From: Robiginitalea sp.
GTDB taxonomy: Bacteria > Bacteroidota > Bacteroidia > Flavobacteriales > Flavobacteriaceae
Reading direction: 5' to 3'
DNA: 64,000 bases
Assembly (NCBI GenBank): GCA_024638915.1
Contig: JAHEJJ010000004.1
Location: 62,001-126,000 of the forward strand
The notes beneath the pieces were generated by a model. The model searched no databases, was not told the origin of the DNA, and saw only the letters and a program-made list of their open reading frames with translations. Below, in pieces: positions 1 through 64,000 of the stretch; positions within the stretch are counted from its first letter, which is position 1; every line of letters starts with the position of its first letter. A program made the position numbers and the translations under genes.

Positions 1-62
1 TAGTTTGGATTATTAACATGAAATTAGGATTTTAGCGCCTAGCTAATTCAAATAATTATAAA

Positions 63-3000
63 ATGAGAACAAATTTAAATGGAATCTTGACGCTATTATT
101 GGCGTTTGTTGTGCATTTAACGTTTGCGCAGAAGTCGATTTCCGGTGTAGTGACCGATCAGGCCGGACTACCACTTGCCGGAGCCAGCGTTGTCATTCAA
201 GGTACCTCTACTGGTACCACTACGGATTTTGACGGGAATTATACCCTCTCAGCCGAAGAAGGACAAACACTGGTATTTCAATATATCGGGCAAGAGACTA
301 CTACAAGAGTGGTAGGCGCAGGCAACACGGTAGATGTGCAGATGCAAGAGAGTGCTCAGGCATTGGAGGAAGTTGTGGTAACGGCCCTTGGTATTCGAAG
401 GGAGAAGCAAGCCCTCGGTTATGCCACTGCAGAAGTTGACCAGGAATTGATCGAGTCACGACCAGAAGGAGATATTGGTAGGGTACTATCCGGTAAAGCT
501 TCAGGTGTGCAGATCATCCAACAAAGTGGAATTTCAGGTTCTGGTACGAATGTGATCATTCGGGGATTGAGTACTTTCAGTTCTTCGAACCAAGCGCTTT
601 TCATTGTAGATGGCGTACCATTTAGTTCCGATCAGAATTCCAGTGGTCGTCTAGGAGACCGAAACGATTTCATTGAAGGGAACAGCGGTTCAAGTAGATT
701 CTTGGATTTGGATCCCAACAATATCGAAAGTGTAAACATCCTTAAAGGTCTTGCAGCAACCACATTATATGGTTCCCAAGGTAGGAACGGTGTGGTGCTG
801 ATCACCACTAAAGGAGGTTCTGCACGCGGTGGAGGTCCGAAAAAAACTGAGATTACGGTAAGTTCTTCTATGTTCTTCAATGAGATAGCATCACTTCCAG
901 ATTACCAAAACCAATACGGTAATGGTTTTGATCAGAATTTTGGATGGTTCTTCTCTAACTGGGGTCCTTCTTTTGACAGGGAAGGCGCAGCAGGATGGGG
1001 ACGACAACCTGCTATCGATGATCAAGGCTTACTGGATCACCCGTTCTCAACAACATATAAATTAACACCATCTACTCTTGCGGCATTCCCAGAGTTTGCG
1101 AACGCTAAATACCCATGGCGTCCGTATAACAATGTCACGGAATTCTTTAAGCAAGGGATTGTAACCAATACCTCAATCAACGTAAATGGTACCAGTGATG
1201 ATGGGAAAATAGGATATAATGTGAACTACGGACACCTGAACGATGAAGGGTTTACTCCTGGAAACAAGGTCATCAGAAACAACTTTTCTGTAGGTGGTCG
1301 TGCGGAACTCAGCAATAAGTTTACCGCTTCAGGTACGCTGAACTATTCGAAAACAAAATTTATTTCACCTCCTGTAGCTTTATCAACAGGTAGTGGTACA
1401 CAAGGAGGAACATCTTCTATCTTTAGTGATGTGTTCTACACACCACGTAGTGTGGACCTTCTTGGATTGCCTTTCCAAAATCCAATAACCGGTGGTAGTG
1501 TTTACTACCGTCAGAACGATGACATTCAGAATCCTCTTTGGACGCTGAATAACGCTGGTGTTTCTCAGCAGACCGATCGGGTTTTTGGCCAGTTTTCACT
1601 TCAATATAACCTGGTTGAAAACTTAAATGTTATCTGGAGAACAGGATTGGATGTCTACAGTGAAAACAATACGAACTACCAAAACCGCGGTGGGGTTCCT
1701 GGTAACGGAAGTGCCCGGATCTTGAGTGGTATTTACGAAACATGGAATAACACCAATACGATTTGGGATCATACCATCACATTGAATGGTGATTATGATA
1801 TCGCTGAGCAGTTCGGACTTACCTTTAATGTAGGGGGTACCGCTAGAAGAGAACTCTTCGACCAAAATGGTGCTTCCAGTGACGGTCAGCAGGTGTTCGA
1901 TGTTCTAAGACATTTTAATTTTGCCAATACAGTGCCAATACAGTCGTTTGCAGAGAGAAATCTTGTCGGAATGTTTGCGCAGTTCGATGTAGACTATGAT
2001 AGTCAGGTTTACCTGTCCCTTGCGGGAAGGAACGATTGGGTATCTAACTTTTCCAAAGAGAACAGGTCGCAGTTCTATCCCAGTGCCAGTCTTAGCTGGA
2101 TTCCAACAGCAACCTTCGATGGGCTTAAATCTGAAAAAGTTTTGAACTATCTGAAGGTCAGAGGTGGTCTGGGAGTATCGGCCAACTTTGAATCGTCGTC
2201 TTATCCGGTAGCCAATACATTGATATTGGATGTACGTGATTTTCAAGATGGTGCAGGTTCTAATGTAGTATCTAATACAACAGGGGTTCGTCTAGGAAAT
2301 CCTGACTTAAAGCCTGAAACACTGGAAGAAATAGAAGTAGGTATAGAATCTCGCTGGTGGGATAGCAGAATTACTTTCGATGTATCAGCTTACACCAGAA
2401 AGACCAAGGATCTGATTCTCGACCGACCTTTGGACCCAGCAACAGGGTTCACGGTAACAGCTACCAACATCGGGGAGATCAAGTCTGAAGGTATTGAGGC
2501 TGATTTAAGTGTTAACTGGTTCAGAGCTTCCGGAGACGGAGGATTCGATTGGAGAACCAGCCTAAACTTTACAGCGTATGAAACTACAGTGGAAGATCTG
2601 GGTATAGATACAGATCAGGTGGTGTATTCGGGATTTTCAAACCTTGGAAATGCCGCCATCCCAGGTGAGCCTCTGGGTGTAATCTTCGGAACGCGTAACG
2701 CAAGGGATGACGCTGGTAACTTACTGGTAGGATCCGATGGTAGATATTTCCAGGCCGCTAACGACGGAATTATCGGTGATCCCAATCCGGATTACCTGAC
2801 CAACATGATCAATTCATTCTCATACAAGAATTTCACATTCAGCTTCCAGTTTAACTACGTACACGGTGGTGACATATATTCTCAAACAGCTGCTGCCCTC
2901 CTCGGAAGAGGTTTGGTTGTGGAAACTGTAAACAGAGAAAATACATATATTTTGCCAGGTGTTAGTTCTACGACTGGACAACCGAATAATGTTCAAATTA

Positions 3001-3317
3001 ATAACTCTGACTTCTATTTTAGCAATTTGTTTGCTACACAAAGTGAGCAGCAGATATACGATGCTACAACTTTACGACTTCAGGAAGCTTCTTTGAGTTT
3101 TGCCATGCCAACCAAGTTTTTAGATCGTACTCCATTTGGATCATTGGTCTTTACGGTATCAGGTCAAAACCTATGGTATCGGGCATTTAATATTCCTAAA
3201 GGAACACGAGTAGATCCCAACGTGGCCGGAACTGGTGTAGGTAATGGACAGGGATTTGATTTCTTGGCCGGTCCAAGTTCGAGAAGGTATGGTTTCTCAA
3301 TTAAAGCATCCTTCTAA
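63..3317 (+). CDS. SusC/RagA-type TonB-linked outer membrane receptor
   Basis: Outer-membrane TonB-dependent channel that imports a nutrient captured by the SusD-like lipoprotein encoded next. The 1084-aa product has a signal peptide ending near FAQ (residues 1-22), a carboxypeptidase-D-like beta-sandwich (about 25-110; ISGVVTDQAGLPLAGASVVI), the SusC signature around LEEVVVTALGIRREKQALGYA, a plug domain (about 115-250; LFIVDGVPF, LKGLAATTLYGSQGRNGVVLI) and a long beta-barrel ending in an aromatic residue (ASF). Length is normal for the family. It is first in a three-gene run with 32 bp to the SusD gene. Substrate cannot be read from sequence; no adjacent glycosidase points to a polysaccharide, so peptide or another oligomer is equally possible. 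No anti-sigma-interacting STN domain is present. Confidence 0.95.
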   Translation: MRTNLNGILTLLLAFVVHLTFAQKSISGVVTDQAGLPLAGASVVIQGTSTGTTTDFDGNYTLSAEEGQTLVFQYIGQETTTRVVGAGNTVDVQMQESAQALEEVVVTALGIRREKQALGYATAEVDQELIESRPEGDIGRVLSGKASGVQIIQQSGISGSGTNVIIRGLSTFSSSNQALFIVDGVPFSSDQNSSGRLGDRNDFIEGNSGSSRFLDLDPNNIESVNILKGLAATTLYGSQGRNGVVLITTKGGSARGGGPKKTEITVSSSMFFNEIASLPDYQNQYGNGFDQNFGWFFSNWGPSFDREGAAGWGRQPAIDDQGLLDHPFSTTYKLTPSTLAAFPEFANAKYPWRPYNNVTEFFKQGIVTNTSINVNGTSDDGKIGYNVNYGHLNDEGFTPGNKVIRNNFSVGGRAELSNKFTASGTLNYSKTKFISPPVALSTGSGTQGGTSSIFSDVFYTPRSVDLLGLPFQNPITGGSVYYRQNDDIQNPLWTLNNAGVSQQTDRVFGQFSLQYNLVENLNVIWRTGLDVYSENNTNYQNRGGVPGNGSARILSGIYETWNNTNTIWDHTITLNGDYDIAEQFGLTFNVGGTARRELFDQNGASSDGQQVFDVLRHFNFANTVPIQSFAERNLVGMFAQFDVDYDSQVYLSLAGRNDWVSNFSKENRSQFYPSASLSWIPTATFDGLKSEKVLNYLKVRGGLGVSANFESSSYPVANTLILDVRDFQDGAGSNVVSNTTGVRLGNPDLKPETLEEIEVGIESRWWDSRITFDVSAYTRKTKDLILDRPLDPATGFTVTATNIGEIKSEGIEADLSVNWFRASGDGGFDWRTSLNFTAYETTVEDLGIDTDQVVYSGFSNLGNAAIPGEPLGVIFGTRNARDDAGNLLVGSDGRYFQAANDGIIGDPNPDYLTNMINSFSYKNFTFSFQFNYVHGGDIYSQTAAALLGRGLVVETVNRENTYILPGVSSTTGQPNNVQINNSDFYFSNLFATQSEQQIYDATTLRLQEASLSFAMPTKFLDRTPFGSLVFTVSGQNLWYRAFNIPKGTRVDPNVAGTGVGNGQGFDFLAGPSSRRYGFSIKASF

Positions 3318-3349
3318 GAATTTTAGCATCCTAATAAGTATATAAAACT

Positions 3350-5068
3350 ATGAATGAAATGAAAAATATAACTAAATATGTAGCTCTGGTCGCCTTTGGC
3401 GCATTGCTGACGTTCAGCTCATGTGAGAGTACTGAACTGAACCTCAGAGATAACCCAAACGCACTTACACCAGAACAGGCTAGTGTGGATTTCTTCCTCA
3501 ATTCTATCGAAGAAGATTTCGTACGACAATTTGAAGGAGATGCCGATACTGACGCTAACGACAACTGGGCGTCTGGTGGTAATACTCTTGGTGATGGTTT
3601 TAACGAAATCGGACAGGAGTTGGTGAGAATGCAGAATATGTCTGGTAGAAACTACGCTTCTGTTTATTCAGCAAGTGATTTCGATGACGAATGGGTCAAT
3701 GCCTATCGTGGTATACTTTCCGATATCCGTGCCGCAACTCCATTGATCGATGAGCAAGGTTTGCTTCAGCATAAAGCAATCAATCAGTTCATTGAGGCTT
3801 ATTTAATGATCGCCATGGTCGATTTCTTTGGTGATGTTCCTTACACTGAAGCCATCCAGGCCGGTGAACTCAATTTTAACCCTGCGGTAGATTCAGGTGA
3901 GTCCATATATACGGCAATGGAGGCCTTATTGGACGAGGCCATTGCGAATTTTAACGCTACAGAGATTGGTACTCCCCCGGATCCTTTCTATGGAAATGAT
4001 TACAGTCTTTGGGTGAGAGCAGCCAACACTTTGAAGCTTAAAATTTACATTCAATCCCGATTGGTGGATAGCAATGCGGCATCAAAGTTTTTAGCGATTA
4101 TCGGCAGTGGCAATTATATTCAGGACACATCTCAGGATATGCAGTGGTTGTGGTCTGCGACAAACGCTTCTCAGCCAGATAACCGTCACCCGAGGTTTGG
4201 TCTCAACTATACCGCTACAGGAGGACAGGAATATTTTGCGACCCATTTAATGTTCACCATGGATCAATCTTCTGATCCTCGTGCACGTTACTATTTCTAC
4301 CGGCAAACCGCTGCCGTTCCTGGTGCGGAGATTCCACCGAATGAAGTTACCTTGAACTGTTCGTTACAGACTCCTCCACAACACTATATAGATGGCGGAT
4401 TCCCATTCTGTTTCCTGCCTAATGGTTACTGGGGAAGAGATCATGGTGATAATGAAGGTATTCCACCCGATGGCCTTTTGAGATCACTTCCCGGAGTTTA
4501 TCCTTTCGGCGGTACATTTGATGACGATACGTTTACCCCTCAGACTCCTACATCAGGAGCAGGAGGTTCGGGAGTTACCGTTTTACTGTCGGCTTTTAAT
4601 GTTGATTTCTGGCTTGCCGAATGGAATATGGTTGGAGGTGATTTTCCCGCTGCCCGTGACAATATGCTTGCCGGATTCGATAAGCAAATGGCTAAGGTTC
4701 AGGCGTTCTTTGTTGGTCGTGAAGGCACAGCAGATACATCTTTTGAGCCTTCAGCAGGAGATATAACCAGTTTTCGCGATGCGGTTAGTGCTGCTTTTGA
4801 TGCGGCAAATACCGATGGTAAATGGGATATTCTCGGAGAGCAATTCTTCAGAGCTAATTTTGGAAACGGTGTAGAACCTTACAACTTCTACAGAAGAACC
4901 AATTACCCGACTAATCTGAAGCCGAACAGAGAACCCGATCCCAGTACGTTTATCACATCAATTTATTATCCAAATAATGCGGTGAACCGAAACCAGAACA
5001 TCAGTCAGAAAGGATCTCAGTCAGAACCTGTATTCTGGGATACCAGTGGACTGCCTCCTGCTAACTAA
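3350..5068 (+). CDS. SusD/RagB-type nutrient-binding outer membrane lipoprotein
   Basis: Surface lipoprotein that caps the SusC-like channel and binds its substrate. The 572-aa product has a lipoprotein signal with lipobox FSSC (Cys about residue 25) followed by acidic ES, a typical Bacteroidota surface-export context. The helical TPR-like core includes WVNAYRGILSDIRAA and AYLMIAMVDFFGDVPYTEA, the latter being the conserved SusD 'fDlyGdvPYtEA' stretch; the overall pattern fits the SusD-like 2 subgroup. A second ATG nine bases downstream (3359) is an equally possible start and gives a cleaner signal peptide (MKNITKY). Co-transcribed with the SusC gene upstream and probably the lipoprotein gene 36 bp downstream. 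Confidence 0.94.
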   Translation: MNEMKNITKYVALVAFGALLTFSSCESTELNLRDNPNALTPEQASVDFFLNSIEEDFVRQFEGDADTDANDNWASGGNTLGDGFNEIGQELVRMQNMSGRNYASVYSASDFDDEWVNAYRGILSDIRAATPLIDEQGLLQHKAINQFIEAYLMIAMVDFFGDVPYTEAIQAGELNFNPAVDSGESIYTAMEALLDEAIANFNATEIGTPPDPFYGNDYSLWVRAANTLKLKIYIQSRLVDSNAASKFLAIIGSGNYIQDTSQDMQWLWSATNASQPDNRHPRFGLNYTATGGQEYFATHLMFTMDQSSDPRARYYFYRQTAAVPGAEIPPNEVTLNCSLQTPPQHYIDGGFPFCFLPNGYWGRDHGDNEGIPPDGLLRSLPGVYPFGGTFDDDTFTPQTPTSGAGGSGVTVLLSAFNVDFWLAEWNMVGGDFPAARDNMLAGFDKQMAKVQAFFVGREGTADTSFEPSAGDITSFRDAVSAAFDAANTDGKWDILGEQFFRANFGNGVEPYNFYRRTNYPTNLKPNREPDPSTFITSIYYPNNAVNRNQNISQKGSQSEPVFWDTSGLPPAN

Positions 5069-5104
5069 ACAAAAAAGAAGACTAAAAAGATAATTCTGTA
5101 AATT

Positions 5105-6055
5105 ATGTATAAAAATAAATTTCTAATAGCTTTGGTCGCAGCGGTACTATTTGCTTCCTGTAAAACGGATGACAAATTAGTAGATGAAATACTGGCGACC
5201 GTAGAAAGAGGGGCCATTGTGAGAACCATTTCGGCTGAGGGTACGTCCTGGAATACTGTCGATGAGACAGAGACCATTACCCTTGAATTGGAAGCCCAGG
5301 ATGAAAAAGACGGAGCCCTCTTAAAAGAAGTACGGTTTTATGTAGACCTTGTTGATAATACTCCGGGCAATACCGTAGATCCAGCAGAAGTGTTATTTGA
5401 AACAATCCCTGCTTCCGAATGGGCACTTGGTGAATTTGGATACCCCAGAACAACTTTCTCTACCACTCTTGGTGATGTAGCAGGAGCACTGGGATTGAGT
5501 TTAGGTGATTATAACTGTGGCGATCAGATCAATATCCGTCTGGAATTAGAATTGACCGATGGAAGGATGTGGACCAATACCGATCTGGCCGGAACTGTTT
5601 CCGGAGGATCTTTCTTTGCCTCTCCATTGAACTACAGAGTCTCATTAATAATTTTATTACCTTCTGATACTTTGTACACAGGTATGTATCAACTGACACA
5701 AACAGTTCCTGGTATTTTCGGAGTAAGTGACTATGCAGATGGTGTATACCAGATAGACGCCATAGACAACGTTACCAGGGTAATTCGCAACGTTACAACT
5801 TTCCCGGCCTTTGGTGGATTTGGCCCTGTAGATCACCAATTCCAGTTTGTATGTAACGAAATAATTATGTTACCCGAGCAAAGTGTGGGCGCAGGATGTG
5901 GAGGTACAATTTTTAGTGGCCCTGCTGATGTCAATGAAACATTCGATCCTGTAAGTCCGGACGATTCAGATTTTGATATCACCTTTACTTCCGATACTGA
6001 TGATGACTGCGGTACAGGTACGGCTCAGGCGACTATCAACCTCGTTAAACAATAG
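5105..6055 (+). CDS. Lipoprotein accompanying the SusCD pair, function unknown
   Basis: A 316-aa predicted lipoprotein (signal MYKNKFLIALVAAVLFASC, lipobox FASC, Cys 19). The mature part is acidic, beta-rich and has several cysteines (SLGDYNCGDQ, FVCNE, GAGCGG, DDDCGTG) but no motif I can assign to an enzyme. It lies 36 bp after the SusD gene and is followed by a terminator, so it is the last gene of the uptake operon. Third lipoproteins at this place in Bacteroidota loci are often extra surface-exposed substrate-binding proteins; that role is inferred from position only. Confidence 0.8.
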   Translation: MYKNKFLIALVAAVLFASCKTDDKLVDEILATVERGAIVRTISAEGTSWNTVDETETITLELEAQDEKDGALLKEVRFYVDLVDNTPGNTVDPAEVLFETIPASEWALGEFGYPRTTFSTTLGDVAGALGLSLGDYNCGDQINIRLELELTDGRMWTNTDLAGTVSGGSFFASPLNYRVSLIILLPSDTLYTGMYQLTQTVPGIFGVSDYADGVYQIDAIDNVTRVIRNVTTFPAFGGFGPVDHQFQFVCNEIIMLPEQSVGAGCGGTIFSGPADVNETFDPVSPDDSDFDITFTSDTDDDCGTGTAQATINLVKQ

Positions 6056-6098
6056 AATATGAAACTGCTTTCATAGCAGCATATAAATTTTACATTAA

Positions 6099-6131
6099 GA
6101 TCCGGCACCAATTCTTGGCGCCGGATTTTTT
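6099..6131 (+). terminator. Rho-independent terminator of the SusCD operon
   Basis: Perfect 7-bp stem ATCCGGC (6100-6106) / GCCGGAT (6120-6126) with a 13-nt loop, followed directly by a run of T to 6131. It lies 45 bp after the third operon gene and before the promoter of the next gene. Confidence 0.85.
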
Positions 6132-6240
6132 AGTAGTATTACTTTACCAAATTCTATTAAACAAGATGTTGGTTCAAAGCTCAGCTGCTGGTATAAATTC
6201 ATTTTAAGATTTTAAAGTATCTCAGAAGACCACAATTTGA

Positions 6241-6248
6241 TACTTTTG
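6241..6248 (+). promoter_or_regulatory. -7 promoter box (TACTTTTG) of the FG-GAP protein gene
   Basis: Perfect match to the Bacteroidota -7 consensus TAnnTTTG, 22 bp before the ATG at 6271. The -33 TTTG element is not clear. Because transcription should start a few bases after this box, the upstream TTG at 6253 is an unlikely start codon. Confidence 0.65.
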
Positions 6249-6270
6249 CATATTGTTTAAACACAGACTT

Positions 6271-9200
6271 ATGTTGAGGAGGACGAATCTGCTATTTTTT
6301 TCTGTCTTATTTATCACCTGTAAACCAGGTAACGACCCTAAAACCATTTCCGAGACTGAGAACGAAGTTGAAGAACCCTTATTCGAACGCATTGAAAGCA
6401 CATACAGTGGTCTGGCATTCTCTAATACCTTAACACATAACGTAGCCACCCGTGAGAATCTTTTTGATTACGATTATTTCTACAACGGTGCCGGTGTTGG
6501 GCTGGAAGACCTGAATAATGATGGTTTGCTGGATGTCTTTTTTTGCGGTAACCAGTTACCGAATAAACTCTATATCAACCAAGGCAATTTTACATTCTCC
6601 GATATCAGCGAACAGGCGGGTATCAGCAAAAGCGATGGTTGGTCTACGGGCGTTAGCTTTGCCGATATCAACAACGATGGCTGGATGGATATCTATGTTT
6701 CACAAGGAGGGCCCTTTCCTCCTCAGGAGCGCCAAAACCTGCTATTCATCAACCAACAAGACGGGACCTTTACCGAAGAGGCAGAGTCCCATGGATTGGC
6801 CGATACGGGTATCGGTACACAATCGGCCTTCTTTGACTATGACCGCGACGGTGACCTGGATTGCATCGTAATGAATGAAAATGAACTCTACGGCGTTGAT
6901 CCGATTAACCTCTATCGCATTCTTAAGGAAAATACAGACCTGCTCTATCATAACAGCTCTCATCTCTATCGCAATGATAATGGCAAGTTTATCGATATCA
7001 CCAAAAATGCCGGTATAGAACGACCCATATTCGGTCTTGGGCTTTCCATCAGTGATATCAATAACGACGGTTGGCTGGATATCTACATCGCCAGTGATTA
7101 TTATATTCCGGATGCGCTTTTTATCAACGATCAAAAAGGGGGCTTTAACGACAGGGTAAAAGAATATACCCGTCAAATCTCTTATTACGGCATGGGAGTA
7201 GATATAGCCGATATCAATAACGATAATCTGCAGGATATCTTTGTCCTGGACATGGCCTCGAGCGATCATGTGCGATCGAAGACCCTTATGGCCTCCATGA
7301 GCACGGGAAGGTTCGACTATCTGGTTAACAAGGCTGATTTTCACTACCAGTACATGTACAATTCGCTTCAGCTGAACCTGGGTAACAACACGTTTAACAA
7401 TATTGCACAATTGTCGGAAACCTCAAATACCGATTGGAGCTGGGCGGTACTTCTCTCCGATTTTGATCTGGATCAATACAAAGACATACTGATCACCAAC
7501 GGCTATAGAAGATATGCTCTCGACAACGATCTGCAACGACAGGTATTTGAAGCCCAGCAGAAATATCGCGGCCGGGTACCCCTGGATATTAAAGAGCAAC
7601 TGTATAACCAAATGCCTTCGGAAAAACTGCCTAATATTCTATATAAAAACAATGGCGGACTTCAATTCGAAAATGTAGCGGCTTCCTGGGGAATAGATGA
7701 TCTCTCTTTTAGCAATGGTGCAGCCACCGGAGATCTGGATAACGATGGTGATTTGGATATCGTAGTCAATAATATGGACGAAGAGGCTTTTTTGTACCGA
7801 AACCTGGCATCGGAACAAAATCGGGGTAACTTTTTAAAGGTTCATGCTGAAGGTGCCCTGTCTGAATCTTTTGCCAAAGTAAAGATCTATTACGGGGATC
7901 AAAGACAAATGGTGGAAACCAAAAGGATAAGGGGGTATATGTCTTCCGTGGACGCTGACGCATGCTTCGGACTGGGAAAAATCGAAGAAATCGATAGTAT
8001 TCGTATTCTCTGGCCTGATGGAAAGAGCGAAATCAGAACTCAGGTTGCTGTAAACCAAATACTTAACTTTAAGGAAAAAGATGCAGAAACCTATCTGCCT
8101 CCTAAACCGGAGGCAAGAGGTATCTTTAAAGCTGTATCGGATAATTATGGGCTGGATTTCGTACATAAAGAAAACAGCTACGACGATTTTGAGAAAGAGA
8201 TCCTTTTACCCTACAAACAATCGGGCCAAGGGCCCTTTATTACCCAAGGAGATCTGAATGGAGACGGGCTGGCCGACCTTTTTATTGGTGGTGCTTCAGG
8301 GCATGCAGCTGTTCTTTATATAAATACCGGGAAATCTTTTGTGAAAAAATCTTCATCAGCTTTGCAAAACGATAGTGCCTATGAGGATATGGAGGCCTTG
8401 ATGTTTGATCTGGAGGGCGATGGTGATCTGGACCTGTATGTAGTGAGTGGCGGTAATGAATATGCTGAATTCTCCTCCCTCTACGCCGACAGGATATATG
8501 AAAATGATGGGCAAGGCAACTTAAAACGCCTCGATATGGAAGCCCTGGCGAATAATCCAAAAAGCGGCCGCAGTGTTTCTGTCATCGATTTTGACCAGGA
8601 CAACGATTATGACCTTCTGGTAGGTAACCGGATTATCCCTCAAAATTATCCAAGGTACAGTCCGTCTGTAATTTATGAGAACCGCGATGGAATACTGGTG
8701 GATGTAACCGATGAAAAGGCGCCGGAGTTGAAAGAATTCGGAATCGTCAATAAAATTATCAGTACGGATTTCGATAATGACGGTCTGACCGATTTTATCG
8801 CGGTAGGAGAATGGACCTCGATCGGTATTTTTAGAAATACGGGTGGGCGTTTTGAAAGATTCAACGACGCAGAAGGCGTGCTACAGGACAAGGGTTGGTG
8901 GTTCGATGTCAAGGAAACAGATGTAAATAAGGACGGTCTAAAGGACTATATTTTGGGTAATGTAGGGTTGAACATCAAATTTAAATCGAGTAAAGAGAAG
9001 CCGTTTAAGGTATTCGCCACCGACTTTGATGAAAACGGGACCAACGACATTGTATTGACCAAGAAATATCACGACACCTATGTTCCGGTGCGCGGGCGGG
9101 AGTGTTCCTCCCAGCAAATGCCTTTCATCAAGGACAAGTTTCCCACCTATTCAGAATTCGCCAATGCCAGCCTTAGCGATATTTATGGAGAAAAACTCTC

Positions 9201-9606
9201 CACTTCCTATTCAAGCGAGGCCACCGAGTTTAATTCGATTTTGTTGTTGAATAAAGGGAAGGGGAAATTTGAAAAAATCATTTTGCCCATAGAAGCACAG
9301 GTATTTCCGGTTTTGGATATCCTGGCCATAGATATCAACGGCGATGATTATGAAGACCTGATCCTGTCGGGTAACATTTATGAAACCGAGGTTGAAACTC
9401 CTAGGTTAGATGCGGTATCGGGCTTGGTCCTGCTTTCGAATCGTGAAAACAATTACAACCCCCTGCCCCACTGGCAAACCGGACTTTACTTAACCGGCAA
9501 TGTTAAATCGGCTGAAATAGTTGAAACAGACCAGCGCCTTCTTCTGGTTCATACGGTGAACAATGGAGCTGTGGGAGTTCATGAAATAACATCTCAATCG
9601 TATTAG
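6271..9606 (+). CDS. FG-GAP/VCBS repeat lipoprotein with ASPIC/UnbV domain
   Basis: Large exported protein of about 1111 aa, lipoprotein signal MLRRTNLLFFSVLFITC. It carries about fourteen calcium-binding loops of the DxNxDGxxD type, for example DLNNDGLLD, DINNDGWMD, DYDRDGDLD, DLDNDGDLD, DLNGDGLAD and DVNKDGLKD, which form beta-propeller FG-GAP/VCBS repeats. They fall in two blocks separated by an ASPIC/UnbV domain (VKIYYGDQRQMVETKRIRGY ... IRILWPDGKSEI, about residues 530-620). The family is very common in Bacteroidota beside SusCD loci and is presumed to act at the cell surface in adhesion or substrate capture; no catalytic residues are visible. The reading frame also opens at a TTG 18 nt upstream, but the ATG is preferred because of the promoter box and the signal peptide. 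Confidence 0.88.
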   Translation: MLRRTNLLFFSVLFITCKPGNDPKTISETENEVEEPLFERIESTYSGLAFSNTLTHNVATRENLFDYDYFYNGAGVGLEDLNNDGLLDVFFCGNQLPNKLYINQGNFTFSDISEQAGISKSDGWSTGVSFADINNDGWMDIYVSQGGPFPPQERQNLLFINQQDGTFTEEAESHGLADTGIGTQSAFFDYDRDGDLDCIVMNENELYGVDPINLYRILKENTDLLYHNSSHLYRNDNGKFIDITKNAGIERPIFGLGLSISDINNDGWLDIYIASDYYIPDALFINDQKGGFNDRVKEYTRQISYYGMGVDIADINNDNLQDIFVLDMASSDHVRSKTLMASMSTGRFDYLVNKADFHYQYMYNSLQLNLGNNTFNNIAQLSETSNTDWSWAVLLSDFDLDQYKDILITNGYRRYALDNDLQRQVFEAQQKYRGRVPLDIKEQLYNQMPSEKLPNILYKNNGGLQFENVAASWGIDDLSFSNGAATGDLDNDGDLDIVVNNMDEEAFLYRNLASEQNRGNFLKVHAEGALSESFAKVKIYYGDQRQMVETKRIRGYMSSVDADACFGLGKIEEIDSIRILWPDGKSEIRTQVAVNQILNFKEKDAETYLPPKPEARGIFKAVSDNYGLDFVHKENSYDDFEKEILLPYKQSGQGPFITQGDLNGDGLADLFIGGASGHAAVLYINTGKSFVKKSSSALQNDSAYEDMEALMFDLEGDGDLDLYVVSGGNEYAEFSSLYADRIYENDGQGNLKRLDMEALANNPKSGRSVSVIDFDQDNDYDLLVGNRIIPQNYPRYSPSVIYENRDGILVDVTDEKAPELKEFGIVNKIISTDFDNDGLTDFIAVGEWTSIGIFRNTGGRFERFNDAEGVLQDKGWWFDVKETDVNKDGLKDYILGNVGLNIKFKSSKEKPFKVFATDFDENGTNDIVLTKKYHDTYVPVRGRECSSQQMPFIKDKFPTYSEFANASLSDIYGEKLSTSYSSEATEFNSILLLNKGKGKFEKIILPIEAQVFPVLDILAIDINGDDYEDLILSGNIYETEVETPRLDAVSGLVLLSNRENNYNPLPHWQTGLYLTGNVKSAEIVETDQRLLLVHTVNNGAVGVHEITSQSY

Positions 9607-9639
9607 CTGTTTTTTGGATCGACGTTGTATGTAAAATAA

Positions 9640-10380
9640 ATGGAAAAAGCATCAGAAATATATGGGATTCGTGCGGTCATAGAGGCCATTAAAGCCGAAA
9701 AACCGATCAACAAACTCTACATCCAAAACGGCTTGCAGGGATCGCTTGTTCGAGAATTGGATGCCTTGGTTCAGGATTTCGGGATCAGTACATCGCATGT
9801 CCCGGTTCAAAAGCTAAATAAGCTGTGTTCCAGAAACCATCAGGGAGTTGTGGCCCTTATTTCACCTGTAAGCTTCCACCCGCTCGAAAAGCTGGTAGAA
9901 GAAGCTTTGCAACAGACTGAAGCCTCCCTTTTTCTATTGCTTGACGGCGTTTCCGATGTTAGAAATTTTGGTGCGATCATTCGTACCGCTGAATGCACCG
10001 GTGTAAATGGGATTATCGTACCGCACAAAGGTGCTGCTCCGGTAAATGCCGATACGGTGAAAACCTCAGCCGGCGCAGTTTTCAATGTTCCTATTGCCAA
10101 AGTGGCTCATATCAAGGATGCCATATACTATCTGCAAGGTAGTGGCGTAAAAGTTATAGCCATAACCGAAAAGTCTAAAAAGAGTTTATACGAACTCGAT
10201 TTTAACCAGCCTGTTGCGCTGATCATGGGAGCTGAGGATACCGGTATTTCAGCTTCAATTCTTAAAATTGCAGATGAAAAGGCACATCTGCCAATGCAGG
10301 GATCCATCGATTCGTTAAACGTATCTGTAGCTAGCGGGATTGCCTTATATGAAGTATTGAGGCAGCGCCTGGATGCTTAA
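9640..10380 (+). CDS. rlmB: 23S rRNA (guanosine-2'-O)-methyltransferase RlmB
   Basis: SpoU/TrmH-family RNA 2'-O-ribose methyltransferase that modifies G2251 (E. coli numbering) in the 23S peptidyl-transferase region. The 246-aa protein has the N-terminal substrate-binding domain (IYGIRAVIEAI; NHQGVVALIS) and the knotted SPOUT domain with its three motifs: LLDGVSDVRNFGAIIRTAE (about 105-123), LIMGAEDTGIS (about 193-203) and LPMQGSIDSLNVSVASGIAL (about 211-230). Length is normal. Its stop overlaps that of the convergent rhomboid gene by 4 nt (TTAA). Discrimination from other TrmH-like enzymes rests on the IYG/NHQG N-terminus. Confidence 0.93.
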   Translation: MEKASEIYGIRAVIEAIKAEKPINKLYIQNGLQGSLVRELDALVQDFGISTSHVPVQKLNKLCSRNHQGVVALISPVSFHPLEKLVEEALQQTEASLFLLLDGVSDVRNFGAIIRTAECTGVNGIIVPHKGAAPVNADTVKTSAGAVFNVPIAKVAHIKDAIYYLQGSGVKVIAITEKSKKSLYELDFNQPVALIMGAEDTGISASILKIADEKAHLPMQGSIDSLNVSVASGIALYEVLRQRLDA

Positions 10381-11117
10381 TCGGACTTTTCCCTGCCCGA
10401 TTTTTTATAATGATATTTGATTTGAAAATCGGGTTGATTCTCCTCTGATAGACCTCTGTTTTCGATAAAATTTCCCTCCTCATCGAATTGTTTCATAAAG
10501 TCGTCGTCGTCTTCCAGGAATTCATCCTGCTCCCATGAATATTTGGGGACGGGTGGCAGATAGGTCCTGATGGTGAGTGCCAGGGCCAGTCCTGTTAAAA
10601 ATCCCGACAGATGGCCTTCCCACGAGATCCCTTCCTCCAGGGGTAGGATATACCACAGCAAACCACCATAAATAAATACCACCAGCAAAGAAAGGGCCAC
10701 CAGCCTGTAGTGTTTTGTAAAGATCCCTTTGAAGAAAATAAAGCTCGCCAATACATAAATAAGCCCGCTGGCACCGATATGATATGAAGATCTCCCGATG
10801 CACCAGGTAAGGAAGCCAGACAAGAGGATGCCGAGAAGTAGAACTTTTAGTGTTGCGTTTCTATAAAAATAAGCAAGCGCCCCGCTCAGGATAACCAGGG
10901 GCAACGAATTGTTGTAGAGGTGCTCCAAAGAACCATGTAAAAAAGGGCTGAACAGAACTCCCCTCAATCCCTTAAATGTCCTTGGGTATATTCCGTAGTC
11001 ATTTAGATTGACATGGAATTTGACCTCAAACCAGAAAACCGTCCAGATCGATAAGATAGCCAACATCGGTATCAACACCACCTGTGTAGTAAACTCGAAA
11101 TGTCTCTCTTCGGTCAT
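10377..11117 (-). CDS. Rhomboid-family intramembrane serine protease
   Basis: Polytopic membrane protease of 246 aa that cleaves transmembrane segments within the bilayer. The catalytic Ser lies in GASG (Ser 117) and the catalytic His in EGHLSGFLTG (His 169); the supporting HxxxN (His 66, Asn 70, in SLEHLYNNS) is intact, so the enzyme should be active. About six hydrophobic segments are followed by an acidic, charged C-terminal tail (DEFLEDDDDFMKQFDEE). It is convergent with rlmB and divergent from rarA. Substrates are unknown. Confidence 0.92.
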   Translation of the reverse strand: MTEERHFEFTTQVVLIPMLAILSIWTVFWFEVKFHVNLNDYGIYPRTFKGLRGVLFSPFLHGSLEHLYNNSLPLVILSGALAYFYRNATLKVLLLGILLSGFLTWCIGRSSYHIGASGLIYVLASFIFFKGIFTKHYRLVALSLLVVFIYGGLLWYILPLEEGISWEGHLSGFLTGLALALTIRTYLPPVPKYSWEQDEFLEDDDDFMKQFDEEGNFIENRGLSEENQPDFQIKYHYKKSGREKSD

Positions 11118-11242
11118 CGGTATTAAATTACAACATCTACATAACGCAACATCACGGCCACAATTATATTTCGTGATAAATTGTCATGAAACCGTCATAT
11201 CGAATCTTGGCGGGACAAAAGATCGTTTATCGCTTCATTTCT

Positions 11243-11250
11243 TACTTTTA
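11243..11250 (+). promoter_or_regulatory. Probable -7 box (TACTTTTA) of rarA
   Basis: Seven of eight matches to TAnnTTTG, ending 4 bp before the ATG at 11255. The spacing would give a very short leader or none, so this is tentative. It does argue against an in-frame start at 11186. Confidence 0.4.
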
Positions 11251-11254
11251 CACT

Positions 11255-12532
11255 ATGAACGAACCTCTTGCGGAACGGGTCAGGCCAAAACAACTTGAAG
11301 ATTTTGTGAGCCAGGATCATTTGGTTGGGCCACGGGGAGCGCTGACTAAGCAGATCAAAAAGGGAATGATCCCATCGCTGATCTTTTGGGGACCCCCGGG
11401 AACCGGTAAAACCAGTCTGGCACAAATCATCGCCCTGGAAAGCAAAAGGCCCTTCTTTGCCCTGAGTGCCATAAACAGCGGGGTAAAAGATGTAAGGGAA
11501 GTAATAGAGAAGGCCAGAAAGTCTGATGGATTATTCACCACACAGAACCCCATACTCTTTATAGATGAAATCCACAGATTCAGCAAATCCCAGCAGGATT
11601 CGCTCCTTGCTGCTGTGGAAAAAGGATGGGTGACTTTAATCGGGGCCACCACCGAAAATCCAAGTTTCGAAGTAATACCTGCGCTACTGTCGCGCTGCCA
11701 GGTATATGTTTTAAATGCTTTCGAGCGAAAGGATCTGGAACACCTCCTGGAAAGGGCGATAAAAATGGATGCGTTTCTGAAAGCCAGAAAGATTCAGCTC
11801 AAAGAAACCGAGGCACTGATCAGACTATCGGGAGGTGATGCCCGGAAACTGTTGAATATCCTTGAATTGATTGTGATTTCTGAGGATTCTAAGAAGGTTC
11901 TGATTACCGACAAAATGGTACTGGAAAAGGTTCAGAAAAATACTGTCCTCTATGATAAAACCGGAGAACAGCATTATGACATTATCTCGGCCTTTATCAA
12001 GTCTATCCGCGGAAGTGATCCGAACGCCACTGTTTACTGGCTGGCCAGGATGATTGAAGGTGGTGAGGACATCAAATTCATAGCTCGCCGTATGGTGATA
12101 TCAGCCTCCGAGGATATCGGATTGGCAAATCCAACAGCACTGGTTATTGCGAACGCTACATTCCAGGCTGTCAGTAGCGTTGGGTATCCGGAAGCCCGGA
12201 TAATTTTAAGTCAGTGTGCCGTTTACCTGGCTACCTCACCGAAGAGCAACGCAAGCTATTTGGCGATAAAGAATGCACAGGAAATGGTAAAGAAAACCGG
12301 AGATTTGTCGGTACCGCTGCCTTTACGAAACGCGCCAACAAAGCTGATGAAAGATCTGGGTTATGGGGAAGCGTATCAATATGCCCATGATTACGATCAG
12401 AATTTTGTCGATATGGAATATCTTCCTGAAGAAATTTCAGCCGAGGTATTTTACCAGCCCGGAGACAATAAGAGGGAAGAAGCGATCAGAAAATTTCTTG
12501 AAGCGCGGTGGAAAGGAAAATATGATTATTGA
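11255..12532 (+). CDS. rarA: Replication-associated recombination protein RarA (MgsA), AAA+ ATPase
   Basis: Clamp-loader-like AAA+ ATPase acting at stalled replication forks. The predicted protein is 425 aa from ATG 11255, which matches the family N-terminus MNEPLAERVRPKQLEDFVSQ; a longer frame to 11186 adds residues unlike the family. Walker A is GPPGTGKTS, Walker B FIDEIHRFSKSQQD, sensor 1 IGATTENPSF, and the C-terminal tetramerisation region is complete (FIARRMVISASEDIGLANP). It ends 7 nt inside the convergent downstream gene. Confidence 0.95.
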   Translation: MNEPLAERVRPKQLEDFVSQDHLVGPRGALTKQIKKGMIPSLIFWGPPGTGKTSLAQIIALESKRPFFALSAINSGVKDVREVIEKARKSDGLFTTQNPILFIDEIHRFSKSQQDSLLAAVEKGWVTLIGATTENPSFEVIPALLSRCQVYVLNAFERKDLEHLLERAIKMDAFLKARKIQLKETEALIRLSGGDARKLLNILELIVISEDSKKVLITDKMVLEKVQKNTVLYDKTGEQHYDIISAFIKSIRGSDPNATVYWLARMIEGGEDIKFIARRMVISASEDIGLANPTALVIANATFQAVSSVGYPEARIILSQCAVYLATSPKSNASYLAIKNAQEMVKKTGDLSVPLPLRNAPTKLMKDLGYGEAYQYAHDYDQNFVDMEYLPEEISAEVFYQPGDNKREEAIRKFLEARWKGKYDY

Positions 12533-13395
12533 AAGCTGATATTCAACTCCTGCACTTTCAATTCGGATTTTTCATAATACTCAAAAAACCATTTCGAGTC
12601 CCTTTTGTATACCATTCCGTTCTCCTTCTCATTTTTAGCCAAAAATACGTCTGGAGACGATGTAGCATAGAGGTTCAACCACAGTTTTGATTCACTGTCG
12701 ACCAATTCATATCCATTCTCCATGGGTCTGGCTAAATAACTGCGCATTGGCTCTGCGTTTTCGGTGCCGGTTATGGTAACCGACTTCTCTTTTTCAATGG
12801 AATACTCCGAAGGAACAGGTCGTTTATCCTCATAATATCGTTCTTCAGGCGTGGCTATCTCCACTACAACTCCTGCAGCAGCTACCTGATTTTGACGGGT
12901 TGTATCCACCTTTTTAATATCCTTCTCGAACGACACTGTAATAGCTTGCTCAACTTCCTCTTCAGCAGCTTGATATTCATAATCTAATTGGGCAATAGAT
13001 ACAAATGACTTACGAATAGCCTCATGATAGGCCTTCTTGTAATCTTTCTCTCTTGAACTACCTTCAAGCGCTCTGAACGCGTTTACGCCATAGCAGTCAT
13101 TCAACACAATGGTCATCTTCGTACTGAGCAATTTCGAATTCTTTTCCAGATCAACATAAGCACCAAGGCATTTTTGATTGGCCAGTTCCTCGGGCAAAGC
13201 GTCCTCATATACCACATTGAATCCTTCTTCGGAAAACAAATATTTAATCAGGGTACTGGTCTGGTGGTGATTCTCATTTCCTTTAAAAGCATCAAATTTC
13301 TTGGGGACCACTATATATTTAAAGGAGTTCAGTTGCCCCTTTACAGACCCCGTAAGACCGAGAAAGATCAAAAGTATTATCAGTTTATTCATCAC
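12526..13395 (-). CDS. Exported protein of unknown function
   Basis: A 289-aa protein with an N-terminal signal peptide (MNKLIILLIFLGLTGSVKGQ). No enzymatic motif is recognised. The first half (FKYIVVPKKFDAFKG, YLFSEEGFNVVYE, KMTIVLNDCYG) resembles small alpha/beta domains found in uncharacterised flavobacterial exported proteins. A charged middle region is followed by a C-terminal part rich in aromatic residues that may be a beta domain (MRSYLARPMENGYELVDSES). Either of two adjacent ATGs (13395, 13392) could be used. It is 12 bp downstream of the DUF5723-like gene and probably cotranscribed with it. Confidence 0.75.
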   Translation of the reverse strand: MMNKLIILLIFLGLTGSVKGQLNSFKYIVVPKKFDAFKGNENHHQTSTLIKYLFSEEGFNVVYEDALPEELANQKCLGAYVDLEKNSKLLSTKMTIVLNDCYGVNAFRALEGSSREKDYKKAYHEAIRKSFVSIAQLDYEYQAAEEEVEQAITVSFEKDIKKVDTTRQNQVAAAGVVVEIATPEERYYEDKRPVPSEYSIEKEKSVTITGTENAEPMRSYLARPMENGYELVDSESKLWLNLYATSSPDVFLAKNEKENGMVYKRDSKWFFEYYEKSELKVQELNISFQ

Positions 13396-13407
13396 GTTAA
13401 AAGCAGA

Positions 13408-14859
13408 TCAATTAACGTGCCAAGATATGATATTTAATCCGAATTGGAAAGAGGCATAATGACTGGCCGCCAGGTTCCTATAGCCCAGTAAATTATCTCC
13501 CATCAGGTAAAAATTAACCGGACCTGCCTGAAAACTAAGGGCAAGACCAAGATTGGTATAGGTAAATTTATCTACGGTATAACTTGTACGAAGTGCCATA
13601 GCATTTCCAAATCTACGCTGGTAAAAGGCTGTGACTGCCACCTGTGGTCCCCTTGGCCTGTTCATAGCGTATATCTGCCCCCCTACGCTATTCTTGTAAT
13701 TCAGGTTAGAATCCTTGCTATTGGTAAGATAGTTGCAGTCGCACCACTCTCCGCTTGGACCATCCTCCCCAAAGTTGTGACGGATGGCACCATAAAATTT
13801 TGTAGGTCTGAAGGTAACATAGTTATTATTGTTTTCCTCGAATGGGATAAAAGCTTCTATCTGATCCACGAGATCCTGCCAGAAATCGGCATTAGGATCC
13901 TCCAATGCATCGGGCAGGATCAGTTCTAATCCTTCAATTGTGGCGTTCCCATCGAGGGTAAAATTTCGTATATCCCCGCTGTGGTACATTAGACCAATGT
14001 CCAGTAAACTTCCCATAATATAAGTTCTCGAACTAATTTGGTACGTAAAGCCAAGATCCAGTCCCAGTCCCAGATCTCCCCCAAAAAACCCTCTTTTAGT
14101 AAAAATGCTGCTAATTCCCGAGCCATTGTCAATGGAGTCGTCATCCAGCACGTCTTTGATGCCCTGCAAACCAGATGTCCTGAGTTGCATATTCGAAACA
14201 AGAGTGCTAGCCAGGATATTATTCACGCCAGGTGTGGTAACAAAATAACCATCATTGGTAGAAGAGTGAAAATTCAAAATTCCTGAATAGATCTTAGCGC
14301 GCGCTCCAACTGTGAGATCTCTGCTCCAATTCCTGTTCCAGCCAAAATGAAAAACATTGAGCAACTCGCCTCTGGTCTTCAGATGGCTGAGGTCGAACCG
14401 CCGATTGAGCTGGCCGGCATTTCCATCAAATGCCAGAACGGCAAGGTCGCTAGGCCAATAATTGATCCCCACTCCCTCGTTGTAAATCCCAAAGGAAAAA
14501 TAGTTATCAGGGTTATTTCTGCCCCTAAAACCCCCATAGAGAACCTCGATCTGGTATACCCCGGAAATTTCATCCCGGATGTTCAGACCGTTTATAGCTC
14601 GCTGCCTGACCTTGTCGTTAATGTCTACCCCATCGTTGGCGAAAATGTCATTTACAGAGATCCCGCTGGTTCCTGCCTGAAAAGAAAATCCTGAGAGAAG
14701 AGGTATACCTGCATGCCAATCATAAGGGGTCTGCATGCCTGGATTAAGCATCAGAGACTGTGGAATTTCCTGAAAATCATAGAGCAGTTGCTTGTTCTGT
14801 GCCTGCAACATAAACAACCCACCCAGGGCACTAAGAATAAGTAAAGAGTAGTTTCTCAT
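13408..14859 (-). CDS. Predicted outer-membrane beta-barrel protein, DUF5723-like
   Basis: A 483-aa protein with a signal peptide (MRNYSLLILSALGGLFMLQAQ). The mature N-terminus (IPQSLMLNPGMQTPYDWHAGIPLLSG) and many alternating beta strands of the PorP/PorV-like barrel type match the DUF5723 family of Bacteroidota outer-membrane proteins. Glycine-rich turns and the C-terminal FQFGLNI pattern support a barrel. The start codon overlaps the stop of the upstream lipoprotein gene (ATGA), implying translational coupling. Function is unknown. Confidence 0.8.
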   Translation of the reverse strand: MRNYSLLILSALGGLFMLQAQNKQLLYDFQEIPQSLMLNPGMQTPYDWHAGIPLLSGFSFQAGTSGISVNDIFANDGVDINDKVRQRAINGLNIRDEISGVYQIEVLYGGFRGRNNPDNYFSFGIYNEGVGINYWPSDLAVLAFDGNAGQLNRRFDLSHLKTRGELLNVFHFGWNRNWSRDLTVGARAKIYSGILNFHSSTNDGYFVTTPGVNNILASTLVSNMQLRTSGLQGIKDVLDDDSIDNGSGISSIFTKRGFFGGDLGLGLDLGFTYQISSRTYIMGSLLDIGLMYHSGDIRNFTLDGNATIEGLELILPDALEDPNADFWQDLVDQIEAFIPFEENNNNYVTFRPTKFYGAIRHNFGEDGPSGEWCDCNYLTNSKDSNLNYKNSVGGQIYAMNRPRGPQVAVTAFYQRRFGNAMALRTSYTVDKFTYTNLGLALSFQAGPVNFYLMGDNLLGYRNLAASHYASFQFGLNIISWHVN

Positions 14860-15404
14860 TTAAGCCTTATCCTGAACATTGCACTGGACCGCAACAAAAC
14901 AACCGGTTCGGGAATCCCGGAAACACTAGTGTTGTCGCCAAGGTTTATACCTGTAAGCCGAATGGCCGAAGTACTTGTAATAATACTGATATCCCGCCCT
15001 GTTGGAGTACCATAGGTTATTTCCCGCTGAAGAACAGCTGTAGGGGCCTCATCAATCGTAAAACGCTCGGTATCCAGAACATTACCCGCTGCATCGAGGA
15101 ATTCTATTGTTACATCCAGCGGTTTGCTGGTTGTATTCTCCACTTCATAGGAAATGACCCCATCCAATACGTTTTCAGCAAAGAATTGTTCTTCAAAAGC
15201 GCCAAAATTAAATGTCTGGGTATAGAAATCCGGAACGCCACTGTCATTGATAAAGTCTTCAGGTATCTCCACAAATACAAGACTGGCCTCTGCAGTGGGA
15301 ATAATATTCAGATCATCTATCTGGTTGAAATCCTGCTCATCTGAGCAGGCTATTAGAATAAGGGCGAATGTCACCCCTAGAAATATTTTTGAAAAGATTT
15401 TCAT
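14856..15404 (-). CDS. Lipoprotein of unknown function, coupled to the DUF5723-like barrel
   Basis: A 182-aa lipoprotein (MKIFSKIFLGVTFALILIAC, lipobox LIAC). The start was placed at the ATG at 15404 because a 21-codon upstream extension is unlike a signal peptide. The mature part looks like an immunoglobulin-like beta-sandwich (SYEVENTTSKPLDVTIEFLD, GNVLDTERFTIDEAP). It overlaps the barrel gene by 4 nt, so the two products are probably made together and may form an envelope pair; that is inference from coupling. Confidence 0.75.
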   Translation of the reverse strand: MKIFSKIFLGVTFALILIACSDEQDFNQIDDLNIIPTAEASLVFVEIPEDFINDSGVPDFYTQTFNFGAFEEQFFAENVLDGVISYEVENTTSKPLDVTIEFLDAAGNVLDTERFTIDEAPTAVLQREITYGTPTGRDISIITSTSAIRLTGINLGDNTSVSGIPEPVVLLRSSAMFRIRLK

Positions 15405-15491
15405 AGCTATACCTCGGTTTAAAGGTTTTGTTCTTCGGAACCACCCTACGCAGGCACTGCATCCCATAGTATTGTTCTCACCTATATAACT

Positions 15492-16181
15492 CTACAAATA
15501 CGATTTTATTTCACTGAGATCTTGGATCATTTCGGAATAATCGTGGAGGGGTTCATTATGTACGTTAAAGTGCAGGGTTTTAAAGCCGGCGGCACGGGCT
15601 CCCAGGATATCTGCTTCAATATTATCGCCTATCATCATGGATTTATCGGCTTCGGTATTGGCCATGTCCAGCGCAAGCTCAAAAATCTTACGGTTGGGTT
15701 TTTTAACCCCCGCCATTTCAGAATTTACGACCTGGTCAAAATATTCTAGAATATTAGACATTCTGAGTTTTTTCTCCTGAATCTCCTGGAATCCATTGGT
15801 AATAATATGCAAGCGATATCTGGGTTTTAGATAGTTGAGTATTTCCATGGTGTTGGGAACCAGGTGATTGAAGGATGAGAGGAATTCGATGTACTGCTCC
15901 GAGAGCAGGTGTATCGTCCGATCATCAACCTCGTATGCCACGGCATCAAAAGCTTTTCTTAACCGCTCGTACCTCAAGGTGCTTTTTGTAATCCGCTCTT
16001 CGCGATACAGCTTCCAATATTCGAGATTCAGAGGGACGTAGACCGATAAAAAATCCTCCATATCCTGATCGATTCCATTGGTTTCAAAGATTTTTTTAAA
16101 AGTAAGGCGGGAATTTTTTTCAAAATCCCACAAGGTATGGTCGAGATCGAAAAAAATATCGGTAACTGAACCTTTAAACAT
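15492..16181 (-). CDS. YjjG-type HAD pyrimidine nucleotidase
   Basis: Haloacid dehalogenase-superfamily phosphatase of 229 aa. Motif I is FFDLDHTLWD (nucleophile Asp 12, acid Asp 14), motif II IITNGFQEIQ, motif III Lys in KKPNRKIFE, and motif IV MIGDNIEADI. The helical cap after motif I and the ITNG-FQ-Q-K pattern match the YjjG group, which dephosphorylates non-canonical pyrimidine nucleotides and so cleans the nucleotide pool. Its 5' end overlaps the deacetylase-like gene by 8 nt, the last of three overlapping minus-strand genes with RadC. Confidence 0.88.
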   Translation of the reverse strand: MFKGSVTDIFFDLDHTLWDFEKNSRLTFKKIFETNGIDQDMEDFLSVYVPLNLEYWKLYREERITKSTLRYERLRKAFDAVAYEVDDRTIHLLSEQYIEFLSSFNHLVPNTMEILNYLKPRYRLHIITNGFQEIQEKKLRMSNILEYFDQVVNSEMAGVKKPNRKIFELALDMANTEADKSMMIGDNIEADILGARAAGFKTLHFNVHNEPLHDYSEMIQDLSEIKSYL

Positions 16182-17469
16182 GAAATTTGATTAACAGGTT
16201 TTCATATAATTTAAGCCAGTCTAACTTTTGAGACCCCCCGAGTAGCTCATTGGAAAATACAGTGGTAAACTCCCCGCGAACCTCCTTCACATTATAATAT
16301 AAGATCTTTAGAGCTTCTAAGATATCTTCCTGAGATTCATATGGTAATAAGGCATAATCATGAACCGCAAAGGGATGTACCTTAATAGGCTGCTGGATCT
16401 CCATATGAATATCATAGAAATTAAAAGAAGAACAGGTACCTGCCCTGAATCCAATAACATGGGTATAGCCCATACTAAAATCCTCTTTGAATTCTGCCTC
16501 CACCAGATTGCGATAGGTCTGTGGTATATCAAGTCGGTTATAGCGCATCCGTGTCTGGCTAACCGGGCGATGGATAACTTCAGAAAGGCGTTTTTTTTCC
16601 TGCTTTAACATTTCAAAATCGTCGAAGGAACTGTATGATGCTGCCAGAGAAACCCTGCTATAATCGGCCACAGATTTAATTAGATAGCGAAACTTGTTAT
16701 TTTCTGTCGAGACGTTTTTGTCATAGGTGGAATAATCTGCAAATTGGAAGAAGAAAATACTCTTGCAGGGATATTTCTTGTGATATTCCATCAAGGTGGT
16801 AAAATTATCATAGGGGTCTTTCCTTATTTTCAACAAGACCGCAATTCGCTGAAGTACCCTTTTGAATTTTAAGGTGGCCATGTCGAGAAAAAGGCCGCCC
16901 AGACTGCGAAATAACCCTCTAAAGGCGAAGCAGTGCGAGGCGGTTACATCGATAAGCGACCAATATCGAAAACTCCTTTGCTTCGCCCTGATATCCGGAA
17001 ACCGCTTTTGCAGATGTTCCAGGAATTTAAAAGCCCAAAGATCAACCACAGGGAGGTGCAGGAAGTCGTGTTTATATGCAATACTCGCTGTGGGAGGAAA
17101 ACGCCCATGAATGTCCTTTACAAAAGGCAGAAACTCCTCATAGCGACTCAGCATAAAAAAACTAGCCGCAAAAATGTCGTAGGGGATATTGCTTCGGGGG
17201 CCAGCTGAGAAAAAACAGGGGATCCCTTCCCATTCCTCCATTTTAATATCGAATTGATTGATCCCTTGTTCGAATAATAAATCGTTGCTTCTGATAAAGA
17301 ATTCGTTTTGAAGCGGTTGTTTGGTATAGGTGATTTTTGGCCCCTTATGCTTTATGAAGTCTTCAACAAGTGTGGTGAATTTTATCTCAATCCCCAATAT
17401 CCTGCCAAAGAGGTGTCGCATAGTATAGCTGAAACGTGGGCTGATTTTATGGGTATAGATCAGGAGCAT
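16174..17469 (-). CDS. Polysaccharide deacetylase-like protein
   Basis: A 431-aa cytoplasmic-looking protein with no signal peptide. The N-terminal region (about 1-130; IYTHKISPRFSYTMRHLFGR) matches the flavobacterial family in which a short unknown domain precedes a polysaccharide-deacetylase (NodB-like) fold. The C-terminal half shows SIFFFQFADYSTYDKN, SLAASYSSFDDFEML and GYTHVIGFRAGTCSSFNFYD; the GFRAGT stretch resembles the R-A-G motif of NodB-type enzymes, but the usual metal-binding His-x3-His is not obvious, so activity is uncertain. It starts inside the 3' end of radC (10-nt overlap) and ends inside the yjjG-like gene. Confidence 0.75.
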   Translation of the reverse strand: MLLIYTHKISPRFSYTMRHLFGRILGIEIKFTTLVEDFIKHKGPKITYTKQPLQNEFFIRSNDLLFEQGINQFDIKMEEWEGIPCFFSAGPRSNIPYDIFAASFFMLSRYEEFLPFVKDIHGRFPPTASIAYKHDFLHLPVVDLWAFKFLEHLQKRFPDIRAKQRSFRYWSLIDVTASHCFAFRGLFRSLGGLFLDMATLKFKRVLQRIAVLLKIRKDPYDNFTTLMEYHKKYPCKSIFFFQFADYSTYDKNVSTENNKFRYLIKSVADYSRVSLAASYSSFDDFEMLKQEKKRLSEVIHRPVSQTRMRYNRLDIPQTYRNLVEAEFKEDFSMGYTHVIGFRAGTCSSFNFYDIHMEIQQPIKVHPFAVHDYALLPYESQEDILEALKILYYNVKEVRGEFTTVFSNELLGGSQKLDWLKLYENLLIKFHV

Positions 17470-18170
17470 GACGGTAAAAGCTTATTATCAGCAAAACTAA
17501 AATATGATTCCTGAGTAATGATCAAATGATCAAGGACCTTAATCTTAAGAGTTTTCGCGGCATTGATGATCTGTTGAGTGATATCTTTATCAGCCTGGCT
17601 TGGCTGAAGTGTTCCCGAGGGATGATTATGAGCCAGTATCAGGGAAACCGCTCCCAGTTCCAGGGCCTTTTTCATCACTAGGCGAACATCTACCAGGGTA
17701 CCGGTAATACCGCCTTTGCTTATTTGTAATCGTCTTAGCACCTTGTTGGCATTGTTGAGATAAAGGATCCAGAATTCTTCATGTGTAAGATCTGCCAGTT
17801 CGGAATGCATAAGTCGATAGGCCATCGAACTATTTTTTATCAGCTGCATTTTTGGCAAGGCAGATAGGCCTTTTCGCCTTCCGATTTCCAAGGCTGCCAC
17901 AATAGAGATGGCCTTGGCTTCTCCTATGCCTTTAAACCTCATGAGCTCCTCCACTGTAAGCCTTGATAAAGCCGCCAGATTATCGCCTGAGGTGTGGAGT
18001 ATACGCCTCGCTAGCTCGACCGCCGTCTCCTGTCTGTTTCCCGATCCGATCAGTATGGCAATTAATTCTGCATTCGTCAGCGCACTTCGCCCATGGTACC
18101 TCAATTTTTCGCGAGGTTTATCGGCGTCAGACCATTTATTTATAGAGAAGGTGACCGACTTTTGTTGCAT
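17460..18170 (-). CDS. radC: RadC family protein with JAB/MPN metalloprotease-like domain
   Basis: A 236-aa protein of full RadC length. The N-terminal UPF0758/HhH region includes KLRYHGRSALTNAELIAILIGSG and LMRFKGIGEAKAISIVAALE (helix-hairpin-helix, DNA-binding type). The C-terminal JAMM motif is complete (LILAHNHPSGTLQPSQADKD). The historic repair role of RadC is doubtful and the biochemical function is unresolved. A weak -7 box (TATCTTTA on the minus strand, 18175-18182) sits just upstream. First gene of the overlapping trio. Confidence 0.93.
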   Translation of the reverse strand: MQQKSVTFSINKWSDADKPREKLRYHGRSALTNAELIAILIGSGNRQETAVELARRILHTSGDNLAALSRLTVEELMRFKGIGEAKAISIVAALEIGRRKGLSALPKMQLIKNSSMAYRLMHSELADLTHEEFWILYLNNANKVLRRLQISKGGITGTLVDVRLVMKKALELGAVSLILAHNHPSGTLQPSQADKDITQQIINAAKTLKIKVLDHLIITQESYFSFADNKLLPSCS

Positions 18171-18236
18171 AGTCTAAAGATAATCAACTAATATTGTTAA
18201 CGTAAATATCTATTTCTATTTCAAAAATCTATTGCA

Positions 18237-18686
18237 GTGAAGTCAATTTTTGATCAAAATGCCTATAATGAAGTATTGCAGCGTATAAATATCCTCACAG
18301 AAAATTCTACCGCTCAGTGGGGTAAAATGGATGTGGCTCAAATGTTACGCCATTGTCAACAACCTCTGGCCGTGTCCTTGGGAACAAAAACTCTGAAGAA
18401 ACCCAACCTCCTGATGAAATGGATATACGGTACTTTTAAGACTGCACTATATAACGATAAGCCCTGGAAGCAAAATATAGCCACAGCAAAAGAATATGTG
18501 GTGGATTCGGCCTGCGATTTCCAAGATGAAAAAAAGAAATTAAAGATATTGATCGATGATTTTTATGCCCAGCGCAACAAAACGGTTTGGGAGCCACATC
18601 CTTCTTTCGGAGATTTCACCACTGAACAATGGGGCATGATGCAATACAAACATTTGGATCACCATTTGAGGCAATTCGGTGTTTAA
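18237..18686 (+). CDS. DUF1569 (DinB-like fold) protein
   Basis: A 149-aa soluble protein of the DUF1569 family. Recognised from LTENSTAQWGKMDVAQMLRHCQQPL and the C-terminal HPSFGDFTTEQWGMMQYKHLDHHLRQFG, which contains clustered histidines typical of DinB-like metal-binding four-helix bundles. The start is a GTG; no ATG is available in frame upstream. Function is unknown. It is divergent from radC. Confidence 0.85.
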   Translation: MKSIFDQNAYNEVLQRINILTENSTAQWGKMDVAQMLRHCQQPLAVSLGTKTLKKPNLLMKWIYGTFKTALYNDKPWKQNIATAKEYVVDSACDFQDEKKKLKILIDDFYAQRNKTVWEPHPSFGDFTTEQWGMMQYKHLDHHLRQFGV

Positions 18687-18696
18687 TAAAACTAAA

Positions 18697-18720
18697 ATGC
18701 CCCGGCATTATCCGGGGCAT
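18697..18720 (-). terminator. Intergenic terminator hairpin between convergent genes
   Basis: Perfect 9-bp stem ATGCCCCGG / CCGGGGCAT with a 6-nt loop (18706-18711). On the minus strand it is followed by TTTTAGTTTTATT, so it mainly ends transcription of the minus-strand Lys/Glu-rich gene. It may also serve the DUF1569 gene on the plus strand, where the T tract is poor. Confidence 0.8.
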
Positions 18721-18744
18721 CATTCTAGTAAGACATAATTTCAA

Positions 18745-19434
18745 TTACTTTTCTTTGTTTTCAGGGTATGATGTATTCTCAATTTCTTCCAAGTTGCGCT
18801 TAACTCTTTCCTTACCCTGTCTGATCGCGTCTTCCAATTCGTTTAATTTTTCCTCAGCCTTGATAATTTTTTCTTCTTTTTGCCTCAAGATCTCTTCTTC
18901 AGTACGTCCTTCTTCACGTTGACTCTTTACTCGTTCTTTAGCCTCTTCAACTTTCTTTCTTCCTGTGAGAAGCCTTTCTTCTTCCTCAGCAAGATGCTCT
19001 TCTACGCGCTGAATTTTTTCCTTGGCCATTTGAGCGCGGTACTGACCAAATTCGCGACCCGACATATCACCTTTGTTTTTGCCGTAAGCGTTTCCTTTTT
19101 GAACTTTACTTTTGTCCTCTCTGGGATCGTCAGATTCTTGGACCTCAACCTCATCATTCCCTTTTCCTTCTTTGATTTTCTTACTTTCCTGCCCTTTCAA
19201 TTCTTTTGACTTCCCTTTAGCCTTTTCCTTGCCCTTTTTGTTCATTTCCTGAGCTTCCTCTACGACTTCTTCCACCTCCTGCACCGCATCATCATTTTTC
19301 TGCTTGGAAGCCTCCTTTTTTGCTTTGGACTGTTCTTTTTTCTCTTGTGATTTACCCTGAGCATATATCGATGGGGTGGAAACCAGGGTAGCCATCAAAA
19401 ATAAACCGATGATATAAATACTATTTTTTCTCAT
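18745..19434 (-). CDS. Exported Lys/Glu-rich coiled-coil protein
   Basis: A 229-aa protein with a signal peptide (cleavage near IYAQ). The remainder is almost entirely Lys, Glu, Gln and Asp. A low-complexity KGKEKAKGKSKELKG-type stretch (about 65-95) precedes a long predicted coiled coil (about 125-215; AKEKIQRVEEHLAEEEERLL). No family-specific motif was recognised. It lies 15 bp after a small Glu-rich lipoprotein gene with similar composition, so the two probably act together in the periplasm. Function is unknown. Confidence 0.7.
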   Translation of the reverse strand: MRKNSIYIIGLFLMATLVSTPSIYAQGKSQEKKEQSKAKKEASKQKNDDAVQEVEEVVEEAQEMNKKGKEKAKGKSKELKGQESKKIKEGKGNDEVEVQESDDPREDKSKVQKGNAYGKNKGDMSGREFGQYRAQMAKEKIQRVEEHLAEEEERLLTGRKKVEEAKERVKSQREEGRTEEEILRQKEEKIIKAEEKLNELEDAIRQGKERVKRNLEEIENTSYPENKEK

Positions 19435-19449
19435 TTTTATCTGCTTTAA

Positions 19450-19653
19450 TTATATACTATCTAATGCCTTAAGGGCATCTTCTGCCTCTTCTGCTTTTTG
19501 TTGAACCTGGTCTGCTGTCTGATCAACCTCATTTTCTAAGGCCTCCATCTTCTCTGTTAATTTCTCAGCTTCTAACTGCTCTTTTTTGGTGTCGCGGCAT
19601 GAAGTAATACCCAGCAAAAAAAGAAAACAAATACTCAATACGATGTGTTTCAT
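19450..19653 (-). CDS. Small Glu-rich lipoprotein
   Basis: A 67-aa protein with a clear lipoprotein signal (MKHIVLSICFLFLLGITSC, lipobox ITSC). A single helix of heptad character follows (EKLTEKMEALENEVDQTADQ), which makes it look like an Lpp-like or coiled-coil tether. The gene lies 15 bp upstream of the larger Lys/Glu-rich exported protein gene. Confidence 0.7.
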   Translation of the reverse strand: MKHIVLSICFLFLLGITSCRDTKKEQLEAEKLTEKMEALENEVDQTADQVQQKAEEAEDALKALDSI

Positions 19654-19718
19654 AGTTATTCTATTAATGATTTGAAATTTATTAACGTCTTAATATTATT
19701 ATAATTGTCGAGCCTCAA

Positions 19719-21074
19719 TCAGGCTTTTTGCTCGATTAATCGCTCAAGTGCCAACCCACCATAATTGCCAGAACTCATCAGCAATAAAACCGTATTATTA
19801 AAACCTAAAAGGTTCAAATAGTTTTCAAGCTCATCGGGTCTGGTAAAAATCCGAAGATCCTTTCTTTTAAAGGCCTGTTCGATCTGCTTTGTATCAAGCG
19901 CTTCCAGTTTCTTTATTTCCAATGCTTCGGGGGTGTAGAAAACAATTGCTTCATCGGCTGCGGCGAGGGTATCACCGTACTCCTCCAGGAATCCTGCATT
20001 GAGACTGCTATAGGTATGCAATTCGAGACAGGCCACTAATTTCTTGTCTGGGTACTGCTCTCGTACAGCTAATGTGGTCGCCCCGACTTTGCTGGGAGAA
20101 TGGGCAAAATCCTTATAAATTATTGAATCTTCGGTTTCCGCGATTTTCTCCAGTCTTTTTGAAGCTCCCGGAAAGGAAGCGATGGCCTGGTAAAAGTCGT
20201 CTTCATCTACGCCCATATGCTGGCAAATCCATTTGGCGCCCGATAGGTTACTGATGTTGTGTTGGCCGAAAATTTGAACCGGAAGCGGACCTTCCGGGGT
20301 TTCCAGGTAGGTCTGTCCCCGATCAACGCTATATTGGTGAGTATGATAAGGTATCCTCCTAATGGTATTGGTGGATTCTTTGACGATTTGTACCACCTTC
20401 CTATCCTCCTCATTATAGGTAATGCTCCCCCCCTCCACTATCGAATCAACAAATATTCTGAACTGATCAATGTAGTTCTCATAGGTAGGGAATACATTGA
20501 TATGATCCCATGCAATACCGCTTAAAAGTGCGATATGAGGTTGATATAGATGGAATTTGGGACGTCTGTCAATCGGTGAAGACAGGTATTCATCACCTTC
20601 TAAGACTATAAAATCGTTATCCTCGGTTAGATGGACCATCCGATCAAATCCATCGAGCTGCGCTCCCACCATAAAATCGACCTCAATACCATGGTAATTC
20701 AGTACGTGCAGGATCATTGAGGTGATGGTGGTTTTTCCGTGACTGCCGCCGATTACCACCCTGGTCTTATTTTTGGATTGCTCGTATAGAAATTCGGGAT
20801 AGGAATAGATCTTCAGCCAAAGTTTCTGGGCTTTTAACAATTCCGGATTGTCTTCTTTGGCATGCATCCCCAAAATCACCGCATCTATTGCAGCATCGAT
20901 CTTGGCCGGGAACCAACCCATTTCTTCGGGCAATAGTCCGGCAGAAGCCAGTCTGCTTTTGGAAGGTTCGAAAATAACATCATCACTGCCGCTCACCTCA
21001 TAACCTTTGTGGTGTAATGCCAGGGCCAGGTTATGCATGGCACTGCCGCCGATCGCGATGAAATGAATACGCAT
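19719..21074 (-). CDS. mpl: Mpl-type Mur ligase (UDP-N-acetylmuramate:tripeptide ligase)
   Basis: Cytoplasmic Mur ligase of 451 aa that attaches recovered murein peptide to UDP-MurNAc in peptidoglycan recycling. The N-terminal Rossmann domain is MRIHFIAIGGSAMHNLALAL, lacking the GIGGxGMS form of MurC and matching Mpl. The ATP loop is GGSHGKTTITSM (about 110-121), followed by FIVLEGDEYLSSPIDRRPKF and the central HNISNLSGA. The C-terminal domain contains KDFAHSPSKV. A perfect -7 box lies 20 bp upstream (21094-21101). Confidence 0.88.
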   Translation of the reverse strand: MRIHFIAIGGSAMHNLALALHHKGYEVSGSDDVIFEPSKSRLASAGLLPEEMGWFPAKIDAAIDAVILGMHAKEDNPELLKAQKLWLKIYSYPEFLYEQSKNKTRVVIGGSHGKTTITSMILHVLNYHGIEVDFMVGAQLDGFDRMVHLTEDNDFIVLEGDEYLSSPIDRRPKFHLYQPHIALLSGIAWDHINVFPTYENYIDQFRIFVDSIVEGGSITYNEEDRKVVQIVKESTNTIRRIPYHTHQYSVDRGQTYLETPEGPLPVQIFGQHNISNLSGAKWICQHMGVDEDDFYQAIASFPGASKRLEKIAETEDSIIYKDFAHSPSKVGATTLAVREQYPDKKLVACLELHTYSSLNAGFLEEYGDTLAAADEAIVFYTPEALEIKKLEALDTKQIEQAFKRKDLRIFTRPDELENYLNLLGFNNTVLLLMSSGNYGGLALERLIEQKA

Positions 21075-21093
21075 ATGGAATTATTTTCAGCCT

Positions 21094-21101
21094 CAAAGAT
21101 A
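21094..21101 (-). promoter_or_regulatory. -7 promoter box (TATCTTTG) of mpl
   Basis: Perfect TAnnTTTG match on the minus strand, 20 bp before the ATG at 21074. The -33 element is not clear. Confidence 0.6.
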
Positions 21102-21194
21102 GCCAAGAAAAGTCTTTCCCAGTTGAGATTTATCGGGCTGATTCTTGCTATCTTAGCTTAGAAAGTCTTTTTGATCGCAATCAACTTATCGGGT

Positions 21195-21512
21195 ATGGAC
21201 TACAAAATTGACGAATTGGAGGCCAGGGAATATTTTTCGGGGTTTTTTGGTAAAATGATCCATATGCAGAATATGACTATTGCCTTTTGGGAAGTTGAAA
21301 CAGGCGCAGAAGTGCCTGAACATTCACACCACCATGAACAACTGTTACAGGTCCTGGAAGGTCGTTTTGAATTTACCCTTAATGGGCAGACCTCTACCTA
21401 TGAGAGTGGCGACCTCGTTGTCATTCCGCCACATGCGCTACATAGCGGAAAGGCCAGAACGGCCTGTAAACTTATGGACGTCTTTAGTCCGGCAAGAGAC
21501 GATTACAAGTAA
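21195..21512 (+). CDS. Small cupin-domain protein
   Basis: A single-domain cupin of about 105 aa. Cupin motif 1 is PEHSHHHEQLLQVLEGRFEF (metal-ligand His residues and Glu) and motif 2 is YESGDLVVIPPHALHSGKA (third His). A TTG at 21171 would add eight residues; the ATG at 21195 is preferred. The stop codon overlaps the start of the SDR gene (TAATG), so the two are translationally coupled and likely work in one pathway. Cupins of this size bind metal and small carboxylates or sugars; the substrate is unknown. Confidence 0.82.
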   Translation: MDYKIDELEAREYFSGFFGKMIHMQNMTIAFWEVETGAEVPEHSHHHEQLLQVLEGRFEFTLNGQTSTYESGDLVVIPPHALHSGKARTACKLMDVFSPARDDYK

Positions 21513-22297
21513 TGGATATCAGATTCGAAGGTAAGAAAGCCCTGGTGGGCGGTGCGAGCGGAGGAATAGGCCTTGCCATAGCAAAGCAATTGGCAAAATC
21601 GGGGGCTGAGGTCACCCTGGTAGCCCGAAATAAGGAAAAGCTTGAAAAAATAAAGGGCGAATTAGCGTGTGCCCAGAATCAGCGGCACAGATATCTGGTG
21701 GTGGATTACAACGATTTTCAATCTTATCGCCAATGCATCAATGACTATTTTAAAGAGCATGCTGTCGATATTCTTATAAACAATACTCAAGGACCAGCCG
21801 CCGGGGGAGCTATGGAAAAAAATATTGATGACTACCAACAGGCCTTCGATCTGCTGTTTAAGACCACTGTACTTACCACCGAACTGGCACTGGATGGAAT
21901 GATCGAAAAGAAATGGGGGCGCGTTATAAATGTCGCCTCAGTATCCGTTAAGGAACCCTTATCCTACCTGGTACTTTCAAATTCTATCAGGGCCGCTGTG
22001 GTGACCTGGGCCAAGAGTGTTGCCCTAGATGTCGGAATTTATGGTATTACCGTAAACAGCATCCTGACCGGATTTTTCGACACTGAACGCCTTGGTCAAT
22101 TAAACCGTGAAAAGGCAGAAAAAATGGGGGTTCCAGAACAGAAGGTGACCCAGGCTATGGAAGAACTAACGGCCCTCAGGCGTATCGGCGATCCAGCAGA
22201 ATATGGTTATTTAGCGGCTTTTTTGGCTTCCGACCAGGCTTCATTCATCACAGGGACTTCCATCCCGATCGACGGAGGTTATCTGAAATCCTTATAG
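21512..22297 (+). CDS. Divergent short-chain dehydrogenase/reductase lacking the YxxxK pair
   Basis: A 261-aa SDR fold. The nucleotide-binding loop is GGASGGIGLAIA (about 13-24), followed by VVDYND and ILINNTQGP in place of NNAG. At the active site Ser 143 is present in NVASVS, but 13 residues later, where Tyr is expected, there is Ser 156, and Arg 160 replaces Lys (LSNSIRAA). This 'LSN..R' variant occurs in a known divergent branch of SDRs often labelled 3-oxoacyl-ACP reductases. The C-terminal motif TVNSILTGFFDT and glycine-rich end (SIPIDGGYL) are normal. Start overlaps the cupin stop. The reaction cannot be assigned. Confidence 0.85.
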   Translation: MDIRFEGKKALVGGASGGIGLAIAKQLAKSGAEVTLVARNKEKLEKIKGELACAQNQRHRYLVVDYNDFQSYRQCINDYFKEHAVDILINNTQGPAAGGAMEKNIDDYQQAFDLLFKTTVLTTELALDGMIEKKWGRVINVASVSVKEPLSYLVLSNSIRAAVVTWAKSVALDVGIYGITVNSILTGFFDTERLGQLNREKAEKMGVPEQKVTQAMEELTALRRIGDPAEYGYLAAFLASDQASFITGTSIPIDGGYLKSL

Positions 22298-22321
22298 GAG
22301 TTCGATCGCCAGCTTTTCGTT

Positions 22322-22531
22322 TTATGCGGGCTTGAGATCCGGACTGAGTTCCAAAGAATTGCCTATCCACATCATGGCCTCTTCTTTACCCGATTTTTTC
22401 CGATAGATCTTTGCCAGGCGATAATAAGCCCACTCCAGGGGCACGCCATCAAAAACATAATTGTTGACCAACGCACCGCTCTGGTTTTTATTCCCGATTA
22501 GTCGGGCTTTAGTCTTAATACTTAATCCGCA
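22322..22531 (-). pseudogene. Decayed 3' end of a TPR-like protein gene
   Basis: On the minus strand a frame of about 69 codons is open between stops at 22532-22534 and 22322-22324. It has no plausible start codon near its 5' end. The last 54 residues read like real protein: NNYVFDGVPLEWAYYRLAKI, then IYRKKSGKEEAMMWI and a C-terminus SLELSPDLKPA. The spacing of Tyr, Leu-Ala, Tyr, Gly, Ala, Leu and Pro fits one tetratricopeptide repeat. I read it as the tail of a gene whose 5' part has been deleted. Chance similarity is possible. Confidence 0.5.
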
Positions 22532-22578
22532 TTAAGCAATACCTTTACTTGTATATTCAAGTTCGATAAGAACAACAA

Positions 22579-23325
22579 TTGACTTACTTCAAATCAATCT
22601 TTAATAACCATCTGAAGTTCTATCCACTCCTGGGGATAGGTCTGATCCTCCTTATTGGAATCCCTCGATTTATAATCGTTTTACAAGCTAACGCCACAGG
22701 GAATTACCGGTACACATCGATGATATTTGTATTTATGATTTTACTCCCTTTTCTCCTGCTGAACCGGGATGGCAGGAGGTATATCGGTATCGAAAAAACG
22801 AAAAAGATTACTGCTTTGGCATACTGTTTTGCATTGGGCATGGCTATGTGTCTGATGGTGTTTTTGACGGGAATGTTTTTTTATGGCGATTCGAACAGCA
22901 ATTGGTTTGTGTATATTTCAAATTCCTACCATAATATACTGCCTGGAGATTTGTCGGGAGTGCGATTTAGCTACTTCGCCATATTCGGACTGATCAGTAT
23001 GGTTTTCAGCCCAATTGGTGAAGAAATTATGTATCGTGGCTTTATACATCGGTGTTTCGAAGGGCGCTATGGTGCCACCTGGGCCTCGCGGATAGACAGT
23101 GCTGCCTTTGCCATTACTCATCTGGCTCATTTCGGAATTATATATACCGCTTCCGGCTGGGTGATTAAACCCTTGCCAGCCATTTTATGGATGTTTGCCA
23201 TATTTCTTGTAGGTCGTGTCTTTTTTCACTGCCGAAACAGGTCTGGCAGTATTTTGGGCGCGGTTGTCGCACATGCTGGATTCAACCTGGCGATGACCTA
23301 CTTCATTTTCTATTATATATTATAG
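22579..23325 (+). CDS. CPBP (CAAX-like) intramembrane glutamic protease
   Basis: Polytopic membrane protein of 248 aa with the three conserved motifs of the Abi/CPBP family: EEIMYRG (Glu 148, Glu 149, Arg 153), FAITHLAHFG (His 181) and VVAHAGFNLA (His and Asn near 236-240). The active-site residues are intact, so it is a likely protease. The start is a TTG; the next in-frame ATG would remove the first transmembrane helix. No bacteriocin or CRISPR neighbours suggest a specialised role. Upstream lies only the decayed TPR-like fragment. Confidence 0.85.
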   Translation: MTYFKSIFNNHLKFYPLLGIGLILLIGIPRFIIVLQANATGNYRYTSMIFVFMILLPFLLLNRDGRRYIGIEKTKKITALAYCFALGMAMCLMVFLTGMFFYGDSNSNWFVYISNSYHNILPGDLSGVRFSYFAIFGLISMVFSPIGEEIMYRGFIHRCFEGRYGATWASRIDSAAFAITHLAHFGIIYTASGWVIKPLPAILWMFAIFLVGRVFFHCRNRSGSILGAVVAHAGFNLAMTYFIFYYIL

Positions 23326-23427
23326 ATATTGAGATTAGGAAAGTATTATTGATTCAGGTTTCCCGGATAAAATCGATTGACCAGACCGCTTCAGAGAATT
23401 ATAACATAACTTCTGAAACCTTTCTGT

Positions 23428-23958
23428 TCATGGATCTTTGCGTACCGGCGGGTATTTGGCAAAGACTTTTGATACGATCTCTTTGATTTTCTTTTCGCGG
23501 GTTAGCGGACTTGCTTTTTCGTTAAGGTTACTAAGTGTGACCGCTTGCCAAAATAATTGATTTTTCTGGCTGTCTACGAAATCGAACACCAACTCCCTCT
23601 CCAGTGAATTTCCACCCAAAGGAACACCAACGGATACCCCTCCTCCTACATTGCTTCCGGTGCCTCCGACACCGACCCCCAGAGAACTGTTCTGTGGTTT
23701 GAAATAGTCCTGGCTCTGGATATTGATCAGAAATTCAGGTTCTTCAGAAAGCTTTATCCCTTTAACCTGCATCACCGAATCCACGGCATCCAGCAAACGT
23801 TCATTATCGAGGTTGCTAAGGCCTGTATTCAGGTCAGAAAAGTAATTGTAGGTTCTGTAGGCTGAAAAGTCTGTTCCAGGGTCATAATCGTAATTCACCT
23901 GAACAGAGGCACAGGAAAATAAACACGTCAGAAGACCTGTCAGTAGCAACTTTTTCAT
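23428..23958 (-). CDS. DUF4136 lipoprotein
   Basis: A 176-aa lipoprotein (MKKLLLTGLLTCLFSC, lipobox LFSC). The body matches DUF4136: YDPGTDFSAYRTYNYFSDLN near the N-terminus and LVFDFVDSQKNQLFWQAVTL near the C-terminus, with a Gly-rich central segment (GVGVGGTGSNVGGGVSVGVP). An upstream extension of 23 codons is rejected because it hides the signal peptide. The gene lies 40 bp downstream of obg on the same strand. Function unknown. Confidence 0.85.
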   Translation of the reverse strand: MKKLLLTGLLTCLFSCASVQVNYDYDPGTDFSAYRTYNYFSDLNTGLSNLDNERLLDAVDSVMQVKGIKLSEEPEFLINIQSQDYFKPQNSSLGVGVGGTGSNVGGGVSVGVPLGGNSLERELVFDFVDSQKNQLFWQAVTLSNLNEKASPLTREKKIKEIVSKVFAKYPPVRKDP

Positions 23959-23998
23959 CAATCCCGATTTGTATAAAAATAACGCAAAATCAGATTCA

Positions 23999-25021
23999 TT
24001 ATGATGAATTGTCCATAATATTATCATTAAGGGATCTCCAAAGCAGGTCTTTTAATTCCTGTAAGCCCGATTGGGCCATAGAAGATATAAATACAAAAGG
24101 TACTCCGGAAAATTCCTTTTGGAGTTCAGCTCTCATTTCATCGGTGAGTTCATCATCAAGCATATCGGACTTGGATATGGCAACAATTCGATCTTTGTCG
24201 AGTAGTTCAGGATTGTAGCGTTTTAATTCATTGAGCAAGATGTCATATTCCTTACTGATATCCCTGCTATCGGCCGGAATCATAAACAACAGGATGGCAT
24301 TTCGCTCAATATGCCTGAGGAAATAGTGACCCAAGCCTTTGCCTTCTGCTGCTCCTTCGATAATGCCGGGAATATCGGCCATAACAAAACTCTTAAAATC
24401 ACGATAGGGAACGATTCCCAAATTGGGCTTCAGGGTGGTAAACTCGTAATCCGCAATTTTTGGTTTGGCAGAGCTGAGGACCGAAAGAAGGGTAGATTTA
24501 CCGGCATTGGGGAATCCAACAAGACCTACATCGGCAAGTACTTTAAGCTCAAGGACCAATTGCTTTTGTGACCCTTCGATACCAGGCTGGGCATAGCGTG
24601 GTGTCTGATTTGTCGCAGATTTAAAGTGCCAGTTGCCGCGTCCGCCCAAACCGCCCTCAAGAATGATCTTCTCCTCACCGTCATCTGTTATTTCGAAAAG
24701 GATCTCCTTGGTTTCTGAATCGCGGACCACAGTACCCAAAGGCACATCGATGTATTCGTCTTTACCACTGGCTCCGCTACTCCTGCTCTTTCCACCATCC
24801 GCACCATGACCGGCTTTAAAGTGTTGTTTGAACTTGAAGTGATAGAGCGTCCAGAGATTTTTATTGCCTCTTATGATAATGTGACCGCCTCTGCCTCCAT
24901 CACCACCATCCGGACCACCTTTGGCAACAAACTTTTCCCTTCTCAGGTGAGCCGATCCCTTACCTCCGCGACCCGACGTCAGATGCACTTTCACATAGTC
25001 GACAAAATTACCTTCAGTCAT
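23999..25021 (-). CDS. obg: Obg/CgtA GTPase
   Basis: Essential ribosome-associated GTPase involved in 50S maturation and the stress response. The 340-aa protein has the glycine-rich Obg fold (about 1-158; [30 protein letters not shown]) and a G domain with P-loop [12 protein letters not shown]3 [11 protein letters not shown]4 SKSD and G5 SSMAQ. It has no C-terminal OCT or TGS extension, as usual in this phylum. It lies 66 bp downstream of the fused hpt-adk gene. Confidence 0.96.
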
Positions 25022-25087
25022 GATGGTGAATAAGAATAAGCTTCAATAATTATGCAGTGCAAAGGTTGAGGTGGTGGATATCTTTCC

Positions 25088-26203
25088 TTATGCGTTTTCC
25101 AGGGTATCAATAACCTTGGTGAGACGTTTGGTGATTTCCTCTATTGCTCCCATACCATCCACAGCGTGAAATTTTTCCTGTGCTTCATAGTATCTCTTTA
25201 AGGGGGCTGTTTTTTGATTGTACTCATCGAAACGGTTCCTGATTTTATCTTCGTCCTGATCGTCGGTACGCCCGCTTTCTTTTCCCCTTTCCAACAAGCG
25301 TTCTAACAGTGCCTCGTCGTCTGCCTCAAGAGCAATTGTTGCATCGATACGCATATTTTTCGATTCCATCAAATGATCCAATGCCCGGGCCTGGGCTTCA
25401 GTTCTGGGAAAGCCATCAAAAATAAAGCCGTTGGCTTCAGGAAACTTCTCTACCTCATCCCTGAGCATCTTGATCGTTACCTCATCGGGCACAAGGTCAC
25501 CTTGGTCGATATAAGATTTAGCCAATTTCCCGAGTTTAGTTCCCCCTTTTATGTTATAACGGAAAACATCTCCGGTTGAAATATGCCTCAGGTTATATTT
25601 TTCCTTTAAATATGATGCCTGGGTGCCCTTGCCTGCACCCGGCTTCCCGAATAGGACTAGATTGATCATTTGGTGTTTTGTTATTTGATAAACAGATCTG
25701 AAATTTCGGCCATGTTCCTTATAGTCCAGGCCATATCCAACGATAAACTTATTGGGTATTTCGATGCCGAAATAATCGATGGGGTATTCTCCGTTATAGG
25801 CCTCTGCCTTGTAAAACAGACTGGCTATTTTAAAGTCTTTAACATTGGTATTCGAAAAAAGATGTACCAACTGTTGGAGCGTCCTTCCTGTATCGATAAT
25901 GTCTTCGAGTATGATCACACTTCTTCCCTCTATACCATCAGGAAGGTCTAAAAGGGTTTCCACAATGCCGGTGGAGGTCAATCCCCTATATGAACTCAGT
26001 TTAACAAAGCTCACCTCACAGGGATGAGGATAATGCTTTAGAAAATCCGATACAAACATAAAGGCCCCATTGAGGACGCCAACGAAAACCGGTACCTGGT
26101 CTCTGTAATCCTCGGCGATCTCCTCGGCGATCTTCTCAACCGCGCTGAGGATCTCTTCCTCCTTCAGAAACAGCTTAAATCTCTTGTCGTGTAGCCTGAT
26201 CAA
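25088..26203 (-). CDS. Fused hypoxanthine phosphoribosyltransferase-adenylate kinase
   Basis: One 371-aa frame encodes two nucleotide enzymes. Residues 1-178 are a hypoxanthine(-guanine) phosphoribosyltransferase: VFVGVLNGAFMF, VKLSSYRGLTSTG, and the PRPP loop VIILEDIIDTGRTLQQL (about 96-112). From Met 179 (codon at 25667-25669) a complete short adenylate kinase follows: P-loop LFGKPGAGKGTQ, AMP-binding ISTGDVFR and FIFDGFPRTEAQA, LID region LLERGKESGRTDDQ. There is no zinc-binding LID. The two parts meet within a few residues (SVYQITKHQ-MINLVLF). The fusion couples purine salvage to AMP phosphorylation. Upstream is a perfect -7 box (26226-26233), divergent from purK. Confidence 0.93.
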   Translation of the reverse strand: MIRLHDKRFKLFLKEEEILSAVEKIAEEIAEDYRDQVPVFVGVLNGAFMFVSDFLKHYPHPCEVSFVKLSSYRGLTSTGIVETLLDLPDGIEGRSVIILEDIIDTGRTLQQLVHLFSNTNVKDFKIASLFYKAEAYNGEYPIDYFGIEIPNKFIVGYGLDYKEHGRNFRSVYQITKHQMINLVLFGKPGAGKGTQASYLKEKYNLRHISTGDVFRYNIKGGTKLGKLAKSYIDQGDLVPDEVTIKMLRDEVEKFPEANGFIFDGFPRTEAQARALDHLMESKNMRIDATIALEADDEALLERLLERGKESGRTDDQDEDKIRNRFDEYNQKTAPLKRYYEAQEKFHAVDGMGAIEEITKRLTKVIDTLENA

Positions 26204-26225
26204 TGGATTGCGTTTAGTAAGTTCG

Positions 26226-26233
26226 CAAAGATA
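26226..26233 (-). promoter_or_regulatory. -7 promoter box (TATCTTTG) of the hpt-adk fusion gene
   Basis: Perfect TAnnTTTG on the minus strand, 22 bp before the ATG at 26203. It is divergent from the purK promoter 55 bp away. Confidence 0.6.
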
Positions 26234-26287
26234 ACATTTTGATTTCTCTTTTTAGCCGGGATCGTCTGGGTTTATGAGAATTAGATG

Positions 26288-26295
26288 TATTTTTG
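26288..26295 (+). promoter_or_regulatory. -7 promoter box (TATTTTTG) of purK-purE
   Basis: Perfect TAnnTTTG on the plus strand, 37 bp before the purK ATG. TTTA at 26271-26274 is a possible -33 remnant. Together with the box at 26226-26233 this makes a divergent promoter region between two purine loci. Confidence 0.6.
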
Positions 26296-26332
26296 CACAT
26301 CTTAAAAGTTACCTGATCAAAGGCGGGCGACA

Positions 26333-27493
26333 ATGGCAACAAATTATTTTTCATCAAAATTTACACTTGGGATCCTCGGAGGAGGTCAGTTGGGTAAGAT
26401 GCTCTTATACGATACCCGGAAATTCGATATCCGAACCAGGGTTCTGGATGCCTCTACGCAGGCTCCTGCCCGTCTGGGTTGCAACGAATTCCATGAAGGA
26501 GATTTAATGGATTACAATACCGTATATGCTTTTGGGAAAGGCCTTGATTTGCTGACAATAGAAATAGAAAATGTAAATGTGGAAGCACTGGAGAAGCTGG
26601 AGAGTGAAGGGCTAACAGTGTATCCGCCAACCAAAGTGATCCGAACGATCCAAAACAAGGCAAGACAAAAACTCTTCTACATCGACAAACAGATTCCGAC
26701 AGCTCCTTTTTCAAGGTATGCCTATACCAATGAGATCAAGGACAGTATTTCGAACAGCGTTTTAGGATTTCCATTTGTCTGGAAAAGTACTCAATTCGGA
26801 TACGATGGCCAGGGGGTTAAAATTGTACGATCTGCCGGGGAACTAGATGAACTTCCCAATGTAGAGTGCATAGTGGAAGAGTTAATCGATTTTAAAACAG
26901 AACTTGCCGTAATTGCAGTTCGCAGTGCCGTCGGTGAGATCAAGACCTACCCGGTTGTTGAAATGGAATTTCATCCGGAAGCCAATCAGGTAGAATATGT
27001 CATCTGTCCGGCACGTATCGATGACCGGATCGCAGAAAAAGCCAGGAAGATTGCAGTCAGGCTTGTCGATGAATTGGAACATGTGGGCTTATTGGCCGTG
27101 GAAATGTTCTTAACGCATGATGGCGATATTCTGGTAAACGAAATGGCGCCGAGACCACATAATAGTGGTCACTATAGCATAGAAGCGAGTTACACCAACC
27201 AATTCGAACAACATTTAAGGGCCATACTGGGCCTGCCCCTGGGAAAGACAGAAAGCAAATTGGGTGGAATAATGGTAAATTTGGTCGGTGAGGAAGGTCA
27301 CCAGGGAGAAGTGGTATATGAGAATATTGAAAAGATCCTGGAGCTGGAAGGAGTAACACCGCATATCTATGGTAAGAGCCAGACAAGGCCTTTTAGGAAA
27401 ATGGGGCATGTTACCATTGTCCACCAGGATATCGCCACCGCCAGGGCCACAGCAGAATTGGTAAAAAAGACGATCCGAGTAATCAGTAAATAA
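26333..27493 (+). CDS. purK: N5-carboxyaminoimidazole ribonucleotide synthase PurK
   Basis: ATP-grasp enzyme of purine biosynthesis that carboxylates AIR to N5-CAIR. The 386-aa product begins with the family motif LGILGGGQLGKMLLYD and has the ATP-grasp core (FVWKSTQFGYDGQGVKIV, VECIVEELIDFKTELAVI, and NEMAPRPHNSGHYSIEA carrying metal and substrate ligands). Length is normal. It is 9 bp upstream of purE, the next enzyme in the pathway, so they form a two-gene operon. Confidence 0.96.
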   Translation: MATNYFSSKFTLGILGGGQLGKMLLYDTRKFDIRTRVLDASTQAPARLGCNEFHEGDLMDYNTVYAFGKGLDLLTIEIENVNVEALEKLESEGLTVYPPTKVIRTIQNKARQKLFYIDKQIPTAPFSRYAYTNEIKDSISNSVLGFPFVWKSTQFGYDGQGVKIVRSAGELDELPNVECIVEELIDFKTELAVIAVRSAVGEIKTYPVVEMEFHPEANQVEYVICPARIDDRIAEKARKIAVRLVDELEHVGLLAVEMFLTHDGDILVNEMAPRPHNSGHYSIEASYTNQFEQHLRAILGLPLGKTESKLGGIMVNLVGEEGHQGEVVYENIEKILELEGVTPHIYGKSQTRPFRKMGHVTIVHQDIATARATAELVKKTIRVISK

Positions 27494-27502
27494 TAAAAAG
27501 AG

Positions 27503-27991
27503 ATGAGTAAAGTAGCAGTAATAATGGGTAGTACAAGTGATCTGGAAATCATGCAGCAGGCTGTAGACATTTTAAAAGACCTCGGCATCGATACCGATGT
27601 GGATATTATCTCTGCGCATCGTACTCCCGATAAAATGTTTCAATTCTCCAAAACGGCACATGAACGTGGATATTCAGTTATTATCGCCGGGGCTGGTGGT
27701 GCCGCTCATTTACCTGGTATGGTAGCCTCTCTTTCACCACTTCCGGTTATCGGCGTACCGGTAAAAAGCAGAAATTCTATCGATGGGTGGGATTCCGTAT
27801 TGTCCATTTTGCAAATGCCCGCGGGCGTTCCAGTGGGTACTGTGGCTTTGAATGGCGCCAGAAATGCCGGTATCCTTGCTGCTCAGATCATTGGAAGCAG
27901 CGATCCTGAAGTGCTGGCAAGAATCATAGCTTTTAAAGAAGGGCTCAAGGAAAAGGTGATAAAAGGCGCTTCTGATCTTAAAAAACAATAA
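27503..27991 (+). CDS. purE: N5-carboxyaminoimidazole ribonucleotide mutase PurE
   Basis: Converts N5-CAIR to CAIR. The 162-aa protein has the class I PurE signatures MGSTSDLEIMQQAVD (about 9-23), SAHRTPDKMFQF with the catalytic-site His, and IIAGAGGAAHLPGMVAS (about 68-84), followed by GVPVKSRNSIDGWDSVLSI. The presence of PurK next to a class I PurE shows the two-step bacterial route. Confidence 0.96.
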   Translation: MSKVAVIMGSTSDLEIMQQAVDILKDLGIDTDVDIISAHRTPDKMFQFSKTAHERGYSVIIAGAGGAAHLPGMVASLSPLPVIGVPVKSRNSIDGWDSVLSILQMPAGVPVGTVALNGARNAGILAAQIIGSSDPEVLARIIAFKEGLKEKVIKGASDLKKQ

Positions 27992-28035
27992 CTATTTTCT
28001 CTGTACAAAAGACCATATTTGATTAAACAGGCCCT

Positions 28036-30063
28036 ATGAATCCGCTATTAGCTCCATTCGATACACCCCCTTTTTCAAAAATCAAGACCAAACATTTTAA
28101 ACCGGCTTTTCTTAAGGCCATTGAAGCTGCCAGGTCCGAAATAGATGAAATTACTTCTCAAAAGGAAGCCCCTAATTTTAAGAATACCATAGAAGCGTTA
28201 GATTATGCAGGATTGCAATTAGACCGGATATCGAGTGTTTTCTTTAATCTTAACTCGGCCGAAACCAATGAGGAAATCCAAAGGATTGCACAGGAAATCT
28301 CCCCTCTCTTATCGGAGTTTTCGAATGATGTTACCTTAAACAAGGAATTATTTGAAAGGGTAAATGAAGTCTACCAGAAACGTCAGGGGTTGAATCTGTC
28401 GCCCGAACAGGAGACACTTCTGGAAAAAAAATATAAAAGTTTTAGCAGGAATGGGGCTCATCTTGGCGAGAAAGCAAAAGAAAAACTCAGAAACATCGAT
28501 ATTCAACTGGCGCAACTCAAATTGAAATTTGGCGAAAATATCCTGGCCGAAACCAATCGATACGAAATGCACCTGACCCAAATAGAAGATTTGGCTGGTT
28601 TGCCGGAAGCCCAGGTTGAAGCCGCTGCCCGACTGGCCAGAGAGCGCGAAAAAGAGGGATGGATCATCACGCTCGATTTCCCTAGTTATATCCCTTTTAT
28701 GAAATATGCCAAAAACAGGGAGCTTAGAAAAAGACTGGCGCTGGCTTATGGCAGAAAGGGTTTTCAGGGCGATGAATACGACAATCAGGAAAACGTATTA
28801 AAAATTGCCAAACTAAGGCATCGGAGGGCTCAGTTGCTGGGCTACCCATCTCACGCCCACTATGTCCTGGAAGAACGCATGGCCGACACGCCAGCAAAAG
28901 TAACCGAGTTTCTGCATGAACTACTGGATAAAGCCAAGCCGGTAGCCCATAAAGAATTTCAAAAATTAGAAGATTTTGCCCGGGAGATCGATGGAATCGA
29001 TGCGCTTCAAAAATGGGACAGTGCATACTATTCTGAAAAACTGAAACAAAAATTATTCGACTTGGACGATGAGATCCTCAAACCCTACTTCCCATTACCG
29101 CAAGTAGTGGAAGGAGTATTTTCCGTGGCCAACAAATTATTTGGTTTACGTTTCGAAAAAGTTGAAGATGTTGAGACCTATCATCAAGAAGTATTGACCT
29201 ATCGTGTCTATGACAGAAATGATGCGTTTATTTCCCTTTTTTACGCCGATTTCCATCCCAGGGCAGGCAAAAGAGGTGGCGCCTGGATGACCTCATATCG
29301 CTCACAATATGTTTTGAACGGACAAAATGTTCGACCACAGGTTTCCAATGTCTGTAATTTTACCCGGCCCTCGGAAGAGGAACCCTCACTTCTGACTTTT
29401 AACGAGGTGAAAACCCTGTTCCATGAATTCGGACATGCACTCCACGGAATACTTGCGAATACCAAATACCCCAGCCTTTCTGGGACATCGGTATACTGGG
29501 ACTTCGTGGAGCTACCGAGTCAGATCATGGAGAATTGGTGTTATGAAAAAGAGGCATTGGAACTGTTTGCGAAACACTATAAAACCGAAGAGCCTATATC
29601 GATGGAAATCATAGATCGTCTAAAAGAATCTTCTACGTTCCAGCAGGGAATGGCTACTTTAAGACAGCTGAGCTTTGGTTTATTGGACATGGCGTGGCAC
29701 AGCAAAGACCCTTCATCGGTCGAAAACGTAAAGGCATTTGAAGTAAAGGCATTTGAAAGTACCCGACTGTTTCCTGAGACCGCTGAAACCTGTATGAGTA
29801 CGGCGTTTTCACATATATTCCAGGGAGGTTATTCCTCAGGTTACTACAGCTATAAATGGGCCGAGGTCCTCGATGCAGATGCCTTTGCCTATTTTAAGGA
29901 GAAGGGCATTTTCAATAAGCAAGTTGCAAGTCGGTTTAGTGAGCACATACTTTCTAAAGGCGGTACTGAAAAGCCGATGGTACTCTATAAAAGGTTTCGC
30001 GGCAGTGAACCGGGTTTAGAAGCATTGTTGAAGCGTTCCGGGCTCGTAAAAAAAGCAAGCTAG
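28036..30063 (+). CDS. M3-family metallopeptidase (Dcp/oligopeptidase A type)
   Basis: Zinc oligopeptidase of 675 aa. The HExxH motif is in TLFHEFGHALHGIL (about residue 462) and the third zinc ligand follows about 25 residues later in YWDFVELPSQIMENW. The C-terminal active-site region FQGGYSSGYYSYKWAEV carries the conserved substrate-binding Tyr and His-proximal residues. The N-terminus MNPLLAPFDTPPFSKIKTKH matches the Dcp-like group and there is no signal peptide, so it probably degrades cytoplasmic oligopeptides. It lies 44 bp after purE. Confidence 0.93.
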   Translation: MNPLLAPFDTPPFSKIKTKHFKPAFLKAIEAARSEIDEITSQKEAPNFKNTIEALDYAGLQLDRISSVFFNLNSAETNEEIQRIAQEISPLLSEFSNDVTLNKELFERVNEVYQKRQGLNLSPEQETLLEKKYKSFSRNGAHLGEKAKEKLRNIDIQLAQLKLKFGENILAETNRYEMHLTQIEDLAGLPEAQVEAAARLAREREKEGWIITLDFPSYIPFMKYAKNRELRKRLALAYGRKGFQGDEYDNQENVLKIAKLRHRRAQLLGYPSHAHYVLEERMADTPAKVTEFLHELLDKAKPVAHKEFQKLEDFAREIDGIDALQKWDSAYYSEKLKQKLFDLDDEILKPYFPLPQVVEGVFSVANKLFGLRFEKVEDVETYHQEVLTYRVYDRNDAFISLFYADFHPRAGKRGGAWMTSYRSQYVLNGQNVRPQVSNVCNFTRPSEEEPSLLTFNEVKTLFHEFGHALHGILANTKYPSLSGTSVYWDFVELPSQIMENWCYEKEALELFAKHYKTEEPISMEIIDRLKESSTFQQGMATLRQLSFGLLDMAWHSKDPSSVENVKAFEVKAFESTRLFPETAETCMSTAFSHIFQGGYSSGYYSYKWAEVLDADAFAYFKEKGIFNKQVASRFSEHILSKGGTEKPMVLYKRFRGSEPGLEALLKRSGLVKKAS

Positions 30064-30064
30064 A

Positions 30065-30415
30065 TCAATCCGCGGGAGCGTAGTCGTCGTAACCGCCAAG
30101 GAGATCTGTAACGCGGTAACCGAGTGAATCGAGAAGTGAAGCTGCCTTGGCACTACGACCACCTTTCTTACAGTAAACATAAATACCCTTTTTCTGTCCT
30201 AAAGCCTCTACCTGTTTGGTAAAGTCCGGATCGTGCCAATTGATATTTATGGCACCTTCGAGATGACCTTCGTCGTATTCCTCCGGGGTACGGACATCGA
30301 CCAAAACAACATTGCCTAAATTTTCATTTGCAAAATCATTGATATGCATCGACTTCTTCTGGGTGCAATTCACACTCAGGAAAAATATCAGAACCAGTAG
30401 TAAACTATATCTCAT
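30065..30415 (-). CDS. Rhodanese-domain lipoprotein
   Basis: A 116-aa single rhodanese domain behind a lipoprotein signal (MRYSLLLVLIFFLSVNC). The core shows VVLVDVRTPEEYDEGHLEGA and the catalytic loop VYCKKGGRSAKAA with Cys as persulfide acceptor. The product is thus a periplasmic or envelope sulfurtransferase-like protein. It is convergent with the M3 peptidase (1 bp between stops) and divergent from the sigma factor gene. Confidence 0.88.
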   Translation of the reverse strand: MRYSLLLVLIFFLSVNCTQKKSMHINDFANENLGNVVLVDVRTPEEYDEGHLEGAININWHDPDFTKQVEALGQKKGIYVYCKKGGRSAKAASLLDSLGYRVTDLLGGYDDYAPAD

Positions 30416-30463
30416 TTCTGTATCTATTAGATAAACCTATCAATTCTTACCAAAAATTTCTAT

Positions 30464-30471
30464 TACATTTG
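30464..30471 (+). promoter_or_regulatory. -7 promoter box (TACATTTG) of the ECF sigma gene
   Basis: Perfect TAnnTTTG, ending 24 bp before the ATG at 30496. A TTG-initiated longer frame at 30469 starts inside this box and is rejected. Confidence 0.65.
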
Positions 30472-30495
30472 AATCTGGCCAAGCGCAATATCAGT

Positions 30496-31047
30496 ATGAA
30501 TCAACTTAATCCTCATACATGGGTGGATCGGTATGCCGACTATCTTTTTAACTACGCTATCGCACGTATCAGCGATGAGGAAGTGGCCAAAGATCTGGTA
30601 CAGGAAACTTTTTTAGCCGGTCTTAAATCGGCAAAGAACTATAAAGGTACTGCAGCAGAGCGGACCTGGCTCATCGCCATTCTTAAGCGTAAGGTAATAG
30701 ATTATTATCGAAAAATAAATTCGAAAAAGGGTAAAGCGGAAATACGGGTCAATTATAAACCCGGAATAGATTCCGATGGAGATTGGCTCGAAGAACAAGT
30801 AGCAGATCCGGGCAGTATCCTGGAAAACGATTTTATTGAAAATGAGGAACTGGGTCTTGCGATTCAGGAGTGTATTTCAAAACTGCCGAAAAAACAGTCG
30901 GCCGTCTTCACTATGAAGACCATCAGAGGATTACAAACAGAAGATATCTGTAATGAATTGGGCATAAATCCGTCTAATCTTTGGGTTATGGTCCACAGAG
31001 CCCGTACGGCGCTAATGGGATGTTTAAATGATATTTGGTTTAAATAG
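30496..31047 (+). CDS. ECF-type sigma-70 factor
   Basis: A 183-aa sigma factor. Region 2 is WVDRYADYLFNYAIARISDE followed by AKDLVQETFLAGLKSAKNYKG (about 30-50), with RTWLIAILKRKVIDYYRK. Region 4 is ECISKLPKKQSAVFTMKTIRGLQTEDICNELGINPSNLWVMVHRARTAL in abbreviated form. The ATG at 30496 follows a perfect -7 box. The stop codon is immediately followed by the ATG of a small protein with a ZAS zinc motif, which is a probable cognate anti-sigma factor. The signal sensed is unknown. Confidence 0.9.
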   Translation: MNQLNPHTWVDRYADYLFNYAIARISDEEVAKDLVQETFLAGLKSAKNYKGTAAERTWLIAILKRKVIDYYRKINSKKGKAEIRVNYKPGIDSDGDWLEEQVADPGSILENDFIENEELGLAIQECISKLPKKQSAVFTMKTIRGLQTEDICNELGINPSNLWVMVHRARTALMGCLNDIWFK

Positions 31048-31275
31048 ATGATTAACTGCGAAGAAGCCCAAATAATATGTCATAAGACCCAGTATAAGGA
31101 CGCATCCTTTTGGGAAACGCTCAAACTGAGGTTCCACCTATTGGTGTGCAAGGCTTGTGCTTCCTTCTCGAAAAAGAACACCAGGCTCACCACCCTCTGC
31201 GAAACTGCATCTATCCGCAGTCTTTCCGATAAAGACAAAGTAAGGATGAAGGGAACACTTGAGGATAAAATCTAA
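31048..31275 (+). CDS. Small zinc-binding anti-sigma factor (ZAS-like)
   Basis: A 75-aa protein with no membrane segment. It contains the HxxxCxxC zinc motif of ZAS anti-sigma factors (His 30, Cys 34, Cys 37 in FHLLVCKACASF) plus Cys 4 and Cys 11-His 12 near the N-terminus (MINCEEAQIICHK). Its ATG directly abuts the sigma factor stop (TAGATG). A soluble, one-domain form suggests cytoplasmic, possibly redox or zinc, sensing rather than a transmembrane signal; this is inference. Its stop overlaps the convergent UbiA-like gene by 4 nt. Confidence 0.82.
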   Translation: MINCEEAQIICHKTQYKDASFWETLKLRFHLLVCKACASFSKKNTRLTTLCETASIRSLSDKDKVRMKGTLEDKI

Positions 31276-32096
31276 AAAAGGACCTTCAAACCCAAAATTA
31301 AACCCAGCCAGAATATCGGTATAGCCTCAACCCAGAAAGAGGCGTAGTATTTTGAATTATCCGTTGGTGTCTTCCAAATAAACAGGCTGACAGCTATTAG
31401 CAGTATGACTCTGACCGCTATTTCAAGGTAGCCGATATCATCCCGGAAAAAAAGTAGGAGTGTTGAAAGTATCATCAACAATATACCTAGTTGTTTGGTC
31501 CCATCAACCCCTATTCTCCTTGGAATTGTAAGAATGCCCGGTGGATCGAATCGCATATCTCTTATCTCAAAGGGGATAATAAGTGCCAATACAAGAAGGA
31601 AGGATTGCATGGCAAAGATATTGAGATCCCACCCTCTAACCGATCCATCCTGGACCGCTGGTAAGTAGACCGAAACAGTGGTCCAGCTGATCGCTACAAG
31701 AATCACTTTTAATACTCCCAGACTCCTCAGGTTCTTATCGCGATGCGCAATGGGAAAGGTATAGAGCAGAATCACGATCAGGAGAAATAATAGCAACAGC
31801 CAGGTCTTTCCAGAGAGCATCAATCCAAAATAGAACGCCAAAACCGCAGCGATTAACCCCAAAATAGCGGTATAGGACCAATATCTATTACTTGAAGGCC
31901 CAATGCGCGTTAAGGTAGGGCCATATTTAACAAAATTATAAGATGCTATAGAACCAAAAAAGATGAATAAAATTAACGCATCCGGGATCGGAATGTTTAA
32001 CAATTCTCCGGTTACCAATAGTAGGGAGACAACGGCCAGGGCCACGTGAACGCTTGCTTCAATGTAATAATCCAAAATCTTTTGCCAGCGCCTCAT
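31272..32096 (-). CDS. UbiA-like membrane protein
   Basis: A 274-aa integral membrane protein with about eight to nine hydrophobic segments. The loop after helix 2 reads SIASYNFVKYG, where active UbiA prenyltransferases have NDxxDxxxD. The second loop IIPFEIRDMRFDPPG keeps DxxxD (Asp residues about 186 and 190). So the fold is UbiA-like but the first Mg-diphosphate site is altered; substrate unknown. A TAATTTTG box on the minus strand (32101-32108) lies only 4 bp before the ATG, which would imply a leaderless transcript or a different start. Confidence 0.78.
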   Translation of the reverse strand: MRRWQKILDYYIEASVHVALAVVSLLLVTGELLNIPIPDALILFIFFGSIASYNFVKYGPTLTRIGPSSNRYWSYTAILGLIAAVLAFYFGLMLSGKTWLLLLFLLIVILLYTFPIAHRDKNLRSLGVLKVILVAISWTTVSVYLPAVQDGSVRGWDLNIFAMQSFLLVLALIIPFEIRDMRFDPPGILTIPRRIGVDGTKQLGILLMILSTLLLFFRDDIGYLEIAVRVILLIAVSLFIWKTPTDNSKYYASFWVEAIPIFWLGLILGLKVLF

Positions 32097-32194
32097 TAAA
32101 CAAAATTATGCAAACCCTCAGGAAGGTTTATAATTCGTTAAAAACTTTAAACCTCCTCCGATGCTAAAACACGATAAATAAGGGAAGAAATCGC

Positions 32195-32202
32195 TAATTT
32201 TG
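32195..32202 (+). promoter_or_regulatory. -7 promoter box (TAATTTTG) of gcvP
   Basis: Perfect TAnnTTTG, 33 bp before the gcvP ATG at 32236. No glycine-riboswitch-like structure is apparent in the short leader. Confidence 0.55.
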
Positions 32203-32235
32203 GAGACTTTTTAGTCCACCTGATAAAGAGATACT

Positions 32236-35088
32236 ATGAAAACAGATGTTTTTGCGTCGAGACATATTGGAATCAGACAGGAAGATCTACCAAAAATGCT
32301 TCATACCCTGGGTGCAGAAAGCCTGGAGCAGCTCATCGATGAAACAATCCCTGAAGATATCCGGCTCCACGAAAAACTGAAGTTGGAACCCGCCATCAGC
32401 GAGCATCTCTTTCTGGAGAAAGCAGACAGGCTCTCAAGAAAAAACAAGATTTTCAAATCGTATATAGGCCTGGGCTATCATGAAAGTCTGATTCCTTCAG
32501 TTATCAAACGCAATATCCTCGAAAATCCGGGCTGGTATACCGCTTATACCCCTTATCAGGCAGAAATCGCTCAGGGCAGACTTGAGGCTTTGTTGAATTA
32601 CCAGACCATGGTGTGCGACCTCACGGGGATGGAAATAGCCAATGCCTCGCTTTTGGATGAGAGTACTGCAGCCGCGGAAGCCATGACCATGTTATATGAC
32701 GTTCGCAGCAGGGCTCAAAAAAAGAATGGGGCATGCAAATTTTTTGTTTCCGAAGAGATTTTACCTCAGACCTATTCGGTTTTACAAACGAGGTCGAAGC
32801 CCTTAGGTATACAACTCGTAACTGGAAACCATGAAAATTTTAGTTTCTCCACGGAATACTTCGGAGCTCTCATCCAATATCCTGGAAAATATGGTAATAT
32901 TTATGATTATGAAGATTTTGTGCTGAAAGCCAAAGCATTAGATATAAAAGTTGCTGTTGCCGCAGATATACTGAGCCTGGTTTTGTTACAACCACCAGGG
33001 GAATTTGGTGCTGATGTGGTGATTGGTACCACCCAAAGATTCGGAATTCCTCTAGGTTATGGTGGGCCGCATGCAGCATACTTTGCTACAAGAGAGGAGT
33101 TTAAAAGAAATATCCCGGGCAGGATAATCGGCGTGACAAAGGATCGTGATGGAAAATCGGCATTGCGAATGGCGCTTCAGACCAGGGAACAGCATATAAA
33201 GAGAGATAAGGCCACCTCCAATATATGCACCGCCCAGGTATTACTCGCTGTCATGGCTGGTACATATGCGGTTTATCATGGCCCCAAAGGCTTATCATAT
33301 ATCGCCAATAAAGTACATGGTATGACGGTCACACTGGCTGAGACATTAAAGAAACTGGGGATCTCAATTCTCAATGAGCATTTCTTCGATACCCTGCTGA
33401 TTTCGGCCGAGAGTAAAATGATCAGATCGCTGGCCGAGTCTGCCGAAGTCAATTTCTATTATGTAGACGAGAATACTATCTCCATCGCACTCAATGAAGC
33501 GGTAGAATTGGAAGATCTCAATAAGATCATCAGCATTTTTTCGGAGGCGGCAAGCAAGGATTTGCCCAAAATTGATCGTTTAATTGAGGGGTCTTCCTTG
33601 CCCGACAAATTATTACGCAAGAGCAATTACCTTCAGCACCCGGTTTTTAACTCTTATCACAGCGAAACCGAACTGATGCGATATCTGAAAATGCTCGAAC
33701 GAAAAGACCTGGCACTAAATCACTCTATGATCTCACTGGGATCATGTACTATGAAATTGAATGCAGCCACAGAGATGTTATCCCTGAGTTCAGCAGCATG
33801 GTCCAATATCCATCCCTTTGCACCGGTAGAACAAGCAGAAGGTTATCATCTGATGCTCAGAGAACTGGAGGGTGATCTAACCACAATTACTGGTTTTTCG
33901 GGCACATCCCTTCAGCCTAATTCGGGGGCCCAGGGCGAATATGCAGGATTGATGACGATACGGGCCTATCACGAATCGAGGGGTGAGGGACATCGAAATG
34001 TATGTATAATTCCTGCCAGTGCTCATGGAACCAACCCTGCTTCGGCTGTTATGGCCGGAATGCGTGTAGTGGTTACCAAAACAGATAATTTAGGAAATAT
34101 CGATCTGATCGATCTGGCAGAAAAAGTAAATCTGCATTCGGAAAACCTGGCGGCATTGATGGTAACCTATCCCTCTACCCATGGAGTATTCGAGTCATCT
34201 ATCAGGAAGATAACAAAATTGATCCACGACCATGGTGGACAGGTCTATATGGATGGTGCCAATATGAATGCCCAGGTAGGGCTCACCAATCCTGCCGTGA
34301 TCGGTGCCGATGTATGTCATCTTAATTTACATAAGACATTCGCGATCCCACATGGTGGTGGAGGTCCTGGCGTAGGTCCGATATGCGTTGCCGAGCAGCT
34401 GGTACCTTTTCTTCCTGGTAATCCAATAGTTCAGACAGGAGGCAATAAGGCTATCACGGCCATTTCTGCAGCACCCTGGGGCAGTGCCCTGGCCTGTCTG
34501 ATATCCTATGCATATATAAAAATGTTAGGGGCTGAGGGTTTAGAATACGCCACGAAAATCGCCATTCTGAATGCAAATTATATCAAAAATCGACTGGAAG
34601 GGAAGTATGAAATTCTCTACATTGGGGAACACGGCCGGGCAGCCCACGAAATGATCATCGACTGCCGGCCTTTCAGAGAAAAAGGTATTGAAGTAACCGA
34701 TATTGCCAAAAGGCTCATGGACTACGGGTTTCACGCACCTACGGTATCTTTTCCAGTAGCCGGCACCATGATGATTGAACCGACGGAAAGTGAAAATCTT
34801 CAGGAATTGGATCGCTTTTGCGATGCCATGCTCTCCATCCGTGATGAAATAGAACAGTTAGTTGCTACAGACCACAATAATTTGCTCAGAAATGCCCCGC
34901 ATACCATGTCGATGATATGTAGCGATATATGGGACTTTCCATATAGCAGACAGCAAGCCGCTTTCCCGCTTCCTTATGTGGCGGAAAACAAATTCTGGCC
35001 TTCGATCAGCAGGGTCGACGATGCCTATGGCGATCGTAATTTGATTTGTACCTGTCCTTCTGTTGAATTGTACGCAGAGGTTGAATAA
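32236..35088 (+). CDS. gcvP: Glycine dehydrogenase (decarboxylating), full-length P protein
   Basis: PLP-dependent P protein of the glycine cleavage system. It decarboxylates glycine and passes the aminomethyl group to lipoylated GcvH. The 950-aa product is the fused alpha2 form (both GcvPA- and GcvPB-like halves). The N-terminus is [17 protein letters not shown]. The PLP lysine is Lys 700 in [19 protein letters not shown], and the glycine-rich [10 protein letters not shown] follows. The gene stands alone; gcvT and gcvH are not in the window. Confidence 0.97.
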
Positions 35089-35256
35089 TCTGAGTATTCG
35101 GGGGTTATGAACGGGCTTTAATGTTCTTCCATTATATATTCTTAGGTGTCAGGCAGCTATTTTTTGACGCTGAATATCGTATTCTGACTGGGACTTTAAG
35201 CTGCTTTTCTTGTGTCGATGAGTAATTTAGCTATTATACACTAAACAATTTTTAAA

Positions 35257-36315
35257 ATGACCATTGGCATTACCGGTACCGGGAGCTATATCCCTTCCGT
35301 CACTACAACGAATGAGGCCTTTGAAACCAGTGAGTTTCTTCAAAGCGATGGCCTTCCATTTGAAAATGATAACCAGGTAATTATTCAAAAGTTTAAAGCG
35401 ATAACAGGTATAGGCGAGAGGCGATATGCAAAAAGCGATCTTAACACCTCCGATTTAGGTTACCGGGCCGCCATGAAAGCGATAGAAGATGCCGGTATAG
35501 ACGCTGAGGATCTTGATTATATCATTTTTGCTCATAATTTCGGGGATGTAAACTACGGCCATGCCCAGGCCGATACCGTGCCGAGTTTGGCCACCAGGGT
35601 TAAGCACCACCTCGGAATTATCAATCCAAATTGCGTGGCCTATGATATGCTTTTTGGATGCCCGGGATGGGTAGAAGGCGTTATTCAGGCCTATGCCTTT
35701 ATCAAAAGTGGGATGGCCCAGAAGTGTTTGGTTATTGGTGCGGAGACGCTTTCAAGGGTAATAGATCCTCACGACAGGGATTCGATGATATATTCCGATG
35801 GTGCGGGAGCATGTATTGTGGAAGCCAATCCGGAAAGTGGAGCAATTCTGTCTCATACTTCGGCAACTTTCACCAATGAAGAAGCCTTCTATTTATATAG
35901 CGGTACTTCACATAAAAAAACAGCCACCGATAACCGCCAATACATCAAAATGTATGGTCGAAAAATATATGAGTTCGCGATTTCTCATGTTCCCAAGGCC
36001 ATGAAAGCTTGTCTCGATAAAAGCGGGACCGATATAAAGGAGGTGAAAAAAATATTCATTCATCAGGCTAACGAAAAAATGGATGAAGCCATCGTAAAAC
36101 GCTTTTATAGACTTTATGGCTGTGAAATGCCCGAAGGTGTTATGCCTATGAATATCCATCAGATGGGCAATAGCTCTGTAGCCACTATTCCAACTCTATT
36201 CGATACAGTACGCCATGGAAAAATGGAAAATCAAAGTATTGAGAAGGGAGATGTTGTTATCTTTGCCAGTGTTGGTGCGGGCATGAATATCAATTCCATT
36301 GTCTACAGATGCTGA
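35257..36315 (+). CDS. 3-oxoacyl-ACP synthase III-like (FabH-like) condensing enzyme
   Basis: Thiolase-fold condensing enzyme of 352 aa. The Cys-His-Asn triad is complete: Cys 135 in MLFGCPGW, His 268 in FIHQANEKM and Asn 304 in QMGNSSVAT. The protein is longer than housekeeping FabH and carries an insertion near the N-terminus (FETSEFLQSDGLPFENDNQ), as in KAS III paralogues that start specialised acyl or secondary-metabolite chains. It is followed by a methyltransferase gene after 25 bp and a glycosyltransferase gene, which may form one operon. Confidence 0.88.
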   Translation: MTIGITGTGSYIPSVTTTNEAFETSEFLQSDGLPFENDNQVIIQKFKAITGIGERRYAKSDLNTSDLGYRAAMKAIEDAGIDAEDLDYIIFAHNFGDVNYGHAQADTVPSLATRVKHHLGIINPNCVAYDMLFGCPGWVEGVIQAYAFIKSGMAQKCLVIGAETLSRVIDPHDRDSMIYSDGAGACIVEANPESGAILSHTSATFTNEEAFYLYSGTSHKKTATDNRQYIKMYGRKIYEFAISHVPKAMKACLDKSGTDIKEVKKIFIHQANEKMDEAIVKRFYRLYGCEMPEGVMPMNIHQMGNSSVATIPTLFDTVRHGKMENQSIEKGDVVIFASVGAGMNINSIVYRC

Positions 36316-36340
36316 CCTCTTCTTTTTATATTCATTAAAG

Positions 36341-36874
36341 ATGTATGCAAATTATTTTCCTGAGAAACGCTACCGACATACCATGGCGTTTCTTAAGAAG
36401 CATATTTCCAAAGATCAAAATATCCTCGATTTAGGCGTATCCAATCCGTTCTCTCAAAGGATGAAAGAGGAAGGTTACTCTGTGGAGAATACAGAAGGTG
36501 AAGATCTGGATCTGGACCTAGCCGGGGTATTACATACCGATGCAAAGGTGGTGACCGCATTCGAAATATTTGAACATTTAGTCTCCCCTTTTATCGTTTT
36601 GCGAGATATCCCATGTGATTTCCTTGTGGCAAGCATTCCTCTCCGCCTATGGTTTGCAAGTGCCTATCGGAATAAGTGCGATCCCTGGGACAGGCATTTT
36701 CACGAATTTGAAGATTGGCAATTCGACTGGTTATTAGACAAAGCCGGTTGGGAGATCTTAGATCGTACCAAGTGGACCAATCCGGTTAATAAAATTGGGG
36801 TCAGGCCGCTCCTGAGGTTATTTACCCCCCGGTATTATATTGTTTATGCAAAGCGCAAAAGGAACCTGAACTGA
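36341..36874 (+). CDS. SAM-dependent methyltransferase-like protein
   Basis: A 177-aa protein with a reduced class I methyltransferase fold. It has the SAM-binding motif ILDLGVSNPFSQRMKEEGY (about 25-45), acidic strand-2 loop GEDLDLDLAG, and a strand-4 region AFEIFEHLVSPFIVLRDIPC. The C-terminal part is rich in Trp (HEFEDWQFDWLLDKAGWEIL). The ATG at 36341 is preferred over a TTG at 36299 that overlaps the upstream gene. Target unknown; location suggests a step connected to the KAS III-like enzyme or glycosyltransferase. Confidence 0.75.
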   Translation: MYANYFPEKRYRHTMAFLKKHISKDQNILDLGVSNPFSQRMKEEGYSVENTEGEDLDLDLAGVLHTDAKVVTAFEIFEHLVSPFIVLRDIPCDFLVASIPLRLWFASAYRNKCDPWDRHFHEFEDWQFDWLLDKAGWEILDRTKWTNPVNKIGVRPLLRLFTPRYYIVYAKRKRNLN

Positions 36875-36924
36875 TCTTTGAATGGTTTTCATAAGAAAAC
36901 GGTGAAACGTACTCTATTGTAATT

Positions 36925-37776
36925 ATGTTGAAAACAGCCATAATTATACCTGCACATAACGAAGAGAGCTTTATCAGGGTATGCCTCGAAAACTATATTT
37001 CCCAGGCCGTAAAACCTGATCTGGTTCTTGTGGTAGACGACAACTCATCTGATGATACCTATAGAATTGTCGTTTCTATCAGCAAGGCATACCCCTGGAT
37101 TAAATGCGTAAAATTCGATTCCGAAGCCATGCATCGACCTGGTGCCAAGGTGGTAAATGCCTTTAATTTTGGCATGTCCTCGCTAGATGAAGAATTTGAT
37201 CTCATCGGTAAATTCGATGCTGATATTCTGTTGCCGGAGAATTATTTTGAAAATGTTTTGAAAGCCTTTGAACAAGACCCTAAATTAGGGCTCTGTTCCG
37301 GTTTACTATATATTGAACAAGATGATAGGTGGATCTATGAATCCATCTCCGACCGCGCCCATGTCAGAGGTCCTGTAAAACTCTATCTCAATAATTGTCT
37401 CAAGGCTATGGGAGGGTTAAGGCCCGGTCTGGGTTGGGATACTGCCGACACTTTCCTGGTCAGATATTATGGATACAGGATGAAAACCCTGCCAGAATTG
37501 AAAGTTAAACACCTTCGCCCTACAGGATCTTCCTATGAAAGTTCTTTAGCGATCAAGCAGGGATTGGCTTATCGTAATATGCGCTATGGGCCGATGATAG
37601 CTTTTTTGGCCTCGCTTAAAATGGCTTGGAAGAAGCGCTCCATTAAAGTAATCGGGGAAAGCCTCCGAGGTTATTTTCGCGCGGCAAGCGATAGTCTTCC
37701 CTATCTGGTGACGGCGGAAGAAGGTCGCTTTATCAGGAAGCAACGATGGAAAATGATAGGGCAAAAACTATTTTAA
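36925..37776 (+). CDS. Family 2 glycosyltransferase
   Basis: A 283-aa GT-A enzyme. N-terminus AIIIPAHNEESFIRVCLENY and VVDDNSSDDTYRIV form the nucleotide-sugar site; the DxD motif is in GKFDADILLPENYF; the acceptor region includes AMGGLRPGLGWDTADTFL (ED-type catalytic area replaced by WDTAD). No transmembrane segment is obvious. It lies 50 bp after the methyltransferase and its 3' end overlaps the convergent pafA-like gene by 9 nt. Sugar and acceptor unknown. Confidence 0.88.
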   Translation: MLKTAIIIPAHNEESFIRVCLENYISQAVKPDLVLVVDDNSSDDTYRIVVSISKAYPWIKCVKFDSEAMHRPGAKVVNAFNFGMSSLDEEFDLIGKFDADILLPENYFENVLKAFEQDPKLGLCSGLLYIEQDDRWIYESISDRAHVRGPVKLYLNNCLKAMGGLRPGLGWDTADTFLVRYYGYRMKTLPELKVKHLRPTGSSYESSLAIKQGLAYRNMRYGPMIAFLASLKMAWKKRSIKVIGESLRGYFRAASDSLPYLVTAEEGRFIRKQRWKMIGQKLF

Positions 37777-39441
37777 TACCGCCTCAATGGGTTCGCCCTG
37801 GCCTCCATAGGGAAATGCCATTCCAAGTAAAGAAGAAAGGGTTGGGGCAATGTCTGTTATATCGGTTCTTTTGGCTGTACTACCCTTTTTAATACCTGTA
37901 CCATAAAATATAAGGGGAACATGTGTATCGTACTTATAAGGAGAACCATGGCTAGATCCTGTGGTATCATAAGCTGTATTTCCAGGTTTGTAAACCAGTA
38001 ATATATCACCAGAACGCTTCGGGTGAAAAGTGTTTTGTATAAGATAGGAGATGCCCTCATCATAACTAGAATTCAGCAACTGATCCGCGGTGTAGACCCT
38101 GTCGATCGGACTATATGTCAATATTTCCCTGCGGATGTCTTCCTGCACCTTTTTTACTTGAAGGCCCAGATTGGCAATTACCTTATAGTTAAAAAATAAA
38201 TGCTTCTCCGACCTGTGTTGGATAATATCTGTGGTTCCGTAATTGTATTGGAGAAATTGCTCAAAACGCTCGTTATACTCAGCAATTCCTACAAGTCCGG
38301 CTGGGATTTTTAGCTCCTGAAGATAGCCGGGAACATGCATAGCCCCGTGATCTGCTGTGAGATAAAGGGTATACTGACCTTCCCCAACTTCACTGTCGAG
38401 TTTTTCCAGCAATCGTTCCAATTCCATGTCCAGGCGCAAATATGTGTCTTGTATTTCCTTCGAATTCACGCCAAAACGATGACCAACAATATCTGTGCTG
38501 GAATAACTGATCGCGAGAAAATCGGTGTATTGATCTTTTCCCAATCTCTCATTCGTGATGGCGGCCATCGCAAAATCCGTGGTTAAGCTATTTCCGTAAG
38601 GCGTAGATTTAAGCAATTCAAATCGACTGTTAGCCTCCCAGATCTCCTCCAGCTTATGAGGAAAAACAGCTCCGGTCTCACCATTAAAGGCTTCTTCATA
38701 TTTGTTGCTATCCGGTCCGCTTTCCAGGTATTGATTTATCTCCTTCAAGGTATTCCATGTCTTTTTGTACGATGCTGCCTTTCCGGAACTATTAAAGTCA
38801 GAGACCCATTTGGGCAAGTTATCCATATAGTAGGTACTGCTTATCCATTTCCCTTCAGAAAGTCCTTGAAACCAGTAGGCTGCGTTGGCTGTAAACCCAC
38901 CCGGTAGAACTGCGGACCGGTCCTTAATGGATATGGAAATAACCTTTGAGCGCATTTGAAAATGTGTTCGCAGCATATCGGTTATGGTGGGAGAATTCAG
39001 TCTATGCGGGGACTTCTGGCCCGCATCCGTGGTCGTCCCGAGAGACGAATAGCTTGAGTCTTCAACGCAGTAAACCATCTGCTGGCTCGCTTTGTCATAC
39101 CAGTTATTGCCAATAATACCATGGACAGAAGGGGTGCTTCCGGTGTAGATGGAAGCGTGGCCTGGTGCAGTACTGGTCTCGGCATAGCTAAAATGGTTGT
39201 TCCTGCAATTAAAACCCTCGCGTATAAGCCTACGAAAACCGCCTTCACCATAATGATTCGCAAACCGTGTAAGGTAATCAAAGCGCATCTGGTCTACGAT
39301 CACACCTACGATTAGCTTAGGATTTGCGGTTGTTTCGACTTGCAGTTGTCGTGCCTTTTCCTTCGATTTCTTCTGGGCCGATGCAGAGAAAGATCCACAT
39401 CCTAAAAGCAGAATACAACTGAGTAATAAAATCTTGTTCAT
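37768..39441 (-). CDS. pafA: PafA-type alkaline phosphatase
   Basis: Exported phosphomonoesterase of about 557 aa with a signal peptide containing a possible lipobox (LLLGC). The alkaline-phosphatase core carries the metal ligand DQMRFDYLTRF, the Thr nucleophile in AETSTAPGHASIYTGSTPS, a metal site in YLTADHGAMHVPGY and the C-terminal GSSHGSPYKYDTHVPLIFYG. This arrangement matches PafA of Bacteroidota, a calcium-stimulated, phosphate-insensitive enzyme that frees phosphate from organic esters. The ATG at 39441 is chosen because a strong AAAGGAGGT precedes it; a start at 39468 would translate through that site. Confidence 0.88.
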   Translation of the reverse strand: MNKILLLSCILLLGCGSFSASAQKKSKEKARQLQVETTANPKLIVGVIVDQMRFDYLTRFANHYGEGGFRRLIREGFNCRNNHFSYAETSTAPGHASIYTGSTPSVHGIIGNNWYDKASQQMVYCVEDSSYSSLGTTTDAGQKSPHRLNSPTITDMLRTHFQMRSKVISISIKDRSAVLPGGFTANAAYWFQGLSEGKWISSTYYMDNLPKWVSDFNSSGKAASYKKTWNTLKEINQYLESGPDSNKYEEAFNGETGAVFPHKLEEIWEANSRFELLKSTPYGNSLTTDFAMAAITNERLGKDQYTDFLAISYSSTDIVGHRFGVNSKEIQDTYLRLDMELERLLEKLDSEVGEGQYTLYLTADHGAMHVPGYLQELKIPAGLVGIAEYNERFEQFLQYNYGTTDIIQHRSEKHLFFNYKVIANLGLQVKKVQEDIRREILTYSPIDRVYTADQLLNSSYDEGISYLIQNTFHPKRSGDILLVYKPGNTAYDTTGSSHGSPYKYDTHVPLIFYGTGIKKGSTAKRTDITDIAPTLSSLLGMAFPYGGQGEPIEAVLK

Positions 39442-39444
39442 GCG

Positions 39445-39453
39445 ACCTCCTTT
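39445..39453 (-). promoter_or_regulatory. Unusually strong Shine-Dalgarno (AAAGGAGGT) before pafA
   Basis: Read on the minus strand, AAAGGAGGT ends 3 nt before the ATG at 39441. Most genes in this window lack any Shine-Dalgarno motif, so this near-perfect anti-16S match is unusual and decides the start. Confidence 0.6.
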
Positions 39454-39559
39454 ATGATAAGATTTCAAAAGTAATTAAATCAAACACTAAAATTTTAATA
39501 CAAGATCAATTCAATGCTAATATTCTTATTTTTACCGGCAGAAGAAAGAGCATCTGTCT

Positions 39560-40297
39560 ATGAATTATGTTTCCTATATCGGGAGTTATGCCATTATGGT
39601 CAGAGAGGTTTTTAAGAAACCTACGAAATGGTCGGTGATGCGCACCCTGATCCTTAAGGAGATAGACGAACTCATCTTTGGGTCTCTGGGTATTATTATC
39701 TTTATTTCGCTATTTATCGGAGGTGTTGTCTCCATACAAACAGCGCTAAATCTGGACAATCCCTTAATACCGTTAAGTCTTATAGGCTTTGCTACGAGGC
39801 AATCGGTCATACTGGAATTTGCCCCAACCTTTACGTCCATAATTATGGCCGGTAAGGTGGGTTCTTACATTACCTCCAGTATAGGAACGATGCGCGTAAC
39901 CGAACAGATAGATGCCCTTGAAGTAATGGGGGTGAATTCGTTGAATTACCTGGTATTCCCAAAGATCATCGCCATGATGATTTACCCTTTCGCGGTAGCT
40001 GTTGCCATGTATGTAGGTATTTTAGGTGGGTGGATGGCCGCTGTTTTTGGAGATTTTACCTCAAGTGCCGAATTCATAGAAGGCCTGCAACTGGATTTTA
40101 AGCCCTTCCATATAACCTATTCGTTTATTAAAACATTCGTATTTGCATTTGTTTTGGCTACCATCCCATCTTATCACGGTTATTATATGGAGGGTGGTGC
40201 GCTCGATGTCGGTAAAGCAGCCACTACCTCATTCGTTTGGACGAGTGTGGCCATTATCGTCATGAATTTCATACTCACTCAATTATTGCTAGGGTAA
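39560..40297 (+). CDS. mlaE: MlaE-family ABC transporter permease
   Basis: Inner-membrane permease of the Mla/MCE phospholipid transport system, 245 aa with about five to six hydrophobic segments. MlaE signatures are seen in FIGGVVSIQTALNL, APTFTSIIMAGKVGSYITSSIGTMRVTEQIDALEVMG (in parts: AGKVGSYITSS, EQIDALEVMG) and the C-terminal YMEGGALDVGKAAT. Its stop overlaps the start of the ATPase gene (TAATG). The MCE-domain substrate-binding partner is not adjacent. TATTTTTA at 39527-39534 is a probable -7 box (7/8). Confidence 0.93.
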   Translation: MNYVSYIGSYAIMVREVFKKPTKWSVMRTLILKEIDELIFGSLGIIIFISLFIGGVVSIQTALNLDNPLIPLSLIGFATRQSVILEFAPTFTSIIMAGKVGSYITSSIGTMRVTEQIDALEVMGVNSLNYLVFPKIIAMMIYPFAVAVAMYVGILGGWMAAVFGDFTSSAEFIEGLQLDFKPFHITYSFIKTFVFAFVLATIPSYHGYYMEGGALDVGKAATTSFVWTSVAIIVMNFILTQLLLG

Positions 40298-41064
40298 TGA
40301 TAGAAGTAGACAACCTTCATAAATATTTTGGTGATGCCCATGTCTTGGACGGCATTACCACATCCTTTGAAAAAGGAAAAACCAATCTGATCATCGGTCA
40401 GAGTGGTTCGGGAAAAACGGTCTTTATGAAATGTTTGCTGGGTTTGCTGGTCCCCGATAAGGGTACCATCAGTTATGACGGCCGACGATTTGCAGAACTA
40501 ACACTTGATGAACGCAGAAGTCTCAGGCAGGAGATGGGAATGGTGTTCCAGGGCAGCGCACTTTTTGATTCGATGACCGTTGAAGGGAATGTGATGTTCC
40601 CGCTCGAAATGTTTACCGATCAATCAAGATCCGAAATGGAAGATCGGGTAAACTTCGTCCTGAAACGCGTAAATCTTATCGATGCGCATAAAAAATTTCC
40701 ATCAGAAATATCCGGAGGTATGCAGAAGCGTGTGGCTATCGCCAGAGCAATTGTGATGAACCCGAAATATCTTTTTTGTGATGAACCAAATTCCGGACTC
40801 GATCCGAATACCGCTATCATCATAGATAATCTTATTCAGGAGATCACAAAAGAATACGATATCATTACCGTGATCAATAGCCATGACATGAATTCTGTGA
40901 TGGAAATCGGAGAAAAGATCATTTTTCTCAGGAACGGAATCAAAGAATGGGAAGGCACCAATCAGGAAATCTTCAAAACCGACAATGAGGCAATCACCAA
41001 TTTTGTCTATTCATCCGAACTGTATAAGAAAGTGAGACAGGTTTATATTTCCGAAAGCGATTAA
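40297..41064 (+). CDS. mlaF: MlaF-family ABC transporter ATP-binding protein
   Basis: ATPase partner of the preceding permease, 255 aa. Walker A GQSGSGKTVFM, Q-loop VFQGSALFD, signature SGGMQKRVAIARA, Walker B YLFCDEPNSGLDP and H-loop INSHDM are all intact. The start is the ATG at 40297, overlapping the permease stop; an upstream frame start at 40237 lies within the permease gene. The stop overlaps the convergent DUF389 gene by 4 nt. Confidence 0.94.
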   Translation: MIEVDNLHKYFGDAHVLDGITTSFEKGKTNLIIGQSGSGKTVFMKCLLGLLVPDKGTISYDGRRFAELTLDERRSLRQEMGMVFQGSALFDSMTVEGNVMFPLEMFTDQSRSEMEDRVNFVLKRVNLIDAHKKFPSEISGGMQKRVAIARAIVMNPKYLFCDEPNSGLDPNTAIIIDNLIQEITKEYDIITVINSHDMNSVMEIGEKIIFLRNGIKEWEGTNQEIFKTDNEAITNFVYSSELYKKVRQVYISESD

Positions 41065-42524
41065 TTAGTTAGGCTTCTCACCTGAACCGTCGAGTCTTTT
41101 AAACGCAATTGAAGCCATTTCCGGATATTCGCAGACTTTTCTCCCAGTTGATTTTCATTAATTCCCTTTTGCCATTGTAATTCAAAAACAGGAATAGTGT
41201 CGAGCTTCTTAAAATCGGTACGGATAGAATAGGAAAAGATCAAACCATCCAATTCCTGATAGTTCGCTTTTGCTTCTGCGCTGATTTCATCAAAAGGAAT
41301 CGACAGTTTTGAGTTTTTACTCAGTGCTGCAATCTCCTCCTCCAAAAGCCTTATCCGCTGGTCTTTGTTTTGTATTTCTGCTTTTTTGGTCTCATAGAGC
41401 TCATTTACATAATTGAATTTTTCTTCAGAGTCGTCCAGCCCGCCCTGAACGATGTTAAGTTCGGTATTAGTTAGTCTTGAATATTGGCTCATTTGGGCTT
41501 CCCAGGTAGCGATAACATTCTCGGGTATTTCTTCATTTCCAACACAAACCAATTCAATACTAGACAATCCTTTGGGGTTATAATCAATATCCGTGAGTTC
41601 ATCTAGAAATATGCCTCTTTTCTTAAATTGATATATCCCGATGGTATTGCTGATAAATTCGTCGGCCTGACCCTTATACCGAGATTCCTGAAATACATTA
41701 TAAAAGGTAATTCCGGCCGGTATCATGATCAAAATTGCCACCAATGAGGCCAACTGGCCGAACAGTCGTCGCCGGGACGACTTTATGTACTTCACCATTG
41801 GAAACCTCAGTATTTTAAGCACTAAAAAAGTGGCAAGGGCAATAAATATGGCATTGATGGTAAAGAGGTAGAGCGCCCCTGTGGTATACTCCCAATTCCG
41901 AATAGCGATACCAAATCCGGCCGTACAAAGCGGTGGCATCAAAGCGGTGGCGATGGCCACCCCAAAAATCACCGTCGCGATAGTACCTCGCTTTGCCCTG
42001 GCGATCACAAGCGCCAGGCCACCAAAAAATGCGATCAATACATCCCTGATATCGGGTGAGGTACGTGCCAATAATTCGGATGAATTATTGATGATTGGAA
42101 AAAATTCAAAAAAGAGAAAAGCCGTTAAAACACTATATACGACCATTATAGCTCCGTTCAACAAGGAGCGTTTAAGAGTATCGATATCATTGGTAGCAAA
42201 GGAAAGTCCTATTCCCAGGATCGGTCCCATAAGCGGGGAAATCAACATGGCCCCTATGACAACAGCCGTGGAGTTGGCGTTTAATCCAATCGAGGCGATA
42301 AATATAGAACAGACGAGGATCCAAATTGTATGGCCTTTAAAAGAAATATCTTTGATGATCGCCTCTTTGGTCGCCTCAATATCTGTTTCTTTCCGGATAT
42401 TGAGCATTTCGGACATAAAAGAGCGTACCCGGGACATCAGTCCTTTAAACTCCTTTTTTATCTCCTCAGGATCCCGATGCTTCTCGCCAGCTGGATCTGG
42501 ATTAGCTTGTGAATAATTTTCCAT
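41061..42524 (-). CDS. DUF389 membrane protein
   Basis: A 487-aa membrane protein of the DUF389 (TIGR00341) family. The N-terminal half has five to six transmembrane helices with the family motif VIGAMLISPLMGPILGIGLS (about 90-109) and GVAIATALMPPLCTAGFGIA. The C-terminal half is soluble, with a predicted coiled coil (YETKKAEIQNKDQRIRLLEE) in the periplasm or cytoplasm. Transport is assumed but not shown. Third gene of an operon with sprT-like and manC-like genes (2-nt gaps). Confidence 0.9.
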   Translation of the reverse strand: MENYSQANPDPAGEKHRDPEEIKKEFKGLMSRVRSFMSEMLNIRKETDIEATKEAIIKDISFKGHTIWILVCSIFIASIGLNANSTAVVIGAMLISPLMGPILGIGLSFATNDIDTLKRSLLNGAIMVVYSVLTAFLFFEFFPIINNSSELLARTSPDIRDVLIAFFGGLALVIARAKRGTIATVIFGVAIATALMPPLCTAGFGIAIRNWEYTTGALYLFTINAIFIALATFLVLKILRFPMVKYIKSSRRRLFGQLASLVAILIMIPAGITFYNVFQESRYKGQADEFISNTIGIYQFKKRGIFLDELTDIDYNPKGLSSIELVCVGNEEIPENVIATWEAQMSQYSRLTNTELNIVQGGLDDSEEKFNYVNELYETKKAEIQNKDQRIRLLEEEIAALSKNSKLSIPFDEISAEAKANYQELDGLIFSYSIRTDFKKLDTIPVFELQWQKGINENQLGEKSANIRKWLQLRLKDSTVQVRSLTN

Positions 42525-42526
42525 TT

Positions 42527-43618
42527 TTATATATATTGATCTCCGTGCATGTCCCTGACCTGGGCCAGTACGTTTTTGATTTCCTGTTCCTTGGATTTGG
42601 GCATGATAAGAAGTACCTCTTCTTTATCAACAATAATATAATCACTTAAATCTTCAACTACCACGAGTTTACCCTCCCCGGTTCGCACCATGTTGCTGCC
42701 GGAATTTATACCGAGGAATCTGGCATTCACAAGGGCATTGTCCTGGCGGTCCTTCTCCAACCTATCGTATAATGAACCCCAGGTTCCTAGATCATTCCAG
42801 TCAAATGAGGCCGGTTGCACATAAATCTCCTCGGCTCTTTCCAGGATAGCATAGTCTATAGAAATGTTTTCAGCTTTTGCATAGTGTTCCTGTATAAACT
42901 CTGCTTCACGATCCGTATTGTAAAAATCTTGCCCAGCCTTAAAAAGTTCGTATTGGGAAGGCTGGAATTTTTTGAATGCCTCGAGAATGGTAAGGACACT
43001 CCACATAAAGATCCCTGCGTTCCACAAAAAATTTCCTTGCTCAAGGTATCTTTTGGCTATTTTGTAAACCGGTTTCTCTTTAAACTGCAGCACTCGCTTT
43101 AAGTCATGATCCTGATCTTTACCATTGATCTGATCAAATTCTATGTATCCATAACCGGTATTGGGAAAGGTAGGTATAACACCCATGGTACAAATAGCCT
43201 CACTTTGTTCGCACCTTTCAAAACAATGATTGACGTCTCTGGCGAATAAATCCTCCGCTTCGATCCAATGATCGCTGGGTGCGACGATCATTACAGCCTC
43301 AGGATCCATCTTATAGATCTTCATGGCCGCATATAGAATGCAGGGTGCCGTATTTCTCATGGCGGGTTCGGTAACCACTTGAGGAGTCTTAATCGAGGGT
43401 AACTGTTCTTTGACCAAATCGCGGTACCTCTCATTGGTAAGAACCAATATGTTTTCGTTGGGTATGAACTTTGTCAACCTCTCGAATGTTTTCTGAAGCA
43501 ATGTTTGTCCGGTTCCCAGCATATCGTGAAACTGCTTTGGAAATTCCGTGGTACTGACGGGCCAGAATCTCGATCCCACGCCACCAGCCATAATTACGGC
43601 GTAGTGATTTTTCTTCAT
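42527..43618 (-). CDS. manC: Mannose-1-phosphate guanylyltransferase
   Basis: Nucleotidyltransferase making GDP-mannose, 363 aa. It has the pyrophosphorylase signature MAGGVGSRFWPVSTTEFPKQF (about 10-30, Lys for catalysis in FPKQF), TLLQKTFERL, IVAPSDHWIE and FLWNAGIFMW. No C-terminal isomerase domain follows, so it is the monofunctional form. The ATG at 43618 matches the family N-terminus and a longer start is rejected. It sits 2 nt after the SprT-like gene. GDP-mannose would feed polysaccharide or glycoprotein assembly. Confidence 0.92.
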   Translation of the reverse strand: MKKNHYAVIMAGGVGSRFWPVSTTEFPKQFHDMLGTGQTLLQKTFERLTKFIPNENILVLTNERYRDLVKEQLPSIKTPQVVTEPAMRNTAPCILYAAMKIYKMDPEAVMIVAPSDHWIEAEDLFARDVNHCFERCEQSEAICTMGVIPTFPNTGYGYIEFDQINGKDQDHDLKRVLQFKEKPVYKIAKRYLEQGNFLWNAGIFMWSVLTILEAFKKFQPSQYELFKAGQDFYNTDREAEFIQEHYAKAENISIDYAILERAEEIYVQPASFDWNDLGTWGSLYDRLEKDRQDNALVNARFLGINSGSNMVRTGEGKLVVVEDLSDYIIVDKEEVLLIMPKSKEQEIKNVLAQVRDMHGDQYI

Positions 43619-43620
43619 TT

Positions 43621-44223
43621 TTATATCTCTTTTATTTGTTCTACTTCGGCACCAGGCTGAAATAAGTATAATCTTCCGGTCGAAATCTCCACGCATTCGA
43701 TCCTTTTTACTCTTTTATCTCCTCTTCTGAATTTACGTCCATTGTACATCTTAAACATACCACCCAACGGAATTTCCATCACAGCCACCGCATCCGATGG
43801 CGGATCATAAATTCTTAATGCCATTGATAATCTCGAATCTGAAGTACTGCTAGCCTTTGGGTTTTTCAAATGGTTTGCCAGCAAGGGCAATAGATCAGCC
43901 GGGAAAATTCGAGGCTGTAGTAAGGGTAGCATCAGATGCTGAAATGTGGATTTCCACTCTTTTCCATGAGGCCTGATATGGCGCCCATAGCGTTCAAAAG
44001 CCAATAAATGGGCTATTTCATGGACCATCGTGATCAGAAAACGGTAAGGGTTTTTTGTCGCATTAAGCGTTATTAGATGTCTGCCGTTGCTCAATTGCCT
44101 GTAATCACCATGTCTGGTCACCCTTATTTTTACAACTTTAACCTCAACCTCAAACGAGGAGAGAAGTTCTCCACAAATAGGGATTGCTTCCTTTGGCAGA
44201 TACGATTCCAATCGTCTATCCAT
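43621..44223 (-). CDS. SprT-like zinc metalloprotease-domain protein
   Basis: A 200-aa SprT-family protein. HExxH is in TMVHEIAHLLAFERYG (His 68, Glu 69, His 72) and the third ligand is likely the His in IRPHGKEWKSTFQHLM. A C-terminal extension carries a short beta region (FRRGDKRVKRIECVEISTG). Bacterial SprT proteins are poorly characterised; eukaryotic Spartan degrades DNA-protein crosslinks. The ATG at 44223 is used because the alternative GTG (44229) lies in the -7 box. Confidence 0.87.
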   Translation of the reverse strand: MDRRLESYLPKEAIPICGELLSSFEVEVKVVKIRVTRHGDYRQLSNGRHLITLNATKNPYRFLITMVHEIAHLLAFERYGRHIRPHGKEWKSTFQHLMLPLLQPRIFPADLLPLLANHLKNPKASSTSDSRLSMALRIYDPPSDAVAVMEIPLGGMFKMYNGRKFRRGDKRVKRIECVEISTGRLYLFQPGAEVEQIKEI

Positions 44224-44228
44224 GCCCA

Positions 44229-44236
44229 CAAAAATA
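44229..44236 (-). promoter_or_regulatory. -7 promoter box (TATTTTTG) of the sprT-manC-DUF389 operon
   Basis: Perfect TAnnTTTG on the minus strand, ending 5 bp before the ATG at 44223. The leader would be very short. Confidence 0.5.
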
Positions 44237-44345
44237 GGGTTTAATCCTGTTTAGCGTAATATGTTTTGCTAAATTCACTAAAGAAAATGATTCGTCTTAT
44301 TATGTCCACATATCTTCACCAAAAAATCGAATAACATTCTTCCAA

Positions 44346-44741
44346 ATGCCAGGGTTCTGGCTGATTATCCTGGTCTATATCGTATCCTGCCGTTCAGATT
44401 ATACTAAACCTGAAACCAATGGAATTATTAGTGAATGGAGGTTGATAGAACTTCTGACTGACCCGGGTGATGAGGGTGGCCTGTTTATCCCTGTAGAAAG
44501 TCAAAAGCAAATTACAATCCTTGACAATGATACCTTTTCTTCAAATGGTGAGTTATGCGATCGATCGATATTTGCCGACAGTCCGGCTAAAGGAATTATT
44601 CTCGAAGACGTCAAGTGTTACTATCTGGACTGTTAGTCTCCATTTATAGGTACCGTAAGACTTAACATAGAAAAAGGAAACCTGATCGTATCCTTCTTTT
44701 ATTTCGAACCATGTCTGCACAAATATTTAAGAACGAACTAA
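44346..44741 (+). pseudogene. Small lipoprotein gene interrupted by an in-frame amber codon
   Basis: The first frame encodes a 96-aa lipoprotein (MPGFWLIILVYIVSC, lipobox IVSC) with EWRLIELLTDPGDEGG and SNGELCDRS, a pattern of small flavobacterial lipoproteins. It stops at TAG (44634-44636). The same frame then stays open for 34 more codons to TAA (44739-44741), reading GTVRLNIEKGNLIVSFFYFE and EPCLHKYLRTN. This looks like the normal C-terminus of the same protein, and the second stop lies exactly one base before the convergent SDR stop. So the intact gene was probably 131 codons with one nonsense mutation at codon 97. A sequencing error or a functional short form are alternatives. Confidence 0.7.
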
Positions 44742-45422
44742 TCAGGGTGTAGAATTAGAGACCTGAAGTACTTTTCCGTTAAAATACTGATGTCCTTCCT
44801 GAGCGAACTTTTTTATATATGCTGCCATTTCCAATGCCGTAACCGGAGCCTTAAAACCTGGGAAGGCTTCTTCGAGCATCTCGGTCTGCACTGCACCTAA
44901 AGCAAGGGCGTTAAAGGAAGGCCCTGATTCTTTGAATTCCTCCGCCAGTAGTTCGGATAGCGTGATCAGAGCTCCTTTGCTGGAACTGTAAGCTGACAGG
45001 CCAGGAAATTTAGCACTTCCCTGGATGCCACCCATAGAACTTATGTTGACCACATGTCCGCTTTTTTCCATAAAAGGGAGTATGGTTTGAATGATCCCAA
45101 CCACTCCGAAGACATTGACCTGGTAAACACCGATGAATTCTTCGATGGAAGTTTCCAAAAAAGGTTTGTTCACCAAACGGCCCGCATTATTGATCAATAT
45201 ATCTACAGTTTTCAAATGATCGCTGAGAAAGGATTTCAGTTCGGAAAGACTTTTGGACTTTTGAAGATCGAAGGCCAGGGCGGTTATCCGCTCATTTTTC
45301 AGGTTACGCATCGGTTCGGGGTTGCGCGATAACGCTAAAACAGCATGACCTTCTTCTGCGAAGAGTTTCGCCATTTCAAACCCAATTCCCCGGCTGCAAC
45401 CGGTGATCACCACATTTGCCAC
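44742..45422 (-). CDS. Short-chain dehydrogenase/reductase (classical)
   Basis: A 226-aa SDR with a normal active site: TGCSRGIGFEMAK nucleotide loop (about 7-19), NNAG, catalytic Ser in VNISSMGG, and YSSSK (Tyr and Lys of the YxxxK pair). The start is a GTG that overlaps the stop of the M28 peptidase gene by 1 nt (TAGTG). The C-terminal part is short relative to 250-aa SDRs. Substrate unknown. Confidence 0.88.
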   Translation of the reverse strand: MANVVITGCSRGIGFEMAKLFAEEGHAVLALSRNPEPMRNLKNERITALAFDLQKSKSLSELKSFLSDHLKTVDILINNAGRLVNKPFLETSIEEFIGVYQVNVFGVVGIIQTILPFMEKSGHVVNISSMGGIQGSAKFPGLSAYSSSKGALITLSELLAEEFKESGPSFNALALGAVQTEMLEEAFPGFKAPVTALEMAAYIKKFAQEGHQYFNGKVLQVSNSTP

Positions 45423-46477
45423 TAGTAATATTTTATTTCTTGTTCTATACTATTTGAAAGACCTTCTACAACCGGAATCATTTTATTCACCACATCGGCC
45501 ATATGTTTATAGTCGAGTCGGAATGCCTCATCCCCCGCTTTGTGATAATAATCATAATTGGTGAAATCAAAGGTGCAAAAAGTTTGAGAAGGAACTCCAA
45601 ATACCTGGTGGAAAGGATAGTTGTCCGATCTTTGAAATATCTGATATTCCTTTGCCTGAGGTAAGAAACCTATAAGGTTCTCTCCGCCGTACTCATTGCA
45701 GAGTTCCGCCAGATTTGAGCGTTGAAATCCGGTAAGATACAAGAGATAGTCGGTCTCAACCATAGGTACTCCGGTCATCTCAAAATTAAGCATGGCAACC
45801 ATATTAAAACTTTGTTGTTTCAGTCGCTTCGACAGATGTGCAGAGCCTAACAAGCCTTTCTCCTCCGCACTGAACAACACAAAGAGCAGACTGCGCTTAT
45901 TGCTTCGTTGTAAGCCGAAATAACGTGCCAATTCCAATACTGTTGCCGTTCCCGAGGCATTGTCATTAGCCCCATTGGCAATGCTGTCTCCCGTTCCTTT
46001 TCCGATAATGCCCACATGGTCGTAATGCGCCCCGATCAATATGTACTCATCTTTTAGGGTGTCATCGTTTCCCTGCACTAATCCGACGATATTATAAGAG
46101 GGTAGCTTATAATTAAGAATTGTATCGCGATATGAATCGAAAAACCGCTTCAACCCGTTTTTTTCGAAGTTTTCTTCGATGTACCTCGCGGCAGTTTCTA
46201 TTCCTTCGGATCCTGAATCCCGGCCTTCCAATTCATCCGATGCCAGAAATGTCAGAATCTCACGAAGTCTTATTGAATCTGTAAATACTTCGGATGGTGC
46301 TGAGGTGGCTATGCTTCCACTTTGTCCTGACGGTTGCTTCGGAACTCCCATTTCCATGGACGCCTTCAAGCCGTCGGGCCTATCTTCTGAGATGCCCTTG
46401 TCAGCGTCTGCTATCGCTTTGGTACCGCCACAGGAAGCGAGCAGGAATAGGCTGATCAGGAATAAAATTTTTTTCAT
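45422..46477 (-). CDS. M28-family metallopeptidase lipoprotein
   Basis: A 351-aa exported aminopeptidase-like protein with lipobox LASC (MKKILFLISLFLLASC). The two-zinc site residues are visible in LIGAHYDHVGIIG (His, Asp), GANDNASGTATVLELAR (bridging Asp), LFSAEEKGLLGS (catalytic Glu and ligand Glu) and the C-terminal NYDYYHKAGD (His). It is coupled to the SDR gene downstream. The start at 46477 is chosen for the signal peptide; the frame extends nine codons upstream. Confidence 0.9.
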   Translation of the reverse strand: MKKILFLISLFLLASCGGTKAIADADKGISEDRPDGLKASMEMGVPKQPSGQSGSIATSAPSEVFTDSIRLREILTFLASDELEGRDSGSEGIETAARYIEENFEKNGLKRFFDSYRDTILNYKLPSYNIVGLVQGNDDTLKDEYILIGAHYDHVGIIGKGTGDSIANGANDNASGTATVLELARYFGLQRSNKRSLLFVLFSAEEKGLLGSAHLSKRLKQQSFNMVAMLNFEMTGVPMVETDYLLYLTGFQRSNLAELCNEYGGENLIGFLPQAKEYQIFQRSDNYPFHQVFGVPSQTFCTFDFTNYDYYHKAGDEAFRLDYKHMADVVNKMIPVVEGLSNSIEQEIKYY

Positions 46478-46538
46478 CAGGAAAGTCGATAGATATAAGA
46501 GCATCCAATATTTCGAATGCCTGTTATTGGGTTTATGC

Positions 46539-48185
46539 TTATGCCAGCATGGTCACCGGATTCTCCAGATAGGCCCTTAAGGTCTGCAGGAACTGTGCCC
46601 CTGTGGCGCCATCTACAGTACGATGATCACATGCCAAACTAAGTTTCATAGTATGACCTATAACGATCTGCCCTTCTTTTACAACGGGTTTTTCCACTAT
46701 TGTACCCACTGAAAGAATGGCCGAATTAGGTTGATTGATAATGGAGGTGAATTCCAGGATCCCGAACATACCGAGATTTGAAACAGTGAAGGTACTGCCC
46801 TCCATTTCAGCAGGGGTCAGTTTTTTATTGCGCGCCTTACCAGCCAGATCCTTTACAGCTGTTCCAATCTGGGTAAGGCTTAGCTGGTCTGTAAATTTCA
46901 ATACCGGAACAACCAGACCGTCTTCTACCGCCACAGCTACGCCGACATGAATATGATGGTTGTATAGGGTGGTATCCCCGTTCCAGCTCGTATTGATCTG
47001 TGGATGTTTTCTCAGTGCCATCGCACAGGCCTTTACCACCATATCGTTAAAAGAGACTTTAGTATCGGGCAGATCATTGATCCTGGCCCGTGACGCCATG
47101 GCTTCTGACATGTCGACTTCAATCATCAGATAGTAATGAGGCGCCGTGAATTTGGATTCCCCTAAACGTTTGGCAATGACCTTCCGCATCTGGGAATTCT
47201 TGCGTTCTTCACTGCTTTCCTCGCCCACCGGCACGTGGATGGCAGGCATTGCCTTACTTTCAGGCTGAGTTTCGGCAGCCGGGCGAGCCGCAACCTTTGC
47301 AGCAGGGGCGGCCTTGTAATTTTCAATATCGCGTTTTACAATTCTGCCATGATCCCCGGATCCCTGAACGGTACCGAGATCAATACCTTTTTCCTCTGCC
47401 ATTTTTTTGGCAAGCGGAGAAACAAAAACACGTTGGCCATCGGCTACCACCTTGGGAGTTGCTTGAACTTCAGTCGCCTCCCCGGTTTTGACTTCTTTTT
47501 CTGGTTCCGCTGCTTTTGTTTCCGTTTGTACCGCAGGAGTGTTTTGGGCATTTAATACAGCCGTCACATCCGTGCCAGCCGGGCCAATTATGGCTAAAAT
47601 ATCATCAACTGGGGCCGATTCCCCTTCCTGGATACCAATATGCAATAATGTTCCTGAGTGGAAAGATTCAAACTCCATTGTAGCCTTATCGGTTTCTATT
47701 TCGGCCAGGATTTCTCCTTCCTCAATCTCATCCCCCACTTTCTTAAGCCAGTTGGCCACGGTACCTTCTTCCATGGTATCGCTGAGCCTTGGCATGGTGA
47801 CGATGGTGACATCCTCGGGTATTTCGGCTCCGGAATCTGAATCAGATGCGGGCGCGGGTTCTTCTTTTTCTTCTGTTTCGGTAGAGGGTACTTCTGCCTG
47901 AGCTTTCTCAGAAACAGAACCATTTAGAAGATCGCTAATATCCTCACCATCTTCCCCGATAATAGCTAATAAGGTATCTACAGGTGCGCCATCACCTTCT
48001 TCTATCCCGATATGCAACAGAGTTCCCTCATGAAAAGATTCGAATTCCATGGTGGCCTTATCGGTTTCTATCTCGGCCAGAATATCGCCTTCTTCCACTT
48101 TATCGCCTACCTTTTTGAGCCATTTAGCCACAGTACCTTCTTCCATGGTATCGCTCAACCTCGGCATTGTTATAACTTCGGCCAT
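46539..48185 (-). CDS. pdhC: Pyruvate dehydrogenase E2 (dihydrolipoamide acetyltransferase)
   Basis: Core of the pyruvate dehydrogenase complex, 548 aa. Two N-terminal lipoyl domains are nearly identical, with lipoyl lysines Lys 43 and Lys 167 (both in EIETDKATMEF). They are followed by Glu/Ala-rich linkers, a peripheral-subunit-binding domain (VFVSPLAKKMAEEKGIDLG, GSGDHGRIVKRDIE), and the catalytic domain ending with SLACDHRTVDGATGAQFL (catalytic His). The start at 48185 matches the first lipoyl domain and lies 4 bp after the E1-alpha stop, so E1-alpha and E2 are cotranscribed. E1-beta and E3 are not in the window. Confidence 0.95.
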   Translation of the reverse strand: MAEVITMPRLSDTMEEGTVAKWLKKVGDKVEEGDILAEIETDKATMEFESFHEGTLLHIGIEEGDGAPVDTLLAIIGEDGEDISDLLNGSVSEKAQAEVPSTETEEKEEPAPASDSDSGAEIPEDVTIVTMPRLSDTMEEGTVANWLKKVGDEIEEGEILAEIETDKATMEFESFHSGTLLHIGIQEGESAPVDDILAIIGPAGTDVTAVLNAQNTPAVQTETKAAEPEKEVKTGEATEVQATPKVVADGQRVFVSPLAKKMAEEKGIDLGTVQGSGDHGRIVKRDIENYKAAPAAKVAARPAAETQPESKAMPAIHVPVGEESSEERKNSQMRKVIAKRLGESKFTAPHYYLMIEVDMSEAMASRARINDLPDTKVSFNDMVVKACAMALRKHPQINTSWNGDTTLYNHHIHVGVAVAVEDGLVVPVLKFTDQLSLTQIGTAVKDLAGKARNKKLTPAEMEGSTFTVSNLGMFGILEFTSIINQPNSAILSVGTIVEKPVVKEGQIVIGHTMKLSLACDHRTVDGATGAQFLQTLRAYLENPVTMLA

Positions 48186-48189
48186 TCTC

Positions 48190-49188
48190 CTATAATTTGT
48201 GTTGTAAAAATGGATAATCTTCCTGCTCGTAAACCACATCATAGAGCTGATTTACCGGTGGATATTCAGACTCTTCAGCGAATTGCTCGCATTCCTTAAC
48301 CCTTTGCTTTACGCGATCGTTGATTAACTTGATCTCTTCATCTTTTGCGTACTTCTTTTCTTTAATTACATCCAACACCTGGGAAATGGGATCGATCTTC
48401 TTGTATTCCTCCACTTCTGCCTTGGTCCTGTAATGTTGGGCATCGGACATAGAATGCCCTCTGTACCTGTATGTTTTCATCTCCAGGAATGTAGGTCCTC
48501 CGCCACTACGCGCTCTTTCAATAGCCTTGTGTACCTCCTGGGCTACCGCAACCGGATCCATCCCGTCTACCGGGCCACATGGCATTTCATAACCCAGTCC
48601 TAATTTCCAAATATCGGTAGTGTGAGCCGTACGGGCAACTGAAGTCCCCATCGCATATCCGTTATTTTCACAGATAAATACCACAGGAAGTTGCCAGAGC
48701 ATAGCGAGGTTAAAGGTCTCGTGTAATGAACCTTGCCTGACGGCACCATCACCCATATAACATAAAGTCACCGACTCTCTTTTGAAGTATTTATCGGCAA
48801 ATGCCAGTCCGGCTCCAAGGGGAATCTGTCCTCCCACGATTCCATGACCTCCATAAAAACGAAATTCCTTGGAAAAAATATGCATAGAACCACCCATACC
48901 TTTTGAAGTACCGGTAACTTTACCGAAGAGTTCTGCCATTACTCTTTTTGGATCCTCCCCCATACCGATAGGTTGTACATGATTTCGATAGGCCGTTATC
49001 ATGCGATCCTTGGTGAGATCCATCGCGTGCAATGCCCCTGCCAGAACCGCTTCCTGACCATTGTATAAATGTAGAAAACCGCGTACTTTTTGCTGGATGT
49101 AAACGGCGGCAAGCTTGTCTTCGAACTTGCGCCAAAAGAACATTTCTTCATACCATCGCAGGTAAACTTCTTTGGTGATTTTTTCCAT
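48190..49188 (-). CDS. pdhA: Pyruvate dehydrogenase E1 component, alpha subunit
   Basis: TPP-dependent E1-alpha of 332 aa. The TPP motif GDGAVRQGSLHETFNLAMLW plus VVFICENNGYAMGTS is present (GDG-x-NN pattern). It also shows the family N-terminus MFFWRKFEDKLAAVYIQQKV and the phosphorylation-loop-like YRYRGHSMSD. A perfect -7 box lies 77 bp upstream (49266-49273). First gene of the E1-alpha-E2 operon; the beta subunit must be encoded elsewhere. Confidence 0.95.
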   Translation of the reverse strand: MEKITKEVYLRWYEEMFFWRKFEDKLAAVYIQQKVRGFLHLYNGQEAVLAGALHAMDLTKDRMITAYRNHVQPIGMGEDPKRVMAELFGKVTGTSKGMGGSMHIFSKEFRFYGGHGIVGGQIPLGAGLAFADKYFKRESVTLCYMGDGAVRQGSLHETFNLAMLWQLPVVFICENNGYAMGTSVARTAHTTDIWKLGLGYEMPCGPVDGMDPVAVAQEVHKAIERARSGGGPTFLEMKTYRYRGHSMSDAQHYRTKAEVEEYKKIDPISQVLDVIKEKKYAKDEEIKLINDRVKQRVKECEQFAEESEYPPVNQLYDVVYEQEDYPFLQHKL

Positions 49189-49265
49189 TAAAAAAGGCTG
49201 TGTTATTTCAATTTCCTATACCTGTCCAGACTCTGATGATTATACTCCAAAAGCAGGCGGAATGA

Positions 49266-49273
49266 CAAAAATA
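49266..49273 (-). promoter_or_regulatory. -7 promoter box (TATTTTTG) of pdhA-pdhC
   Basis: Perfect TAnnTTTG on the minus strand, 77 bp before the pdhA ATG; the longer leader than elsewhere could hold regulatory sequence, but none was recognised. Confidence 0.5.
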
Positions 49274-49378
49274 CACATTAAATCTATAGCTAAAAAAAAA
49301 TGATTAATTTCCTTAAACAGCTACAATGTTTAGGCTATTCAACGTTTTGTCGACTGTCTTACACAAATGAAAACAAGT

Positions 49379-49864
49379 CTATTTCAAATATGCATTTCCA
49401 AAGGCAAGAGGTAGGAGGTCGGTCAGAGAACTAACAGCAAAAACCTGTCCGGATTCGCCCATCATAAAGATTTTTATAGGCTCGGGCTGTTTTTGTTCAT
49501 ATTCGGCAATGGCTTGCCGGCAATTGCCACACGGCGCTGCTGGCTTCGACACTTTTGTTATTCCCGAAGCAGCTGATATGGCTATAGCCTTTACAGGTAC
49601 GCCCGGAAATCGGGCACCGGCCTGAAAAATGGCCACGCGTTCGGCACAGAGACCAGAGGGAAATGAAGCATTCTCCTGGTTATTGCCAATTACGATTTCC
49701 CCATTCTCCATAAGGACCGCTGCACCCACCTGAAAATTGGAATATGGTGCATAGGCCTGCTGTCTGCATTTCTGCGCAACAGACATCAATTTCTCATACT
49801 CCCCGGGGAGCTCCTGGGGAGAATCATAAATCGATAGATCAAAGGAAATCTTTTGCTTCTGCAT
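49379..49864 (-). CDS. cdd: Cytidine deaminase
   Basis: Zinc deaminase of pyrimidine salvage, 161 aa. Motifs: YAPYSNFQVGAAVLMENGEI, the catalytic NASFPSGLCAERVA (zinc Cys and proton-shuttling Glu) and AAPCGNCRQAIAEY (two zinc Cys). Length is typical of the homotetrameric form with an N-terminal extension. It lies downstream of porV on the same strand but has its own promoter. Confidence 0.95.
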   Translation of the reverse strand: MQKQKISFDLSIYDSPQELPGEYEKLMSVAQKCRQQAYAPYSNFQVGAAVLMENGEIVIGNNQENASFPSGLCAERVAIFQAGARFPGVPVKAIAISAASGITKVSKPAAPCGNCRQAIAEYEQKQPEPIKIFMMGESGQVFAVSSLTDLLPLAFGNAYLK

Positions 49865-49888
49865 GGTTCGTATATATAGGCCTCATGA

Positions 49889-49896
49889 CAAAAATA
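49889..49896 (-). promoter_or_regulatory. -7 promoter box (TATTTTTG) of cdd
   Basis: Perfect TAnnTTTG on the minus strand, 24 bp before the cdd ATG. It is embedded in the T tract of the porV terminator. Confidence 0.5.
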
Positions 49897-49921
49897 AAAA
49901 AACCACGACAAGGCGTGGTTT
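49893..49921 (-). terminator. Rho-independent terminator of porV
   Basis: Perfect 8-bp stem AAACCACG (49900-49907) / CGTGGTTT (49914-49921) with a 6-nt loop. On the minus strand it is followed by TTTTTATTTTTG. It lies 26 bp after the porV stop. Confidence 0.85.
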
Positions 49922-49946
49922 TAAATATTTTAATACCGTAAGCATT

Positions 49947-51101
49947 TTAATTGTTTATGTACTCTTGTCCGAGATTAAATGTCAGGGAAAACCGCAGGGT
50001 ATTTTCCAACGGATTCGTCACCTTTGAAGTTGCGAACAAATAAGATAAATCTATTTGAGCCGACTTAAATTTAAACCCTGCTCCGAGCGTGAAGAACTGT
50101 CTTGATCCTTTTTCCGGACTTTCATGGAAATAACCTGTTCTTAGCATAAAGGCATTTTGATAGGCATACTCTGCACCCAATGCCCAGGTAATCTCTTTCA
50201 ATTCCTCACTAAAGCCTCCGGGGGCATCTCCGAAAGACTTAAACATTCCTTCGAACCATCCAATTTTTTGATATTCCTCGTTATCCGCCGAATCGATCAC
50301 CCCGTCTCCATTGAAATCCTGTGGTGTGGGAACTAAAAGTTTATTGAACTCGGCCGTAAGTCCGAGAACATTATCTGCATCGAAGATAAAATCAAAACCA
50401 CCACCCAACTTCATATTAGTGGGAAGGAAATTTTGTTGACCTCCTTCGTCATACTGTATTTTCCCACCCATATTGGAAATATTAAAACCACCCTTCCAGC
50501 GACCATCAAAGCTGCTATATGCTTTTTCATTCGACACTAAATATCCGGCCACATCTACCGCAAAAGTACTGGCAGCCCTTGAATCGACATTACCTGTTTC
50601 GGGAAGCTTAAGGTTGGAATTGATGAACCTACCGGCAACAGCCATAGAGAACGTAGGACTCAATTTTAACGAATATGAGCCATCGATAGCCAATTCATTT
50701 GGCTTGACAATGGTTCCAGGATCATTGGCGAACTGCCTCAATTCTATTTCCCCCAGGGTAAAGTAACGGATCCCAAAAGCAAAAGCGCTTTGATCGTTTA
50801 ATTTATTGTAATAAGTGCCGCTGAGTAATGCGATATCTGTGATGATACTTTCCAAATAGGGCGTATAACTGACCCCGATACCCATTTTCCTTTCTGCAAA
50901 TGCATATTTTGCCGGATTCCATTGTTGAGAAAATGCATCCACGCCGGTCGCAGCACCGATATCTCCCAAACCAGAAGACCTGGCGTCGGCAGCGATGGTT
51001 AAAAACGGGACAGCTGTGGTAATCACCCGATCGTTCTGGGCAAATGCTTTAAAGCATAGCAATGCCAGCGGGACAAAGATTAATTTTTTCAAGTTTTTCA
51101 T
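49947..51101 (-). CDS. porV: PorV, type IX secretion outer-membrane protein
   Basis: A 384-aa outer-membrane beta-barrel that carries T9SS cargo from the translocon to the PorU attachment complex. After a signal peptide (FKAFAQN) the protein shows the PorV hallmark TTAVPFLTIAADARSSGLGDIGAATG (start of the barrel) and AFSQQWNPAKYAFAE, then strands to a C-terminal FSLTFNLG. In Flavobacterium johnsoniae it follows porU; here it is alone with its own promoter and terminator. Confidence 0.93.
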   Translation of the reverse strand: MKNLKKLIFVPLALLCFKAFAQNDRVITTAVPFLTIAADARSSGLGDIGAATGVDAFSQQWNPAKYAFAERKMGIGVSYTPYLESIITDIALLSGTYYNKLNDQSAFAFGIRYFTLGEIELRQFANDPGTIVKPNELAIDGSYSLKLSPTFSMAVAGRFINSNLKLPETGNVDSRAASTFAVDVAGYLVSNEKAYSSFDGRWKGGFNISNMGGKIQYDEGGQQNFLPTNMKLGGGFDFIFDADNVLGLTAEFNKLLVPTPQDFNGDGVIDSADNEEYQKIGWFEGMFKSFGDAPGGFSEELKEITWALGAEYAYQNAFMLRTGYFHESPEKGSRQFFTLGAGFKFKSAQIDLSYLFATSKVTNPLENTLRFSLTFNLGQEYINN

Positions 51102-51551
51102 CTAGAATTGTTGTTGAAGACGCAAATGTAATTACAATTTTTGCTCCGTTAATTGGATATACCACATATAAACGACCTTTTTCAGAATATCTTATGTCTC
51201 GAGGTGTAATATTTTTGATTTATAACAGGAACGCCTGCGCGCAAGGGCCTGAGCAATGCGTCTCATCGACCTAAAACAGACTTCTGAAATAGGTTGCAAG
51301 ATATCCCATGAAAGCAATATTAACCAAGAATACAATACGGTTGTAATATCTTCGTTATATCAGCGTTATCAGAAATGAGCGTAATCCCTGAAAATATTGG
51401 TTAATCACATTCAACTAAAATATTTTGGAGCTCATAAAATATTATGTGCAATTCGGCGTTTTATATGCCAAAAGCGATAGAATATCTAACGTAAAACCAA
51501 CGGATGAACAAAAAGGTGCAGTTTGTCCATGAAATTAAGTCCTAAATACAG
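51102..51551. other. 450-bp intergenic region between porV and gldJ
   Basis: No coding sequence was recognised on either strand. It holds the porV -7 box (51123-51130, minus). A perfect TATTTTTG on the plus strand (51210-51217) could be a promoter with a leader of about 330 nt for gldJ, but it is far away. In F. johnsoniae this position holds porU, a protein of more than 1000 aa. I see no clear remnant of it. Confidence 0.6.
51123..51130 (-). promoter_or_regulatory. -7 promoter box (TACATTTG) of porV
   Basis: Perfect TAnnTTTG on the minus strand, 21 bp before the porV ATG. It shows that porV is not dependent on a longer upstream operon. Confidence 0.65.
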
Positions 51552-53228
51552 ATGAAAAAACATTTTATCAAGGTGGTACTCTCGTGTGCAGTGATTGCAT
51601 CGGGATTCACTGTGAGCAGTTGTAATAAGATCAAAGGTTCTTCTTCCAAAACTGCGTCACGGGCAACCGGCTGGAAGATCAATTCGAAAGATGGAGGGTT
51701 TCAGCATAATTCAGATTTTAAAGAGCAGGAGACAGGCCCGGGACTAGTATTCATCGAAGGGGGTACATTCACAAAGGGTAAGGTGCAGGATGATGTGATG
51801 CACGATTGGAATAACTCTCCTAGCCAGCAGCATGTACAATCGTTCTACATGGATGAAACCGAAGTCACCAATCTGATGTACCTCGAGTACCTGGATTATC
51901 TAAAGGCGGTCTACCCCCCGGAAAATCCAAGGTATACCAATATCTATAAAGGTGCATTACCCGACACTCTTGTATGGAGAAACCGTCTGGGGTATAACGA
52001 GACCATGACCAACAACTATCTGAGACATCCGGCTTATGCTGAATATCCGGTGGTAGGGGTCAATTGGATCCAGGCTGTACAGTTCTCAGAATGGCGTACC
52101 GACAGGGTGAACGAGGCCATGCTCGAAAGAGAAGGCTATCTTGCCAAGGATGCCAAGTACAAGGCTGTTACAGGAGAGGTCGAAGGTACTTTCAGTACGG
52201 AAGCCTATCTAAACAACCCTGAATCGGTTTACAACGGTTTGATCGATTCGCTGCAAGGCAACAAAAAGAAAGATTCTATCTCCACCTTTGCCAAGCGAAG
52301 CAGCGGTATCATTATGCCGGAATACAGGCTACCTACCGAAACTGAGTGGGAATATGCCGCACAGGCACTTGTCGGAACCAGAGAATATAATAACTATAGG
52401 GGGCGTAAGAAGTATCCCTGGGAAGGCGAATACACCCGTAACGGACAACGTGTGGGTCGTGGTGACCAGCTGGCCAACTTTAAGCAATATAAAGGAGATT
52501 ACGGCGGAATTGCAGGTTGGTCTGATGATGGTGCCGATATTACTGCCGAGGTAAAGTCATACAAACCTAATGATTTTGGTCTTTATGACATGGCGGGTAA
52601 TGTAGCCGAGTGGGTAGCTGATGTCTACCGTCCGATAGTGGATGATGAAGTAAGCGACTTTAACTACTACAGGGGAAATGTCTTTATGAAGACTGCCATT
52701 GGTGAAGATGGAAAAGTAAAGGTATTGCAAGATGAAATTGTCTATGACACACTTCCAAATGGAAAAGTTGTAGCCATCAATTTGCCCGGTGAAGTAGAAA
52801 TGGTAGCCGTGGATGAAAACGAAACCTATTTAAGAACAAATTTCTCAGACAGCGATAACAGAGGTTACCGCGATGGTGATGCCGGTTCTTCCAGGTTCTT
52901 TGAGCGCTTTAGTGATGAGGAAGATGAAGAAAACAGGCGTAAAATGTACAATTCTCCTACCCATACAGTGGAAAGAGATTCAGTTGGAAATATGGTTAGA
53001 GAGTACGATGAAAGGAACGACAGAACCACACTGATCAACGACGAAGTCAGGGTATTTAAAGGTGGTTCCTGGAGAGACAGGGCCTATTGGCTCGATCCGG
53101 CACAACGCCGATACCTGCCTCAATATATGGCAACGGATTATATCGGATTCCGATGCGCCATGTCCCGTGTAGGTTCCAAATCTAAGAATAAGAATAAGAC
53201 CGTCAGAAGTAAGAAAGTCAAAAAATAA
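51552..53228 (+). CDS. gldJ: Gliding motility lipoprotein GldJ
   Basis: A 558-aa lipoprotein (lipobox VSSC, MKKHFIKVVLSC...) with a formylglycine-generating-enzyme/sulfatase-modifying-factor fold: GPGLVFIEGGTFTKGKVQDD, FYMDETEVTNLMYLEYLDYL, PVVGVNWIQAVQFSEWRTDR, YRLPTETEWEYAAQA, FGLYDMAGNVAEWVADVYR and the C-terminal FKGGSWRDRAYWLDPAQRRY. This structure plus its length and gene position identify GldJ, which stabilises GldK and is needed for gliding and T9SS. The catalytic cysteines of true FGE are absent. A terminator follows 26 bp downstream. Confidence 0.94.
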   Translation: MKKHFIKVVLSCAVIASGFTVSSCNKIKGSSSKTASRATGWKINSKDGGFQHNSDFKEQETGPGLVFIEGGTFTKGKVQDDVMHDWNNSPSQQHVQSFYMDETEVTNLMYLEYLDYLKAVYPPENPRYTNIYKGALPDTLVWRNRLGYNETMTNNYLRHPAYAEYPVVGVNWIQAVQFSEWRTDRVNEAMLEREGYLAKDAKYKAVTGEVEGTFSTEAYLNNPESVYNGLIDSLQGNKKKDSISTFAKRSSGIIMPEYRLPTETEWEYAAQALVGTREYNNYRGRKKYPWEGEYTRNGQRVGRGDQLANFKQYKGDYGGIAGWSDDGADITAEVKSYKPNDFGLYDMAGNVAEWVADVYRPIVDDEVSDFNYYRGNVFMKTAIGEDGKVKVLQDEIVYDTLPNGKVVAINLPGEVEMVAVDENETYLRTNFSDSDNRGYRDGDAGSSRFFERFSDEEDEENRRKMYNSPTHTVERDSVGNMVREYDERNDRTTLINDEVRVFKGGSWRDRAYWLDPAQRRYLPQYMATDYIGFRCAMSRVGSKSKNKNKTVRSKKVKK

Positions 53229-53253
53229 AAAAGACAATATTTCTATTGTAAGC

Positions 53254-53283
53254 GCCCCGATGTATCCATCGGGGCTTTTTTTT
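53254..53283 (+). terminator. Rho-independent terminator of gldJ
   Basis: Perfect 9-bp stem GCCCCGATG (53254-53262) / CATCGGGGC (53267-53275), 4-nt loop TATC, and a run of eight T. It ends where the murF -7 box begins. Confidence 0.9.
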
Positions 53284-53290
53284 ATATTTG
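53283..53290 (+). promoter_or_regulatory. -7 promoter box (TATATTTG) of murF
   Basis: Perfect TAnnTTTG immediately after the gldJ terminator and 5 bp before the ATG at 53296. An upstream frame start at 53260 lies inside the terminator and is rejected. Confidence 0.55.
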
Positions 53291-53295
53291 TGCTC

Positions 53296-54570
53296 ATGAC
53301 GATCGAGAGATTGCATCAACTTTTTCTTAAGTATCCGGTGGCCTGCACGGATACGCGACAGATCCATGAGGCTTGCATATTTTTCGCACTCAAAGGCGAT
53401 AATTTTGACGGTAACAAGTTCGCTGGCGATGCCTTGCGAAAAGGAGCTAAATATGTAGTTGTGGATAAGCCCGATGTTGTCGGTGATGAACGGTCGATCT
53501 TGGTTGATGATGCATTGAGTACACTTCAACAACTGGCCACCCATCACAGGAAATATTGTGATGCAGAAATAATTGCCCTCACTGGTAGCAATGGAAAAAC
53601 CACCACCAAGGATCTTCTTTCTGCTGTGCTTTCCAAAAGATTTAAGACCATCGCTACGCATGGGAATTTAAATAATCATATAGGAGTGCCTTTGACGCTG
53701 TTGCGTATCGAAAAAACGACCGAAATCGCCATTATAGAAATGGGGGCCAATCATCAGAAAGAAATCGAATTTTTATGCGATATCGCGCTTCCTGATCATG
53801 GCTATATCACCAATTACGGCAAAGCCCATCTCGAAGGTTTTGGGGGAGTTGAAGGAGTCATTAAGGGAAAATCCGAGCTTTATGATCATCTCATCAGCCA
53901 CAAAAAGCATATTTTTTTCAACGCCGATGATCCGATTCAGGCTTCAAAACTAGCCCGCTATGAAAAGAAAACGGGCTACAGCATCAGGGGAAAGGAATAT
54001 TTATCTGTTGAGTTTTTGGGTGCACTTCCATATGTGGTTCTAAAGACCGAGGGATTCCGTATCAACACACAACTCATCGGCAGTTACAATTTTTCTAATT
54101 GTTGTGCCGCCCTGCTGGTGGGCTATTATTTTGACGTATCCATCGATGATATCAAAGAAGCCATAGAGTATTATATCCCGGAAAACAACAGGTCGCAGAT
54201 GATCGAGCGAGATCAGCACAGCATTGTTCTGGATGCTTATAATGCAAATCCAACCAGCATGCGGGCGGCCCTGGAAAATTTCAGGCAAATGAACGGGACG
54301 TCTAAAACTGTCATTCTTGGAGATATGTTTGAATTGGGCGACGCTTCCGCTGAAGAGCATCAGGCCGCAGCTCAGTTGGTGGAAGATATCAATTTTGACA
54401 ATGCATTTTTAATCGGTGAACATTTTTATAAGACCGATACTTCCATTAAAAAATACCGCACTTTCGAGGATCTTTGTGAATATCTGAAAGCACATCCACT
54501 GGAACCCTCACTAATCCTGATCAAAGGTTCGAGAGGAATGGCCTTGGAACGCGTTCTGGAGATCCTGTAA
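53296..54570 (+). CDS. murF: UDP-N-acetylmuramoyl-tripeptide--D-alanyl-D-alanine ligase
   Basis: Adds D-Ala-D-Ala to complete the UDP-MurNAc-pentapeptide. The 424-aa product has the MurF N-terminal domain (CTDTRQIHEACIFFALKGDNFDG), the ATP loop ALTGSNGKTTTKDLL, IIEMGANHQKEIEFL with the metal site, GNLNNHIGVPLTLL and the C-terminal VLDAYNANPTSMRAAL and LGDMFELGDASAEEH. All marks of MurF are present. The start is set at ATG 53296. Confidence 0.95.
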   Translation: MTIERLHQLFLKYPVACTDTRQIHEACIFFALKGDNFDGNKFAGDALRKGAKYVVVDKPDVVGDERSILVDDALSTLQQLATHHRKYCDAEIIALTGSNGKTTTKDLLSAVLSKRFKTIATHGNLNNHIGVPLTLLRIEKTTEIAIIEMGANHQKEIEFLCDIALPDHGYITNYGKAHLEGFGGVEGVIKGKSELYDHLISHKKHIFFNADDPIQASKLARYEKKTGYSIRGKEYLSVEFLGALPYVVLKTEGFRINTQLIGSYNFSNCCAALLVGYYFDVSIDDIKEAIEYYIPENNRSQMIERDQHSIVLDAYNANPTSMRAALENFRQMNGTSKTVILGDMFELGDASAEEHQAAAQLVEDINFDNAFLIGEHFYKTDTSIKKYRTFEDLCEYLKAHPLEPSLILIKGSRGMALERVLEIL

Positions 54571-54636
54571 TACATCAGCTACAAACGCGGATGTATCAAC
54601 ACGTTGTGCCCGCAACTTACTATGGCCTTCTTTAAC

Positions 54637-54662
54637 AAAAAAAACCACCGCGACAACGGTGG
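54637..54662 (-). terminator. Terminator of tRNA-Val
   Basis: Stem CCACCG (54645-54650) / CGGTGG (54657-54662) with a 6-nt loop. On the minus strand it is followed by eight T. It lies 11 bp past the 3' end of the tRNA. Confidence 0.8.
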
Positions 54663-54673
54663 CCTATAGTTTG

Positions 54674-54748
54674 TGGGATATACTGGAGTCGAACCAGTGA
54701 CCTCTGCCCTGTCAAGGCAGCGCTCTAAACCAACTGAGCTAATACCCC
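54674..54748 (-). tRNA. tRNA-Val (anticodon GAC)
   Basis: A 75-nt cloverleaf on the minus strand. Acceptor arm GGGGTAT/ATATCCC (one G-T wobble), D-arm GCTC/GAGC with AGTTGGTTTA loop, anticodon stem CTGCC/GGCAG with loop TTGACAG giving anticodon GAC, and T-arm ACTGG/CCAGT with TTCGACT. The discriminator base is A and CCA is not encoded. A perfect -7 box is 28 bp upstream. Confidence 0.95.
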
Positions 54749-54776
54749 GGTTATATCGCCCGGTATTCCGGGACAG

Positions 54777-54784
54777 CAAATATA
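54777..54784 (-). promoter_or_regulatory. -7 promoter box (TATATTTG) of tRNA-Val
   Basis: Perfect TAnnTTTG on the minus strand. TTTC 20 bp further upstream approximates the -33 TTTG element. It is divergent from the xth box 13 bp away. Confidence 0.65.
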
Positions 54785-54797
54785 ACGTGTATTTTCA

Positions 54798-54805
54798 TAC
54801 TTTTG
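54798..54805 (+). promoter_or_regulatory. -7 promoter box (TACTTTTG) of xth
   Basis: Perfect TAnnTTTG on the plus strand, 39 bp before the xth ATG. The sequences upstream of both boxes overlap, so the tRNA and xth promoters may compete. Confidence 0.6.
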
Positions 54806-54844
54806 AAATTAGAAGAACGCAACTGCTAAAATCCAATTCCTTTT

Positions 54845-55609
54845 ATGAAAATTGTATCGTGGAATGTTAATGGTATCAGGGCGATAACAAAGAAAGACTT
54901 TTTCAAATCCGTCAAATCGATTCCCTGGGACATCTTGTGCTTGCAGGAGACCAAGGCGCAGGATCATGAAACGGCTGAAGCCATAAAACCTCTGGATAGC
55001 TACCACTACTACCACAATGCCGCAGAGAAAAAAGGATATAGTAGTACTGCGGTATTGAGTAGCCAGGAACCCAAGGCGATTTCATTGGATATGGGTATTG
55101 CCGAGCACGATAACGAAGGCAGGGTTATTTGTCTGGACTATGAAAGTTTCTATCTGGTAAACGTCTACGTGCCCAATTCAGGCCAGCAACTCGTTAGATT
55201 GGATTATCGCAAGCAATGGGATGCAGATTTCCTTGAATACCTTAAAACCAAAGAAAATGACAAACCGGTAATTGTCTGCGGGGACTTCAATGTAGCCCAC
55301 CGTCCTATCGACCTGAAAAACGACAAATCGAACTATAACAAGACAGCCGGATACACTCAGATAGAGATCGATGGTATGGACAATTTCATAAATGCAGGAT
55401 TCGTAGACACCTATAGATATTTACATCCGGAAGAAGTGGCGTATACCTATTGGAGTTACCGATTTAAAGCACGTGAACGCAATGTAGGCTGGCGTATAGA
55501 TTATTTCCTGGTCAGCGAATCGTTGGTGTCTAAAATAAAATCTGCCGAGATTTTACCCCAATACCACGGATCGGACCATTGCCCGATCTTGCTGGAAATT
55601 GAGATTTAA
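54845..55609 (+). CDS. xth: Exodeoxyribonuclease III / AP endonuclease
   Basis: Base-excision-repair nuclease of 254 aa. Motifs of the EEP (exonuclease-endonuclease-phosphatase) fold: MKIVSWNVNGIRAI, CLQETKAQDHE (metal Glu), VNVYVPNSG, VICGDFNVAH (catalytic Asp and Asn), WRIDYFLVS and the C-terminal HGSDHCPILLEI (Asp-His pair). Length is normal. Confidence 0.94.
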   Translation: MKIVSWNVNGIRAITKKDFFKSVKSIPWDILCLQETKAQDHETAEAIKPLDSYHYYHNAAEKKGYSSTAVLSSQEPKAISLDMGIAEHDNEGRVICLDYESFYLVNVYVPNSGQQLVRLDYRKQWDADFLEYLKTKENDKPVIVCGDFNVAHRPIDLKNDKSNYNKTAGYTQIEIDGMDNFINAGFVDTYRYLHPEEVAYTYWSYRFKARERNVGWRIDYFLVSESLVSKIKSAEILPQYHGSDHCPILLEIEI

Positions 55610-55627
55610 TCGAGGTATGTCTGAGTC

Positions 55628-56320
55628 TCAGATCAATTTGAATTTTTCTCGAACCACTTTTATAACGCGTAAAACACTTGCCAATTCAACATTTAGAATT
55701 TGAGCGATTTCCTCTTCCTGAAGTCGGCCATAGGCATATAATTCAACGATTGTCCTGCATATAGTCGGAATACTATTGTACAACAATCCCAAATGGATCC
55801 GTTTTTCGTTGGCCAGGATAAATTTATCTTTCAGACCAAAGCGATCAACGATTTGAGCGATGAGAAAATCGTCAAGATATATGGTTTCCGACCTTCTTTT
55901 TTTCTGTTTATAGGAAATATCGTCGAGTTCTTCATGCATCAATAGGTCCCCTTCCGCATCAGCTGTAAAACGTTCGTCTAATGCGTCAAGTTCATCTTTG
56001 AGAATACCTGTCGTGCTTGGATCATTCGGAGTGTATTTCTCGTCCTGTATAAGTTGTTGTAATTTCTCAAGGGATTTTCTGTAAAGCATTTGTTTTAATT
56101 CAGCCTTACCTAGAACTTCTGTATATTGTTGATAAACCGAGAGATATACCTCATCTAGTATTCCGTCGGCATCGTAGTAACGACGGTCAATCAGACCTTG
56201 GCTTTCTGCTGCCAACAAGCCGGAAGTAAGGTAAGCTTTTACTTCTGTGCTAAGTGGTCCCAGCCCCTTGAAAAACTTTTTGAATTCAGGGCTTTTTTGA
56301 TTTTTTGTTGCTTTTTCCAT
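55628..56320 (-). CDS. Divergent sigma-70-like protein
   Basis: A 230-aa protein without signal peptide or membrane segment. The C-terminal 50 residues look like a sigma region 4 helix-turn-helix (YNSIPTICRTIVELYAYGRL, QEEEIAQILNVELASVLRVIK). The segment RYYDADGILDEVYLSVYQQY (about 46-65) resembles region 2 (DAEDLVQEVFL type). The middle is acidic and longer than in ECF factors. It may be a lineage-specific sigma factor or a non-sigma regulator. It is divergent from hsp20 and the intervening region holds the shared operator. -7 box at 56367-56374. Confidence 0.65.
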   Translation of the reverse strand: MEKATKNQKSPEFKKFFKGLGPLSTEVKAYLTSGLLAAESQGLIDRRYYDADGILDEVYLSVYQQYTEVLGKAELKQMLYRKSLEKLQQLIQDEKYTPNDPSTTGILKDELDALDERFTADAEGDLLMHEELDDISYKQKKRRSETIYLDDFLIAQIVDRFGLKDKFILANEKRIHLGLLYNSIPTICRTIVELYAYGRLQEEEIAQILNVELASVLRVIKVVREKFKLI

Positions 56321-56366
56321 AGGTGTACTTTTATTTTTTTACCGGGCATACGCACTTTGCGCCTTA

Positions 56367-56374
56367 CAAAACTA
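56367..56374 (-). promoter_or_regulatory. -7 promoter box (TAGTTTTG) of the sigma-like gene
   Basis: Perfect TAnnTTTG on the minus strand, 46 bp before the ATG at 56320. Confidence 0.55.
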
Positions 56375-56496
56375 AATTCCGATACATCGATTTAAAATGA
56401 TAATGATCATCCACCGCCATAATTAGTTTGACCTTCAACTGTCACACCCCTCAGGGGATCGATAAAATGATTCTTTTTTATTGCGATTATAGACTC

Positions 56497-56514
56497 AAAT
56501 GACCATCGTCATTT
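56497..56514 (+). promoter_or_regulatory. Operator-like inverted repeat upstream of hsp20
   Basis: AAATGAC (56497-56503), spacer CATC, GTCATTT (56508-56514): a perfect 7-bp inverted repeat. Fifteen of 18 positions are identical to the element at 59006-59023. Its centre lies 29.5 bp before the -7 box, i.e. near -41 from the expected transcription start, the class II position of CRP/FNR activators. A further half-site, GGTCATT in the opposite orientation, lies at about 56522-56528. Confidence 0.6.
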
Positions 56515-56534
56515 CAACAGAGGTCATTGATCGT

Positions 56535-56542
56535 TAGATTTG
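56535..56542 (+). promoter_or_regulatory. -7 promoter box (TAGATTTG) of hsp20
   Basis: Perfect TAnnTTTG with TTTC 19 bp upstream (56512-56515) as the -33 element, overlapping the inverted repeat. It is 37 bp before the ATG at 56580. Confidence 0.7.
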
Positions 56543-56579
56543 CCGTCCACTGAATGTTTAACCTAAAAAGTAATGGAAT

Positions 56580-57050
56580 ATGTCATTAGTAAAATTTAAA
56601 AAGAGGAACCGACCGTTTGCCAATCTGGTGACCTCGGATTTCTTTGACATGGAGGATTTCTTTGATAACCGTTTCTGGAATCGTGGAATGTTGAGCGATA
56701 AATTCTGGAATGGCCGAAAAGGTGAGCCGGCTTTAAATATCAAGGAAACAGAAGATCACTTTGAGATCGAACTAGCAGCACCAGGCTTTGATAAAAAAGA
56801 TTTTGAAGTTACCATCGAAGATGGATATCTGAATATTTCCGCAGAAAAAACAATGGAAGAGGAGGAAAAAGAGGATGAATATACCAGAAGGGAATTCAGC
56901 TACAATGCTTTTGAACGCTCATTGTTGCTTCCGGAAAATATAATGCAAGAGAAAATTAAGGCCCGCTATAAAGAGGGTATACTTAGTTTTAAACTTTTGA
57001 AAAAAGAAGTTGAGAAAAAACAACTGCCAAAAAAGGTTGAGATCAGTTAA
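56580..57050 (+). CDS. Hsp20/alpha-crystallin small heat-shock protein
   Basis: ATP-independent chaperone of 156 aa. The alpha-crystallin domain spans about 50-145 (PALNIKETEDHFEIELAAPG, DGYLNISAEKT, and FERSLLLPENI before RYKEGILSFKLLKK). The N-terminal arm contains DFFDMEDFFDNRFW, typical of family members. The Lys-rich C-terminus (KKQLPKKVEIS) carries a weak IxI-like motif. Promoter and operator-like repeat upstream point to regulation with the YtxH operon 2 kb away. A terminator follows. Confidence 0.93.
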   Translation: MSLVKFKKRNRPFANLVTSDFFDMEDFFDNRFWNRGMLSDKFWNGRKGEPALNIKETEDHFEIELAAPGFDKKDFEVTIEDGYLNISAEKTMEEEEKEDEYTRREFSYNAFERSLLLPENIMQEKIKARYKEGILSFKLLKKEVEKKQLPKKVEIS

Positions 57051-57136
57051 GATTTCAGCCCAGGCATTTGATACCTTCTGCTTCTCCAATTATAGTCGTC
57101 CATGTAGTAAAATTGTCGGCAGGGGGTAATCGATGG

Positions 57137-57168
57137 AACGGCATCCTTGTGGTGCCGTTTTATTTTTT
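57137..57168 (+). terminator. Rho-independent terminator of hsp20
   Basis: Stem AACGGCA (57137-57143) / TGCCGTT (57153-57159), 9-nt loop, then TTATTTTTT. It lies 87 bp after the hsp20 stop; on the other strand there is no T tract. Confidence 0.8.
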
Positions 57169-57188
57169 GCCTTCTGGATTTCTCGCTG

Positions 57189-57956
57189 CTATTTCGAAAT
57201 CCGGTCCGCGAATTCCCCCATTTTTTTTTGGGCGCTTTGGTATCCCAATTCAAATACGGCGTCAGTCTCTTTAAGAGAGAAGGTCCCGAACTTATGAATA
57301 CCTTCAGGTGTGATCAGCAGATCACAATCTTTGAATTTATCGGTCGAAGTTCTCGCTGCGCGAATTTGGTATGCCCGCTCCAGCACCTGGTAAGAATACT
57401 TCATATCCTCAATTTGGATCTTGAGAAACGGATTCACATAAACCCCTATTATATTTTCACATTCAGCTCTTAGCAGATCAACCGGAAAGTTATTGAGTGT
57501 ACCGCCGTCTATGTAGTAGTCGCTGCCTATTTTAACAGGGGTAAACACTCCGGGGAAGGCAGCCGAGGCCAATATTGGCTTTATGATCTGGCCCGAAGTA
57601 AAGACCTTTAAAGAACCTTTAAGGACGTCCGTGGCGGTAATGGACATGGGTAACTCTAGCTCGCTGAAACTATCCTCGGGAAAATAGCGCTTAAAGTCTT
57701 GGTAGAATTTTGCCGTGTCCACAAAACCCGGTTTGTTCACCGCATATTTATAAATGCTGAAAAGATTAACCCCTTTTACAAATTCCAGAATTTCCTGGTA
57801 GGAATATCCTGCCGAATAGAGTGATCCTATAATTGCGCCCGAGCTGGTACCTGCTACATGGGTAATTTGAATACCTGCTTCCTCCATGGCTTTGATCACG
57901 CCTATATGCGCAACACCTCTGAATCCGCCTCCCGAAAGCACCAGTCCTGTAGTCAT
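57189..57956 (-). CDS. Patatin-like phospholipase
   Basis: A 255-aa single-domain patatin. Oxyanion-hole motif LSGGGFRGVAHIG (about 7-19), nucleophile Ser in GTSSGAIIG (about 35-43) and catalytic Asp in YYIDGGTLNNFP (about 148-159) are all intact. There is no signal peptide, so it acts on cytoplasmic-side or intracellular lipids. Its ATG overlaps the stop of a short upstream reading frame (TAATG) that continues in frame from the DUF6327-like gene; it may therefore be the last gene of the YtxH operon. Confidence 0.9.
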   Translation of the reverse strand: MTTGLVLSGGGFRGVAHIGVIKAMEEAGIQITHVAGTSSGAIIGSLYSAGYSYQEILEFVKGVNLFSIYKYAVNKPGFVDTAKFYQDFKRYFPEDSFSELELPMSITATDVLKGSLKVFTSGQIIKPILASAAFPGVFTPVKIGSDYYIDGGTLNNFPVDLLRAECENIIGVYVNPFLKIQIEDMKYSYQVLERAYQIRAARTSTDKFKDCDLLITPEGIHKFGTFSLKETDAVFELGYQSAQKKMGEFADRISK

Positions 57957-58051
57957 TAGCCCGAATTGATCAGATCAGCCATCAAAATAAACAATTTCTC
58001 GACGGTCTGAGAGGCCCTTTCAAAATCATCTTTCTTCAGTGATAAATCTAA
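57956..58051 (-). other. Short in-frame reading frame linking the DUF6327-like gene to patatin
   Basis: Directly after the TAA that ends the DUF6327-like frame (58052-58054) the same frame stays open for 31 codons. It reads SLKKDDFERASQTVEKLFI and ILMADLINSG, and ends in a TAA that overlaps the patatin ATG. There is no normal start codon near its 5' end. It may be the lost C-terminus of the DUF6327-like protein (nonsense mutation), or a short peptide with an unusual start, or chance. Confidence 0.4.
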
Positions 58052-58261
58052 TTATTTGCGTTTAAAGAGTTTACCCAGCAGCAGAGAAATCACCGCGCCC
58101 TGAAATGCGCTTTCCAGGCTTCGCACTAATTTCCTTGGAATCATAAGATTCTTAAGAGTGCTGCATTCGAGCTTCACATATTCTTTGTCGATCTGACGAC
58201 GCAACTCCAGGATTTTAAGTTGTGCATTTATTTCCTCAAATGAATTGTATTGCCGGTTCAT
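58052..58261 (-). CDS. Small DUF6327-like protein
   Basis: A 69-aa charged protein (MNRQYNSFEEINAQLKILEL) with an N-terminal helix and a hydrophobic C-terminal segment (AFQGAVISLLLGKLF). It matches small flavobacterial proteins (DUF6327-like) that accompany YtxH and holin-like genes. Its start overlaps the holin-like gene by 4 nt (ATGA). Function unknown; it is probably part of a membrane-associated complex. Confidence 0.72.
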   Translation of the reverse strand: MNRQYNSFEEINAQLKILELRRQIDKEYVKLECSTLKNLMIPRKLVRSLESAFQGAVISLLLGKLFKRK

Positions 58262-58611
58262 GTTTCCTCAAATATTTTTTTGGAAAAAAAACGTAAAATG
58301 ACTTTGTTAATATTGCGTCCCATGGCAAAGACTATGATGCCTATGACCAGATAGAATCCTCCCACGGCCAGAAAGCCCCATTGGTATCCTCCCAAAGAGT
58401 CCCCTATGGCCATAGCGACTCCTATGCTCGTAAGCAGTAAGAATAGAAGACCGATACTTGTTAGCAAAAAGAATTTAATAAGGGTGGTGACCAGCACCAT
58501 TGAAATCTTAAAACCCTTTAACTCAACGTATTCAAGGCTGTCATCCACATAGGCGGTCACTCTTTTATCCAATTCGGATAAATGATGCTTCATTTCTTCA
58601 AAGGCCATCAC
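58258..58611 (-). CDS. Holin-like (DUF1469, 'phage holin 3-6') membrane protein
   Basis: A 117-aa protein with two close transmembrane helices (STTLIKFFLLTSIGLLFLLL region and GFLAVGGFYLVIGIIVFAMG) flanked by charged ends. This topology fits the DUF1469/actinobacterial-holin-like family, members of which in non-phage context usually stand next to YtxH genes. No endolysin or other phage genes occur nearby, so a lytic role is unlikely. It lies 3 bp after the YtxH stop. Confidence 0.82.
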   Translation of the reverse strand: MMAFEEMKHHLSELDKRVTAYVDDSLEYVELKGFKISMVLVTTLIKFFLLTSIGLLFLLLTSIGVAMAIGDSLGGYQWGFLAVGGFYLVIGIIVFAMGRNINKVILRFFSKKIFEET

Positions 58612-58614
58612 CGA

Positions 58615-58944
58615 TTATTTCTGAAGTTGGGCGTTCTTTTTTTTGAGTTCTTCCAACTTTCTTTCCAAGGTAGCGATAATATCATCTGCCTTATAGCTCA
58701 TATTGGAAATTGTGTCTTCAAGTTTTTGCTCAAATGCCATTTTTTTCTCTTCTGCCGTTTTGGTCAGCTCTTCTTTTGCATGTGATATACGATCGCTTAA
58801 GTCATGCGATACGTCTGAAGCCTTTTCCTTGATCTTTTTGCGCGTCTTTTTACCTTCATCAGGTGCATAGAGAATCCCTATTCCGGCTCCTATAGCCGCT
58901 CCTGTTAACAACGCTAATAATATTCCTCCTGAATTGTCTGACAT
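58615..58944 (-). CDS. YtxH-domain stress protein
   Basis: A 109-aa protein: one N-terminal transmembrane helix (ILLALLTGAAIGAGIGILYA), the YtxH signature PDEGKKTRKKIKEK (about 27-40) and a long amphipathic coiled coil. YtxH-type proteins are general-stress or desiccation proteins in other bacteria. First gene of the operon; upstream lie a -7-like box (58979-58986) and the shared inverted repeat (59006-59023). Confidence 0.88.
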   Translation of the reverse strand: MSDNSGGILLALLTGAAIGAGIGILYAPDEGKKTRKKIKEKASDVSHDLSDRISHAKEELTKTAEEKKMAFEQKLEDTISNMSYKADDIIATLERKLEELKKKNAQLQK

Positions 58945-58978
58945 GATACTAGATTTTTAGTTATTATTAAATTTTCCA

Positions 58979-58986
58979 CCAAGTTA
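58979..58986 (-). promoter_or_regulatory. Probable -7 box (TAACTTGG) of the YtxH operon
   Basis: Seven of eight matches to TAnnTTTG on the minus strand, with a perfect -33 TTTG (plus-strand CAAA, 59005-59008) 18 bp upstream. It is 34 bp before the YtxH ATG. Confidence 0.6.
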
Positions 58987-59005
58987 AGGATTAATATCAA
59001 CCACC

Positions 59006-59023
59006 AAATGACCACGGTCAATT
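59006..59023 (-). promoter_or_regulatory. Operator-like inverted repeat upstream of the YtxH operon
   Basis: AAATGACCACGGTCAATT on the plus strand, with TGACC-AC-GGTCA as its perfect core. It shares 15 of 18 positions with the hsp20 element and the flanks also match (18 of 22 over CAAATGACCA...TTxAA). Its centre lies 28.5 bp before the -7 box and overlaps the -33 TTTG, the same geometry as at hsp20. Confidence 0.6.
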
Positions 59024-59206
59024 GAAGACCTGTTTTTGAAATAATTAATTCTGCCCATCAATATACACAGGATTATTATCTCTTTGGCCAATTCGTTCTG
59101 CTTTAGGACAATCATAAAAATCGTAAAATAACTATGGTACACTCCGTTAAAACCGGGAAATCAGTCATACAAACAAGTTGGGATGCACAGGTGGTTCAAA
59201 GTTACA

Positions 59207-60397
59207 TCAGTTATTTCGGGACTGAAGATAAGCCTGACGTGCTATTTCAATTTCCTCATCGGTAGGAACAACAAGGATTTTAACCGGTGAGCCGCCTTGT
59301 TCAATAGAACGTATCTCGTTCGAATCGGTATTGTTCTTATCAGGACTGAGCCTGATGCCTAAAAACTCCATATCCTTACATATCAACGCACGTAACGCAC
59401 TTGAATTTTCACCGATCCCCGCAGTAAAGATCAGTATATCAAGCCCATTCAGCGCCGCCGTGTAAGCTCCTATATATTTTTTTATTCGATAGGCATTCAT
59501 CTCGAGGGCCAGCTGGCTTTTTGGGTCACCATGCTTTGCCGCTGCTTCAATCTCACGTAAATCGGAAAAACCGGTTAGACCCAGCATGCCGCTTTCTTTG
59601 TCGAGGAGGGTTTGTATATCATTCAATTCATAACCTAGCTCCCTGTGCAGATAAAAAATTATAGCATGGTCTATGTCTCCGCTCCTGGTTCCCATGATCA
59701 GTCCGTTTGAAGGAGCAAAACCCAAGCTGTGATCGATGCTTTTTCCATTTTTTATTGCTGTTATACTACAACCGTTCCCGAGATGCAAACTTATAATTTT
59801 ATCGGCCGGCGCGCCGGCATATTCTATAGCCTTTTTTGAGACATAAGCATGACTTGTGCCATGAAATCCATAGGCCCGGATACCGTGATCCCGATAAAGT
59901 GATTCGGGTATGGCATATCGATGAGAAATCTTGGGCATGGTTTGGTGAAAAGCGGTATCGAAAACCGCAATCTGCAGGCTTTCAGGAAAGAGTTTCTCTG
60001 CAATCTCTATACCGACCAGGTTGTGTGGATTGTGCAGTGGTGCCATCGGAATATATTTCCGTATTTGCTTTTTAACAGACTCATCGACCACCACAGTACC
60101 GGAAAATTCACCGCCGCCATGAACCACTCTGTGACCCACTACTTCGATCTCCCCTACCCCATTTATGGGAGCGGTCTCAGGGTCTAACAAAATCCCAACT
60201 ATACGCTGTAAGCCTTCCTCATGAGTGGAGATCGGAATTTGGCTGGATAATTTATCCTTGCCATAATTATAGGCTATGGTCGAATCCTGACTGCCGATCC
60301 GGTCTACCATTCCGCGGCATATCACCTCTTCCTCAGGCATTTTAATGAGTTGAAACTTAATGGAGGAACTGCCAGAATTAAGGATTAGTATGTTCAT
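59207..60397 (-). CDS. ackA: Acetate kinase
   Basis: Converts acetyl phosphate and ADP to acetate and ATP. The 396-aa enzyme starts with the family motif MNILILNSGSSSIKFQLIK (ATG 60397; a longer frame is rejected). Further motifs: VFDTAFHQTMP (catalytic Asp), RAYGFHGTSHAYVSKKA, HLGNGCSITAI, GLIMGTRSGDIDHAII and ILIFTAGIGENSSALR. It lies 32 bp after pta, making the pta-ackA fermentation/overflow operon. Confidence 0.96.
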   Translation of the reverse strand: MNILILNSGSSSIKFQLIKMPEEEVICRGMVDRIGSQDSTIAYNYGKDKLSSQIPISTHEEGLQRIVGILLDPETAPINGVGEIEVVGHRVVHGGGEFSGTVVVDESVKKQIRKYIPMAPLHNPHNLVGIEIAEKLFPESLQIAVFDTAFHQTMPKISHRYAIPESLYRDHGIRAYGFHGTSHAYVSKKAIEYAGAPADKIISLHLGNGCSITAIKNGKSIDHSLGFAPSNGLIMGTRSGDIDHAIIFYLHRELGYELNDIQTLLDKESGMLGLTGFSDLREIEAAAKHGDPKSQLALEMNAYRIKKYIGAYTAALNGLDILIFTAGIGENSSALRALICKDMEFLGIRLSPDKNNTDSNEIRSIEQGGSPVKILVVPTDEEIEIARQAYLQSRNN

Positions 60398-60429
60398 ATG
60401 AATACACAAATTCAAGGCTAAAGGTTGCG

Positions 60430-62541
60430 TTATGACCCCGGGGTCCAATGCAAGCCCTGTGCCTGTATGGCCGTGATTACTACTGTGTTGAAAATATCGT
60501 CTACCGTGCTGCCACGACTCAGGTCATTAACAGGTTTGTTGAGCCCCTGAATTATCGGTCCGATAGCCAGGGCACCGGTTTCCCTCTGCACCGCCTTATA
60601 GGTATTGTTCCCCGTATTCAGATCGGGAAAAATAAATACAGTCGCCTGACCCGCGACTTCAGATTCCGGCATTTTTTTCTTCGCTACTCCCATATCCACA
60701 GCGGCATCGTATTGGATAGGGCCCTCCACTTTGAGCGCCGGATTTTTAAGCTTAACGATCGCCGTAGCCTCTCTGACCTTTTCCACATCCTGCCCTTTGC
60801 CGGAGGTACCTGAGGAATAAGATAACATAGCAATTTTTGGTTCTATTCCAAATGACTCGCTGGTACTGGCAGAGGTAATCGCGATTTCCGCTAGTTCTTC
60901 GGCATTCGGGTTGGGATTAATGGCACAATCACCATAAACGGTAACCCGGTCTTCCAGACACATGAAGAATACGGAAGATACGATAGACACCTGCGACTGT
61001 GTTTTTATAAACTGGAGCGCCGGCCGTATAGTATGCTGGGTTGTATGTACCGCACCCGAGACCATACCATCTGCATGGCCTTTGTATACCATCATGGTGC
61101 CGAAATAAGAAATATCGGTCATCAGGTCACGGGCCATTGTCGGGTTAACGTTTTTATGCTTCCTGAGCTCGTAGAGCGTTTCCGCATAATCCTCGAAATA
61201 CTCAGAATGCTGCGGGTCTATAATATCGATCTTCTCCAGATCCAAAGCCAGGTCCAACTGGTCGATCTTTGCTTTAATGACAAATGGATCTCCAAGAAGG
61301 ACAATTTCCACAACATCACTATCAACAAGCTCCTTTACCGCTTTTAGTATCCTGTCATCAGTGCCTTCCGGCAGAACAATTTTCTTTTTTTCGGACCTGG
61401 CCCGTTGTAATAAATTGAACTGAAACATTCTGGGGGTAATCCCCTTGCCCTGGAAGGTGATCAGTTTTTCCGCCAGCGCATTGACCGGGATAAAGGTCTC
61501 AAAATCCTGGATTGATGTGGTGATCTTTCGCTTATTTTCAGCATAGATCTTGGGTTTAATGGCTCCAACCTTATTAGCCGTTGAATATGTACCATCCTTT
61601 ACAGATACAATGGGAACAATTTCCGAGAGCCCCTCAATAAGCTTTAAAATAGATTCTTCCGGGCGTAATCCTCCGGTCAGCACTATTCCGGATGCTGTTG
61701 GGTAATTAGCAGAAAGATTTGCCTGGAGAGCCCCCAGAATGATATCTGCACGATCGCCGGGAGTAATCACCAGACTGCTTTCCATGAAATGGGTGAGATA
61801 GTTACGCAATTGCATTGCGCCAACACTGATATTGCTCAACTGATTGTTCAAATGCTCTGAACCAAAAAGCACCTCAGCCTGCAATCCATCAACAATTTCT
61901 TTCATGGTCGGACTCCCCAGTATCGGGTTTCGCGGGATGGCTCCAATCAGTACGTTTTTTGGAAGGGCTTTGATCAGACTTTCGATGACCAGGCCGACAT
62001 TTTCGGGTCGTACTTTGTTGGCGATGACCATTAGGACCTCAACACCCTTGTCCTTAAAGGAATCATAAGCCAGCAACTGATCATTTACAAATTCTTCCAT
62101 CGTTTTGCCCTTGCCACTGGTCAATATAATAGTAGGAATACCCAGGTTTTTGGCCATCAGAACATTGATATCCCACTCGATAATACCACCTTCCCCGGTG
62201 AAATCGGTCCCTTCCACCAAAAGGAAATCAAAACGGTCTTCTATAGCCTTGTATCTGGCAATAATCTTATCGAGCACTTCGTCCTCTCTGTCCTGATTCA
62301 ATTTCTGAATCACTTCATTTCTGGTACAGGCATAAGCTTCCTGATAGGTGATATTAAGATCAAAATAGCTGATCATAGTATGGATATGGTTATCCATCTC
62401 ATCGGCCTTGTAGTCATCAATGATCGGCCTGAAATACCCTACTTTTGCTGCCTTACCAAGAAGAAGATGCATGAGGCCCAGCGAAAGAATGGATTTACCA
62501 CTATTGGGTGCTGTTGTCGCGATATAAACCGCCTTGCTCAT
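60430..62541 (-). CDS. pta: Phosphate acetyltransferase, long form
   Basis: Interconverts acetyl-CoA and acetyl phosphate. The product of 703 aa is the long Pta: an N-terminal BioD-like P-loop domain (YIATTAPNSGKSILSLGLM, about 1-220), a DRTGG domain in the middle (about 220-340; ITPGDRADIILGAL, SGIVLTGGL) and the C-terminal catalytic PTA_PTB domain (about 370-703; KKIVLPEGTDDRILKA, YGDCAINPNPNAEELAEIA, MLSYSSGTSGKGQDVEKV). The start at 62541 is chosen because the longer frame would begin inside the -7 box. Confidence 0.96.
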   Translation of the reverse strand: MSKAVYIATTAPNSGKSILSLGLMHLLLGKAAKVGYFRPIIDDYKADEMDNHIHTMISYFDLNITYQEAYACTRNEVIQKLNQDREDEVLDKIIARYKAIEDRFDFLLVEGTDFTGEGGIIEWDINVLMAKNLGIPTIILTSGKGKTMEEFVNDQLLAYDSFKDKGVEVLMVIANKVRPENVGLVIESLIKALPKNVLIGAIPRNPILGSPTMKEIVDGLQAEVLFGSEHLNNQLSNISVGAMQLRNYLTHFMESSLVITPGDRADIILGALQANLSANYPTASGIVLTGGLRPEESILKLIEGLSEIVPIVSVKDGTYSTANKVGAIKPKIYAENKRKITTSIQDFETFIPVNALAEKLITFQGKGITPRMFQFNLLQRARSEKKKIVLPEGTDDRILKAVKELVDSDVVEIVLLGDPFVIKAKIDQLDLALDLEKIDIIDPQHSEYFEDYAETLYELRKHKNVNPTMARDLMTDISYFGTMMVYKGHADGMVSGAVHTTQHTIRPALQFIKTQSQVSIVSSVFFMCLEDRVTVYGDCAINPNPNAEELAEIAITSASTSESFGIEPKIAMLSYSSGTSGKGQDVEKVREATAIVKLKNPALKVEGPIQYDAAVDMGVAKKKMPESEVAGQATVFIFPDLNTGNNTYKAVQRETGALAIGPIIQGLNKPVNDLSRGSTVDDIFNTVVITAIQAQGLHWTPGS

Positions 62542-62562
62542 ATGAGGTATGATTTTGAAGTG

Positions 62563-62570
62563 CAAATTTA
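62563..62570 (-). promoter_or_regulatory. -7 promoter box (TAAATTTG) of pta-ackA
   Basis: Perfect TAnnTTTG on the minus strand, 21 bp before the pta ATG. The AATGACC repeat seen at hsp20 and YtxH is not found at the equivalent position here. Confidence 0.65.
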
Positions 62571-62677
62571 GGACATCTGAGGCCTAAATTCTCCTTTCAG
62601 GAAATAATTATCTGTAAATATTTGGGCATTAAATTTTAAGCATCAGCGCTCTTGCACTATCAGACTCTTACCATGGC

Positions 62678-63529
62678 TCAACTATTATTCGCTTCAGGGA
62701 GTACCAAGAATGGAACATGGGTGTTGAACGCGACTTTTTTTATGACTGGTTCGCGGAGTAATCGCCTGAAAAAGCCGTGCTGACTATTGATCATTGTTAA
62801 TAAATCGGCCTTATGCTCCTCAGCCCATTCATTGATCCTAAAAGACACCATCGGGTGATATTCGAGCATTTCAAAGCTATGGGAAGTCTCTTTTAGGAGT
62901 CTGTTCAATAGTTTTCGTATCTCCTTGTTTTCCCTCGAAAAGGTTTCTTCGGCTGGCATATGAATCACCCTGATAGTGGCATCCCACATGGAAGCAATGC
63001 TGATCATCGGTTCGAGTTCAACCTTCTGGTAAAGGTGCTTGTAGTCTGTGGCAAATGCGATCTGCGAAGGTGAGGTGAAATCAAAAGAACCCGGGATGGC
63101 TAAAAGAGGGCAAAAATTGATGTTTTTGAGTACACTAACCGTATTGCTGCCCATAAATATCTCCTTTAACCCGGTTGCTCCCTGGGTGCCCATACAAAGA
63201 AAATCGATATCCCTGTCGATAATATTACGCCCAACAGCATTGAGCAGGGAATCGGATTCCAGTATGGCTTCGAAACAATGATCTGCTACTTTATTGATGT
63301 TTTTTAAATGTCCTACGACTTTTTGAAGTTTTTGCTCTGCCTCATCCTGGGTGATTTGATGCCATCGTGTATCCCTTTCCTTATTGATAGTGCTCACCAG
63401 ACCAGAGGGTGCAGCTTGATGCGCATGAAGTATGGAAAAGGAACAGGGTATTCTCTCAAAAAAATAAATTGAATACTGAATAGCATGCCATGAATTCTCT
63501 GAAAAATCTGTAGGTAGTAAAACACGCAT
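62678..63529 (-). CDS. Tandem universal stress protein (two UspA domains)
   Basis: A 283-aa protein of two UspA-like domains. Domain 1 (about 1-150) starts with VLLPTDFSENSWHAIQYSIY and ends with MGTQGATGLKEIFMGSNTVSVL and CPLLAIP, the ATP-binding GxxGx9G(S/T) pattern being present. Domain 2 (about 155-283) starts at QIAFATDYKHL and ends with VPFLVLPEANN, with the nucleotide pattern degraded (QHGFFRRLLREPVIKKV). It lies 136 bp upstream of pta and 24 bp after a second usp gene. Confidence 0.92.
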   Translation of the reverse strand: MRVLLPTDFSENSWHAIQYSIYFFERIPCSFSILHAHQAAPSGLVSTINKERDTRWHQITQDEAEQKLQKVVGHLKNINKVADHCFEAILESDSLLNAVGRNIIDRDIDFLCMGTQGATGLKEIFMGSNTVSVLKNINFCPLLAIPGSFDFTSPSQIAFATDYKHLYQKVELEPMISIASMWDATIRVIHMPAEETFSRENKEIRKLLNRLLKETSHSFEMLEYHPMVSFRINEWAEEHKADLLTMINSQHGFFRRLLREPVIKKVAFNTHVPFLVLPEANNS

Positions 63530-63553
63530 CGGGTCTAATTTTTAGATTCAAGT

Positions 63554-64000
63554 TCAACAATCTTTTTGGGGCAATACCAGAAACGGAACATCGCTGTGAA
63601 TCGCCATTTTTTTAACCACCGGTTCGCGGATGAGGCGTTCCAGAAATGTATGAGTGTAATGGATAAGCACGATTAAATCTGCTTTCTCTTCTTTAACGGC
63701 CGCAGCGATGGAGGCGTTAACACTCTGTTTCATTTCAACGTTTTTAAAACAGGTGTCTACCCCTTTTAAAGCCTGTGTAAGTCTTTCCTTGTTTCTTTTC
63801 TGATCAGCTCCGAGGGAGGCTTCCTGAGTGACCTGCATTACCGTAAGCTTGCTTTTCCAGGCCACGGCCATTTCATTTAATAAGCTAATCTGGCATTCGC
63901 GAATTCTACGGCTAAAGTCTGTAGGAAATATAATCCGGTCAAGATCTTTAAAATCCTGCGCTTCAGGAACAGCCAGAATCGGGCAATCGATGATCTTTTT
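63554..64000 (-). CDS. Tandem universal stress protein, 5' end beyond the window
   Basis: The frame is open to the window edge for 148 codons plus stop. The first residues visible, IIDCPILAVPE, are the end of one UspA domain, and RIIFPTDFSRRIRECQISLL begins a second, so this is the C-terminal half of another two-domain Usp protein. The end (VVKKMAIHSDVPFLVLPQKD) resembles the neighbour's. An internal ATG at 63871 is not the start. It is a paralogue of the adjacent gene and probably in the same operon. Confidence 0.9.
   Translation of the reverse strand, partial: KKIIDCPILAVPEAQDFKDLDRIIFPTDFSRRIRECQISLLNEMAVAWKSKLTVMQVTQEASLGADQKRNKERLTQALKGVDTCFKNVEMKQSVNASIAAAVKEEKADLIVLIHYTHTFLERLIREPVVKKMAIHSDVPFLVLPQKDC

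Follow-up and report, generated by a model that had tools for sequence, protein, structure and literature searches.

A probable FNR-type operator at the hsp20 and ytxH promoters of a Robiginitalea genome and its two candidate regulators

Two genes with unrelated products, a small heat-shock protein and a YtxH-like protein, are each preceded by an 18-bp inverted repeat in a 64,000-nucleotide stretch of Robiginitalea sp. DNA (contig JAHEJJ010000004.1, hereafter the window), which raises the question of whether one operator is shared by both and which protein would read it. A previous sequence-only reading had reported that both repeats are palindromic and identical at 15 of 18 bases, and both statements held on re-reading, with arms TGACC...(G)GTCA seen in each; its count of 18 of 22 with the flanks was corrected to 17 of 22 when two flanking bases per side were included. 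The repeats and the genes around them are the following.

56497-56514, plus strand: putative hsp20 operator, palindrome AAATGACCATCGTCATTT, core TGACCATCGTCA at 56500-56511 (sequence, genome scans and a footprint conserved in five genera)
56535-56542, plus strand: hsp20 promoter box TAGATTTG, a -7-type element (TAnnTTTG) starting 29 bp past the operator centre
56580-57050, plus strand: hsp20, small heat-shock protein of 156 aa (Pfam HSP20, 6e-24)
59006-59023, minus strand: putative ytxH operon operator, palindrome AAATGACCACGGTCAATT as read on the plus strand, core 59009-59020 (conserved in four genera)
58979-58986, minus strand: candidate -7-type box of ytxH, TAACTTGG, starting 28 bp past the centre, one mismatch to TAnnTTTG
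58615-58944, minus strand: ytxH-like gene, 109 aa (Pfam YtxH, 2e-20)
58258-58608, minus strand: Holin-X/Phage_holin_3_6-like membrane protein (Pfam PF07332, E=2e-4, below cut-off)
58052-58261, minus strand: DUF6327 protein (Pfam PF19852)
57189-57956, minus strand: patatin-like phospholipase (Pfam Patatin, 2e-37)

The ytxH box is weaker than that of hsp20 and its spacing is 1 bp off; in another genome of the same genus (G001) the box of the ytxH ortholog was placed at 29 bp. The alignment of ortholog upstream regions revealed that both sites were conserved, as the footprint TGA-N6-TCATT for hsp20 and as TGACC/TCAT for ytxH. The patatin-like gene is probably the distal member of the ytxH operon, and its suggested membership in the regulon is plausible, given that its orthologs in two other genomes (G012 and G002) carry a TGAY-N4-RTCA of their own about 55-62 bp upstream.

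The genome-wide distribution of the motif was assessed by pattern searches with reversed patterns as controls. In the 3.04-Mb genome, a search with the AATGACCNNGGTCATT pattern revealed that AATGACC-NN-GGTCATT occurred just at these two sites when at most one mismatch was allowed. With up to three mismatches allowed there were 182 matches, and the reversed pattern gave 126; the looser matches are therefore mostly noise, and many of those with two mismatches sit within ORFs; the AATGACCNNGGTCATT matrix with two to three mismatches was thus discarded as too permissive a search tool. A broader operator emerged as TGAY-N4-RTCA, whose centre is followed at a constant 29 bp by the first base of a TAnnTTTG box. 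By itself this palindrome gave 270 matches versus 78 in the control, and the composite TGAY-N4-RTCA-N23-TANNTTNG, with at most one mismatch, gave 35+33 versus 3+5 (68 versus 8). The CC/GG core of the matrix first proposed is retained as a subtype of a looser consensus, and composite sites concentrate in promoters instead of being scattered over the genome. The genes downstream of composite sites include hsp20, usp, HemN-like, thioredoxin, PPDK-like and ferredoxin/oxidoreductase genes, and one usp run among these apparent targets leads into pta-ackA. Moreover, the composite was present in 72 of 118 genomes of the order, with controls near zero. This promoter enrichment, together with the conservation at the hsp20 and ytxH orthologs, supports the reading of the repeats as a shared operator of CRP/FNR class-II type.

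The composite pattern also revealed a third site in the window, overlooked in the earlier reading, on the strand opposite to hsp20. It and the neighbouring ackA-pta region comprise the following features.

56398-56409, minus strand: third putative operator core TGATCATTATCA, divergent from hsp20, part of a composite without mismatches (C60:118367-118409, minus strand, equal to window 56367-56409)
56367-56374, minus strand: box TAGTTTTG of the divergent promoter (composite pattern match)
55628-56320, minus strand: ORF of 230 aa downstream of the third operator, box distance 47 bp (Pfam Sigma70_r4_2 at E=0.002, below cut-off, a weak likeness to sigma-70 region 4)
59207-63529, minus strand: ackA, pta and a usp gene in a same-strand run whose first gene lies outside the window

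The operator of the first gene of the last run was found at C60:127359, 1.36 kb beyond the window end.

As previously noted, no regulator gene is encoded in the window, and candidates were found on other contigs of the same genome. The first is an FNR-like protein (C66 protein, L052:5751-6500) encoded beside ccoI, the gene of the cbb3-oxidase copper ATPase, which presents a cNMP-like domain, an HTH_Crp domain and an E..xR recognition helix. Its orthologs preserve four invariant cysteines (C25, C28, C74 and C127; n=28), which are candidate cluster ligands and are arranged otherwise than in E. coli FNR. The second, REC-CRP, is a fusion of a receiver with cNMP_binding and HTH_Crp_2 domains, encoded inside a usp cluster on another contig. 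Its receiver (Response_reg, 7e-29) carries the invariant phospho-acceptor Asp D52 and K104, and Pfam assigned to the output only the cNMP_binding and HTH_Crp_2 domains, the LuxR/GerE output domain of FixJ type being absent. These domain assignments rest on Pfam and PDB sequence matches, and the best PDB matches to REC-CRP extend over the receiver or over the CRP part, none of them over the whole fusion. The gene just upstream encodes a histidine kinase, the putative partner of REC-CRP, with a FixL-like PAS domain and, in this genome, also a LOV domain. The best PDB matches of the PAS domain were FixL and DosP (FixL 7e-30 in G047 and 4e-12 for PAS1 of this genome), with the His and Arg positions kept. 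A heme or LOV function of the kinase is predicted from its sequence.

FNR-like orthologs and REC-CRP share the same E..IR recognition helix. Two other CRP-like genes, on C6 (with a nearby site at C6:3128) and C77, were rejected as main regulators, since their helices read VREVISR and TSRVVVSR and they are unlinked to the cluster. A cAMP-bound CRP also appears less likely, as the predicted ligand motif is degenerate, YREYAT/ETA replacing the Arg-Ser pair of CRP (alignment A1).

The linkage of sites to REC-CRP was evaluated in 80 genomes. Near its genes, intergenic regions contained 2.79 sites per kb versus 0.064 per kb in coding sequence, about 40-fold, scrambled patterns gave 0.05-0.09 per kb, and 118 of 161 boxes were placed exactly at +29. 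The targets at these loci were chiefly usp genes; REC-CRP, with the PAS kinase gene upstream, adjoins hsp20 (L098-L100, L104 and L105), the ytxH/holin operon (L101 and L103) or usp genes.

The sites very probably serve an FNR-like regulon as activator operators of class-II type, likely common to the FNR-like protein and REC-CRP. The earlier proposal of one CRP/FNR-family regulator for the Hsp20 and YtxH genes thus stands as to family and shared operator, promoter enrichment and conservation speaking for both, while its single regulator gives way to what are probably two. We infer binding, activation, the position of the transcription start, the signal (oxygen/redox, and light) and how the two proteins divide the work as follows. 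A protein of the CRP/FNR family, acting as a dimer and carrying an E..(I/S)R helix, would bind TGAY-N4-RTCA centred near -41.5 and recruit RNA polymerase to the TAnnTTTG promoter, so that a fall in oxygen or energy would switch on Hsp20, the YtxH/holin-like/DUF6327/patatin genes, Usp with Pta-AckA and genes of micro-oxic respiration. The same operators would be used by the FNR-like protein, with its four conserved cysteines and its place beside ccoI, and by REC-CRP, the latter presumably phosphorylated by the PAS kinase encoded just upstream. Of the signals suggested before, low oxygen and energy stress remain the likely ones, and nothing specific was found for nitrosative stress.

A possible, if doubtful, alternative is that of parallel regulons with similar boxes, REC-CRP alone reading the CC/GG form, as in both window palindromes, and FNR reading AT-centred sites such as TGATAATTATCA. 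In line with it, a C follows TGAY in 26% of the sites at REC-CRP loci versus 2% in REC-CRP-negative genomes, the sampled genomes differing in composition, TGAC half-sites reach 0.45 versus 0.22, in logos drawn from different genomes, and within the own family the CC/GG composite occurs in 6 of 13 REC-CRP-positive and 0 of 8 REC-CRP-negative genomes. However, CC/GG sites are also present in REC-CRP-negative f5 genomes, for which reason a strict CC/GG signature of REC-CRP was rejected and the subtype is tied to this protein only loosely; the identical helices of the two proteins argue in the same direction.

It is unlikely that the classical FNR-like protein beside ccoI is the sole user of the operators, with REC-CRP binding something else and merely linked to usp/hsp20 clusters. 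Many copies of the operator do occur in genomes that have FNR but lack REC-CRP, and FNR typically acts on targets such as HemN and those of CcoN type. Nevertheless, the helices match, and sites are twice as dense where REC-CRP accompanies FNR: 0.27-0.28 sites per Mb with neither regulator, 1.32 with FNR only and 2.62 with both, counts confounded by lineage and size because the genomes with neither are all small (0.3-2.0 Mb). Moreover, two genomes without FNR, G054 and G096, still carry sites, which in G096 are clustered around REC-CRP, the only protein there with the E..IR helix. Binding by a protein of another family, such as a TetR/MarR-like repressor, is highly improbable: the palindrome size would suit many families and the site would overlap the -33 region, but the arms and spacer, the distance to the promoter and the make-up of the regulon all fit CRP/FNR, and from genome to genome the occurrence of sites follows that of FNR and REC-CRP genes. 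Chance likeness of two unrelated promoters is practically negligible: palindromes do arise by chance and agreement goes no further than 15 of 18 bases, but the controls already refute it with genome-wide and cross-genus enrichment at strict spacing.

The chances are about even for a more specific arrangement in Flavobacteriaceae. The FixL-like PAS kinase, to which a LOV blue-light domain has been added in some lineages, the present genome being an example, would directly phosphorylate REC-CRP, and the fusion would bind FNR-type boxes, collapsing FixL-FixJ-FixK into one two-component step over a dormancy-like Usp/Hsp20/YtxH regulon, parallel to FNR.

Oxygen control of transcription is poorly mapped in Flavobacteria, and our literature search yielded no direct account of either flavobacterial FNR regulons or LOV kinases in Flavobacteriaceae. 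With an operator, its spacing to the promoter element of the phylum, a list of targets and two candidate regulators to start from, the low-oxygen response of this large aquatic group becomes directly testable. In a metatranscriptome study of CRP/FNR regulons, the Flavobacteriales homologs were handled as MalR-like, with the Bacteroides MalR matrix and no operator of their own (PMC8510549); order and protein family are the same here, whereas the operator is FNR-like.

The FNR/Anr/FnrN regulons of Proteobacteria (anaerobox TTGAT-N4-ATCAA) share with the present system the TGA-N6-TCA operator and the class-II-like spacing. Their targets in Alphaproteobacteria include UspA, CcoN, CcoI and HemN (PMC2908626), and a small heat-shock protein of Rhizobium leguminosarum is FnrN-dependent and micro-oxically induced (PMC11784457). 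Differences lie in the Bacteroidota promoter TAnnTTTG, in the fourth position of the half-site, which is Y/R and includes a TGAC/CC-GG subtype, and in the second candidate regulator of REC-CRP type. Similarly, the FixL-FixJ-FixK cascade of Alphaproteobacteria, where Hsp20, FixL and FixJ are among the predicted FixK targets (PMC2908626), has in common a FixL-like PAS kinase and a CRP/FNR output. Here, unlike in that cascade, receiver and CRP/FNR output are in one protein, without the LuxR-type output domain of FixJ, and therefore a single step would separate the kinase from the operator. Usp-rich, Hsp20-containing clusters for low-oxygen survival are also known from the lxa locus of Burkholderia cenocepacia and the DosR regulon of Mycobacterium (PMC6127331). 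The cluster type is shared, although operators and phylum differ. DosR belongs to the NarL type of regulators, and its kinases are of the heme-GAF kind. This comparison suggests a Usp/Hsp20/AckA-Pta survival kit resembling lxa or DosR, placed here under a different regulatory architecture.

The inverted repeat shared by hsp20 and the ytxH operon is real. Both palindromes were found where the sequence-only reading had placed them, with the same 15/18 base agreement, and the agreement claimed with flanks (18/22) was corrected to 17/22 on recounting two flanking bases per side. Throughout the genome (3.04 Mb, 81 contigs), these were the only sites within one mismatch of AATGACCNNGGTCATT. A third window site was a perfect composite, i.e., the operator TGAY-N4-RTCA joined at fixed spacing to a TAnnTTTG promoter box.

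55628-56320, minus strand: conserved 230-aa ORF, divergent from hsp20, with weak similarity to sigma-70 region 4 and a perfect operator-box composite
56367-56409, minus strand: third site, divergent from hsp20 and before the 230-aa ORF
56497-56514: palindrome AAATGACCATCGTCATTT, before hsp20
59006-59023: palindrome AAATGACCACGGTCAATT, before the minus-strand run of ytxH, holin-like, DUF6327 and patatin genes, to which families were assigned

A further operator was located 1.36 kb beyond the window end. It lies before the first usp of a single same-strand usp-usp-usp-pta-ackA run (59207-64000, continuing in the adjoining locus L017:1-2308), and ackA-pta may therefore belong to the regulon.

Comparison of relatives revealed a looser operator than the window palindromes. 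The corresponding place of the hsp20 promoter carried ACTGATCCTGATCATT in the same-genus genome G001 and CCTGACCTAGGTCATT in G002, and the common core was TGAY-N4-RTCA, by its sequence an FNR-type box. Local scans showed that this core recurs 50-75 bp upstream of the start codons of usp, hsp20, ytxH, DUF2267 and other genes, and that the TAnnTTTG box often begins exactly 29 bp past the palindrome centre. Genome-wide, TGAY-N4-RTCA-N23-TANNTTNG with up to one mismatch gave 35+33 matches vs 3+5 for the reversed pattern, and TGAY-N4-RTCA alone gave 270 vs 78 for the control. The upstream footprints that had been proposed as a check were conserved: TGA...RTCATT with a TAnnTT(T/A)G box at unchanged distance before hsp20 in five genera, and TGACC..(R)TCAT, oriented to the gene, before ytxH in four. 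G012 carried a perfect AATGACCAAGGTCATT at ytxH, with the box at 29. In G012 and G002, patatin was preceded by a site of its own. Order-wide, the strict composite was present in 72/118 genomes, with controls nearly empty.

The genes behind the best composites, some named by Pfam tests and the remainder by reading of the sequences, included hsp20, several usp, thioredoxin, an oxygen-independent coproporphyrinogen oxidase-like gene, a pyruvate-phosphate-dikinase-like gene, a ferredoxin/oxidoreductase pair and an Rrf2-like regulator.

Two good regulator candidates were found among the HTH_Crp genes of the genome, both outside the window.

L052:5751-6500: FNR-like protein (249 aa), flanked by a usp gene and one for a ccoI/fixI-like copper ATPase
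L049:10831-11883: REC-CRP (350 aa; Response_reg, cNMP_binding and HTH_Crp_2), inside a usp cluster
L049:11945-13837 (contig C34), minus strand: histidine kinase paired with REC-CRP, with FixL-like PAS and LOV domains

In orthologs of the FNR-like protein, four cysteines are invariant and the recognition helix reads TATES.IR; REC-CRP has a TATET.IR-type helix, and its D52 and K104 are invariant. In relatives, the REC-CRP gene adjoins hsp20, the ytxH/holin operon or usp genes. Directly upstream of it, here and in 74/80 named loci, is a gene for a PAS histidine kinase; the G047 kinase was closest to heme-PAS FixL (7e-30). The first PAS of the kinase in this genome was also closest to FixL (4e-12), and the second is a LOV domain with an NCRFLQ motif (found in 7/74 neighbouring kinases), whose best PDB match was a LOV photoreceptor chimera; blue-light input to a low-oxygen regulon through this domain is thus possible. 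A ribosome hibernation factor-like gene (S30AE, L049:14743-15042) also lies in the usp/REC-CRP cluster, and in other genomes the REC-CRP loci include five sites that face S30AE-like genes. In G077 (L094), the REC-CRP gene is two genes from a ccoI-like copper ATPase, the position occupied by FNR in this genome, and the sole FNR homolog of G077 is distant (31% identity).

The association of regulators with sites was assessed in 20-kb REC-CRP neighbourhoods from 80 named genomes, mostly Flavobacteriaceae. Intergenic DNA held 433 TGAY-N4-RTCA sites in 155 kb (2.79/kb) and coding DNA 85 in 1.32 Mb (0.064/kb); scrambled arms and other spacers gave 0.05-0.09/kb, and 118/161 boxes stood exactly at +29. 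Among 118 genomes, composites per Mb were 1.32 with FNR only, 1.43 with REC-CRP only (two genomes, whose sites were retained without an FNR ortholog) and 2.62 with both, exceeding FNR only (P = 0.001); genomes with neither had 0.28 (0.27 among those of at least 1.4 Mb), a class of 0.3-2.0 Mb confounded by size and lineage. In G096, one of the two REC-CRP-only genomes, sites cluster around the REC-CRP gene and no other CRP-type protein has the E..(I/S)R helix; G054, the second of them, is less clean because another CRP-type protein there has a VETVIR helix.

The two regulators might instead divide the sites by subtype. TGAC half-sites (0.45 at REC-CRP loci vs 0.22 in REC-CRP-negative genomes of the family), C after TGAY (26% vs 2%) and the CC/GG composite (6/13 positive vs 0/8 negative genomes of the family, P = 0.03) were all commoner with REC-CRP, but the CC/GG composite also occurs in REC-CRP-negative genomes of another family, f5, and the split is therefore kept as a rival.

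The CRP/FNR stress-regulon interpretation stands; the operator is broader than first read, a third site joins the two palindromes, and candidate regulators are now named. Sites, spacing, conservation, linkage and co-occurrence were established computationally; we infer that the FNR-like protein, phosphorylated REC-CRP or both bind the operator and give FNR-type activation from about -41.5 at a TAnnTTTG promoter of the Bacteroidota type. Transcription starts and signals are likewise predicted, the putative trigger being low oxygen or energy stress.

A phosphoribosyltransferase gene adjoins an alpha/beta hydrolase gene at L017:15770-17048, a pair reminiscent of Rv0571c, a fused protein in the DosR regulon of mycobacteria. 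No publication on the operator or the REC-CRP module in Flavobacteria was found among the open-licence papers searched, and a metatranscriptome study could treat the Flavobacteriales CRP/FNR homolog only as MalR-like (PMC8510549). In Alphaproteobacteria, UspA, CcoI, CcoN and HemN are members of FNR regulons, and Hsp20, FixL and FixJ are among the predicted members of the FixK regulon (PMC2908626); in R. leguminosarum, a small heat-shock protein with an anaerobox is under FnrN (PMC11784457). Parallels in function are offered by the lxa locus and the DosR regulon, both rich in Usp/Hsp20 (PMC6127331). This kind of regulon is known; what is unusual in it is the REC-CRP fusion, which a FixL-like or LOV kinase would drive.
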